DNA from: an uncultured Porphyromonadaceae bacterium
GTDB taxonomy: Bacteria > Bacteroidota > Bacteroidia > Bacteroidales > Muribaculaceae
Assembly (NCBI GenBank): GCA_947177015.1
Contig: CAMWSV010000003.1
Span: forward strand, 1 to 35,650
Reading direction: 5' to 3'
Length of the DNA: 35,650 nt
In this document: one piece after another, positions 1 to 35,650 of the stretch
How the letters are laid out: the number at the start of each line of letters is the position of its first letter
Numbering within the stretch: position 1 is the first letter of the stretch
The notes under the pieces: model-generated
The model's database searches: none
Told to the model about the DNA's origin: nothing
The model's input: only the letters and a program-made list of their open reading frames with translations
Program-made: the position numbers and the translations under genes

Positions 1-710
1 ATATAGGGATAGTCTTGCGCATCGTCAGCCGCGGTCCATCCCTTCCCTTTGATCCAGATAGCGCGGCAACCGATTGCCGATGCCGGAAGAATATCTTTTT
101 TATACGTATCCCCTATCACTACCACATCCTCCGGTGCCATTCCCAAGGCTTCGACTCCGAGTGAGAATATGGCGGGATCCGGCTTACGGATACCCACTAC
201 GGCACTCTCCACCACAGCATCGAAATATCGCGCCACATCGTATGCTGCGAGCACACTCTCCACATTACCGTAAAAATTCGACACCAGCACCATCGGATAT
301 TTCTCTCTGAGTGCTTCAAGCACCCTCCGGGCTTCCTCCACGCTGGCGCGCGCCATGCCGTCGCACGCATTGGCTATATCTCCGGCAATTATCTCCGGGG
401 ATTGACTAAAACTCCCGGCGACTTCGTCGCCTTCGGGGGAATGGGCGGCATAATGACGAAGTTCCACCAGGATCTTCTTATATAGTGTGGTGCGGAAATC
501 ATCTTCGGGCATGATGATACGCTCACGTGCCATGGCGCGCTCCCCCTCCACGTAAGCATCACGAAATAGCGTGCGGTCCACACCGTCGCCGAGCACGGCA
601 TGCCATCCGCGGAGCAGCACCTCACTCCAATGATCGCCGCGCGAATCGATAGTGCCGCCATAGTCGAAGATTATCCCCTTCACCCCCCTGCAATATTCTT
701 TAAGTGTCAT
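1..710 (-). CDS. HAD-superfamily hydrolase, partial (3' end beyond window)
   Basis: The first 236 residues are visible, reading MTLKEYCRGVKGIIFDYGG from the ATG at 710; the 3' end lies beyond base 1. HAD motifs are in order: motif I FDYGGTID (nucleophile Asp about residue 16), motif II Ser in VLVSNF, motif III Lys in IRKPDP, and motif IV Asp in VIGDTYKKD. The general acid/base Asp two residues after the nucleophile is Gly, as in the FDLGGV/FDLGNV subgroup of HAD-IA enzymes, so it is probably still an active phosphatase acting on a small phosphate ester. It starts 18 bp after the CDP-alcohol phosphatidyltransferase stop and is probably cotranscribed with it. A role in removing a phosphate from a lipid head group or its precursor is inferred from context only. 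Confidence 0.88.
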   Translation of the reverse strand, partial: MTLKEYCRGVKGIIFDYGGTIDSRGDHWSEVLLRGWHAVLGDGVDRTLFRDAYVEGERAMARERIIMPEDDFRTTLYKKILVELRHYAAHSPEGDEVAGSFSQSPEIIAGDIANACDGMARASVEEARRVLEALREKYPMVLVSNFYGNVESVLAAYDVARYFDAVVESAVVGIRKPDPAIFSLGVEALGMAPEDVVVIGDTYKKDILPASAIGCRAIWIKGKGWTAADDAQDYPY

Positions 711-728
711 TCGGCTCAGTGTTTAAGG

Positions 729-1676
729 TTATGCTTCTTTATTTTCGGGAATCCAGTCGTAAGCCTTACGACACAATCTCTCATGACGCCACATCATATA
801 TACGAGAATCACATTAAGCACAGTCAACTCAAACGCGAAATAAAGCCAGGGCATTCTGAAAATCAGTATCGCGGCAAAGAGGGCAAACGTGCGGGTGTTA
901 AACGACAGGATGTTAGTATATTTCATTAATCCCTTGCCTGCCTGACGAAACCTGTTGCGGAATTCCTGCGGCACATTATGTCCGTAGACTTCAAAGAGCC
1001 TGCGGCGCAGACGCTGCATGGCAGGAGTACGTTTCTCCTGTCCTACCGTATAGTTGATATAGAACGTAAGCACGAGTTTACGCCAAAAATCCCTCTTCCA
1101 ACTGAGAGAGGCGTATTTCTCGCGGAGTCCCTCTAAGGATTCGAGTTCGCTGCCCCCCTCGCCCTTTACGAAATAGAGATGAAACTGGCGGTAATAGTCA
1201 GCCATGGCGGCTTGAATGGCGTGAAATGCCCCCGTGACTACAGCGAGCACCCAGATAGCCCACTTATGATCCATGAAAAATTCACTCGTCACATTCTCAC
1301 GCAGGCAAATGGCGGCATAGATGCACACAAACCATATATCACCGCTCAATCCGTCGAGGATTCTCCCGAGCCTTGAATATTGGTGGGTCATTCGGGCGAG
1401 TTGACCATCGGCAGAGTCAAAACTGTCTGCCCACATCAGCAATATCACCCCTGCGAGGTTTATCCAGAAATTATTGAAATAGAAAGCCACAGCCGCACCG
1501 ATACCCAAGAAGATGGAAGCGATGGTGATAACGTTGGGGGTTATGCCCAATCTGCGGGCTATCTTCGCCCACACGAACCCTATAGGACGGTAAAATATGA
1601 GATCGAATGTCTCCTCAGTATCCATCGATTTGAGCGACGACCTATATTCGGCCCGCAGACGCCGGAAGGTATTCAT
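729..1676 (-). CDS. CDP-alcohol phosphatidyltransferase family membrane protein (variant motif)
   Basis: A 315-residue multi-pass membrane protein that should transfer a phospho-alcohol between a CDP-activated donor and a lipid or alcohol acceptor. The family signature lies at residues 87-113: D87, D90-G91, A94-R95, G104 and D108. The last Asp, expected at 112, is Gly, and an Asp follows at 113, so the final ligand or catalytic base is shifted by one. I checked this in the DNA (GAC GGA TTG AGC GGT GAT). The protein has about 60 residues on each side that minimal enzymes such as PgsA lack. Neighbours are an ATP-grasp protein (31 bp upstream) and a HAD hydrolase (18 bp downstream). The head group is unknown; the nearby nucleotidyltransferase suggests it, rather than the lipid, may be the CDP-activated partner. 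Confidence 0.85.
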   Translation of the reverse strand: MNTFRRLRAEYRSSLKSMDTEETFDLIFYRPIGFVWAKIARRLGITPNVITIASIFLGIGAAVAFYFNNFWINLAGVILLMWADSFDSADGQLARMTHQYSRLGRILDGLSGDIWFVCIYAAICLRENVTSEFFMDHKWAIWVLAVVTGAFHAIQAAMADYYRQFHLYFVKGEGGSELESLEGLREKYASLSWKRDFWRKLVLTFYINYTVGQEKRTPAMQRLRRRLFEVYGHNVPQEFRNRFRQAGKGLMKYTNILSFNTRTFALFAAILIFRMPWLYFAFELTVLNVILVYMMWRHERLCRKAYDWIPENKEA

Positions 1677-1707
1677 AAAAGTAGAAATGTGAGATACTAA
1701 TGTTTAA

Positions 1708-2634
1708 TTATCGGATGTTGCTATTGCCCGCAACTCGGCGCTCGCCTGTTTTTACTGCTGATTCCTCTTTAATGCGCTTGCGGATTATATTCAGCACATA
1801 CCTGGCGATAATGGGGGCTGCCTCTTCACGGCAGGGGGCGAAACTGGGCCAGTCGTTGAAGTCGATGATACTCATATCCCCTTCGCTGCTGATGATGACA
1901 TCGCCGCCATAAATATCCACTCCGGTGACTTCAGCCGCCTTGACACAAATCTCTTTCAGACGCGTCTCATCAAAATTATAGTGATGAGAGGCACCGTTGA
2001 TAAATTCATCCCCGAATTTGGAATGTCCCTCATCCAGTGGATAAAACCAGTAGAAGAACGATCCATCCTTAAGTCCGTAAAACTTAATCAGATCTCCGTC
2101 AAGATGCTTATTGATTACAGCGCGCCGAATTCCGCGATAGAAGAATTCGTGCAGCACTCCCTGAGTCTCCTCGATGTGCCGGCAGTAAGCCACGTCCTCC
2201 TTATGCTGCGCATGAAATTCGCCACGCTTCACCCAACAGCGTTCGTAGCCGCCGCGCACCAGTTCGGCTCGCGCATCGGAATTGGTGTCCACCATCAACG
2301 ATGGCGGATAAGGCACTCCGTTGGAGAGAAGCAGGAGTGTCATACGTTCCCGGGTGCAGTTGGCGATAGCATCGCCGGAGTTCACCACAATGATTCCGGA
2401 TTCCTCCAAATTGCGCAGTTTTTCGAGCGATTCCGGTTGTCGGCACATATTAAGAATCAGGTCAGCCTCAACATCCGGCTGATTCAGAAACTGCTCTTCA
2501 TTATATTGCAACACCTTGCAACCGCGGCGACGCAACTGATCCACCACCCCCTGCAGGATGGCGGCATCATTCCCTATATGATTCGGAGAGAACGCTCCGG
2601 CGCGCGATACGGCAATTATCTTTATTCTTGCCAC
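1708..2634 (-). CDS. ATP-grasp superfamily protein (RimK-like ligase fold)
   Basis: A 308-residue soluble protein. Its C-terminal part has ATP-grasp features: a nucleotide-binding Lys region (RCWVKRGEFHAQ), a second segment (AVINKHLDGDLIKFYGL), and metal-binding residues near GGDVIISSEGD and IDFNDWPSF, where Asp and Asn take the usual Glu/Asn roles. ATP-grasp ligases join a carboxylate to an amine or thiol through an acyl phosphate. The likely start is GTG at 2634, giving MARIKII; I see no better ATG. It lies between a nucleotidyltransferase (146 bp upstream) and a CDP-alcohol phosphatidyltransferase (31 bp downstream). That suggests it adds an amino-acid-like group to a head group or its precursor, which is inference. 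The substrate is unknown. Confidence 0.75.
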   Translation of the reverse strand: MARIKIIAVSRAGAFSPNHIGNDAAILQGVVDQLRRRGCKVLQYNEEQFLNQPDVEADLILNMCRQPESLEKLRNLEESGIIVVNSGDAIANCTRERMTLLLLSNGVPYPPSLMVDTNSDARAELVRGGYERCWVKRGEFHAQHKEDVAYCRHIEETQGVLHEFFYRGIRRAVINKHLDGDLIKFYGLKDGSFFYWFYPLDEGHSKFGDEFINGASHHYNFDETRLKEICVKAAEVTGVDIYGGDVIISSEGDMSIIDFNDWPSFAPCREEAAPIIARYVLNIIRKRIKEESAVKTGERRVAGNSNIR

Positions 2635-2780
2635 GATATATGGTAATTTTATATGCTATTCTCTAATTATCAATCTACGGATGATTAGAAAACTCACTCT
2701 TATTATTTAATCTTTAAGTAAATAAATTCCTCCCACCTATCCACACTTTCCCCCTCATATATCTTCTACATCCCCTCTAT

Positions 2781-3518
2781 CTATTCATTCCCTTCGCGGA
2801 GAAATTCGCAGGCTGTCTCGATATCGGCGGCATGATCCACGTCGATAATCTTTCCCATCGGGAATGCCCTCACATCAAGCCCCTCACTCACCAGCCGGCG
2901 CTGATAGTTCCTCATCCGGCTCACATCCTGCGCCATACACCTGCGAAGCACTCCGATAGCCGCATCGCTCAATCCATATATACCCCCTGAGATATAGCGT
3001 GCATCTTCCGGACACTCATCCAGAAATGCCTCAATACGCATATCCTCGGCATCAGCCACAACCCATAGAGGTTTCTCATCGTCCACGAAGCCGGTCACAG
3101 CCATCATCACGTCAGTAGACTCGGGAGCGCTCTCCCATGCCTCAACATAGCGCCTGAAATCAGATTCATGGAAAATCGTATCCACCGTAGTGGCAATCCA
3201 TCTGCCGTGTCCCTCCATCTCTTCGGCTATCTCAGCCATAGTGTGCATCGACGAGGGGGTAGTCTTCACCTTCAGTATTAATTCCGGGGCATGACCGGCA
3301 TCTACAGACTCGAACTGATAATCAGCGAGATATTCTTTCACTTCCGGCATAAATTCATTGACACACACCACGATGCGCTTAGCGCCGCATCTTGCGAAGA
3401 TTTCGAGCAGACGTGATATCATGGGTTGATGATCTATCTCCACAAGAGGTTTCGGGAGCATTACCCCCTCCTGCGCGAGTCGCGAACCCTCACCGGCGGC
3501 TATGATTGCGAAATTCAT
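2781..3518 (-). CDS. NTP transferase (sugar/polyol-phosphate nucleotidyltransferase family)
   Basis: A 245-residue single-domain nucleotidyltransferase. The N-terminus IIAAGEGSRL with a following LPKPLVEI is the classic NTP-binding signature at residues 4-28. The metal-binding Asp is probably in the TTVDTIF segment. IIDVDHAADIETA near the C-terminus is typical of nucleotidyltransferase ends. Such enzymes couple CTP or UTP to a phosphorylated sugar, polyol or choline. The start is 8 bp after the pdxA stop, so it is translated from the rlmN-pdxA message. In archaeal di-myo-inositol-phosphate synthesis a similar domain makes CDP-inositol for a CDP-alcohol phosphatidyltransferase. The gene two steps downstream here is such an enzyme, so a CDP-polyol product is my favoured inference. 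Confidence 0.85.
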   Translation of the reverse strand: MNFAIIAAGEGSRLAQEGVMLPKPLVEIDHQPMISRLLEIFARCGAKRIVVCVNEFMPEVKEYLADYQFESVDAGHAPELILKVKTTPSSMHTMAEIAEEMEGHGRWIATTVDTIFHESDFRRYVEAWESAPESTDVMMAVTGFVDDEKPLWVVADAEDMRIEAFLDECPEDARYISGGIYGLSDAAIGVLRRCMAQDVSRMRNYQRRLVSEGLDVRAFPMGKIIDVDHAADIETACEFLREGNE

Positions 3519-3526
3519 ATTGTAGT

Positions 3527-4729
3527 TTACTTATAGAGGGGGTTGGAGGTCATTTCTTCATATTGTGCGCGCCGGCGATAGATGTCGATGGCGCTGAAAA
3601 TAGCGTTGCGCATAGAGGCTGCATCGGCTTTCTTCTTTCCGGCTATGTCGTAGGCTGTGCCATGATCGGGCGAAGTGCGGATTATATCGAGGCCGGCAGT
3701 GAAGTTCACACCCTCGGCACCTGCAAGCGTCTTAAACGGCGCAAGTCCCTGATCATGATACATGGCGAGCACTCCGTCAAACTTCTTCCACTCGCCGCTG
3801 CCGAAGAAGCCGTCGGCGGCATACGGTCCGAAAGCGAGTATGCCGTTATCGCGAAGCATACCGAGCGCCGGGAGTATCACCTCCTTCTCTTCGCTGCCGA
3901 GCAGACCATTGTCGCCTGCATGGGGATTGAGCGAGAGCACCGCAATGCGCGGACGGTCGCAACCGAAGTCGCGACGCAGTGTATCATCGAAACGGCGCAC
4001 TGCATCCACCACATTTTCAATCGTGACGTGGCTGCTGATTTCCGAGAGTGGGAGATGAGTGGTGAGCAATGCCACCCGCAGGTCATCATTAAAGAGAATC
4101 ATCTGCGCCTTCGGTTGCAATTCTCCGAAAAGATCGTCATTAACCTCTTTTTTCGGCTCCTCTTTTTCGTTTCCCTTTTCGGCATCCTCTACATTTTCGA
4201 CTTCAGTATTCTCGTCGGAGTCAGACTCCACCGGCTCAGCATTATCTTCAACTTCTGCACTATCTTCAATAGCATCATCGGAGTCGTCCTCTGCGAGCCG
4301 CACTTCGAGATATTCCGTATGTCCGGGGAAGTGGAAACCCTCAGACTGGATAGTTGCTTTATTAATCGGAGCGGTGACGAGCACATCGATATCACCTTCC
4401 TCATACGCTCTGAGGGCTGCTTCGAGGGCTTCAAACGCACTGCGTCCTGCCGTCGCCGACGCCACTCCATATTCGGGCTTCAAGGCTTCTTCGCCCACGC
4501 TGACGAGATTGATGGCATCTTCTTTGGCATCCGCGGCGGAAGCCACGGGTACGAAACTGAATTTCTCACCTTTCAGGCGCTGCATATTGCCGAGCATGAT
4601 CCCTTTATTGGCGAAGATCACGGGAGTAAACATCTCCGTCATACCCTCCGGGGCAAGTGCCTTTATAATTACTTCAGGTCCGATACCATTGGCATCCCCT
4701 TGAGTGATTCCTACTTTGATTTTTTCCAT
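3527..4729 (-). CDS. pdxA: 4-hydroxythreonine-4-phosphate dehydrogenase, with acidic insertion
   Basis: PdxA oxidises 4-phosphohydroxy-L-threonine with NAD, and the product is used by PdxJ in the DXP-dependent route to pyridoxal phosphate. Family landmarks are the N-terminus KVGITQGDANGIGPEVI, the metal-site His in PGHTEY (about 137), NPHAGDNG and MYHDQGLAPFK. I start it at the ATG at 4729 (MEKIKVG); a GTG 30 bp upstream would extend it into rlmN and is less likely. At 400 residues it is longer than the usual 330-360. The excess is an acidic, low-complexity block at residues 146-205, between the HTEY strand and ILFNDDLRVALLTTHLP. It follows rlmN with a short gap, so it is probably in the same operon. 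Confidence 0.93.
   Translation of the reverse strand: MEKIKVGITQGDANGIGPEVIIKALAPEGMTEMFTPVIFANKGIMLGNMQRLKGEKFSFVPVASAADAKEDAINLVSVGEEALKPEYGVASATAGRSAFEALEAALRAYEEGDIDVLVTAPINKATIQSEGFHFPGHTEYLEVRLAEDDSDDAIEDSAEVEDNAEPVESDSDENTEVENVEDAEKGNEKEEPKKEVNDDLFGELQPKAQMILFNDDLRVALLTTHLPLSEISSHVTIENVVDAVRRFDDTLRRDFGCDRPRIAVLSLNPHAGDNGLLGSEEKEVILPALGMLRDNGILAFGPYAADGFFGSGEWKKFDGVLAMYHDQGLAPFKTLAGAEGVNFTAGLDIIRTSPDHGTAYDIAGKKKADAASMRNAIFSAIDIYRRRAQYEEMTSNPLYK
4115..4294 (-). other. Acidic low-complexity insertion inside PdxA
   Basis: Codons 146-205 of pdxA encode a stretch dominated by Glu and Asp, with some Ser, Val and Asn, ending in a Lys/Glu-mixed part (KGNEKEEPKKE). In the E. coli enzyme, as I recall it, the residues before and after this point are almost adjacent. 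The frame stays open and the flanking family motifs resume correctly, so this is an in-frame insertion rather than a frameshift. It is probably a disordered surface loop. Confidence 0.8.
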
Positions 4730-4755
4730 TTTATTGTAAAATAGGGCCTTACATT

Positions 4756-5787
4756 TCACTTAGCCAACATTCCACATGCAGCCTCGATGTCTTCACCGCG
4801 CGAAGCGCGTATGGTGGCTGTGATGCCATGCTGATTGAGTATGTTTCTGAACATAATCATGCGTTCCTCCGAACAAGGCTGAAGATCGATACCCGGGATA
4901 GCATGATAGCGTATAAGATTGACACGGCAGTCGATGTTGCCGATAAGTTTTATTAGAGCGTTGGCATGAGCCACATCATCATTGACCCCGCGCCACATGA
5001 TATATTCGAGCGATAGACGGCGCTGATGCGAGAAGTCATAACCGGCGAGCAGATGCATCACGCCGGAAATGGGGAAAGCCTTCTGAGCCGGCATCATCGC
5101 GGCGCGCTCGCGAGGATCGGGAGTGTGGACGCTGATAGCCACGTGCACCTGTGTCTTATCCAGCAGATCCTTCAGTTCGGGGAGTTTACCCACGGTACTC
5201 ACCGTGATGCGCTTCGGGCTCCACGCCAGTCCCCACGGAGCAGTGAGGATGTCGATCACGCGCTTCACCGCGCTGAAGTTATCGAGCGGCTCGCCCATAC
5301 CCATGAAGACGATATTGGATAACGGCGTGGCGGGCGCACATCCCGGAGCGGGAGCGGGCGGTATGCTAAGAATCTGATTTATGATTTCGGCGGCTGAGAG
5401 TTGAGCCTTGAATCCCATCTTGCCCGTAGCGCAGAAGTAGCAATTCATCTTGCATCCCGCCTGCGATGACACACACAGAGTGGCTCTGTCTCTATCCGGG
5501 ATATAGACAGATTCTATCTGCCTGCCCCCTGCCACTGCAAACACATACTTCACTGTGCCGTCCTGACTCTTCGACGCCTTGATCGGAGCAGTACGTCCCA
5601 CGCAATATTTTTCTGCCAGCAGAGCCTTATTCTTTTTCGAAAGGTTTGCCATCTCGTCAAATGATACTGCACGCTTGCTATAAATCCATTCTGCAAGTTG
5701 CCTGCCCACGAATTTGGGCATCCCCAATTCGACAGCCACATCCTGCAGCCCCTTTTCTGTCATCCCTATCAATGGAATCTTTTCCAT
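4756..5787 (-). CDS. rlmN: 23S rRNA (adenine-2503-C2)-methyltransferase / tRNA A37 C2-methyltransferase
   Basis: A radical SAM enzyme that methylates C2 of A2503 in 23S rRNA and, in E. coli, A37 of some tRNAs. At 343 residues it has normal family length. The 4Fe-4S cluster motif CxxxCxxC is C112, C116 and C119, in the context SSQAGCKMNCYFCATGKMG. GEPLDN and the catalytic Cys near the C-terminus (C338, in EAACGML) are present. The start at 5787 gives MEKIPLIGM and a compact N-terminal domain. pdxA begins 26 bp downstream of its stop, so the two are probably cotranscribed. No convincing promoter could be placed in the 138 bp upstream. Confidence 0.96.
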   Translation of the reverse strand: MEKIPLIGMTEKGLQDVAVELGMPKFVGRQLAEWIYSKRAVSFDEMANLSKKNKALLAEKYCVGRTAPIKASKSQDGTVKYVFAVAGGRQIESVYIPDRDRATLCVSSQAGCKMNCYFCATGKMGFKAQLSAAEIINQILSIPPAPAPGCAPATPLSNIVFMGMGEPLDNFSAVKRVIDILTAPWGLAWSPKRITVSTVGKLPELKDLLDKTQVHVAISVHTPDPRERAAMMPAQKAFPISGVMHLLAGYDFSHQRRLSLEYIMWRGVNDDVAHANALIKLIGNIDCRVNLIRYHAIPGIDLQPCSEERMIMFRNILNQHGITATIRASRGEDIEAACGMLAK

Positions 5788-5925
5788 ATCAATATCTTAT
5801 ACTTTTAATAGTATGTGTTTGCCAATTAGTTTGACACTAATATGTTGCTATTTTTCTCAAAATTTAATATTGCCTACGAATTATATTGCGCTCACACTGA
5901 TTGCCACCGTGACTTTTCCGGAAGT

Positions 5926-6810
5926 TCATTTCAGCGTATGCAGTTCGTAGGTCTTCTCTCTCAGATATTTGCCCAAAGCCTCGGCATCACCTTTGAATCT
6001 CGCCTGCTCCTCGGGCATAATAGGCTCCCCTATCGAGATATGAATCTCCTTGCCCTTCTTGCTGAAGAGTTCGCGGGGCAGCATCAATGAGCGCAGCGGC
6101 CAGCAGATATGACCGAGCAGATTAAACATAAAGCGGTTGTTGCCATGAAAATAGATAGGTATCACGGGCACTTTGGCACGCGCAATTATTTCCAACACCG
6201 ATTTCTGCCACGGGCGGTCCACCAGGAAGTTATGGCGGTCCGTCTTCGACATAGCCCCGGCGGGGAAGAAACCTACGGGATGACCATCCTTGAGTTGACG
6301 CAATGCCTGACGGATCCCATTGACGGATACCTTTCGCTTTGACGGATCGTCTGATTGCCACGCGTCTACAGTGATGAAGTTATCACGCATGGCCCAAAGT
6401 CTGCCGAGAATCATATTCACCATCACTTTATATTCGGGGCGATAGCGGGTCACAAGATTTATCAGTGCGATTCCATCCAGACTTCCGAAGGGGTGATTGC
6501 TCACCGTGATGAATGGTCCATCGGGGAATTCCGCCAAAATCCGCTCATTGTCCACGCGGAGCGGAGTCTTGAACTCATCTTCTATAAGATGGCGCGAAAA
6601 CTCCGGGCCGGGAGTCGATGCCCACGCGGCATGCACGCGGTTCACTTCATCTATCTGAAGCCAGTGAAGCACTTTACCCACAAGTTTTTCATGCCCCTTG
6701 AGTTTGGGCACCATGTCAGTGACATCAGTCACACTGATCACCTCACGGTTCGTATCTTCGGCAGGAGCGGGAGCCGCCTTCTCCTGTGTATTTTCGATAG
6801 GTTTTTCCAT
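5926..6810 (-). CDS. Lysophospholipid-type acyltransferase (PlsC/LPLAT superfamily)
   Basis: A 294-residue acyltransferase that should move an acyl chain from acyl-ACP or acyl-CoA to a lipid alcohol or amine. The catalytic motif is NHPFGSLDG at residues 105-113, with His106 and Asp112. The spacing is HX5D, as in hemolysin/OlsA-like Bacteroidota members, not the HX4D of PlsC. FFPAGAMS about residue 178 matches the substrate-binding block. The first 25 residues are Glu/Pro/Ala-rich and probably disordered. It is the last gene behind the pgpA-like promoter, 37 bp after the PAP2 gene. It could acylate a glycerophospholipid, or make an aminolipid like the Bacteroides GlsA enzyme; the partner N-acyltransferase of that pathway is not next to it. 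Confidence 0.85.
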   Translation of the reverse strand: MEKPIENTQEKAAPAPAEDTNREVISVTDVTDMVPKLKGHEKLVGKVLHWLQIDEVNRVHAAWASTPGPEFSRHLIEDEFKTPLRVDNERILAEFPDGPFITVSNHPFGSLDGIALINLVTRYRPEYKVMVNMILGRLWAMRDNFITVDAWQSDDPSKRKVSVNGIRQALRQLKDGHPVGFFPAGAMSKTDRHNFLVDRPWQKSVLEIIARAKVPVIPIYFHGNNRFMFNLLGHICWPLRSLMLPRELFSKKGKEIHISIGEPIMPEEQARFKGDAEALGKYLREKTYELHTLK

Positions 6811-6847
6811 ATTGATACCTTTCTATAAATTAAAGCGGGCTGATAAT

Positions 6848-7798
6848 TTAAGCGGATTTGCCGGATATGTAAGCGGCATAACTATTCAGCCAACTGCGGA
6901 ATCCGGGGAGTCGCATCAGCAGATATTCAAAGAGGCAATAGCCCAGGAGCGAAACCCCTATTCCTCCCAACACATCCAGCAGGTAATGATGTGAGGTGTA
7001 GACGGCTGTGGTCCATATACCTGCCGTCACCACCCCGAGAATGATTTTCCAAGCCATACTGCTATGGGCTTTCAGGGCATACAGGAACGCCACAAACGTA
7101 TATGCAGAGTGAAGCGACGGCATAGCCGCGAATACATTGGCATTTCTTGCATAAAGCGCATTGAAGATGCCCAGACCCGTCATATCATCAAATGCTCCGA
7201 GACCTGCCACATCGCCGGGAGTGCCGGTAATCATCTCGAACCCATATTTTGCCACATACCATGGCGGAGCGGCAGGATGTATATAGTAGCCGGCAAATCC
7301 GAGCAGGTTCACCAGAAGAAACACCAAGGCGAAGTGCAGATATACCTCGGTCTTGCCGGTGAAATATAGCCATAATCCGAAGAAAATGGGGAGCGGAACC
7401 CAGCACAGATAGAATATTCCGCTCAAAAAATCCATCAGAGCACTGCGGTGCAACGCGAAAAATTCGTTGGGTGTCAACAATGTTCCGTCGGCGGCAGTGA
7501 TGCCGAAGAGGTCTTTCTCAGTCTGATAAATTCCCTCCACATCTACCGGATTCACCTCATAGTTAGGGAGGAGATTCATCCAGTCGTAGGATATTCCGAA
7601 GAGGAAAAACGGGAGCAGAGCCACAATCAGGCGACGCGTCGAAGGGAGGGCGAAATAGAGTGCCGCCATAGCGATGGCGAGGACGAGATGTTCCGGACGA
7701 AACCCTATGAAGAGTATCGTTACGGTGAGCCAGACGGCAATCCCCGCCACACACCACAATGCTTCCTTAAAGCGCGGACTCTGATATTTCATTTCCAA
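6848..7798 (-). CDS. PAP2-family, Aur1/inositol-phosphorylceramide-synthase-like membrane protein
   Basis: A 316-residue protein with about six to eight membrane segments. The three C-terminal blocks match the Aur1 (IPC synthase) branch of the PAP2 superfamily more closely than PgpB: HPAAPPWY, AAMPSLHSAY (catalytic His) and YTSHHYLLDVLGG (His and Asp of the triad). Fungal Aur1 transfers phosphoinositol from PI to ceramide; a bacterial equivalent would transfer it to dihydroceramide. It lies 68 bp after the canonical CDP-alcohol phosphatidyltransferase and 37 bp before the acyltransferase. A PgpA-like gene, a phosphatidyltransferase and an Aur1-like gene together recall the B. thetaiotaomicron inositol-lipid locus (BT_1522-BT_1526, from memory). 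I see no myo-inositol-phosphate synthase gene here. Confidence 0.87.
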   Translation of the reverse strand: MEMKYQSPRFKEALWCVAGIAVWLTVTILFIGFRPEHLVLAIAMAALYFALPSTRRLIVALLPFFLFGISYDWMNLLPNYEVNPVDVEGIYQTEKDLFGITAADGTLLTPNEFFALHRSALMDFLSGIFYLCWVPLPIFFGLWLYFTGKTEVYLHFALVFLLVNLLGFAGYYIHPAAPPWYVAKYGFEMITGTPGDVAGLGAFDDMTGLGIFNALYARNANVFAAMPSLHSAYTFVAFLYALKAHSSMAWKIILGVVTAGIWTTAVYTSHHYLLDVLGGIGVSLLGYCLFEYLLMRLPGFRSWLNSYAAYISGKSA

Positions 7799-7866
7799 TT
7801 TTTTTATTTCAACTGTTCTTAATGACGATTTTTGAAATTCATATCGGGATTTTCAGAAATCTGCCG

Positions 7867-8553
7867 TTACTGCATTTTCTCCATAGCGCGACGGCAATGC
7901 TGAATGCGGGCTGCGGCGGTGATATTGGCAAAGACGGCAATCAGCGTCATGGCACCCGCCAGCACCAGATTTGCCCACTCCACTCCTGCCTGGCCGAGGA
8001 TTCCGGTGAGAATCACACCCAGGCATGTCACCACCACCCGCTCAGGGCGTTGCATGAATCCGATCTTACATTCGATACCCAACCCTTCGGCACGTGCTCG
8101 CACATAACTCACGAGCAACGACCCGATGATAGCCATATATGTGATGAGGGCTTCCCAGAGTCCGCCAAACTGAATGAAGTAATATGTCACGCCGCCAAGA
8201 CTGATAAGTTCGCAGTATCTGTCGAGCACGCTGTCATACATCGCTCCGAATTTCGATACCATATTGCCGAGACGCGCCACCTGCCCGTCGAGCATATCGA
8301 AAAGTGAGAAAAGTATGATCACTACGCCCGCCCACGTCACGAGTGAATAGGGCACGATTCCGGTATGTCCGGCAACGTAACCGGCCCGTATCAGCAAAGC
8401 GGCTCCGAGCACCTGCCCCAACATTCCGATAGTGGTCACCATATTGGGTGTGATACCGCACTTTATCATAAGGCGAACAAGTGGATTTATCACTACATAT
8501 ATCCCTTGCTGCAGAGAATCACGTCCCTGCTTAGAACGTTGTTTTAAATTCAT
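7867..8553 (-). CDS. CDP-alcohol phosphatidyltransferase, probable phosphatidylinositol-phosphate synthase
   Basis: A 228-residue integral membrane enzyme with the full family signature at residues 86-111: D86, D89-G90, A93-R94, G103, D107 and D111, at standard spacing. The enzyme displaces CMP from CDP-diacylglycerol with an alcohol. Context favours inositol-1-phosphate as acceptor, giving phosphatidylinositol phosphate, which the upstream PgpA-like phosphatase could convert to PI for the downstream Aur1-like transferase. PgsA (glycerol-3-phosphate as acceptor) is the main alternative and cannot be excluded from sequence alone. It is separated from the pgpA-like gene by a 178 bp AT-rich gap containing a short palindrome at 8625-8638. 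Confidence 0.87.
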   Translation of the reverse strand: MNLKQRSKQGRDSLQQGIYVVINPLVRLMIKCGITPNMVTTIGMLGQVLGAALLIRAGYVAGHTGIVPYSLVTWAGVVIILFSLFDMLDGQVARLGNMVSKFGAMYDSVLDRYCELISLGGVTYYFIQFGGLWEALITYMAIIGSLLVSYVRARAEGLGIECKIGFMQRPERVVVTCLGVILTGILGQAGVEWANLVLAGAMTLIAVFANITAAARIQHCRRAMEKMQ

Positions 8554-8624
8554 TATCTTATAAATTTTGTATAATTATTTAATAAGATATTTTTTACTAA
8601 GATTATATTTGAAATAAGTAAGAG

Positions 8625-8638
8625 GGTAATTTATTACC
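8625..8638. promoter_or_regulatory. Short palindrome in the gap before the phosphatidyltransferase gene
   Basis: GGTAAT and ATTACC arms of six bases flank a central TT. It sits 72 bp before the phosphatidyltransferase start, in an AT-rich gap between two genes of the lipid cluster. It could be a repressor site or chance in AT-rich DNA. A TAAGTTTG box lies just upstream in the transcribed direction, but I could not find a good -33 element for it. Confidence 0.25.
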
Positions 8639-8731
8639 TGCCTTACAAACTTATTCAGTAAATCCAAGAGTCATATCCATCAGTAAATATGAGAGTTATT
8701 CCCTCCGGATTCAGATTATTTACAAGTGGAA

Positions 8732-9244
8732 TCAGATGATATTGACGAGCACTTCGAGTATCACCGCCGAGTATATAGCCGCAAGAATATCATCCGCCAT
8801 CATGCCGTAGCCCCCGGGCAGTGATTCCATCTTGCGGATGCCGAGCGGCTTGAATATATCGAAGAATCGGAACAGCGCCAGCGACACGATGATGAGCCAC
8901 CACGGACATTCCTCGACTCCGCGACAAAGGGGCAATAGGGAGATCCATTGACCCACAGTCTCATCCGCACATGCCGCCACGGGGTCTTTGCCCCAATATT
9001 TCTCTGCTTCGGTGCTCGCCCACGTGCCTGCAACGCAATAGATTATTGCCGCCGCTAACGTAACGATAAACGATACCATCGGATTCACCCACAGATACAA
9101 TGGCAACCATAACACTATGGCAAGCAACGCTCCCCATGTGCCGGGCGCTACCGGGAGAAAGCCCACTCCGAAACTCGTGGCTATCAATTTCGGAATTATC
9201 GGAAACGGGCGTCCGGCTATATTCACCGGTTTACGATTTTTCAT
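8732..9244 (-). CDS. Phosphatidylglycerophosphatase A family lipid phosphatase
   Basis: A 170-residue membrane protein with all PgpA blocks: GFLPVAPGTWGAL near the N-terminus, KDPVAACADETVGQWI, and FRFFDIFKPLGIRKME followed by PGGYGMMADD. PgpA removes the phosphate of phosphatidylglycerol phosphate; in this setting it may instead dephosphorylate phosphatidylinositol phosphate. It is first in the lipid operon, with a strong Bacteroidota promoter 125 bp upstream of its start. I leave the symbol empty because the substrate (PGP or PIP) cannot be decided here. Confidence 0.9.
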   Translation of the reverse strand: MKNRKPVNIAGRPFPIIPKLIATSFGVGFLPVAPGTWGALLAIVLWLPLYLWVNPMVSFIVTLAAAIIYCVAGTWASTEAEKYWGKDPVAACADETVGQWISLLPLCRGVEECPWWLIIVSLALFRFFDIFKPLGIRKMESLPGGYGMMADDILAAIYSAVILEVLVNII

Positions 9245-9368
9245 TGTCGATTTACGTATTTACTGAAGTTGACCGCTCCATATCCCGAAGAAGACTTCAC
9301 GCAGGCTAATCTTACCGGAAAATCTTTCTTTCAGATACAGTAAGGCAACATTTATTCACAATAATACA

Positions 9369-9399
9369 CAAAATTAGCAAATTCCCCTCACCCATCAAA
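9369..9399 (-). promoter_or_regulatory. Bacteroidota promoter for the pgpA-like lipid operon
   Basis: On the minus strand TTTG (9399-9396) is followed after 19 nt by TAATTTTG (9376-9369), a perfect match to the TTTG-N19-TAnnTTTG consensus. It predicts a 5' UTR of roughly 115-120 nt before the start at 9244. The ppiD terminator ends only about 10 bp upstream. Confidence 0.8.
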
Positions 9400-9408
9400 A
9401 TATAATCA

Positions 9409-9445
9409 TAAAAAAACCGAGGATTCCTCTGTCGGGAATCCTCGG
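9409..9445 (-). terminator. Rho-independent terminator of ppiD
   Basis: A perfect 11-bp stem (9417-9427 with 9435-9445; CCGAGGATTCC and its complement), 7-nt loop, followed on the minus strand by seven Ts (9416-9410). It lies 35 bp after the ppiD stop codon. Confidence 0.9.
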
Positions 9446-9479
9446 TGGTCCGTATTACCTCTCTACCTTGAGGAGCGAA

Positions 9480-11618
9480 TTACTCGCCTGCCTCGAATTT
9501 GTAGATGTTATTTTCAATCTTGTTGGCACCGCGCATCATGCGTTCGATATCGGGCTGGAACATCTGGCGATACTGAGCATCGTAAGTAGCGGCATCGTAG
9601 GGAGTGGTATCCTTCTTAGCGCCGTTGACCACATAGCCGTATACACCATCATCACCCTTCACGAGGATAACCTTCTTGCCGGGCTTGCTGCCTGCGATCT
9701 GACCCATAACTACGGGATCCTGAACGCCGCTGCGCATTGAGAAGCGGAACTGATCGAGTTGGTTGGGTTCTACGCCCATCGCAGTGGCGAGTTGCTGGAG
9801 CGAACCGGTCTTCGAGCCGTATTGCTTCATCATCTCATCGCCTGCCTTAGAACGACGTACCTTATCAGTGAGATATTCCTTAACCTCCTTGTTGGTCATG
9901 GGGATGTAGTCCTTATATTCGCTGTTTACAGCGGCTACGTAGAGCGCCGGAGATGCCGCATCTTTAGATTCGTAGATTCCTGAAACCTGACCGGGCTTTC
10001 CGTCGATCATCACCCAACGCACCACCTGGCGTGAATCGGGATAATACATATTGTAACCCTTCATACGGGGCACAGCGTCTGAACTCTGAGTGAGTTCGAA
10101 TTCCTGGATATTGTAGCCTTCCTTCTGAGCGTTCTTGGCGAAGGCAGCCGCAGTGTTATTGGCGGCAAGGAACTTCTCAAGTTTTGTACGGGCATCGTTG
10201 ACAGTCACTGCCGAGGGGTGCAATTCATATTCCACGATTTCGTAGTCATAGATTTCCTTAGCGGGGCTCTGCTTGGCGAGTTGGGCGATTACTGCGCCAC
10301 CTTCGTTCTCAACGAGAGTGATGTATTTGCCACCTGCATTCTTCAATGAGTCGAGTTGACCTGCCTGCAGAGCGTCAACCTTGCCATTGGCGTTATAGAG
10401 AGCGATCCATTCAGCAGCCTGCACCATCACACTGTCGGCGGGGAACTTGCCAGCGATTGAATCTACGGGCACACCGCCATTAAGCGATGCGAGCACCTTT
10501 GCGGGGAGGGCCTTGCCTGCCACCTGAACGAGATTGAGTTGGATTGAGTCAACTTCCACGCTCTTCTTGCCCATCTTGACGATAGTGAATCCGCGAAGAC
10601 TCTCTGCAACTACGCTCACGCTGTCTTTGGGAGCGGAAGTCACGAAGTTCTTTACCGCGCCTGCCGGGATGTCGGAAGCACGCTGCGAACGTTTTTCCAC
10701 CGCGATACCTTCCTTGCGGAGATTTTTGTCGATAGAGCCGCTGCTGTCGCGCATGGCGATGGCAGTGTTCAGAGCGAGTTGGGAAGCCGCTGCACGGTCG
10801 GCTTCGCTCGGAGAAACGTTGACGGCGATGAATGAGATAGCCTTTGTGGGCTCTTCAACCTTGAATTTACCCTTTTCGGCATCGTAAGCCTGCTTGAGGT
10901 CGGCATCGCTAACAGGATATTTCTTCTCGTCGAGTTGTCCATAGGGGCGATATGCGAGGCTCACCTGCATGAGTTCCACGGCATCGTTGTAGAGAGCCTT
11001 GCGGTCGAGGTCATTGGCTTGCACTGTGCCGGCGAGGAGTTGCACGTATGCCTGGCGGGCGATTGTCTGCTTAGCCTCGGCTTCGAGAGCGAGCCATGCC
11101 TTCTGGAGGGGCTCCACCTGCTGCTGGGTGAGGTTGTTGCGTTTAGGATTGAAAATGATTTCGTGCACCTGAGCCATGCTGGTCACGTTGACGTTCATGC
11201 CCTGCAGGGCGCGTACGATCTGCATCTGCTCCGGTGTGGGCTGCGGGCTTTCCAAAAGATAGCGGCGAAGCATTGTCTCCGATGAGGGGACACCCAACTT
11301 ATTGACGGCGCGATCCACGAGTTTTTCGCTCACGAGTTGGTTGAGCGCCATCTGCGGCAGGAGTTGCACGTCGAAGTTAGCCACCTGCTGGGGGTTCTGC
11401 TGGCGGGCCTGCTCAAGTTGCTGATTGAGTTCCTCGCGCTTACGCTGATAATCCATGTAATCGATTTTCTCGCCTCCTACTTTCGCCACGCGGGTGTGGT
11501 CGCCGAAGAGGTTACGGCCGTTGGTGATCGCATCTCCGAGGATGAATGCAAGGAGCGCGACGAAAATCACGACCAGTAGAAACACTGATTTGCTTCTGAT
11601 TTTCTCTAATGTTGCCAT
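9480..11618 (-). CDS. ppiD: PpiD/SurA-like peptidyl-prolyl isomerase, membrane-anchored foldase
   Basis: A 712-residue protein with an N-terminal anchor (VFLLVVIFVALLAFILGDA, residues about 13-31) and a long periplasmic part, the PpiD layout. It begins MATLEKIRSKS, as many Bacteroidota PpiD-like proteins do. A SurA-N-like helical region rich in Gln (QLEQARQQNPQQ) follows the anchor. A parvulin-like region lies about residues 230-360, ending in ESLRGFTIVKMGKK. A second, degenerate parvulin-like repeat may follow. It would help secreted and outer-membrane proteins fold. It has its own promoter and terminator, so it is probably monocistronic. Catalytic parvulin residues are not obvious, so it may act mainly as a chaperone. 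Confidence 0.88.
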   Translation of the reverse strand: MATLEKIRSKSVFLLVVIFVALLAFILGDAITNGRNLFGDHTRVAKVGGEKIDYMDYQRKREELNQQLEQARQQNPQQVANFDVQLLPQMALNQLVSEKLVDRAVNKLGVPSSETMLRRYLLESPQPTPEQMQIVRALQGMNVNVTSMAQVHEIIFNPKRNNLTQQQVEPLQKAWLALEAEAKQTIARQAYVQLLAGTVQANDLDRKALYNDAVELMQVSLAYRPYGQLDEKKYPVSDADLKQAYDAEKGKFKVEEPTKAISFIAVNVSPSEADRAAASQLALNTAIAMRDSSGSIDKNLRKEGIAVEKRSQRASDIPAGAVKNFVTSAPKDSVSVVAESLRGFTIVKMGKKSVEVDSIQLNLVQVAGKALPAKVLASLNGGVPVDSIAGKFPADSVMVQAAEWIALYNANGKVDALQAGQLDSLKNAGGKYITLVENEGGAVIAQLAKQSPAKEIYDYEIVEYELHPSAVTVNDARTKLEKFLAANNTAAAFAKNAQKEGYNIQEFELTQSSDAVPRMKGYNMYYPDSRQVVRWVMIDGKPGQVSGIYESKDAASPALYVAAVNSEYKDYIPMTNKEVKEYLTDKVRRSKAGDEMMKQYGSKTGSLQQLATAMGVEPNQLDQFRFSMRSGVQDPVVMGQIAGSKPGKKVILVKGDDGVYGYVVNGAKKDTTPYDAATYDAQYRQMFQPDIERMMRGANKIENNIYKFEAGE

Positions 11619-11744
11619 TCTTTTGGTATACCTATTGTTACGTTGTTGTTACGATATTGATTCTTACACACTTACGCCATCCTCTCACCTCATTCTGAAT
11701 GTCACGGGCCTTTCAGATGGAGCGAGATCGGCGCTATTATCGGG

Positions 11745-11776
11745 CAAAGATAATGATTTTTATTATATTACGCAAG
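11745..11776 (-). promoter_or_regulatory. Bacteroidota promoter for ppiD
   Basis: Minus strand: CTTG (11776-11773), 20 nt, then TATCTTTG (11752-11745). The -7 box matches TAnnTTTG fully and the -33 box matches three of four bases. The start codon at 11618 would follow a leader of about 120 nt. Confidence 0.7.
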
Positions 11777-11833
11777 ATTTTTCCTGGTTTAGACGCGTTT
11801 TTAAAGGCTTTTTAACCGCCTGATTTACTTTTT

Positions 11834-13282
11834 TTATGGAATTCTACCTCCTAATGCCTCTATCTCTCCGCGCCGTTCGCGGGCGAGTTGCAGCAAATAA
11901 TCGAGGGCTGCCTGGCGACTGTTCTCAACCTTGCCGTCGAGAATGGCATCTTTGATTTCCTGCTTGAGGACGGCGAGTATCGGACCATCCTGCAGTCCGA
12001 GAATTTCCTTGATGTCGTTGCCGTTGACGGGATTCTTCCATGTGCGGTAGTCGTCGGCGGCTATAATCTCTTCCATGCGCTTGCGCAGTCGGGAAAAGCC
12101 GTCGAGTTGCCGGCGCACCTTGTCGGGATTCTTCGAGGTGATGTCTGCCTCGCAGAGCATCATGAGGTCTTCGAGATCCATCCCGGAGTCGGTGATAAGG
12201 CGGCGCACGCCGCTGTCGCTGACCCCGGCATCAGCCACACTCTGCGGGCGCATGTGAAGCCCCACGAGTTTAGCCACGTATTTCATCTTGTCGTTCTGGG
12301 GGAGTTTCATGCGCTTGAAGATGCGCGGTATCATCTTCTCGCCGATGAAGTTGTGGTTATGGAAGGTCCAGCCTATATGTTCGTCCCAGCGTTTCACGCG
12401 GGGTTTGGCGATGTCGTGCAGCAGCGCTGCCCAGCGCAGCCATTCGTTGTCGCTTTTCTCAGCCACGTTGTCGAGCACCTGCAGCGTATGGAAGAAGTTG
12501 TCCTTGTGGCCGCGTCCTTCGTGAGTCTCCACCCCTTTGAGCGCCACCAATTCGGGAAAAATTATCTCCAAGAGCCCCGCCATATCGAGGAGTTTGAAAC
12601 CCACCGAGGGGCGCTGGCTGCGCATGATCTTGCCGAGTTCGTCGTTGATGCGTTCCTTGGTGATAATCTCTATGCGCTTGCGGTTGCGGGCAATCGCCTT
12701 GAAGGTTTCGGGATGGATACGGAAGTTTAATTGGGTGGCGAAGCGGATGGCGCGCATCATCCGGAGGGGATCGTCGGAGAAAGTGATATCCGGATCGAGG
12801 GGCGTACGGATTATGCGTGCTTCGAGGTCGGCGATTCCGTCGAAGGGGTCGATAAGTTCGCCGAAGCGATCTTTATTGACGCATATCGCCATGGCGTTGA
12901 TTGTGAAGTCACGGCGCTCCATATCATCCTTGAGGGTGCCGTCTTCCACTATGGGATTGCGCGATTCGCGGTGGTAGGATTCTTTGCGCGCCCCCACGAA
13001 TTCGAGTTCCATGTCACCGTCGCGGAGTTGGGCGGTGCCGTAGTTGGCATACACCGCGAGATGAGGCTTACGATGCTTCACTTGCGCAAGATTATCCGCC
13101 ACTTTCTGCGCCAATTCGATACCCGAACCTACCGTGACGAAGTCCACATCCTTCGAGCGGCGGTCAAGGAATATATCGCGCACATAGCCTCCCACCACGT
13201 AGGCTTCTCTGCCGAGCGAGTCGGCGGCATCGCCCACGAGCCGGAAAGCCCGATGCGTAAGTCTATCTTTAAGATTCATCAA
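11834..13282 (-). CDS. tRNA nucleotidyltransferase / poly(A) polymerase family with HD domain
   Basis: A 482-residue enzyme of the class II CCA-adding / poly(A) polymerase family. The N-terminal nucleotidyltransferase signature VVGGYVRDIFLDRR is followed by the metal-binding DVDF pair, then RRDFTINAMA and DPLRMMRAIRFATQL. A C-terminal HD domain is shown by WAALLHDIAKPR with downstream His residues (GWTFHNHNFIGEKM). It most likely adds or repairs the CCA end of tRNA; the tRNA-Pro gene in this window lacks an encoded CCA, which fits the need for such an enzyme. Two start codons are adjacent (MMNLK). It follows the M24 peptidase after 64 bp and may share its promoter. Confidence 0.92.
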   Translation of the reverse strand: MMNLKDRLTHRAFRLVGDAADSLGREAYVVGGYVRDIFLDRRSKDVDFVTVGSGIELAQKVADNLAQVKHRKPHLAVYANYGTAQLRDGDMELEFVGARKESYHRESRNPIVEDGTLKDDMERRDFTINAMAICVNKDRFGELIDPFDGIADLEARIIRTPLDPDITFSDDPLRMMRAIRFATQLNFRIHPETFKAIARNRKRIEIITKERINDELGKIMRSQRPSVGFKLLDMAGLLEIIFPELVALKGVETHEGRGHKDNFFHTLQVLDNVAEKSDNEWLRWAALLHDIAKPRVKRWDEHIGWTFHNHNFIGEKMIPRIFKRMKLPQNDKMKYVAKLVGLHMRPQSVADAGVSDSGVRRLITDSGMDLEDLMMLCEADITSKNPDKVRRQLDGFSRLRKRMEEIIAADDYRTWKNPVNGNDIKEILGLQDGPILAVLKQEIKDAILDGKVENSRQAALDYLLQLARERRGEIEALGGRIP

Positions 13283-13346
13283 TTTCAGTTTAAATTAACC
13301 CCGTCACCATCCTCACATTCCGCTTATTTAAAGCGGATGGGCGAGT

Positions 13347-14549
13347 TTAAAGCAGATCGGTGAGTTCTTCGGGGAAGGGGGTCAGATTCTGCAATCCGCC
13401 GGGGGTGACTACATAGGTATTCTCCACGCCTACGGCTCCCACTCCGGGGATTACGAATTTCGGCTCGATGGCGAGGGTCATGTCGGCTTCGAGTCTGACA
13501 CGGTTTCTGGGCGTGATCGGGGGCGCCTCGTTGAGTTCGATACCTACTCCGTGACCGATGAAGGCGGCCTGCTGGCGATGCCCCATGAAGTATTGTTCGA
13601 GCCCCTCCTCTTCCACAATGGCGTGGGCGCGGTCGTAGAGTTCGCGCACCTCAACTCCGGGCACTGCGATTTTCTCAAGTTCGCGCAGGATACGGCGCGA
13701 ACATTCGTGGGCGTCGCGTGCGAGTTGGTCAACCTCTCCGATGGTCCATACACGGGTCATATCAGTCTGCCATCCGTTGAAGCATCCGTTCATGTCTACC
13801 ATCACGGTCTGCCCGGGTTTAAGTATATCGCCGCAGGCGCCGCAGGGCAATGCGGGTGATACTCCGGCTCCTCCCATAGCGAAGTCGTAGGGGGAGGGAG
13901 CGTCGGCATTATCACCGCTTATCACTGAACCGAGGTTGATCTCCATAAGGTTGCCGGAGGTGCGCAGGAATCCGAGATTACCTTCAAGTCGGAGCACTCT
14001 CTCTATTTCCACCTGGAGTTCCACATCGGTCATGTCGCGTTTATAGAGTCCGGTGATGCGGGAATATGCCGCCATCTGATGCTCACCGTCTTCGCGCATA
14101 AGTCTGATTTCGTAGGGGGTCTTGGTCATTCTCGCCTTGCGCATCACATCGGAGGCATTGCATATCGTGGCATCGGGATATAGTTTGCCAAGTCGCTGCA
14201 CTTCACTATAGGACAGCGTGTCGAGTTCGAGGCCGAAGGCGGCAGGCGCAGCAAATCCGAGGCGGGTCAATTCGGCGGGGATCATCTCGGGCTTGCGTAT
14301 CTCCACCACGTCTTTGCCATTGACATTAAAGCAGTTCGGGCGTATAAGGAAATATACCATTTTACCGGATTTCTCCATATATATATATCCTCTGAAGAAT
14401 CTGCCAGCCATATAGAATACGTTGGCGTTTGAAGCCAGGAGCATGGCGTCCATACCGGCTTCATCCATCAGCGTAGTTATTTTTTGTAAGCGGAGCCCCA
14501 CCTCTGGGCGGAGCTCCGGTATAAGTAATTCGATATTATTGTTTTCCAT
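13347..14549 (-). CDS. M24-family aminopeptidase (Xaa-Pro aminopeptidase-like)
   Basis: A 400-residue metallopeptidase with the creatinase/prolidase layout: N-terminal domain (residues 1-150) and C-terminal pita-bread domain. Metal ligands are visible as the Asp residues in VMVDMNG and QTDMTRVW, His in FIGHGVGIELNE, and Glu in AIEPKFVIPG and GVENTYVV. Such enzymes release N-terminal residues next to proline. It is a probable cytoplasmic housekeeping peptidase with no signal peptide. A divergent promoter pair separates it from the SulP gene. Confidence 0.92.
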   Translation of the reverse strand: MENNNIELLIPELRPEVGLRLQKITTLMDEAGMDAMLLASNANVFYMAGRFFRGYIYMEKSGKMVYFLIRPNCFNVNGKDVVEIRKPEMIPAELTRLGFAAPAAFGLELDTLSYSEVQRLGKLYPDATICNASDVMRKARMTKTPYEIRLMREDGEHQMAAYSRITGLYKRDMTDVELQVEIERVLRLEGNLGFLRTSGNLMEINLGSVISGDNADAPSPYDFAMGGAGVSPALPCGACGDILKPGQTVMVDMNGCFNGWQTDMTRVWTIGEVDQLARDAHECSRRILRELEKIAVPGVEVRELYDRAHAIVEEEGLEQYFMGHRQQAAFIGHGVGIELNEAPPITPRNRVRLEADMTLAIEPKFVIPGVGAVGVENTYVVTPGGLQNLTPFPEELTDLL

Positions 14550-14622
14550 TACTTAAGGGATTTTCAAGACTGCGGATGAAAAGTCGCGGAGTCTGATGGG
14601 GTGTTTAGAGATGGTTGATTTG

Positions 14623-14653
14623 CAAAATTAGTAATTTTTTTGCAAAAATCAAG
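14623..14653 (-). promoter_or_regulatory. Bacteroidota promoter for the M24 peptidase gene
   Basis: Minus strand: CTTG (14653-14650), 19 nt, then TAATTTTG (14630-14623). The start codon lies about 75 bp downstream. It is back to back with the SulP promoter, with 51 bp between the two -33 boxes. Confidence 0.7.
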
Positions 14654-14704
14654 TTTTTGGGATAAAATATAGGGGAGGAGCGGGGCGGGCTAATTCGGGT
14701 TGGA

Positions 14705-14736
14705 GTTGCGGGAAACGAAAATTTGTTGTAATTTTG
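14705..14736 (+). promoter_or_regulatory. Bacteroidota promoter for the SulP transporter
   Basis: GTTG (14705-14708), 20 nt, then TAATTTTG (14729-14736). The -7 box is a full match and the -33 box matches three of four bases. The ATG at 14796 would have a leader of about 50 nt. Confidence 0.7.
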
Positions 14737-14795
14737 CAGAATCTTTTTCAATTTTGATCAGTGCCTGAGGGCGCTCATGAGTAACATTTTGACTT

Positions 14796-16493
14796 ATGGA
14801 TTTTCATCATTCTTTAGACTTCCGCCCTGCTTCGCTCAAATTATTCAAGGGTGGCTATTCATTTTCCAAATTTAAGTCTGATCTTATAGCGGGCATCATC
14901 GTGGGCATCGTGGCGCTGCCGCTGGCTATCGCGTTCGCTATCGCTTCGGGTGTGAACCCTTCGGTGGGTCTGATCACTGCCATCATCGGCGGCTTCATCG
15001 TGTCGGCACTCGGAGGCAATTCGGTGCAGATCGGGGGTCCCACAGGCGCCTTCATCGTGATCGTCTATAATATCATCTCACTCTATGGGCTGTCGGGTCT
15101 TGCTATCGCTACTTTCATGGCGGGCGGGATTCTGGTACTGATGGGGGTGTTTAAGTTAGGCACGGTAATCAAGTTTATCCCCTACCCTATCGTGGTGGGT
15201 TTCACGGCGGGTATCGCGCTCACTATCTTCTCGACTCAGATGCCGGATTTCTTCGGCCTCTCGATCGCTGAGAAATTGCCGGCTGATTTCATCGGCAAGT
15301 GGGGCGTATATTTGCGATATTTCCATACTATCGATTGGGCCACTGCCGGTGTGGGCATAGTCTCACTCCTCCTTATTATATGGACTCCCAAGATTTCCAA
15401 GAAACTTCCGGGCGCGCTGGTGGCTATCGTGGTAATGACTATTTTCGTATGGATCATGAATTCCATGGGTTATCTTGAGGGGGTGGAGACGATCGGTATG
15501 CGTTTCAAAAACCTCACCACGGACATCCCGCATCCCCACTCCATCGGCATCAATATGGAGAGCATCAATCTCCTTCTCCCCTCGGCGTTTACTATCGCGG
15601 TGCTCGGCGCCATCGAGTCGCTGCTGTCTGCCACGGTGGCTGACGGTGTCACCGGCGGTCGCACCAATTCCAACACCGAACTTATCGGTCAGGGTCTTGC
15701 CAACATCACGGTGCCTTTCTTCGGGGGTATTCCGGTCACCGGCGCTATCGCGCGCACTATGACCAATATCACCAATGGCGGTCGCACTCCGGTGGCAGGT
15801 ATCATCCATGCCGTTGTGCTCCTCCTTGTATATCTCTTCCTCATGCCGCTCATCAATCTCGTGCCTATGGCTTGTCTGGGGGCTGTGCTTATCGTGGTGG
15901 CTTACAACATGAGCGGCTGGCGCACGGTGGTGGGTATCTTCCGCAATCCCAAGAGTGATATCTCTGTGCTTATAGTGACATTCCTTCTCACCGTGATATT
16001 CGACCTTACTATCGCTATCGAAATGGGTCTGCTCCTGGCGGTGGTGCTCTTCCTTCGCCGCGTTATGGAGAATACATCGGTTCGCGTATATGGTCAGCAA
16101 TTAGATGCCGCCGACGGCGATCTCTCCACACATGAGGTTCTTGACCTCGCGAAGGGTGTGGGAGTGTATGAGATTGACGGACCGTTCTTCTTCGGTGTTG
16201 CCACTAAGTTTGATGAAGTGATGCGCACCTCACGCATGAACGAGACTCCGAAGGTGCGTATCATCCGCATGAGGAAGGTGCCCTTTATCGATGCCACGGG
16301 CGTTCACAACCTTGAGATTCTCATCACTTCTGCCAAGGATGAGGGAATCGTGACCGTACTTTCGGGCGTAAATCCGGGCGTGAGCGAGACTCTGCATAAG
16401 GCGGGAATCGACAAACTCATCGGCAGCGAAAATATCTGCTCTCACATCTCGGAGGCTGTAGAAAGAGCCAATGCGATCGCTGAAGCAAAATAA
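14796..16493 (+). CDS. SulP-family anion transporter with STAS domain
   Basis: A 565-residue inner-membrane transporter of the SLC26/SulP family, moving sulfate, bicarbonate or another anion, usually with H+ or Na+. About 14 membrane segments occupy residues 25-430. The family signature is seen in AGIIVGIVALPLAIAFAIASGV and the GGPTGAFIVIV segment. A cytoplasmic STAS domain covers about 440-555, with IDATGVHNLEIL in the position of the anti-sigma-antagonist phosphorylation loop (usually DSSG or DASG). It is preceded by a promoter at 14705-14736. The substrate cannot be read from the sequence; bicarbonate is as likely as sulfate. A sulfur theme with the nearby YeiH and metK genes is possible but weak. 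Confidence 0.93.
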   Translation: MDFHHSLDFRPASLKLFKGGYSFSKFKSDLIAGIIVGIVALPLAIAFAIASGVNPSVGLITAIIGGFIVSALGGNSVQIGGPTGAFIVIVYNIISLYGLSGLAIATFMAGGILVLMGVFKLGTVIKFIPYPIVVGFTAGIALTIFSTQMPDFFGLSIAEKLPADFIGKWGVYLRYFHTIDWATAGVGIVSLLLIIWTPKISKKLPGALVAIVVMTIFVWIMNSMGYLEGVETIGMRFKNLTTDIPHPHSIGINMESINLLLPSAFTIAVLGAIESLLSATVADGVTGGRTNSNTELIGQGLANITVPFFGGIPVTGAIARTMTNITNGGRTPVAGIIHAVVLLLVYLFLMPLINLVPMACLGAVLIVVAYNMSGWRTVVGIFRNPKSDISVLIVTFLLTVIFDLTIAIEMGLLLAVVLFLRRVMENTSVRVYGQQLDAADGDLSTHEVLDLAKGVGVYEIDGPFFFGVATKFDEVMRTSRMNETPKVRIIRMRKVPFIDATGVHNLEILITSAKDEGIVTVLSGVNPGVSETLHKAGIDKLIGSENICSHISEAVERANAIAEAK

Positions 16494-16504
16494 TTTTGAA
16501 AAAA

Positions 16505-16536
16505 TTTGCTAAATTGAAAAAAAACGACTAACTTTG
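16505..16536 (+). promoter_or_regulatory. Bacteroidota promoter for tRNA-Pro
   Basis: TTTG (16505-16508), 20 nt, then TAACTTTG (16529-16536), a textbook match. The mature tRNA 5' end at 16557 lies 21 bp past the -7 box. It begins only 12 bp after the SulP stop codon. Confidence 0.85.
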
Positions 16537-16548
16537 CAGTCGCAAACT

Positions 16549-16650
16549 AAAGGAATCGGGGTGTAGCGCAGTTGGTAGCGTGCTACGTTCGGGACGTAGA
16601 GGTCGGGCGTTCGAGTCGCCTCACCCCGACAACCTTTAAAAAGGAATCGG
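16549..16650 (+). repeat. 11-bp direct repeat flanking tRNA-Pro
   Basis: AAAGGAATCGG occurs at 16549-16559, overlapping the first three tRNA bases, and again at 16640-16650, in the left arm of the terminator. The copies are 91 bp apart, about one tRNA unit. It may be the trace of a collapsed tRNA tandem, or chance. Confidence 0.5.
16557..16629 (+). tRNA. tRNA-Pro (anticodon CGG)
   Basis: A 73-nt cloverleaf: acceptor CGGGGTG (16557-16563) pairs with CACCCCG (16622-16628). D stem is GCGC/GCGT, anticodon stem CTACG/CGTAG, and loop TTCGGGA gives anticodon CGG at 16590-16592. T stem is GGGCG/CGCCT with loop TTCGAGT; discriminator base is A. The C1-G72 pair is the bacterial tRNA-Pro identity feature. 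No CCA is encoded. It has its own promoter, and a hairpin follows at 16641. Confidence 0.96.
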
Positions 16651-16675
16651 CTTTTCAGCCGATTCCTTTTATTTT
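16641..16675 (+). terminator. Rho-independent terminator after tRNA-Pro
   Basis: Perfect 12-bp stem (16641-16652 with 16657-16668; core GGAATCGGCT), TTTC loop, then TTATTTTC. It begins 11 bp after the tRNA 3' end. Confidence 0.88.
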
Positions 16676-16731
16676 CCCCCCAATTTCATCGATACATTAA
16701 AATTTTTGGTAAGATTTGATGATTGATACTA

Positions 16732-16771
16732 AATTTTGTCGGTTTTTTTACGTAAAAAAACCGACAAAATT
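16732..16771. repeat. 40-bp perfect palindrome between tRNA-Pro and metK
   Basis: Every base from 16732 to 16771 pairs with its mirror; the centre is TTTACGTAAA and each arm contains TTTTGTCGG. It lies between two convergent transcription units, so it may be a bidirectional terminator, but its T run is inside the stem, unlike a normal one. It could also form a cruciform or bind a dimeric protein. Confidence 0.75.
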
Positions 16772-16802
16772 ATTATCTCCATCTATTTAAGTGGTTAATA
16801 GA

Positions 16803-16848
16803 AAAGAAAGCTGTGAGTTTGGGAGTACCCAAACTCACAGCTTTCTTT
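16803..16848 (-). terminator. Probable metK terminator, 21-bp perfect stem
   Basis: Left arm 16803-16823 and right arm 16828-16848 are perfectly complementary around AGTA. On the minus strand the stem ends in CTTTCTTT and is followed by TCTATT, a moderate T tract. It lies 131 bp downstream of the metK stop. Confidence 0.75.
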
Positions 16849-16978
16849 CTGATATTCGATATTTTCCGAGTACTAAGCGAATGCTAAGGAGACACTAACA
16901 TAGAATTTTGATTAGCGGACACTTAGTGATAATTTAGTGCATTTTAGCGTTCGGTACAATATTCATATAAGATGTGGA

Positions 16979-18301
16979 TTACTGGATATTAAAGATGCGG
17001 CGGATTTCGTCAACGGCATCGAGTTTCTCCCAGGTGAAGAGTTCGACTTCGCGCTCGATGGGGTCTTTCTCGTAGCGTGAGTGGAAGGTCTTCTTCACGG
17101 TGCGCGGTTCGCGACCTACGTGGCCGTAGGCGGCTGTCTCCAGATAGATGGGGTTGCGGAGTTTCAGACGGTCTTCGATGGCACGCGGGCGCATATCAAA
17201 CAGATCTTTTACCCGGGCTGCAATTTCAGCATCACTGAGGTTTACCTTGGCTGTGCCGTAAGTGTTGATGAAGAGGCTCACCGGCTCTGCCTTACCGATG
17301 GCGTATGCCACCTGCACGAGCACTTCGCCAGCCACTCCGGCCGCCACAAGATTCTTGGCAATGTGACGACACGCATACGCTGCCGAACGGTCTACTTTAG
17401 ACGGGTCTTTGCCCGAGAATGCACCCCCGCCGTGTGCGCCGCGACCGCCGTAGGTGTCTACGATAATCTTGCGTCCGGTGAGTCCGGTATCTCCGTGCGG
17501 ACCTCCGATGACGAATTTGCCGGTAGGATTCACGTGGAGTTTCAGATCAGCGTCAAAGAGTTTCTGCACATCTTCGGGGAGAGTGGCGATCACTCTCGGC
17601 AGGAGCACGTCGCGCACATCGCGGTAGATGATGTCGTGCATCTCCTGATCGGCTTTATCCTGAGCCTGCTTGGTGTCGTCGAGAGGGAGCACAAATTCAT
17701 CGTGCTGAGTGGAGACTACGATTGTGTCGATACGCACGGGCTTGCCGTTCTCATCATATTCCACAGTGACCTGGCTCTTGGCGTCGGGACGCAGATATGT
17801 GGAGAGTTTCCCCTTGCGGTAATAGTTCATTGCGTCCCCCTCGCGACGAATCTTGGCGAGTTCCACGAGCAAGCGGTGAGAGAGGTCTATTGTGAGGGGC
17901 ATATAAGTGTCGGTCTCATCTACGGCGTAACCGAACATCATTCCCTGGTCGCCGGCTCCCTGTTCCTCCTCCACTTCGCGGCTCACACCGCGGTTGATGT
18001 CGGCACTCTGTTCGTGAATGGCAGAGAGCAGACCCAATGAATCGGCATCAAACCGGTATGCCCCGCGATTATAACCGATGCGATTTATAACGTCGCGCGC
18101 AGCGGCGGGGATATCTACGTATGCCTGCGATGTCACCTCGCCAGCCACTACCACCTGCCCGGTGGTGCAGAGTGTCTCGATAGCCACGTGGCTCTGAGGG
18201 TCGCGCGCAAGGAATTCGTCGAGGAGTGCGTCGGAAATCTGGTCCGATACTTTGTCGGGGTGTCCCTCCGACACTGATTCAGAAGTGAATAAATAGTGCA
18301 T
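16979..18301 (-). CDS. metK: S-adenosylmethionine synthetase
   Basis: MetK makes S-adenosylmethionine from methionine and ATP. The 440-residue protein starts [21 protein letters not shown], the conserved N-terminus with the ATP-binding His. [10 protein letters not shown] (methionine/ATP site) and the P-loop-like region [18 protein letters not shown] are present, as is the [14 protein letters not shown] block. It is some 40-50 residues longer than E. coli MetK, as in many Bacteroidota, mostly through insertions in the central domain ([16 protein letters not shown]). Its leader carries a SAM-I-type riboswitch and a terminator-like hairpin, so expression should fall when SAM is plentiful. Confidence 0.97.
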
Positions 18302-18383
18302 ATTCTAATTTTCTTGTTTATTTTTCAATTTTATTATACGTATGGACGCAAAATATACGTTCGAGCCTGCACATATCTACATA

Positions 18384-18422
18384 AAGAAAGCATTTCCGGC
18401 TTATTGCTGAAAATGCTTTCTT
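18384..18422 (-). terminator. Terminator-like hairpin between SAM riboswitch and metK
   Basis: A 12-bp stem (18384-18395 with 18411-18422; AAGAAAGCATTT and its complement) with a 15-nt partly paired loop; on the minus strand it ends in CTTTCTTTATG. It lies 82 nt after the aptamer P1 and 83 nt before metK, the place expected for an expression platform. The T tract is short. Confidence 0.6.
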
Positions 18423-18503
18423 AACTCTTTATGCAGTCTGCGGCGTCAGGCATAGCGCGCAGATTGATTTTTCATTTCAAGGGGAGAGACGCTACGTGGG
18501 CGA

Positions 18504-18609
18504 CATCATCCTTGCAAAGAGCAGTTTTAGCATTTTTTTTGGAGGTTGCAAGCAGCCAAATTTGTCCTCCTGATATTTCAACTCATACGCACGGGGCGTA
18601 AGGATGATG
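18504..18609 (-). ncRNA. SAM-I-type (S-box) riboswitch upstream of metK
   Basis: Read on the minus strand, a 10-bp P1 helix (CATCATCCTT, 18609-18600, with AAGGATGATG, 18513-18504) closes a 106-nt element, the usual size. Inside are GGAGGACAAATTTGGCTGC, TTGCAACCTCC and AAATGCTAAAAC, matching the conserved GCAACC and GTGCTAA blocks of the SAM-I aptamer in their usual order. The context, directly upstream of metK, fits exactly. I assign it from these motifs, not from a covariance model. Confidence 0.82.
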
Positions 18610-18641
18610 CAAAGTTAATACTTTTTTCCGATATTTCCAAA
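18610..18641 (-). promoter_or_regulatory. Bacteroidota promoter for the metK riboswitch transcript
   Basis: Minus strand: TTTG (18641-18638), 20 nt, then TAACTTTG (18617-18610), directly abutting the riboswitch P1. Transcription would start within the first P1 strand, which may shorten that helix. The box lies against the stop codon of the UbiA-like gene. Confidence 0.8.
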
Positions 18642-19592
18642 TCAGAAAAGTTCATACATCGAAGCGCTGGGATATCCGCAGGCTATCCAGAATATAAGCA
18701 TCACCATACCTGTAAACAAAAAATTGAGTTTACAGAGCAGGTTGAGGAAGTTCAACTCCCCTATCGTGGCATTGTGCATTCTGATCACTAGGAAAGTATT
18801 GAGTGCAAATCCCATGAAGGCGGGCAGACTCGCGAACAGGGGCTTCAGGAAGTTGCAGATGAATACGCCGAAGAATATCATGGCGAGCATCAGCACGCCG
18901 TTGATAAACATCAAGATCCGCACTCCGGTAGGGGTAAGATTATACACCACGCCACCCTTTATGTTCGGTGTGATGCGATACATCAGGTAATTATACATCA
19001 GATGCACGTTGCACGCCAGGAATCCCATCGCCGGCCCCACAAAGAGTCCCGGTGCCTGGTCAAAACCGGCGAAGGCTTGCGCCTGATTCTGCAATTCGGC
19101 GAGTGATGTGCCGAGCACACCTATCGGACCGAATATCAGCCATGTGATAAATATCATGCGATAGGTGCCGAAAATCGGTCGCTTCGCAGTATTAATTATG
19201 AAGATAAACCCCACTAATACTATGCCTGCAATAAATACCCAAAAGGAATTGGGAGAGGTGGCCATTATCACAAGTCCGAGCATACCTGCTATGATGAAGC
19301 AGGCGAAGGCTCCTTCGCGAAGCACACGGTTGTGCAGGGCGTTCATCACATCCTCCTTATGCTCATAGCGCGGATGGATGGATTGGTCGTAGTTGCGTTT
19401 GGCGCGTGTGTAGAAGTACATCAGATTCGCTCCCATCTGAAGAAATATGGCGAAGAACACACACAGTGAGGCTGCAAACCACTCCAGACTGCCGCGAATG
19501 GCGGCACATGCCGTGCCGGCAAATACAGTGCCTGCCCCAAGCATCAGCGAGGGGATATTTACCTTTTCTTTTACGTATGACAGTACGTCCAT
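18642..19592 (-). CDS. UbiA-fold membrane protein lacking the Asp-rich motifs (MenA-like pseudoenzyme?)
   Basis: A 316-residue protein with about nine membrane segments. Its overall pattern follows MenA: PSLMLGAGTVFAGT in the first helix, FFAIFLQMGANL before motif 1, and FGPIGVLGTSL in the middle. UbiA prenyltransferases need NDxxDxxxD at motif 1; here the place reads NLMYFYTRAK (from N56). The second Asp-rich motif is replaced by MYNYLMYRITPNIKGG. Without these Mg-diphosphate ligands normal prenyl transfer is unlikely. It could be a diverged enzyme, a transporter-like relative or a partner of a true MenA. Calling it menA would be misleading. It lies 187 bp after the yeiH-like gene and abuts the metK promoter. 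Confidence 0.75.
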   Translation of the reverse strand: MDVLSYVKEKVNIPSLMLGAGTVFAGTACAAIRGSLEWFAASLCVFFAIFLQMGANLMYFYTRAKRNYDQSIHPRYEHKEDVMNALHNRVLREGAFACFIIAGMLGLVIMATSPNSFWVFIAGIVLVGFIFIINTAKRPIFGTYRMIFITWLIFGPIGVLGTSLAELQNQAQAFAGFDQAPGLFVGPAMGFLACNVHLMYNYLMYRITPNIKGGVVYNLTPTGVRILMFINGVLMLAMIFFGVFICNFLKPLFASLPAFMGFALNTFLVIRMHNATIGELNFLNLLCKLNFLFTGMVMLIFWIACGYPSASMYELF

Positions 19593-19690
19593 TGGGCTTT
19601 ATTTGCTTTTCTCTGCATTTATACGCAGGTTGTGTTATTGCTGTTTTTTTGCTCCCTATCAACTCAGACGCTCTCTGATTGACAATCTTC

Positions 19691-19718
19691 AATTCTGCAA
19701 GTAATTAATTCTGCAAGT
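19691..19718. repeat. 12-bp direct repeat upstream of the UbiA-like gene
   Basis: AATTCTGCAAGT occurs twice (19691-19702 and 19707-19718), at a period of 16 bp. It lies about 100-125 bp upstream of the UbiA-like start codon and may be a regulator site; no promoter box with correct spacing was found next to it. Confidence 0.5.
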
Positions 19719-19779
19719 CGTCAATCCTGAAAATCCCCTACTCCCTGCTTTCCCGCTATATTTTCGGGCGAAAATCAGA

Positions 19780-20787
19780 TCATGCCGCGGTGGTCATCAC
19801 CACAAAGAGACTTATGGCTCCGATAAATACCCAGAGTGTCACAGCCTGTATGAGCGGCTTCACACCCACAGAGCGGATTACTTTCAGACTCAATCCGGCG
19901 CCGATGGCAAACAGCACCGCCACAAGGCATTTCCTTGCCAGGGCATAGATAAAGTCGTAGACTTCGGGGAGCACGCTCCAGGCGCTGCGGGTATAGGTGT
20001 TGATGATCATTGCCAACACGAAATAGAAGATAAACCAGGGAATTGATACCTTTGCCTTACCTTCAGGCACCTTCCCTTCGGCTGCCATCTTGCGGGCATT
20101 GAGTTTGGGGAAGAACCACATAGTGAAGAATGCCAGGGGGATAATCCATAACGCACGGGTGCATTTGATAAGAGTGGCGATATCGCAGGCTTGCGGTCCG
20201 TAGGCGGCGCCGGCTCCCACCACGCTGCTCGTGTCGTGGATGGCGATTGCCGCCCATGTGCCGAATTGATTCTGCGAGAGTCCGAAGAAATGACCCATCG
20301 GGGGAAAAATAAAGAGCGCTATGGCATTGAGGATGAAGATAACTCCGAGCGATACAGCCATCTCATCCTTATCGGCACCCACCACCGGACCGACGGCTGC
20401 GATAGCCGAACCCCCGCAGATTGCCGTGCCGGCAGAAATCAGATAGCCCGTCTTGGCGTTGATACGCATATACTTGGCGAGCAACACGCCGATTACCATG
20501 ACTCCGATCACGGATGCTACGGTGAAGATCATACCCTCGGCTCCGCTCTGCAGACTCGCTATGAGATTCATGCCGAATCCCAAGCCTACCACTGATGCCT
20601 GAAGCAGTGTCTTCGAGAGCACACGGTTGACCTTCGGAAACGGCGTGCCGAAAATGATTGCGAACACGAGCCCGAGGGCAAGTCCCACGGGGGCAGTCAC
20701 AAAGTCAGGCAATCCTATAGCCCCAAACGGAAAAAATACTACAATCAGAAGCACCCAATAGAGCACTCTACCGATACTATCCTTCAT
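19780..20787 (-). CDS. YeiH/UPF0324-family putative sulfate exporter
   Basis: A 335-residue membrane protein with ten or more helices and the YeiH family landmarks: the internal block KTGYLISAGTAICGGSAIAA and the segment TWAAIAIHDTSSVVGAGAAYG. The family is annotated as putative sulfate exporter, but direct proof of substrate is limited, so treat this as a family label. It is upstream of the UbiA-like gene and likely has its own promoter at 20833-20863. Its location near metK and SulP may reflect sulfur metabolism, though the genes are not in one operon. Confidence 0.9.
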   Translation of the reverse strand: MKDSIGRVLYWVLLIVVFFPFGAIGLPDFVTAPVGLALGLVFAIIFGTPFPKVNRVLSKTLLQASVVGLGFGMNLIASLQSGAEGMIFTVASVIGVMVIGVLLAKYMRINAKTGYLISAGTAICGGSAIAAVGPVVGADKDEMAVSLGVIFILNAIALFIFPPMGHFFGLSQNQFGTWAAIAIHDTSSVVGAGAAYGPQACDIATLIKCTRALWIIPLAFFTMWFFPKLNARKMAAEGKVPEGKAKVSIPWFIFYFVLAMIINTYTRSAWSVLPEVYDFIYALARKCLVAVLFAIGAGLSLKVIRSVGVKPLIQAVTLWVFIGAISLFVVMTTAA

Positions 20788-20832
20788 ATCTTCTGTTAAT
20801 TTTTACAAATTTAACCAAATATTTTTAATCCA

Positions 20833-20863
20833 CAAAATTACCCCATCCTCTCGCTGTATAAAT
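20833..20863 (-). promoter_or_regulatory. Possible promoter for the yeiH-like gene
   Basis: Minus strand TAATTTTG (20840-20833) is a perfect -7 box, 46 bp from the start codon. The -33 region at 19 nt reads ATTT, a poor match to TTTG, so the assignment rests on the -7 box. Confidence 0.45.
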
Positions 20864-20963
20864 CGGACGAAAGGAGGGGGTATTATAGAGATGCGGGGTA
20901 TCAAGAGGTAAGAATAGAAGTATATATCCGGCGGGTTGACGGACTATGCGCTCCCGGCGGGGA

Positions 20964-21320
20964 TTAACTGCGGACGTAGTGGGGCATCTCTTCGGGGATG
21001 ATCATGGAGAGTTCTACAAGGCCGCCGAGCGAGCCGTCGGCGTGGTGCCAGGTGGTCTGGTAGATCATCTTGCGCAGTCCCTCTTTGGAGATGGTGTAGG
21101 CGTTCGATCCCCCTTCAGTGAGCAGGCGACGGATAATTCCGCGCGAGCGATCATTGTGGTAGTCCATAATATTGTGGCCGATGAGGTCGCCCCCGCCCCG
21201 GGCAGCGAATGTGGCGCGCGAACGCTCGTTCATGAAGATAATGCGGCAGTCAGTGTCCACCACCGTCACCGCACAATCCATTCCATACGCCCATTCGGGC
21301 AGATATTGTTTCTCTTCCAT
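20964..21320 (-). CDS. Stand-alone PAS-domain protein
   Basis: A 118-residue protein that is almost entirely one PAS fold: MDCAVTVVDTDCRIIFMNERS (first strands), GGGDLIGHNIMDYHN (central helices) and MIYQTTWHHADGSLGGLVELSMII (last strands). It has no kinase, cyclase or DNA-binding part, so it must act through a partner. GHNIMDYHNDRS resembles PAS domains with a helix His, for example those fused to hemerythrin-like regions, and a haem or flavin ligand is possible; this is inference. It stands alone on its strand, between the yeiH-like gene and a divergent transketolase gene. Confidence 0.8.
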   Translation of the reverse strand: MEEKQYLPEWAYGMDCAVTVVDTDCRIIFMNERSRATFAARGGGDLIGHNIMDYHNDRSRGIIRRLLTEGGSNAYTISKEGLRKMIYQTTWHHADGSLGGLVELSMIIPEEMPHYVRS

Positions 21321-21639
21321 TTTTATCGGTATGATTGATTTTTATATTTTTTAATTCCGGCGTAAAGTTATATAATTTTCGGTAGATATTTTTCTGCAAC
21401 CTGCCAATTTTTTGCTCCTCCCTACCAAAATTATCCCATTTTCAACCATTTTCTACGTCTCACCAACCAATTTTTATATCCCGATGTTATTAATGAAAAG
21501 CGGAAAAGATGGAATTTTGCAGAAAATCCGTTCCCGGACAGGTCTGAAATAATATAATAATTACAGATCCGGAATAAATAAATTTTATCCGGAATAAATA
21601 AAATTTTACCCTAAGTAAATAGATAGAATAGATATAATT
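21321..21639. other. AT-rich intergenic region between PAS gene and DXS-like gene
   Basis: This 319-bp divergent region should hold both promoters. For the minus strand, TAATTTTG at 21433-21426 is a perfect -7 box but lacks a good -33 partner. For the plus strand GAATTTTG near 21512 is a weak candidate. The end next to the DXS-like start contains a tandem repeat. No ORF here looks real. Confidence 0.5.
21567..21607 (+). repeat. Tandem duplication (20/21 bp) upstream of the DXS-like gene
   Basis: Two copies of ATCCGGAATAAATAAATTTT lie head to tail (21567-21586 and 21587-21607, the second with one extra A). They end 32 bp before the start codon, so they are in the leader or core promoter. Confidence 0.75.
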
Positions 21640-23379
21640 ATGGAAATCAATCTTTCGGAAATACATTCTCCCGCCGATATTAAGGGGATGGATCTTGATA
21701 CTCTCGAATTACTCAGCGATGAACTTCGCGCGGTACTGATAAAGAAACTTGCCGCCCACGGCGGACACGTGGGTCCGAATCTCGGAGCGCTTGAAGCCAC
21801 TGTGGCTTTGCATTACGTGTTTGACGCTCCGAAGGATGAAATTGTCTTTGACGTCTCCCACCAGAGTTATGTGCATAAGATGCTCACCGGACGTATCGGT
21901 GCATTCCTCGAGCCCGCCCGCTATGACGAGGTGACGGGCTATACTTCCCCTCATGAGAGTGAATATGACCTTTTCGAAATCGGACACACCTCAACTTCCA
22001 TCTCTCTCGCCACCGGCCTTGCCAAGGCGCGCGACATGAAGGGAGGCAAGCAGAATGTAATAGCATTCATCGGCGATGCGTCGCTCGGCGGCGGAATGGC
22101 TCTCGAAGCCCTTAACTATGCTCCCGAACTCCACAGCAATCTCATCATCGTGCTCAACGATAACCAGATGTCGATTGCCGAAAATCACGGTGAACTCTAT
22201 CATCACCTCGCCGAGTTGAGAAGGACCAACGGTCAGTCAGGAAATAATATCTTCAAGGCACTCGGCTATGAATATATCTACGTGGAGGAGGGCAACGACC
22301 TGCGCCATCTCATCAAGGCTTTCCGCGAAGTTAAGGATACGGATCATGCCGTCGTGGTGCATATCAACACTATGAAGGGACACGGACTCCCCGTGGCGGA
22401 GGCTCATAAAGAGAACTTCCACTATGCCGGTCCGTTTGATGCCAAGACGGGTGCCCCGGCATATCCCTCGGGTGGTGAATCATACGATGATCTCTTCGCC
22501 CGCCGTATGCTCGGGCTGATGAAAGATAATCCCCGGATCGTGACACTCACTGCCGGCACGCCCGCCGCCTTCGGATTCTCCGAAGACCGCCGTAAGGCTG
22601 CCGGACGCCAATTTGTGGATGTCGGCATCGCTGAGCAGGATTGCGTCACCATGGCTGCCGGACTCGCAAAAGGGGGTTGCCGTCCCGTGATGGGTGTAGT
22701 GGCTCCATTCCTGCAGCGTGCCTACGACCAACTCAGCCATGACGTGGCTATCAATAATCTCCCGGCGGTATTTGTAGATTTCTACGGAGGCATATTCGCC
22801 ATGAACGATGTCACTCACCTGGGCATATTCGACGTGGCTATGGTATCCAATATCCCCAATATCGTGATGATCTCTGCCACCAACGCCGAGGAATATCTCG
22901 CCATGGTGGAGTGGGCGGTCAATCAGACAGAGCATCCGGTCGTGATCCGCACTCCGGGCGGCGCAGTGCGTCATTCAGACCGTGACGTAGATACTGACTT
23001 CATGCGCTATGAAGTGGTGGAGGAAGGTGAGGAGGTAGCCCTCATCGCTGAGGGCGCTCTCTTTGAGAACGCTCTCAAGGCAGCCGAAATCCTCAGATCC
23101 AAAGGACTCAACCCCACGGTGATCAATCCCAGAATCCTGTCGGAGGTAGATGCTGAATGTCTCGACCGGCTCAAAGATTATCGCCGCGTTATCACAATTG
23201 ACGACGGCATCATCAACGGCGGATTCGGTCAGAAAGTGGCTGCATACCTCGCGCCCGCCGGCGTCAAGGTGAACTGCCTCGGGCTGAAGGGCGAATTCAT
23301 CGATCGCTTCGATGCCGCCGAGGTAGTTAAAGCCAACGGACTCACTCCGGTACAGATTGCCGAACTCGCCCTCTCCTGA
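21640..23379 (+). CDS. DXS-like transketolase (1-deoxyxylulose-5-phosphate synthase paralogue)
   Basis: A 579-residue thiamin-diphosphate enzyme, shorter than usual DXS (about 620-640). ThDP and Mg motifs are intact: HGGHVGPNLGALE at 40-52, GDASLGGGMALEAL at 145-158 with LNDNQ at 172-176, and the catalytic Glu in VGIAEQ (E332). The C-terminal transketolase domain is complete. Two DXS marks differ: IAEQH becomes IAEQD (D334), and the DRAG loop, whose Arg binds the glyceraldehyde-3-phosphate phosphate, is DFYGG (380-384). It therefore probably uses another aldehyde or sugar acceptor. I assign the superfamily firmly but not the reaction. It stands alone on the plus strand and ends in a convergent hairpin. 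Confidence 0.85.
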   Translation: MEINLSEIHSPADIKGMDLDTLELLSDELRAVLIKKLAAHGGHVGPNLGALEATVALHYVFDAPKDEIVFDVSHQSYVHKMLTGRIGAFLEPARYDEVTGYTSPHESEYDLFEIGHTSTSISLATGLAKARDMKGGKQNVIAFIGDASLGGGMALEALNYAPELHSNLIIVLNDNQMSIAENHGELYHHLAELRRTNGQSGNNIFKALGYEYIYVEEGNDLRHLIKAFREVKDTDHAVVVHINTMKGHGLPVAEAHKENFHYAGPFDAKTGAPAYPSGGESYDDLFARRMLGLMKDNPRIVTLTAGTPAAFGFSEDRRKAAGRQFVDVGIAEQDCVTMAAGLAKGGCRPVMGVVAPFLQRAYDQLSHDVAINNLPAVFVDFYGGIFAMNDVTHLGIFDVAMVSNIPNIVMISATNAEEYLAMVEWAVNQTEHPVVIRTPGGAVRHSDRDVDTDFMRYEVVEEGEEVALIAEGALFENALKAAEILRSKGLNPTVINPRILSEVDAECLDRLKDYRRVITIDDGIINGGFGQKVAAYLAPAGVKVNCLGLKGEFIDRFDAAEVVKANGLTPVQIAELALS

Positions 23380-23424
23380 ACTCTAATTTTAACTATTACC
23401 GAACTCTGAGAAACTTCATATTTT

Positions 23425-23476
23425 GATTAACCCCGGATTCCCTACACATTCAGGTGTAGGGAATCCGGGGTTAATC
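23425..23476. terminator. 23-bp perfect hairpin between convergent genes
   Basis: Arms 23425-23447 and 23454-23476 are perfectly complementary (core CCCCGGATTCCC), with a 6-nt loop ATTCAG. It lies between the DXS-like gene (plus) and the TerB-like gene (minus). Neither side has a real T tract, so it may act as a bidirectional barrier or 3'-end stabiliser rather than a classic intrinsic terminator. Confidence 0.65.
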
Positions 23477-23559
23477 CGTCATATCAACAGATTGAGCGCC
23501 ACCTGCCATCGGATACCCCTAATCCGTAAGGACTTACGTCGCCACACGAAATCATCCGA

Positions 23560-24963
23560 CTAAGATTCCATCTGCCGCCACATTCTGTAGAGGCGCGATT
23601 CGAGGAGCGGCACGGGTTCGTCGCTATCAAGTTGCGCCACAAATACCTTCTCGGGCTCTATATGCACCGAGAATGAGCCATCCTTCCCTTTACTAACGTT
23701 ATAGTCTTCCGGATTATAGAGCGCCTGCAGATTCTTCAGCGCGCTCCTGAGCCGGCTGAACATGGGACGGCGTATCTCGGGCACCGTCAGATCCGGTGCC
23801 GCTCCCTTTTCGCCGCCAAATAGTTCGTAGATCGCCGCATAGCGCTTCTGAAGGCGCTGCATCCTGACCTTAAACTTATCCAGTGCGGCCGCCGATCGGG
23901 GAGCATTGAAATTGATGCCATCCTTGCCTTGACAGAGAAGAAGGGCATACAGCGCACGCTCACGGCGGTGAAGTCCCTGCGCCTTGGCGTCGATATCAGG
24001 AAAGAACACTTCCTCCTTATATGGATTCAGATGGATGGCACTGCGTATATTGCGGCGGATAAGAAATATATCGAGCAACTGCTTATAAAATCCGTGAAAG
24101 TGGAAACGGTTGCCACTCTCATCTGCCGTGCTCACCATAAAGGAGTCACTGCTGAGTATGCTCGTGAAGCGGTCGATAAAACTCTGCACCGTGAGGTCTA
24201 TATCCTCGTCTACCTCTATCTTCAGATAATTGGCGTATGGATCATCGCCCACATAACTATTACCTATCTTTATCAGCAGCGAGGGAGTGGTGTTGCGCAA
24301 TTCGGTGATACCGCACTTGTTGCAGAGGAGATCTTTGCAGAAATCTCCCGTAGTGATCTTCATAAGTGAGCGGCGTGTATTGTCGAGCCCTTCATCACTC
24401 ATGGATGGAGCCAGAAATGAGAGGATATCCTTGAAGAGCACTTCATCCGTGTGGCGATAATGATCTATCACCTTCGGGATATAGAGGAAGTGAAAGCCCG
24501 CCAGTCGGAATTCCTTGAAAATCGACCGGTAGTGAGTACGTATGGCGGCGTTAGCGGCGGCGTCATATTCATCCTCCACATAGAGGGCGGTGGCGTTATT
24601 GATATTGAAATTGGCACGCGGCATCGAGAGCACCTCCGCCTCAAATTCAGAATCGGAATCAAGCACGAGCATCAACGCAATCATCAGCAACGCCTCGGAA
24701 TGGGCACAGAAGCCGTCGCTCACCGTCATCGACCTGCAATCCTGCAGAAGATCTTTCTTGAGTCCCGACACTCCCGACTCGCAAATCAATTCCAAAGCCC
24801 GGGCAAATGATATTTCCCGCGCCTTGACCCTCACTTCGCGGTCAATATCATATTTCTCACATAGACTGCGCCAACATTCCATCTCGCCGGTATTGATTAT
24901 CCTGTCGGCTTTGATAAGATCGGCGAAAATCCGGGCTATCGCTACTTTATGGGTCTGAAGCAT
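23560..24963 (-). CDS. TerB-like N-terminal domain protein, last gene of the Ter module
   Basis: A 467-residue soluble protein. Residues 1-130 are helical with a TerB-like pattern: KVAIARIFADLIKADRIINTGE, with acidic residues positioned as in TerB metal-binding helices, and ALLMIALMLVLDSDSEFEAE. The middle (about 130-370) is unfamiliar. The end contains SALKNLQALYNPEDYNV and KDGSFSVHIEPEKVFV, which could be a small winged-helix-like unit; I am unsure. TerB proteins link membrane TerC to cytoplasmic Ter complexes. It follows the PH-like gene after 114 bp and closes the operon. No catalytic motif is seen. Confidence 0.6.
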   Translation of the reverse strand: MLQTHKVAIARIFADLIKADRIINTGEMECWRSLCEKYDIDREVRVKAREISFARALELICESGVSGLKKDLLQDCRSMTVSDGFCAHSEALLMIALMLVLDSDSEFEAEVLSMPRANFNINNATALYVEDEYDAAANAAIRTHYRSIFKEFRLAGFHFLYIPKVIDHYRHTDEVLFKDILSFLAPSMSDEGLDNTRRSLMKITTGDFCKDLLCNKCGITELRNTTPSLLIKIGNSYVGDDPYANYLKIEVDEDIDLTVQSFIDRFTSILSSDSFMVSTADESGNRFHFHGFYKQLLDIFLIRRNIRSAIHLNPYKEEVFFPDIDAKAQGLHRRERALYALLLCQGKDGINFNAPRSAAALDKFKVRMQRLQKRYAAIYELFGGEKGAAPDLTVPEIRRPMFSRLRSALKNLQALYNPEDYNVSKGKDGSFSVHIEPEKVFVAQLDSDEPVPLLESRLYRMWRQMES

Positions 24964-25015
24964 AGTGAGTTGTTATAATTTCGGGTGTGGATTATAATAC
25001 TTTACTGCAGTTATT

Positions 25016-25041
25016 ATTAACTCAAGCCATTAACTCAGGCT
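25016..25041. repeat. 13-bp tandem repeat between the TerB-like and PH-like genes
   Basis: ATTAACTCAAGCC (25016-25028) is directly followed by ATTAACTCAGGCT, with two differences. It lies in the 114-bp gap upstream of the TerB-like start. It may be slippage or a weak regulator site. Confidence 0.45.
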
Positions 25042-25077
25042 GTTGATACTGTTTATTTCTGAAGATACCGGACTGCT

Positions 25078-25902
25078 TCACTTCAAATTCGAGATCACAT
25101 TATAGCAGAACCAACTGTCGAGACCTTCAAAAAACATCGGTTTCTCCCTCGCGCCTTCCTTCTGCACGTGCAATCCGTTGGAATAGGCATCCAAGGCGAT
25201 AATCTTAGAGAAGGGTATCTTGAGTGCCTTTTCTGGTGAGTGGAAATAGAGGTGCCGGTCGGTGAGACACACACTGCCGGTGCCCACGCGGTCCATGTAG
25301 GTGGTCTCTACGGGAGTGCCGCGGAATCCTCCGGTGCGGTAATATACTCCGCGGCATACTCGGAAACTCATGCCACGACTGCGCCCCACCATCTCGCGAC
25401 GCACCTTCTGCATCTGCAGGGTCACATTGCGGAAGAGCCATATCAGATTCTCATTCTTGGCGAGCAAAAAGGGGAAATTGCCGCTGATTGTGATGCACGG
25501 TGCCGGCACTCTTCCCTGCAATATCTCCTGCAGCACTTTCGATTGCACCACCCTTTCCAATGAGCGGTTTGAGTTGAGCGTCTGCTGCGGGAGTCCGGTA
25601 AATTGCACGAAGCGGGCTACGGCGCGTTCCTCGTCGGGCTGAATTATGCCATCGTCGAGATAGCGCGTTATGGCGCTGTCGAGTGCCGAGCAGTATAGAC
25701 TGCCGCACTCTTCGGGGGTGACATACGAATCCCGGCAGATGGCGGCAAGTTCATCCCGATGCAGATAGAAATCCTCTTTAGTGCGGAAGCACTCCGCCAA
25801 TATATCCCCGATCCGCATCAGAGCGGCAGCGTGCCGCTCTTCGCACCCGGCGTGTTTACTACGGAAAAATCCCGCATCCTCTCCGCAATATTTGCACTTC
25901 AT
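25078..25902 (-). CDS. Zinc-cluster plus bacterial PH-like domain protein in the Ter module
   Basis: A 274-residue protein without a known full-length family. The N-terminus MKCKYCGEDAGFF, with a following SKHAGCEERH, gives a C-x2-C-x11-H-x2-C zinc-binding pattern. A helical middle (20-135) follows. The C-terminal 70-80 residues (TGSVCLTDRHLYFHS, then KALKIPFSKIIAL) match the PH-like/GRAM pattern of a strand pair, LTDRHLYF, and I-x-L end. Such domains bind membranes or proteins. It lies between the kinase (74 bp upstream) and the TerB-like gene. It may be a phosphorylation-dependent adaptor; that role is inference. Confidence 0.6.
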   Translation of the reverse strand: MKCKYCGEDAGFFRSKHAGCEERHAAALMRIGDILAECFRTKEDFYLHRDELAAICRDSYVTPEECGSLYCSALDSAITRYLDDGIIQPDEERAVARFVQFTGLPQQTLNSNRSLERVVQSKVLQEILQGRVPAPCITISGNFPFLLAKNENLIWLFRNVTLQMQKVRREMVGRSRGMSFRVCRGVYYRTGGFRGTPVETTYMDRVGTGSVCLTDRHLYFHSPEKALKIPFSKIIALDAYSNGLHVQKEGAREKPMFFEGLDSWFCYNVISNLK

Positions 25903-25976
25903 CTCTATCTTTAAATTTGAAGATTATAAAATATATCGAAAATCTGCCTGATAGCAAACCTCTGCAACTCTGAATT

Positions 25977-27458
25977 TTAATTATTTACCAGTTGCACCAC
26001 AATCAGTCTGCCCCCATCCTCGCCCGAGAGCAGAATCTTGCGTCCCTCGGTGAGTTCGACAAATTCTCCCACCTTGATCTGTTTTTTTTCAGATTCGGTG
26101 ACATCCCACATATCCGGCAGGCGGCGATTGATGAGAATCCACTTACCATTATGGAAGTGGAAGTCTCCCACGGGCTTCTTATCTTCGGGGCGGGTGCGTT
26201 CGTTGGGAGTGATGAATCGGTTGACGTGCCACATATAGAGTGATTGCTTATCGTAGACCATCAGTCGGTAATTCTCCGGCAGGAACTTACCCTTCGAGGG
26301 GGAGTAATATAGATTGAGCACCGGGAGTTGCCCCTTATATTCAGTGCCGCAGAAGGGACATTTCGGTTTGGTAGTGTTGTCAAACACAAACCAATGCGCC
26401 TCGCAGTCGGGATTCCTACAGGGTTGCATAAGGTCGGTCGTCTTCACCAGGGCGTTCTCCCACTCATCAGCCGTAGGGCGCTTCATGGGGTCGTGGAGTC
26501 CGTCGATAAACGCGCGGTCAAAGAGTTCTCTGAGATATGGACCGCAGATGGTGTAAGGGCGCTTATTCACATCCCCCTGCGGTAATTCCGAGGGTGCCAT
26601 ATTCTTCAGGTTCGGACGATTGCTCTTATCCGTGGGATGCTCCACGAAGAGAGCCTTCTCTCCCATGGAGAGTTCCTCATCGCGGGCTGCATCCAGATCG
26701 TTGACCTTGCCGCCGCGCAGCGGGTGGCGATTGAGCAGATACATATATATCAGCACGGCAAGGGCATGGCGGTCGGTCTGTATGCTCGGTAATTTCTTGG
26801 CAGCGTCTCCCATTTTGAGCGCGCGAGTCTGCAGCACCTCGGGCGCTATGAAATCGGGCGTGCCCACCACGTCGGGCGGATACTTACCGGGCACCACGAG
26901 TCCGTCGCAGTCAATCACGGCTGCCTTACCCGTCTCAGGGTCTACCAATACGTTCTTATATGAAAGGTCAGAGTGTGCCAGTCCCGCCGCATGAAGCCGT
27001 CGCACGGCACGCGCTATCTGCAGGCAGAGATGATAGTGGCTCAGCCATGTACCCTTCTGCGCCGGGGTGAGGAATTTATTGCGCAACTTGGCGGAGGCAA
27101 ACCATTTGCCCTCCTTCTCTTTCCCCTTGAACATACCGTCTTTGAAGAAGAATTGCTTCTGATACGCCGGGCACACGATACCCAATTTGCCGTTCCACTC
27201 CACAAGTTTCGTGGGCCAGCAGAAGAGATTCTCCCAGTAGTCGCCTCCGATCTGCCCGAAAATCTTCTCGCGGTATTTTCCCACGATATTCTGCAGGCGG
27301 TCTTTGGCATTGGCATCCTGCGGCTGACGGAAGAAGCCAACTACATAATCCTTCTTCGGACTGAAGTAAACATCCTTCATGGCTCCGCTACCAATGATTT
27401 CGTCTACGAATTCTACGGTAGACCCGTCGGTCGCTGTCAGTTTTATAGTCTTTGCCAT
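25977..27458 (-). CDS. Divergent Ser/Thr protein kinase of the TerY-P triad, zinc ribbon at C-terminus
   Basis: A 493-residue kinase. Gly-rich loop IGSGAMKDV lies at 22-30, catalytic loop HSDLSYKNV at 162-170 (Ser replaces Arg of HRD), metal-binding DCDG at 183-186 in place of DFG, and GTPDFIAPEVLQ (199-210) is the activation-segment/APE block. The beta3 position reads VVGFFR, so the usual Lys may be Arg or lie elsewhere. After the kinase domain a zinc ribbon follows (CRNPDCEAHW, then CPFCGTEY) and a strand-rich end. It lies 65 bp after the PP2C gene, so this pair probably forms a phosphorylation switch, as in the TerY-P triad described by comparative genomics. Confidence 0.88.
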   Translation of the reverse strand: MAKTIKLTATDGSTVEFVDEIIGSGAMKDVYFSPKKDYVVGFFRQPQDANAKDRLQNIVGKYREKIFGQIGGDYWENLFCWPTKLVEWNGKLGIVCPAYQKQFFFKDGMFKGKEKEGKWFASAKLRNKFLTPAQKGTWLSHYHLCLQIARAVRRLHAAGLAHSDLSYKNVLVDPETGKAAVIDCDGLVVPGKYPPDVVGTPDFIAPEVLQTRALKMGDAAKKLPSIQTDRHALAVLIYMYLLNRHPLRGGKVNDLDAARDEELSMGEKALFVEHPTDKSNRPNLKNMAPSELPQGDVNKRPYTICGPYLRELFDRAFIDGLHDPMKRPTADEWENALVKTTDLMQPCRNPDCEAHWFVFDNTTKPKCPFCGTEYKGQLPVLNLYYSPSKGKFLPENYRLMVYDKQSLYMWHVNRFITPNERTRPEDKKPVGDFHFHNGKWILINRRLPDMWDVTESEKKQIKVGEFVELTEGRKILLSGEDGGRLIVVQLVNN

Positions 27459-27523
27459 CTATGAGCAAGTTTATATATTGATATTATCAAATAAAATAAG
27501 TGGTCCTGATTCCGGACTTATTT

Positions 27524-28966
27524 TTAATATAGAATTGCTATCGTGCGGTCGTCATGATTGCCGGGGCTCCAGAAATCGAGCCAACCGAGGAGTTGATCTT
27601 TCGCCGCTTCGTTATCGTCGGTGAGGTCTACCCCGCCGATCTCGTCTGCCGGGAATCCCGCACGCAGATTGTGGTAAAATTCCTCCCATTTGGCGTAAGA
27701 ATTCAGGTTCTTGTCGGTCTCAAACATAGGGTCGGAGACTCCGTCGCTCATCAGGAAGAGTGCCGTGAAGTCGGGCACGATAGTCATTCTCAATCGATTA
27801 TACACATCTGAAGTGCGGAATATAGCGGGCATCGTCAGGAAGCGGGTCTGACCCGAGAACTCTCCCTCGTCGGGAACACCGAGCAGTTTGGCAGTCTTGG
27901 TGGTCTCATCGTAGAGGCACATTGCGCCGTCGCCCACCCAGAATGATGCGATAAACCATCCGAATTCAAATTTCTTGCATATCGCAAACATCAGTGTGGT
28001 AGCGAAGTCTTTGGGTTGCAACCCCTCCTGGGCGGCGGCAATCTCGTTGATCTTGTCGTGGGCTTTCTTAGCGCCTTTGAGCAGTATGTCGTGAATGTTG
28101 CGTGTCAGAGCCGCACGCTTTTCCTGATTATCCCTATCCTCCACATAGTCACGGAGTGTATTTTCGAATTCCTTATTATCGAGAAGCATGGCCTTGCAAT
28201 GCTCGGTGACTGTGTTGCAAGCCACCTCCGAACCCTTGCGCGAATACCTGGCGCTCCCGGCTCCGTCTGCCACTGCCATGATATACCAGTCGGAATCATC
28301 GCAATGATAAAGACTGAAGTGGTCGTCGCGTGCCTTACCTTCCTGGGCATGACTGCGTCCGCGCTGGCTGGCGGCTATCATATCCTTGCGTGGCTTGCCT
28401 TCGGCGCCTGCCTCTACCTTTATGTATTCCGTGGCACTATCGGGTTTGTAATATGGGATATTTTCGTCAGTAGGGATATTCTTCCACAAGTCTCGCGGAT
28501 TGGGGTTGAATGCCACGGGGATGGCAAGTTGCGAGCAGGGTTCCCCCTCCACAGTGGCATATCGCAGCGTGAGGGTGTAATCGCCTGATTTCAGGGGGTG
28601 ACCGCTGAGGGTGCATCTGCCGTCGGATTCCACCTTCAGGGTGAGTCCGAGTTCCTCGGCTCCGTCAAGTGTGATATCCGAAATTTTATCTACGGGGAGA
28701 TCGAAGGATACCTTATATTCCTTCTTCACCGTGCCGTTGGGGAATCGGATTCCGCGCTGACGCACTTCGTTTTCTATTACGATTCGTTGATTCATACGTT
28801 CTTCTTTGAATTGGCTCCATAATGTGCCTACTGCCCAGTCGAGAAAGCGTTCTTTCTCTCCGCGCGCCATTCCGGCGCTCTGCATGGCATTTTCGAGGAT
28901 CTCCGCTGCATCGTGCAACTTCGATGCCGCGTTCCGGCGTGCTATGTGTCGTTGCTCTCTATTCAT
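27524..28966 (-). CDS. PP2C-type Ser/Thr phosphatase with N-terminal Ig-like region
   Basis: A 480-residue protein. The PP2C catalytic part covers about residues 190-480: RDDHFSLYH, AVADGAGSARYSRKGS (metal-binding Asp-Gly at 234-235), LFLMSDGVSDP and the final DDRTIAILY. The N-terminal 60 residues are helical and charged. Residues 70-155 look like an Ig-like or putative-Ig beta domain (KEYKVSFDLPVDKISD, SGHPLKSGDYTLTLRYA), which could bind a partner. It starts 7 bp after the long TerY stop and precedes the kinase by 65 bp. It should reverse the kinase's phosphorylation of Ter components. Confidence 0.9.
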   Translation of the reverse strand: MNREQRHIARRNAASKLHDAAEILENAMQSAGMARGEKERFLDWAVGTLWSQFKEERMNQRIVIENEVRQRGIRFPNGTVKKEYKVSFDLPVDKISDITLDGAEELGLTLKVESDGRCTLSGHPLKSGDYTLTLRYATVEGEPCSQLAIPVAFNPNPRDLWKNIPTDENIPYYKPDSATEYIKVEAGAEGKPRKDMIAASQRGRSHAQEGKARDDHFSLYHCDDSDWYIMAVADGAGSARYSRKGSEVACNTVTEHCKAMLLDNKEFENTLRDYVEDRDNQEKRAALTRNIHDILLKGAKKAHDKINEIAAAQEGLQPKDFATTLMFAICKKFEFGWFIASFWVGDGAMCLYDETTKTAKLLGVPDEGEFSGQTRFLTMPAIFRTSDVYNRLRMTIVPDFTALFLMSDGVSDPMFETDKNLNSYAKWEEFYHNLRAGFPADEIGGVDLTDDNEAAKDQLLGWLDFWSPGNHDDRTIAILY

Positions 28967-28973
28967 ATATATC

Positions 28974-30026
28974 TTAACCTAATCCACGTGATAAATCGAA
29001 ACCATCGCCGTCGGCGCGTCCGAGTGTACCCTCCATGCCGCACCACGGACATTTATTCACCCCCTCGGGCGATACACAGAAGAGTTTGCCGCACTCACAC
29101 ATCACGGCTCCTATCTGATTGCCGCAGCAGGGACATGAGGGGACTCCGCGGAGTTCAGTGCTGTGAATCTTCACCTGCTCCCCTGCCGACATCGCGGCGT
29201 ATTCAGCCGAGTCTATAGGATAGGCTCCCACCAGGCGGAATCCTGAGCGACCTATAGTTTCGAGCAGTTCACCCTTATGGTTGCAACGCGAATATTTTAT
29301 CAGATAGTCGCGTCCGGTATTCTGGCATCGTGCCTGCAGCACTGCGAAATTCTCGTCGGGGGCAGCCGCTGCCGCCGGGTACTCCCGGACATCCACCTTC
29401 TCAAGATTTATACCGGATGTGGGTGCGAGTTTGATATCGTCGGAATATTGCTCGCTCACCGACATACTCGTGGTCTGAATCGAAGCGGTGACCCACTTGA
29501 AGAATTTGCTGAATGATTCTGCATCAGTCTCCTTAAGCAGCAGGATTTCATCAGTGATCTGCGCTAATGTGAGCACATTCACGTTGTCGCCGATGGAGAT
29601 AGCCACAAGGTTGCAGTGGCTGCGGTATTTCTCATTCCAGCGGCGGAAGGCGGCTGCATAATCATCCGTGGGGTTACCGTCGGTAAAGAGGAATATGATC
29701 GGTTTCCAGTCCCCCTTGGTGTCGAGAGTGGTCTTTTGGATATTCCTGTCCATATCATCCATGAGGGCTTCCAGCCCCTTGCCGAGCGAGGTGCCTCCGC
29801 CGATGGGGAATATCGGAGGATAGAACTTATATAGTTCGGTGAGCGGCGAGAGCACTTTAGCCTTGCCGGCGAAGGCGATGATCGACACGAAGACAGTCTC
29901 CAAAGCGTAGGGATCCACGCGGAGTGTCTGTATGATGGTGCGCATTCCGCTCTGCACCTGCTCGATGGGTTCCCCCACCATTGATTCTGAAACGTCTACA
30001 AGGAAGTAAATCGGTAGTCTACGCAT
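28974..30026 (-). CDS. TerY-type vWA protein with C-terminal zinc ribbon
   Basis: A 350-residue protein with a vWA domain (residues 1-215). The MIDAS metal site is DVSES (11-15), and FLFTDGNPTDD gives the further metal-binding loop. After a linker, the C-terminal 60 residues carry eight Cys: C298, C300, C301, C310, C312, C317, C326 and C329, a double zinc ribbon of the TerY-C type. It is the long member of three vWA paralogues here, which share MRRLP(I/V)Y and a VDPYALE/QDP(F/Y)ALE block. It lies 14 bp after the helicase and 7 bp before PP2C. TerY proteins are thought to be scaffolds in Ter complexes. Confidence 0.9.
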   Translation of the reverse strand: MRRLPIYFLVDVSESMVGEPIEQVQSGMRTIIQTLRVDPYALETVFVSIIAFAGKAKVLSPLTELYKFYPPIFPIGGGTSLGKGLEALMDDMDRNIQKTTLDTKGDWKPIIFLFTDGNPTDDYAAAFRRWNEKYRSHCNLVAISIGDNVNVLTLAQITDEILLLKETDAESFSKFFKWVTASIQTTSMSVSEQYSDDIKLAPTSGINLEKVDVREYPAAAAAPDENFAVLQARCQNTGRDYLIKYSRCNHKGELLETIGRSGFRLVGAYPIDSAEYAAMSAGEQVKIHSTELRGVPSCPCCGNQIGAVMCECGKLFCVSPEGVNKCPWCGMEGTLGRADGDGFDLSRGLG

Positions 30027-30040
30027 ATTCTGTTGTTGCT

Positions 30041-31918
30041 TTAATTTTTAGGGAGGTAACGGTTGTCGGTAGCCAACTGCCGGCGAGGAGAGCGGATCAC
30101 GTCGGTGTATATCTCGAAGATAGCGTTAAGATTGTAGCGGCAATCTTCTGATGTAGGCGATTTGCTCCTCATCATTTCGAGCATATCTTCGTAGCGATCG
30201 GTGACGTAACTCCCGTTTATGAGGTCGATCACCTTTAGCAGTTCGGCGAGCGCGAGGTCAATTCTGCCCAAGGCGAACACTGATTTGTAACTTTCGAGCG
30301 TATGGCATAGAAAGTCGCGCATTGAGTCGTTATGCTCGTTGCTCAGGACGAAACTTATGAAATCGTCGCATCTGGGGTTTGACACTGCGCCGGATGGCGC
30401 AGATTCCGATGATGGCTTGCCGGGGTTGGAAGCACCGCTGTTGAAGAGGCGGATAGTGTTGAGGAAGAGGAATATGGAATTATCCGAAATGATGTCGCTG
30501 TAACTGATATTGTCTGTGAGATACAGTCCGCTCAAAGACTTCACACGGCTCAGCGCCACGTATAGTTGACCGGGGGCGAAGATATGGCTGTTGAGGTCGA
30601 GAATCACCTTGTCGTAGGTCTGACCCTGCGATTTATGGATGGTGAAGGCATACGCGGGCTTGATGGGGTATTGCGTGGTGCGCTGTATGTATGGCTGCAG
30701 GCGTATTATCTTGTGGCTCTTGGCATCATACTCGAAGTCGAAACGATCTGTGATCTTCTGCCGGTAGCCGTATTTGCCGTCGGGGGGCGGACACTCCACT
30801 ATAGCGCCCGAGTCGAGGGCTATGGTGAATGTGGAGCCGTCGAAACTCCGGATTGTGCCGCGTTCGCCATTGGAATAATATCTTTTGTAGTTCACTTTTG
30901 CACTCTTGGTGAGCATCACCCTTGCTCCGGGCTTGAAACTGAGCACCCCTTCGCATTGCGAGGGTATCACGATAGGTTCGATATCCTCCTTGCAGGGGAG
31001 TTGGTTGTGACTCACCTCCACATAGCCGCTCTTATCCTTGAGCCTGATCTTATACTCGGCTTCTATCTGCTCCACGTCGCCGGGGAGGGCATCGAGTTTC
31101 TCGGTGTTTATGTGGCTCACCTCTTCGTTGGATGAGGCGATATACACGGCATCATCGGGCAGATTGCGGGTGACTCTTGTGTTGAGCGCCTCGATGAGTT
31201 CCACCTTGCGTTCCGGCGAGAGCGGCTGCCGGAAAGCGTCGAGGAGTTTTACGAATTCGGGATCGTTCTGCTGGCGATAGGAGGTGGTGAGTTCGAAGAG
31301 TTTTATCTTGTCGGGATTATTCTTGATGATATGACTGTCAAAGAAATAGATGCCGCCGTATTCGTTGAGCAGATAGTTATGGATGGCTTCATCGCTCACC
31401 ACCGGCGGGAGTTGGAAGAGGTCGCCGACCACAACTACAGGGATGCCGCCGAAGGGTTCGTCGTTACCTTTGGCACGCTTGCACAACTGATGCATCATCT
31501 CGAAGGTGTCTGCACGCACCATCGAGATCTCATCTATCACAATCATCGTCACGGCTCCCAACTCAAACCCCATATTGCTCACCTTGGCGGGTGTGATGTT
31601 GCCGGTGTCCTGAATCCCTTCGTCAAGCCCGTCGAATCCGCGCCAGAAGAAGGAGTGGATGGTGCGTCCGCGCTTATAGAGCCCGGCGGCGAGATTGGTG
31701 GGGGCGAGCACCTGGCATCCACGGTCGGAAGCCTCAAGTTGCTTGATCAGATATGTCTTGCCGCAGCCTGCCTTGCCGTGTATGAAGGTGATCCCCTTCG
31801 GACGCGATGCCAGATAGTCAAGCACATCCTGCCTGGTGGATGCTACGGGAGCCACAATCGGTATGTCGGTCTGTGTGGAGTCGTAATCGTTTGCCATTTT
31901 AAATGTCTTACCCGCCAT
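30041..31918 (-). CDS. SF1 DNA helicase, Pif1/RecD-like
   Basis: A 625-residue helicase. Motif I GKAGCGKT (48-55), motif II VIDEISMV, motif III VVGDLFQLPPVV, motif V FTIHKSQGQTYDKV and motif VI YVALSRVKSLSGLYLT are all clear, so ATPase and strand-unwinding activity (5'-3' in Pif1 relatives) are expected. The last 140 residues, after a Ser/Pro/Gly linker (NPGKPSSESAPSG), are a unique helical tail, perhaps the contact with Ter partners. ATG at 31918 is used; a second Met seven codons later is possible. It is 64 bp after the AIM24-like gene and 14 bp before the long TerY. Confidence 0.92.
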   Translation of the reverse strand: MAGKTFKMANDYDSTQTDIPIVAPVASTRQDVLDYLASRPKGITFIHGKAGCGKTYLIKQLEASDRGCQVLAPTNLAAGLYKRGRTIHSFFWRGFDGLDEGIQDTGNITPAKVSNMGFELGAVTMIVIDEISMVRADTFEMMHQLCKRAKGNDEPFGGIPVVVVGDLFQLPPVVSDEAIHNYLLNEYGGIYFFDSHIIKNNPDKIKLFELTTSYRQQNDPEFVKLLDAFRQPLSPERKVELIEALNTRVTRNLPDDAVYIASSNEEVSHINTEKLDALPGDVEQIEAEYKIRLKDKSGYVEVSHNQLPCKEDIEPIVIPSQCEGVLSFKPGARVMLTKSAKVNYKRYYSNGERGTIRSFDGSTFTIALDSGAIVECPPPDGKYGYRQKITDRFDFEYDAKSHKIIRLQPYIQRTTQYPIKPAYAFTIHKSQGQTYDKVILDLNSHIFAPGQLYVALSRVKSLSGLYLTDNISYSDIISDNSIFLFLNTIRLFNSGASNPGKPSSESAPSGAVSNPRCDDFISFVLSNEHNDSMRDFLCHTLESYKSVFALGRIDLALAELLKVIDLINGSYVTDRYEDMLEMMRSKSPTSEDCRYNLNAIFEIYTDVIRSPRRQLATDNRYLPKN

Positions 31919-31982
31919 GCGCTCCGGATTTTATTTCTGCACACGGTCTTTATTCCTGACCTTGGGTTAATTTTCGGAGTTT

Positions 31983-32627
31983 TTATTTTTGAATCGGAGA
32001 ATACATATCGAATTTGCCCGGCGAAAGATACACCGTGCCGGGACCTGTCACCCTCATCATGCTCAATCCCTCGCCGCCGATAAGATTACCGAGCGACCAG
32101 TTGGATTGCATCTGCTGCTCCGTGATATTGAGCAGGGCTATGATGTGGTTTTCGTCGATCTCTATCGACTCGCCGGGACGCAGACTGATCACGATGGGTG
32201 TACCCGTAGTGTCGAGGAATACGGTAGACACACCCTGAATCTTCTGCAGAAACAGACCCATGCCACCCACCATACCGGAAATCGAGAGTTTCGTGGTGAC
32301 GTTGACCCGGTTATTGGAGCCCACATATACTCCGGAGTGGCATATCATGGTGTCGCCGTTGAGTTTGATCGGAAGCAACCCGAACCGGCTGCCGATAACT
32401 AATTTGCGAGGCACCCCCGCCACATTATAGAGCCTGATGATGAATAGGGATTCCCCCGAGAGTTTCGCGCCCAATATGCGGCGCAGCCCGGAGCCGTTAA
32501 AGGCGAGTTCCTTCTCTACTCCCGCCTCAAGATATATCACCGCGCCCTTCTCTGCATAGAAGTCCTCGCCGGGCTGGAGCGTCACCTCCAAATGCTGCAC
32601 AAATTGACCTACAAGTTTGCAATCCAT
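31983..32627 (-). CDS. AIM24/DUF124-family beta-helical protein
   Basis: A 214-residue beta-rich protein. MDCKLVGQFVQHLEVTLQPGEDFYAEKGAVIYLE is the start of the AIM24 (TIGR00266) family, shown here in two parts: VQHLEVTLQPGEDFYAE and KGAVIYLEAGV. Later GEGLSMMRVTGPGTVYLSP matches the family's repeated Gly-rich strand turns. No catalytic residues are known. AIM24-like proteins recur in bacterial stress and Ter-type operons, where the role is probably structural. It lies 90 bp after the second short vWA gene. Confidence 0.85.
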   Translation of the reverse strand: MDCKLVGQFVQHLEVTLQPGEDFYAEKGAVIYLEAGVEKELAFNGSGLRRILGAKLSGESLFIIRLYNVAGVPRKLVIGSRFGLLPIKLNGDTMICHSGVYVGSNNRVNVTTKLSISGMVGGMGLFLQKIQGVSTVFLDTTGTPIVISLRPGESIEIDENHIIALLNITEQQMQSNWSLGNLIGGEGLSMMRVTGPGTVYLSPGKFDMYSPIQK

Positions 32628-32717
32628 TCTTTCTTTTTCTCCTTATATCTACTTATATCTGCTTATATCTGCGATTAATACTCTTTTCCATGACTGACTC
32701 CTCATCGATGCATCAAT

Positions 32718-33353
32718 TCAGACAATCACATTGACCTCGGCAGGAGGTGGCGGAAGCACGAGGTTGTCAGTGGCACCGATACTGCGGTTGCCCACGCCGA
32801 TAGAGTCAGATACCCATTTGAAGAATTTCTTGAAGGCGGTGCTGTCTACCGTATCGAGCGAGTACACTTCGTCGGTGAGTTCTTTCAGCGGTTCGATCTT
32901 TGCGCTCATACCTGCCGCGCAGGCTATGATGCCGGCGAAATGACGCTTTTTAATCTCCGGAATCATCTCCTTATAGAGTTGGATATCTGAGGGCTTGCCA
33001 TCCGTCATCAGAAACAGCAGCGGCATCCAGTCACCTTTCTGGTCGGGTGTGCTCAGGCGCACCTCCGTATCAATCTGTTCGCAGAGCAGTTTCAGTGCCT
33101 GCCCCGTATGAGTGGGTCCACTCTCGGGTGTAGTGATTTCCGGCAGTTGGAGTTCGTCGAGCGGTGTGAGGGGGAGTATCTGCTTCACCTCGCGATCAAA
33201 CGTGATGATACTTATATTCACGGATTCCAATGCAAACGGATCCTGACGCAGGCTCGAAAGCATAGATTCAAGCCCCACCTTGACCGATTCTATCGGTTCG
33301 CCTCGCATCGATCCGGATGTGTCGATAAGTAGGTATACTGGGAGACGTCTCAT
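32718..33353 (-). CDS. Short TerY-type vWA protein 2
   Basis: A 211-residue vWA domain without zinc ribbon. The MIDAS DTSGS is at 11-15, with FLMTDGKPSD as metal-binding loop. It resembles the next gene upstream over its length (MRRLPVYLL, SSLRQDPFALES, the LP.TPL segment, TTDKKGDW-like block, FKKFFKWVSDSI). Its last twelve residues, LPPPPAEVNVIV, match those of the other short vWA protein (LPPPPPEVNIVV). It lies 136 bp after that gene, with an imperfect hairpin between, and 90 bp before the AIM24-like gene. It probably forms part of a TerD-TerY scaffold. Confidence 0.9.
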   Translation of the reverse strand: MRRLPVYLLIDTSGSMRGEPIESVKVGLESMLSSLRQDPFALESVNISIITFDREVKQILPLTPLDELQLPEITTPESGPTHTGQALKLLCEQIDTEVRLSTPDQKGDWMPLLFLMTDGKPSDIQLYKEMIPEIKKRHFAGIIACAAGMSAKIEPLKELTDEVYSLDTVDSTAFKKFFKWVSDSIGVGNRSIGATDNLVLPPPPAEVNVIV

Positions 33354-33377
33354 TCTTTATTACTGTATTTGTTAAGA

Positions 33378-33431
33378 TTTCCGTCTTACCCCTCCCCCGC
33401 CGTGAAGGCAGATGAGGGGGCAAGACAGAAA
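33378..33431 (-). other. Imperfect hairpin in the operon between two vWA genes
   Basis: Paired blocks TTTC/GAAA, GTCTT/AAGAC and CCCCTC/GAGGGG (33378-33394 with 33414-33431) are separated by small mismatches, with a 19-nt loop. On the minus strand there is no strong T tract. It may stabilise or cut the polycistronic mRNA, or reduce expression of downstream genes. Confidence 0.5.
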
Positions 33432-33489
33432 TTAATCTGATTCTGCATATTTTCTCATACGGAGAGGGGGATGAGTGATATGCGGGCTT

Positions 33490-34128
33490 TTATACCACGA
33501 TATTTACTTCAGGCGGGGGTGGCGGGAGTTCGCTGAGCGAAGTGGCTTCGGCACCGGTCTCCTCCACTTTCATGCTGCCCGAACTTACAGAGGCGGATAC
33601 CCACTTGAAGAATGCCTTGATTGTGGCGCTGTCGGCTGTGTCGAGCGATACCACACATTCGGTGATTTTCTTCAGAGTGTCGGTGTTGGCGCCGGCACCT
33701 GCCGCACAAGCCACCACCATGCCCCATTTGCGCTTCTTAAACTCAGCCAGACCCTTATTCAGGTCGTCGGTAGGTTCGCCGTCGGTCATGATAAATACGA
33801 GGGGTTTCCAGTCACCTTTCTGATCTACGGTGGTCTTTGTCACCTCCTGGTCAGCCTTATGTGCCAGCAGGGCGAGAGCCTCGCCGAGAGCCGTGCATCC
33901 GCTTGCCTGGATGTTGGGCTGCTGGAATGCAGAGAGTTCGGTAAGCGGAGTCACCTGCTGCGCGGTGCTGTCGAAAGTAATTATACTTAGGTAGGCGGTC
34001 TCAAGTGCGTAGGGATCCTGACGCAGGGTGGAAACCAATACCTGAACTCCATTCTTAACTGCCTCGATCGGTTCGCCATACATCGAACCCGAGCAGTCCA
34101 AAAGGAGATATACGGGGAGTCTTCTCAT
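33490..34128 (-). CDS. Short TerY-type vWA protein 1
   Basis: A 212-residue vWA domain protein. MIDAS DCSGS is at 11-15; TTDGEPTDD-type loop is FIMTDGEPTDD. It ends in ELPPPPPEVNIVV, a Pro-rich tail shared with the other short vWA protein though the codons differ. No zinc ribbon is present. A run of ATTGGA repeats lies 8-60 bp upstream of its start (TCCAAT on its own strand). It follows the second TerD-family gene after 134 bp. Metal-dependent binding of TerD or of the kinase/phosphatase is a likely role, by analogy with TerY proteins. Confidence 0.9.
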   Translation of the reverse strand: MRRLPVYLLLDCSGSMYGEPIEAVKNGVQVLVSTLRQDPYALETAYLSIITFDSTAQQVTPLTELSAFQQPNIQASGCTALGEALALLAHKADQEVTKTTVDQKGDWKPLVFIMTDGEPTDDLNKGLAEFKKRKWGMVVACAAGAGANTDTLKKITECVVSLDTADSATIKAFFKWVSASVSSGSMKVEETGAEATSLSELPPPPPEVNIVV

Positions 34129-34135
34129 CTTTTTT

Positions 34136-34188
34136 ATTGGAATTATTGGAGTGAATCTGAGTAATTGGAGGGAATTGGAAGTATTGGA
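34136..34188. repeat. ATTGGA array with about 9.5-bp period
   Basis: ATTGGA occurs at 34136, 34145, 34164, 34174 and 34183, with a degenerate ATCTGA at 34155. The steps are 9, 10, 9, 10 and 9 bp. On the mRNA (minus) strand these read TCCAAT and end 8 bp before the start codon of the vWA gene, so the array occupies its translation-start region. Confidence 0.75.
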
Positions 34189-34262
34189 GATCTATATATA
34201 TGTACTTTTGATTCAATACTAAAATTAGATCTCATCATTATCCAATTCACCGACGAAGGGGA

Positions 34263-34925
34263 TTAGTGAGCATAATTTGTCACAATCCGGCGGATAGTTT
34301 CGCAGAGATTGGCATCGGGATATGCGTCGCCGATTGCTGAGAATTTCCATTCGCCGTTGCGACGGTAGAGTTTGCCCATTATCAGAGCCTTCATCCCCTT
34401 ATATTTGGGTTCTGCCGCTACGTCATAGGATGCAAACACTTCCTTCACGCGTGTAGGTGTACCCTCATACATTCTGATCGAAGCGTAGGGGATCTGCGAG
34501 AAGTCTTCGCCACCGCAGTTGTTGAGGAAGAAGAAAATCTGATCTACGTTGGGACTGACGCGGTTAAGGTCTACGGTGATGATTTCGTTGTCGAGTCCGT
34601 CATCGCCTGCCTGATCGCCTTTCAGGTCGTCGCCGCTGTGATGCAACGCAAAATCCACTGAGTCTACCTTGCCTGCCGGCATGCCGTAACGCGCCAGGAA
34701 TTCGCGTTTATAGAGGGGTGAATAAATATGGTCGCAGAGATTGCCTGCTGCATCAAGCATCACGCATGAGAGGTCAAGATCCACATCCTGCACCGATTTG
34801 CCGATACCAAGAAAGCCGCTCGATACGATTGCGCCCCAGTTGCAGCCCACACAGAATTCAGTGAGTTTGGAGCCGTTATTCTTCTCAAGATTGATGCGTT
34901 GCCCTTTTTCAAGACGTATTGCCAT
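34263..34925 (-). CDS. TerD-family protein (divergent copy)
   Basis: A 220-residue TerD-fold protein. It keeps the start MAIRLEKGQRINL, the acidic Ca-binding loop HHSGDDLKGDQ then DDGLDNEIITVDL, and the end GKLYRRNGEWKFSAIGD. The first loop is altered: GVGCNWG-type VGCNWGAIVSSG replaces the LGWDTN of the neighbour, and it has a 30-residue extra segment (HIYSPLYKREFLARYGM). It probably binds Ca2+ like TerD and assembles with the vWA proteins. It is 46 bp after the first TerD gene. Confidence 0.9.
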   Translation of the reverse strand: MAIRLEKGQRINLEKNNGSKLTEFCVGCNWGAIVSSGFLGIGKSVQDVDLDLSCVMLDAAGNLCDHIYSPLYKREFLARYGMPAGKVDSVDFALHHSGDDLKGDQAGDDGLDNEIITVDLNRVSPNVDQIFFFLNNCGGEDFSQIPYASIRMYEGTPTRVKEVFASYDVAAEPKYKGMKALIMGKLYRRNGEWKFSAIGDAYPDANLCETIRRIVTNYAH

Positions 34926-34971
34926 AATTATATTATCGTTTTTTAGAGTACTGAAAATTTAGTGTTGAGTA

Positions 34972-35526
34972 TTAATTATACTTGTTGAGATATTCAGCGA
35001 GACCTGCTTTCTGTCCGGTGCCGATAGCCTCAAACTTCCATTGGCCGTTGCGCTTATAGAGTCTGCCGAATTCCACTGCTGTCTCGATCGAGAAGTCTTC
35101 ATCGAGGTCGTAGCGGAGTATCTCCTCGCCATTGTCGGCATTATAGATGCGGATGAAGGCGTTGCGTACCTGTCCGAAGTTCTGGCGGCGCTCTTCTGCC
35201 TTATGGATGGTCACCACGAATGTAATCTCCGTGGCACGCGGATCTATCTTCGAGAGGTCGATCTTGATCTGCTCGTCGTCGCCTTCGCCCTCGCCGGTGA
35301 GGTTATCGCCGGTGTGCTCCACCGCATTATCGGGCGATTTCAGATTATTGTAGAAGACGAAATATTCATCTGCGAGAATCTTCCCGTTCTCCCCCAGAAT
35401 GAACGCCGAAGCGTCAAGATCGAAGTCCTCGCCTGTGCTCGATTGATTCGTATCCCAACCCAAACCGATTGTGAACTTCGGGAGTTCTACAGCCACACGC
35501 TGACCTTTTTCCAGATTAATTGCCAT
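34972..35526 (-). CDS. terD: TerD/TerE family tellurium-resistance protein
   Basis: A 184-residue protein with close match to canonical TerD/TerE: LGWDTNQSSTGEDFDLDASAF, here in two parts LGWDTNQ and DFDLDASAFILG; the second acidic loop EHTGDNLTGEGEGDDEQI; TIHKAEERRQNFGQV; and ETAVEFGRLYKRNGQWKFEA. The acidic loops bind Ca2+. It is the first gene of the 11-gene module, starting 45 bp after an 8-bp inverted repeat. E. coli ter operons have TerC, a membrane protein, which is absent here. I use terD loosely; TerE is equally possible. Confidence 0.94.
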   Translation of the reverse strand: MAINLEKGQRVAVELPKFTIGLGWDTNQSSTGEDFDLDASAFILGENGKILADEYFVFYNNLKSPDNAVEHTGDNLTGEGEGDDEQIKIDLSKIDPRATEITFVVTIHKAEERRQNFGQVRNAFIRIYNADNGEEILRYDLDEDFSIETAVEFGRLYKRNGQWKFEAIGTGQKAGLAEYLNKYN

Positions 35527-35570
35527 AAATATCTATATCTTATTTTATCATACACTTTTTTTTCATACCT

Positions 35571-35593
35571 TTCAGCAAACAACACTTGCTGAA
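35571..35593. promoter_or_regulatory. Inverted repeat upstream of the Ter operon
   Basis: TTCAGCAA and TTGCTGAA, perfect 8-bp arms with a 7-nt spacer, lie 45-67 bp upstream of the terD start. No T tract follows in either direction, so it is more like a dimeric regulator site than a terminator. A TATGATAA-like box follows, but no clean Bacteroidota promoter could be placed. Confidence 0.5.
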
Positions 35594-35650
35594 GAATAGA
35601 GATTGGAGTTACGAAGTATGTGATTTAACGTCGATTATTCCCATCAACTC

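What the first reader, a model, noticed from the sequence alone, without database searches (positions are those of the whole stretch)
1..3518. Candidate pathway for an undescribed lipid head group
A nucleotidyltransferase, ATP-grasp protein, CDP-alcohol phosphatidyltransferase and HAD phosphatase lie in order on one strand. Known: in archaeal inositol-phosphate solute synthesis, a nucleotidyltransferase makes CDP-inositol for a CDP-alcohol phosphatidyltransferase, followed by dephosphorylation. By analogy this cluster may make a CDP-polyol, transfer it to a lipid or polyol, and decorate it with an amino-acid-like group by ATP-grasp chemistry.
Basis: inference. Interest (0 to 1): 0.65.

Follow-up and report, generated by a model that had tools for sequence, protein, structure and literature searches.

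The report
Alternative inositol-lipid operon with ATP-grasp enzyme

Summary
The four genes are real, same-strand and strongly conserved. They are not an undescribed head group: they match the "putative alternative inositol lipid cluster" proposed for Bacteroides vulgatus and Prevotella in 2022 (PMC9246714), i.e. nucleotidyltransferase, CDP-alcohol phosphotransferase and HAD beside myo-inositol-phosphate synthase (MIPS). The window stops at a contig end; in relatives the next gene is MIPS.

New here: (1) The ATP-grasp gene, not mentioned in that paper, is a core component. Among 198 Bacteroidales genomes, all 19 with MIPS but no PIP synthase have it; 7 genomes with PIP synthase lack it. It is fused to the nucleotidyltransferase in three genomes, in one also to the CDP-alcohol enzyme. 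(2) Its active-site motif (DxNDWPSF; Asp and Asn in 112/112) and best sequence match point to inositol phosphate kinases, although fold and family-model neighbours are mostly ligases. (3) In one genus it survives under purifying selection beside PIP synthase without the CDP-inositol genes. (4) The window carries both inositol-lipid clusters in tandem. (5) The CDP-alcohol enzyme and the HAD each lack a canonical catalytic Asp.

Best reading: a Kennedy-type CDP-inositol route with an ATP-grasp inositol(-phosphate) kinase. No enzyme of this route has been assayed.

The parts
3..710 (-). HAD-superfamily (subfamily IA) protein, cut at its C-terminus by the contig end
   Evidence: PF00702 E 4.6e-18; motif DYGGTID with Gly at the Asp+2 position in 106/106 relatives
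729..1676 (-). CDP-alcohol phosphotransferase (315 aa), predicted to transfer phosphoinositol from CDP-inositol to a lipid
   Evidence: PF01066 E 2.1e-12; nearest solved structures AF2299, choline/ethanolamine phosphotransferase, IPCT-DIPPS; fourth signature Asp replaced by Gly in 110/112
1708..2634 (-). ATP-grasp enzyme (308 aa), most likely an inositol or inositol-phosphate kinase
   Evidence: best profile match ITPK 1z2n E 2.5e-7; D258 and N260 in 112/112; model pLDDT 91; fusions with NTP and transferase
2781..3518 (-). nucleotidyltransferase (245 aa), predicted inositol-phosphate cytidylyltransferase
   Evidence: PF12804, PF00483; profile matches include LicC and inositol-1-phosphate cytidylyltransferases 2xme, 4jd0, 4mnd, among other sugar nucleotidyltransferases
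3527..4759 (-). PdxA, usual upstream neighbour; probably a co-transcribed housekeeping gene
   Evidence: TIGR00557 E 1.7e-101; present in 91 of 117 loci
5926..6810 (-). lyso-lipid O-acyltransferase-like gene, neighbour shared with hybrid inositol-lipid operons
   Evidence: PF19576, PF01553; order
6848..7798 (-). PAP2 protein, phosphoinositol dihydroceramide synthase homologue (BT_1522 type)
   Evidence: NF052609 477.1 bits, curated cut-off 480
7867..8553 (-). phosphatidylinositol phosphate synthase homologue (BT_1523 type)
   Evidence: NF052561 E 1.3e-74, 250.8 bits, below the cut-off of 350
8732..9244 (-). PgpA-like phosphatase (BT_1525 type, candidate PIP phosphatase)
   Evidence: PF04608 E 1.4e-38

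Best explanation
The genes belong to the alternative, CDP-inositol (Kennedy-type) inositol-lipid pathway of Bacteroidales. MIPS, linked in relatives just beyond where this contig ends, makes D-inositol 3-phosphate. The nucleotidyltransferase activates an inositol phosphate with CTP. The CDP-alcohol phosphotransferase moves phosphoinositol onto a lipid (diacylglycerol or dihydroceramide). The ATP-grasp enzyme is a core partner and most likely a kinase of inositol or inositol phosphate. Working hypothesis for the kinase plus HAD pair: they move or add a phosphate on the ring so that the D-1 position, not the D-3 position phosphorylated by MIPS, ends up in the lipid phosphodiester; alternatively the kinase salvages free inositol. 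Shown here: gene identity, order, co-occurrence, fusions, motif conservation. Inferred: every catalytic step and the substrate of the ATP-grasp enzyme. The pathway assignment alone is about 0.9 likely; the stated confidence is for the whole statement including the kinase.
For: MIPS linkage and co-occurrence: 23 of 24 ATP-grasp genomes have the usual MIPS and the 24th has a MIPS of another family directly after its HAD. All 19 MIPS genomes without PIP synthase carry the ATP-grasp and the transferase, 18 carry NTP. Gene fusions NTP-ATPgrasp-transferase (820 aa) and NTP-ATPgrasp. Kinase signature and ITPK as best profile match. Transferase and NTP profiles match CDP-inositol and CDP-choline enzymes. 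Published match of the gene set and detection of phosphoinositol dihydroceramide in species carrying it (PMC9246714).
Against: Foldseek and NCBIfam place the ATP-grasp nearest to Ddl, LysX/ArgX, PsnB and RimK ligases. In one genus the ATP-grasp persists without NTP or the transferase, which the phosphate-shift hypothesis does not explain. The HAD lacks the Asp+2 acid/base and the transferase lacks the fourth signature Asp, so ordinary phosphatase and transferase chemistry cannot be assumed. Nothing has been assayed.
Confidence: 0.55

Rival explanations
1. Same inositol-lipid pathway, but the ATP-grasp enzyme is a ligase that attaches an amino acid or other carboxylic acid to the inositol head group, giving a decorated inositol lipid.
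For: Fold neighbours are mostly ligases; all 24 aligned members hit rimK_fam weakly; PsnB is among the best profile matches. Retention beside PIP synthase without CDP-inositol genes fits an enzyme acting on the finished lipid.
Against: Asp instead of Glu in the metal-binding E/D-x-N motif in 112/112. Undecorated phosphoinositol dihydroceramide is detected in species with this cluster (PMC9246714).
Confidence: 0.22
2. The three-enzyme route exactly as published: NTP makes CDP-inositol from the MIPS product, the transferase makes PI-DAG, and the HAD acts as phosphoinositol dihydroceramide synthase; the ATP-grasp is a dispensable accessory.
For: Gene set and lipids as published (PMC9246714).
Against: The ATP-grasp is as constant as the other genes and fused between NTP and transferase. 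The HAD matches soluble subfamily IA HADs, with Gly at Asp+2, which is not an obvious lipid-to-lipid transferase.
Confidence: 0.13
3. The products are not membrane lipids but inositol phosphodiesters: a solute like di-inositol phosphate, or inositol phosphate added to capsule.
For: NTP and transferase resemble AF2299 and the Archaeoglobus IPCT-DIPPS enzyme. Inositol was found in B. thetaiotaomicron capsule (PMC9246714).
Against: MIPS genomes divide almost completely between PIP synthase and this cluster, which suggests the same end product; species with the cluster make inositol lipids (PMC9246714).
Confidence: 0.05

Closest known systems
Putative alternative inositol lipid cluster of Bacteroides vulgatus / Prevotella (Heaver et al. 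2022, PMC9246714)
   Same: NTP transferase, CDP-alcohol phosphotransferase and HAD beside MIPS, with a flippase-like (lysyl-PG synthase TM) gene often nearby
   Different: The ATP-grasp gene is not mentioned there (term absent from the text). Here it is shown to be a core gene. The window carries this cluster in tandem with the BT-like cluster, whereas the paper describes species with one or the other.
B. thetaiotaomicron inositol lipid cluster BT_1522-BT_1526
   Same: MIPS, inositol lipids as product; homologues of BT_1522, BT_1523 and BT_1525 lie in the same window (6848-9244)
   Different: Uses CDP-DAG plus inositol phosphate through a PIP intermediate; usually no ATP-grasp (7 of 11 PIP-synthase genomes lack it)
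Archaeal/Thermotoga IPCT-DIPPS route (CDP-inositol to di-inositol phosphate) and AF2299
   Same: Inositol-phosphate cytidylyltransferase followed by a CDP-alcohol phosphotransferase; both are profile matches
   Different: Product there is a solute; no ATP-grasp; the transferases there keep the fourth signature Asp
Inositol tris/tetrakisphosphate kinases (ITPK)
   Same: ATP-grasp fold, D-x-N-x-[FW]-P-S-[FY] active-site segment, best profile match
   Different: Overall similarity is weak and local; no match to the Pfam ITPK model; substrate unknown
CpgD / ceramide diphosphoglycerate route of Caulobacter (PMC12275187)
   Same: Nucleotidyltransferase of the COG1213 kind makes a CDP-activated group for a sphingolipid head group
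   Different: CDP-glycerate, with a ceramide kinase; no ATP-grasp or MIPS reported

Membership tests
Alternative inositol lipid cluster (Heaver 2022) | NTP transferase, CDP-alcohol phosphotransferase and HAD encoded together | tested here: met
Alternative inositol lipid cluster (Heaver 2022) | MIPS in the vicinity or in the genome | tested here: met
   MIPS on contig C215 of the same genome; directly downstream in relatives. Physical linkage in this genome cannot be seen because the contig ends.
Alternative inositol lipid cluster (Heaver 2022) | Produces phosphoinositol lipids without a PIP intermediate | not testable with these tools
   needs lipid analysis; unconfirmed in the literature too
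CDP-alcohol phosphotransferase superfamily | Signature D-x2-DG-x2-AR-x8-G-x3-D-x3-D | tested here: not met
   First three Asp met in 112/112; fourth Asp is Gly in 110/112 and Ser in 2, with Asp one residue later in 105/112. Pfam PF01066 above cut-off, so it is a homologue with a variant site.
ITPK inositol phosphate kinases | ATP-grasp fold with Asp, Asp-x-Asn metal site | tested here: met
   D245, D258, N260 in 112/112; alignment
ITPK inositol phosphate kinases | Match to the Pfam model PF05770 (named in PMC8024741) | tested here: not met
   Not among families matched by any of 24 members at E up to 1
ITPK inositol phosphate kinases | Phosphorylates inositol phosphates | not testable with these tools
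   needs an enzyme assay
RimK/LysX-type ATP-grasp ligases | Glu-x-Asn metal site as in the aligned ligases | tested here: not met
   Asp in 112/112 against Glu in PsnB, ArgX and RimK
RimK/LysX-type ATP-grasp ligases | Score above the family cut-off | tested here: not met
   rimK_fam 33.1 bits against cut-off 143.4
HAD phosphatases | Motif I DxDx[TV] with Asp+2 acid/base | tested here: not met
   D-[YF]-G in 106/106
BT-like inositol lipid cluster (second cluster in the window) | PIP synthase, PIP phosphatase and phosphoinositol dihydroceramide synthase homologues together | tested here: inconclusive
   Homologues of all three at 6848-9244, but PIP synthase 250.8 of 350 bits and synthase 477.1 of 480 bits fall below the curated cut-offs

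The most novel reading that the evidence does not exclude
The ATP-grasp enzyme is a bacterial inositol or inositol-phosphate kinase dedicated to membrane lipid synthesis: a hidden core step that, with the HAD, converts the D-3 phosphate made by MIPS into the D-1 linkage needed for a CDP-inositol route, or feeds scavenged inositol into either inositol-lipid route. Its partner transferase would be a variant CDP-alcohol enzyme that works without the usual fourth Asp.
Probability: 0.35. Interest if true: 0.75.

Novelty: new member of a known kind. Interest (0 to 1): 0.5.

Why it matters
Inositol synthesis and inositol lipids affect capsule expression, antimicrobial-peptide resistance and mouse colonisation in B. 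thetaiotaomicron (PMC9246714), yet the alternative route has not been confirmed by any enzyme assay. An ATP-grasp gene that is as constant as the other genes, and fused to two of them, changes the list of genes that must be expressed or deleted to test the route; a three-gene reconstitution may fail or give the wrong isomer. If it is an inositol kinase, it would be a bacterial ATP-grasp inositol kinase in lipid synthesis, where the review read here (PMC8024741) names ITPKs only from eukaryotes and archaea.

Tried and rejected
A transferase-HAD fusion in L066 looked likely from ORF length but is a frame overlap; the flippase-HAD fusion in L076 is real. Apparent absence of NTP in hybrid or split loci was mostly relocation: NTP sits elsewhere in those genomes, in some with HAD and MIPS. 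Apparent absence of MIPS in G207 was a MIPS of another family in the same operon. In genomes G005, G012 and G014 only a divergent NTP (about 31% identity) was found, next to MIPS; in the two ATP-grasp copies inspected there (L057, L068) D258 is Asn and N260 is Asp, suggesting decay or change of both; not resolved. Di-inositol-phosphate solute synthesis was considered and rated low. The promoter and terminator scan was uninformative. B. vulgatus itself could not be inspected, so the identity of BVU_RS13100 with the ATP-grasp gene is inferred from locus-tag spacing.
Full report
WHAT IS THERE. The window is one whole contig (G000:C3, 35,650 bases) of a genome whose nearest titled relatives are Muribaculaceae or Bacteroidales MAGs. 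Upstream on the same strand lie PdxA and RlmN, then an acyltransferase, a PAP2 protein scoring 477.1 bits (cut-off 480) against the phosphoinositol dihydroceramide synthase model, a PIP synthase homologue and PgpA.

CONSERVATION. ATP-grasp relatives were fetched from the same genus and order and from GTDB genomes. In 117 loci the labelled gene before the ATP-grasp is NTP in 106, and the labelled gene after it is the CDP-alcohol phosphotransferase in 108. NTP, ATP-grasp, transferase and HAD are consecutive in 100, ignoring an optional flippase-like gene, and MIPS is within reach in 87 (some records are counted twice, and many loci end at contig edges). The 430-442 aa gene after HAD is MIPS (PF07994, PF01658). 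In several families a lysyl-PG-synthase-TM gene sits between transferase and HAD. In the window's own genome MIPS is on the small contig C215.

RELATION TO PUBLISHED WORK. Heaver et al. 2022 (PMC9246714) described an alternative inositol lipid cluster in B. vulgatus and Prevotella: NTP transferase (BVU_RS13095), CDP-alcohol phosphatidyltransferase (RS13105) and HAD (RS13115) beside MIPS. They proposed CDP-inositol, then PI-DAG, then HAD-made PI-DHC, and reported PI-DHC in B. vulgatus and P. veroralis. The term ATP-grasp does not occur in the text. The tag gaps RS13100 and RS13110 fit the ATP-grasp and flippase positions seen here, but that is inference. A 2023 review (PMC10191378) still calls the route predicted and not fully characterised; no later confirmation was found in the papers searched.

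THE ATP-GRASP IS A CORE PART. In a common sample of 198 Bacteroidales genomes (strong hits only, sets compared), ATP-grasp is in 24, NTP in 23, transferase in 27, MIPS in 30 and PIP synthase in 11. ATP-grasp and NTP share 22 genomes (Fisher p = 7e-26, not corrected for phylogeny). All 19 MIPS genomes without PIP synthase have the ATP-grasp; 7 PIP-synthase genomes lack it; 4 have both, including the window's genome. The one ATP-grasp genome without the usual MIPS (G207) carries a MIPS of another family right after its HAD, and also a single 820-aa protein with NTP, ATP-grasp and transferase in that order. Two other genomes have NTP-ATPgrasp fusions. Where the set is split over two loci, the ATP-grasp stays with the transferase and NTP is found elsewhere, in several genomes with HAD and MIPS.

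AN EXCEPTION THAT CONSTRAINS FUNCTION. In the genus of G163, 13 of 14 species have the ATP-grasp. Only one of these, G240, has a true NTP and the transferase. The other 12 carry the ATP-grasp beside GtrA, PIP synthase and PAP2 genes, and usually MIPS. Their active-site residues are kept except D245, which is Glu in 12/12, and dN/dS is about 0.13, the same as for PIP synthase. So in this genus the enzyme is maintained without a CDP-inositol route. Its substrate is therefore likely to be common to both routes: inositol, inositol phosphate or the finished inositol lipid.

KINASE OR LIGASE. For a kinase: the family profile's best PDB hit is ITPK 1z2n (E 2.5e-7, made of several short stretches), with AtITPK4 and human ITPK1 also listed. 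The segment DFNDWPSF has Asp where the ligases in the same output have Glu (PsnB LELN, ArgX NELN, RimK MEVN), while ITPKs read VDVNVFPSY and VDLNYLPSF. The Asp and Asn are invariant in 112 distinct sequences. For a ligase: Foldseek on a confident model ranks Ddl, ArgX/LysX, PsnB and RimK first, all 24 aligned members hit rimK_fam weakly, and none hits the Pfam ITPK model. I rate kinase above ligase because of the metal-site signature and the inositol setting; this is not settled.

TRANSFERASE AND HAD. By profile the transferase is nearest to AF2299, choline/ethanolamine phosphotransferases and IPCT-DIPPS, and by fold, weakly, to AF2299. Two more distant relatives sit beside a glycerol-3-phosphate cytidylyltransferase-like gene (L179 scored; L180 by sequence resemblance only) and one beside an IspD-like gene (L181), which suggests that the wider family uses CDP-polyols as donors. 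The fourth Asp of the signature is Gly in 110/112, with Asp one residue on in 105/112, whereas the PIP synthase homologue in the same window keeps it. The HAD has Gly in place of the Asp+2 acid/base in 106/106. These departures make the published role of the HAD as PI-DHC synthase, and also a simple phosphatase role, uncertain.

MECHANISM PROPOSED. MIPS gives D-inositol 3-phosphate (established for MIPS enzymes). A CDP-inositol made directly from it would give a D-3 linkage, whereas PIP synthase gives the D-1 linkage with the 3-phosphate removed later. A kinase plus a phosphatase-like HAD could correct this, through free inositol to inositol 1-phosphate or through a bisphosphate. This would explain why the CDP-inositol route always carries the ATP-grasp and the PIP-synthase route usually does not. 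It does not explain the genus of G163, where salvage of inositol or a head-group modification would be needed. This paragraph is inference.

VERDICT. Observation confirmed. Interpretation partly right: CDP-polyol logic yes, undescribed head group no. The cluster is a member of a published but unproven pathway. The additions are the ATP-grasp as a core gene with a kinase-like signature, the tandem arrangement of both inositol-lipid clusters, and two non-canonical active sites.

Noticed in passing
window 3-9244; L086-L091 (L048 and L049 are the same records as L089 and L091): Both inositol-lipid clusters lie in tandem: PgpA, PIP synthase, PAP2, acyltransferase, RlmN, PdxA, NTP, ATP-grasp, transferase, HAD and, in the relatives, MIPS. 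The 2022 paper describes species as having one cluster or the other.
   Followed up: partly
L105, L116, L119, L147: Hybrid operons in which PgpA, GtrA, PIP synthase and PAP2 are inserted around or between ATP-grasp and transferase, with NTP elsewhere in the genome.
   Followed up: partly
L179:5650-9704; L180:4359-9215: A sister of the transferase sits with a glycerol-3-phosphate cytidylyltransferase-like gene, an SDR, a flippase-like gene and acyltransferases: a candidate CDP-glycerol route, perhaps to phosphoglycerol dihydroceramide.
   Followed up: partly
L181:6887-8552: Another sister of the transferase, after RlmN and PdxA, is followed by an IspD-like cytidylyltransferase instead of NTP.
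   Followed up: partly
L067:13106-14287: A MIPS of a different family (PF01658 only) occupies the usual MIPS position after HAD, next to the 820-aa triple fusion.
   Followed up: yes
L057:9042-9896; L068:4673-5539: ATP-grasp copies with the catalytic pair changed (D258N, N260D) in genomes whose only NTP candidate is divergent.
   Followed up: partly
L177:620-1897: An ORF joins NTP directly to the C-terminal part of the transferase with the ATP-grasp and transferase N-terminus missing; the genome has no strong MIPS hit. Looks like a decayed remnant.
   Followed up: no
L079:4832-8310; L080:4480-7988: Directly upstream of the cluster lies a second set: a PLP aminotransferase-like gene, a transferase paralogue with the canonical fourth Asp, another nucleotidyltransferase and a membrane protein; perhaps a parallel CDP-activated head-group route.
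   Followed up: no
window 3527-4759: PdxA carries an acidic, low-complexity insertion that splits its family match in two; it is 410 aa against about 360 in relatives.
   Followed up: no
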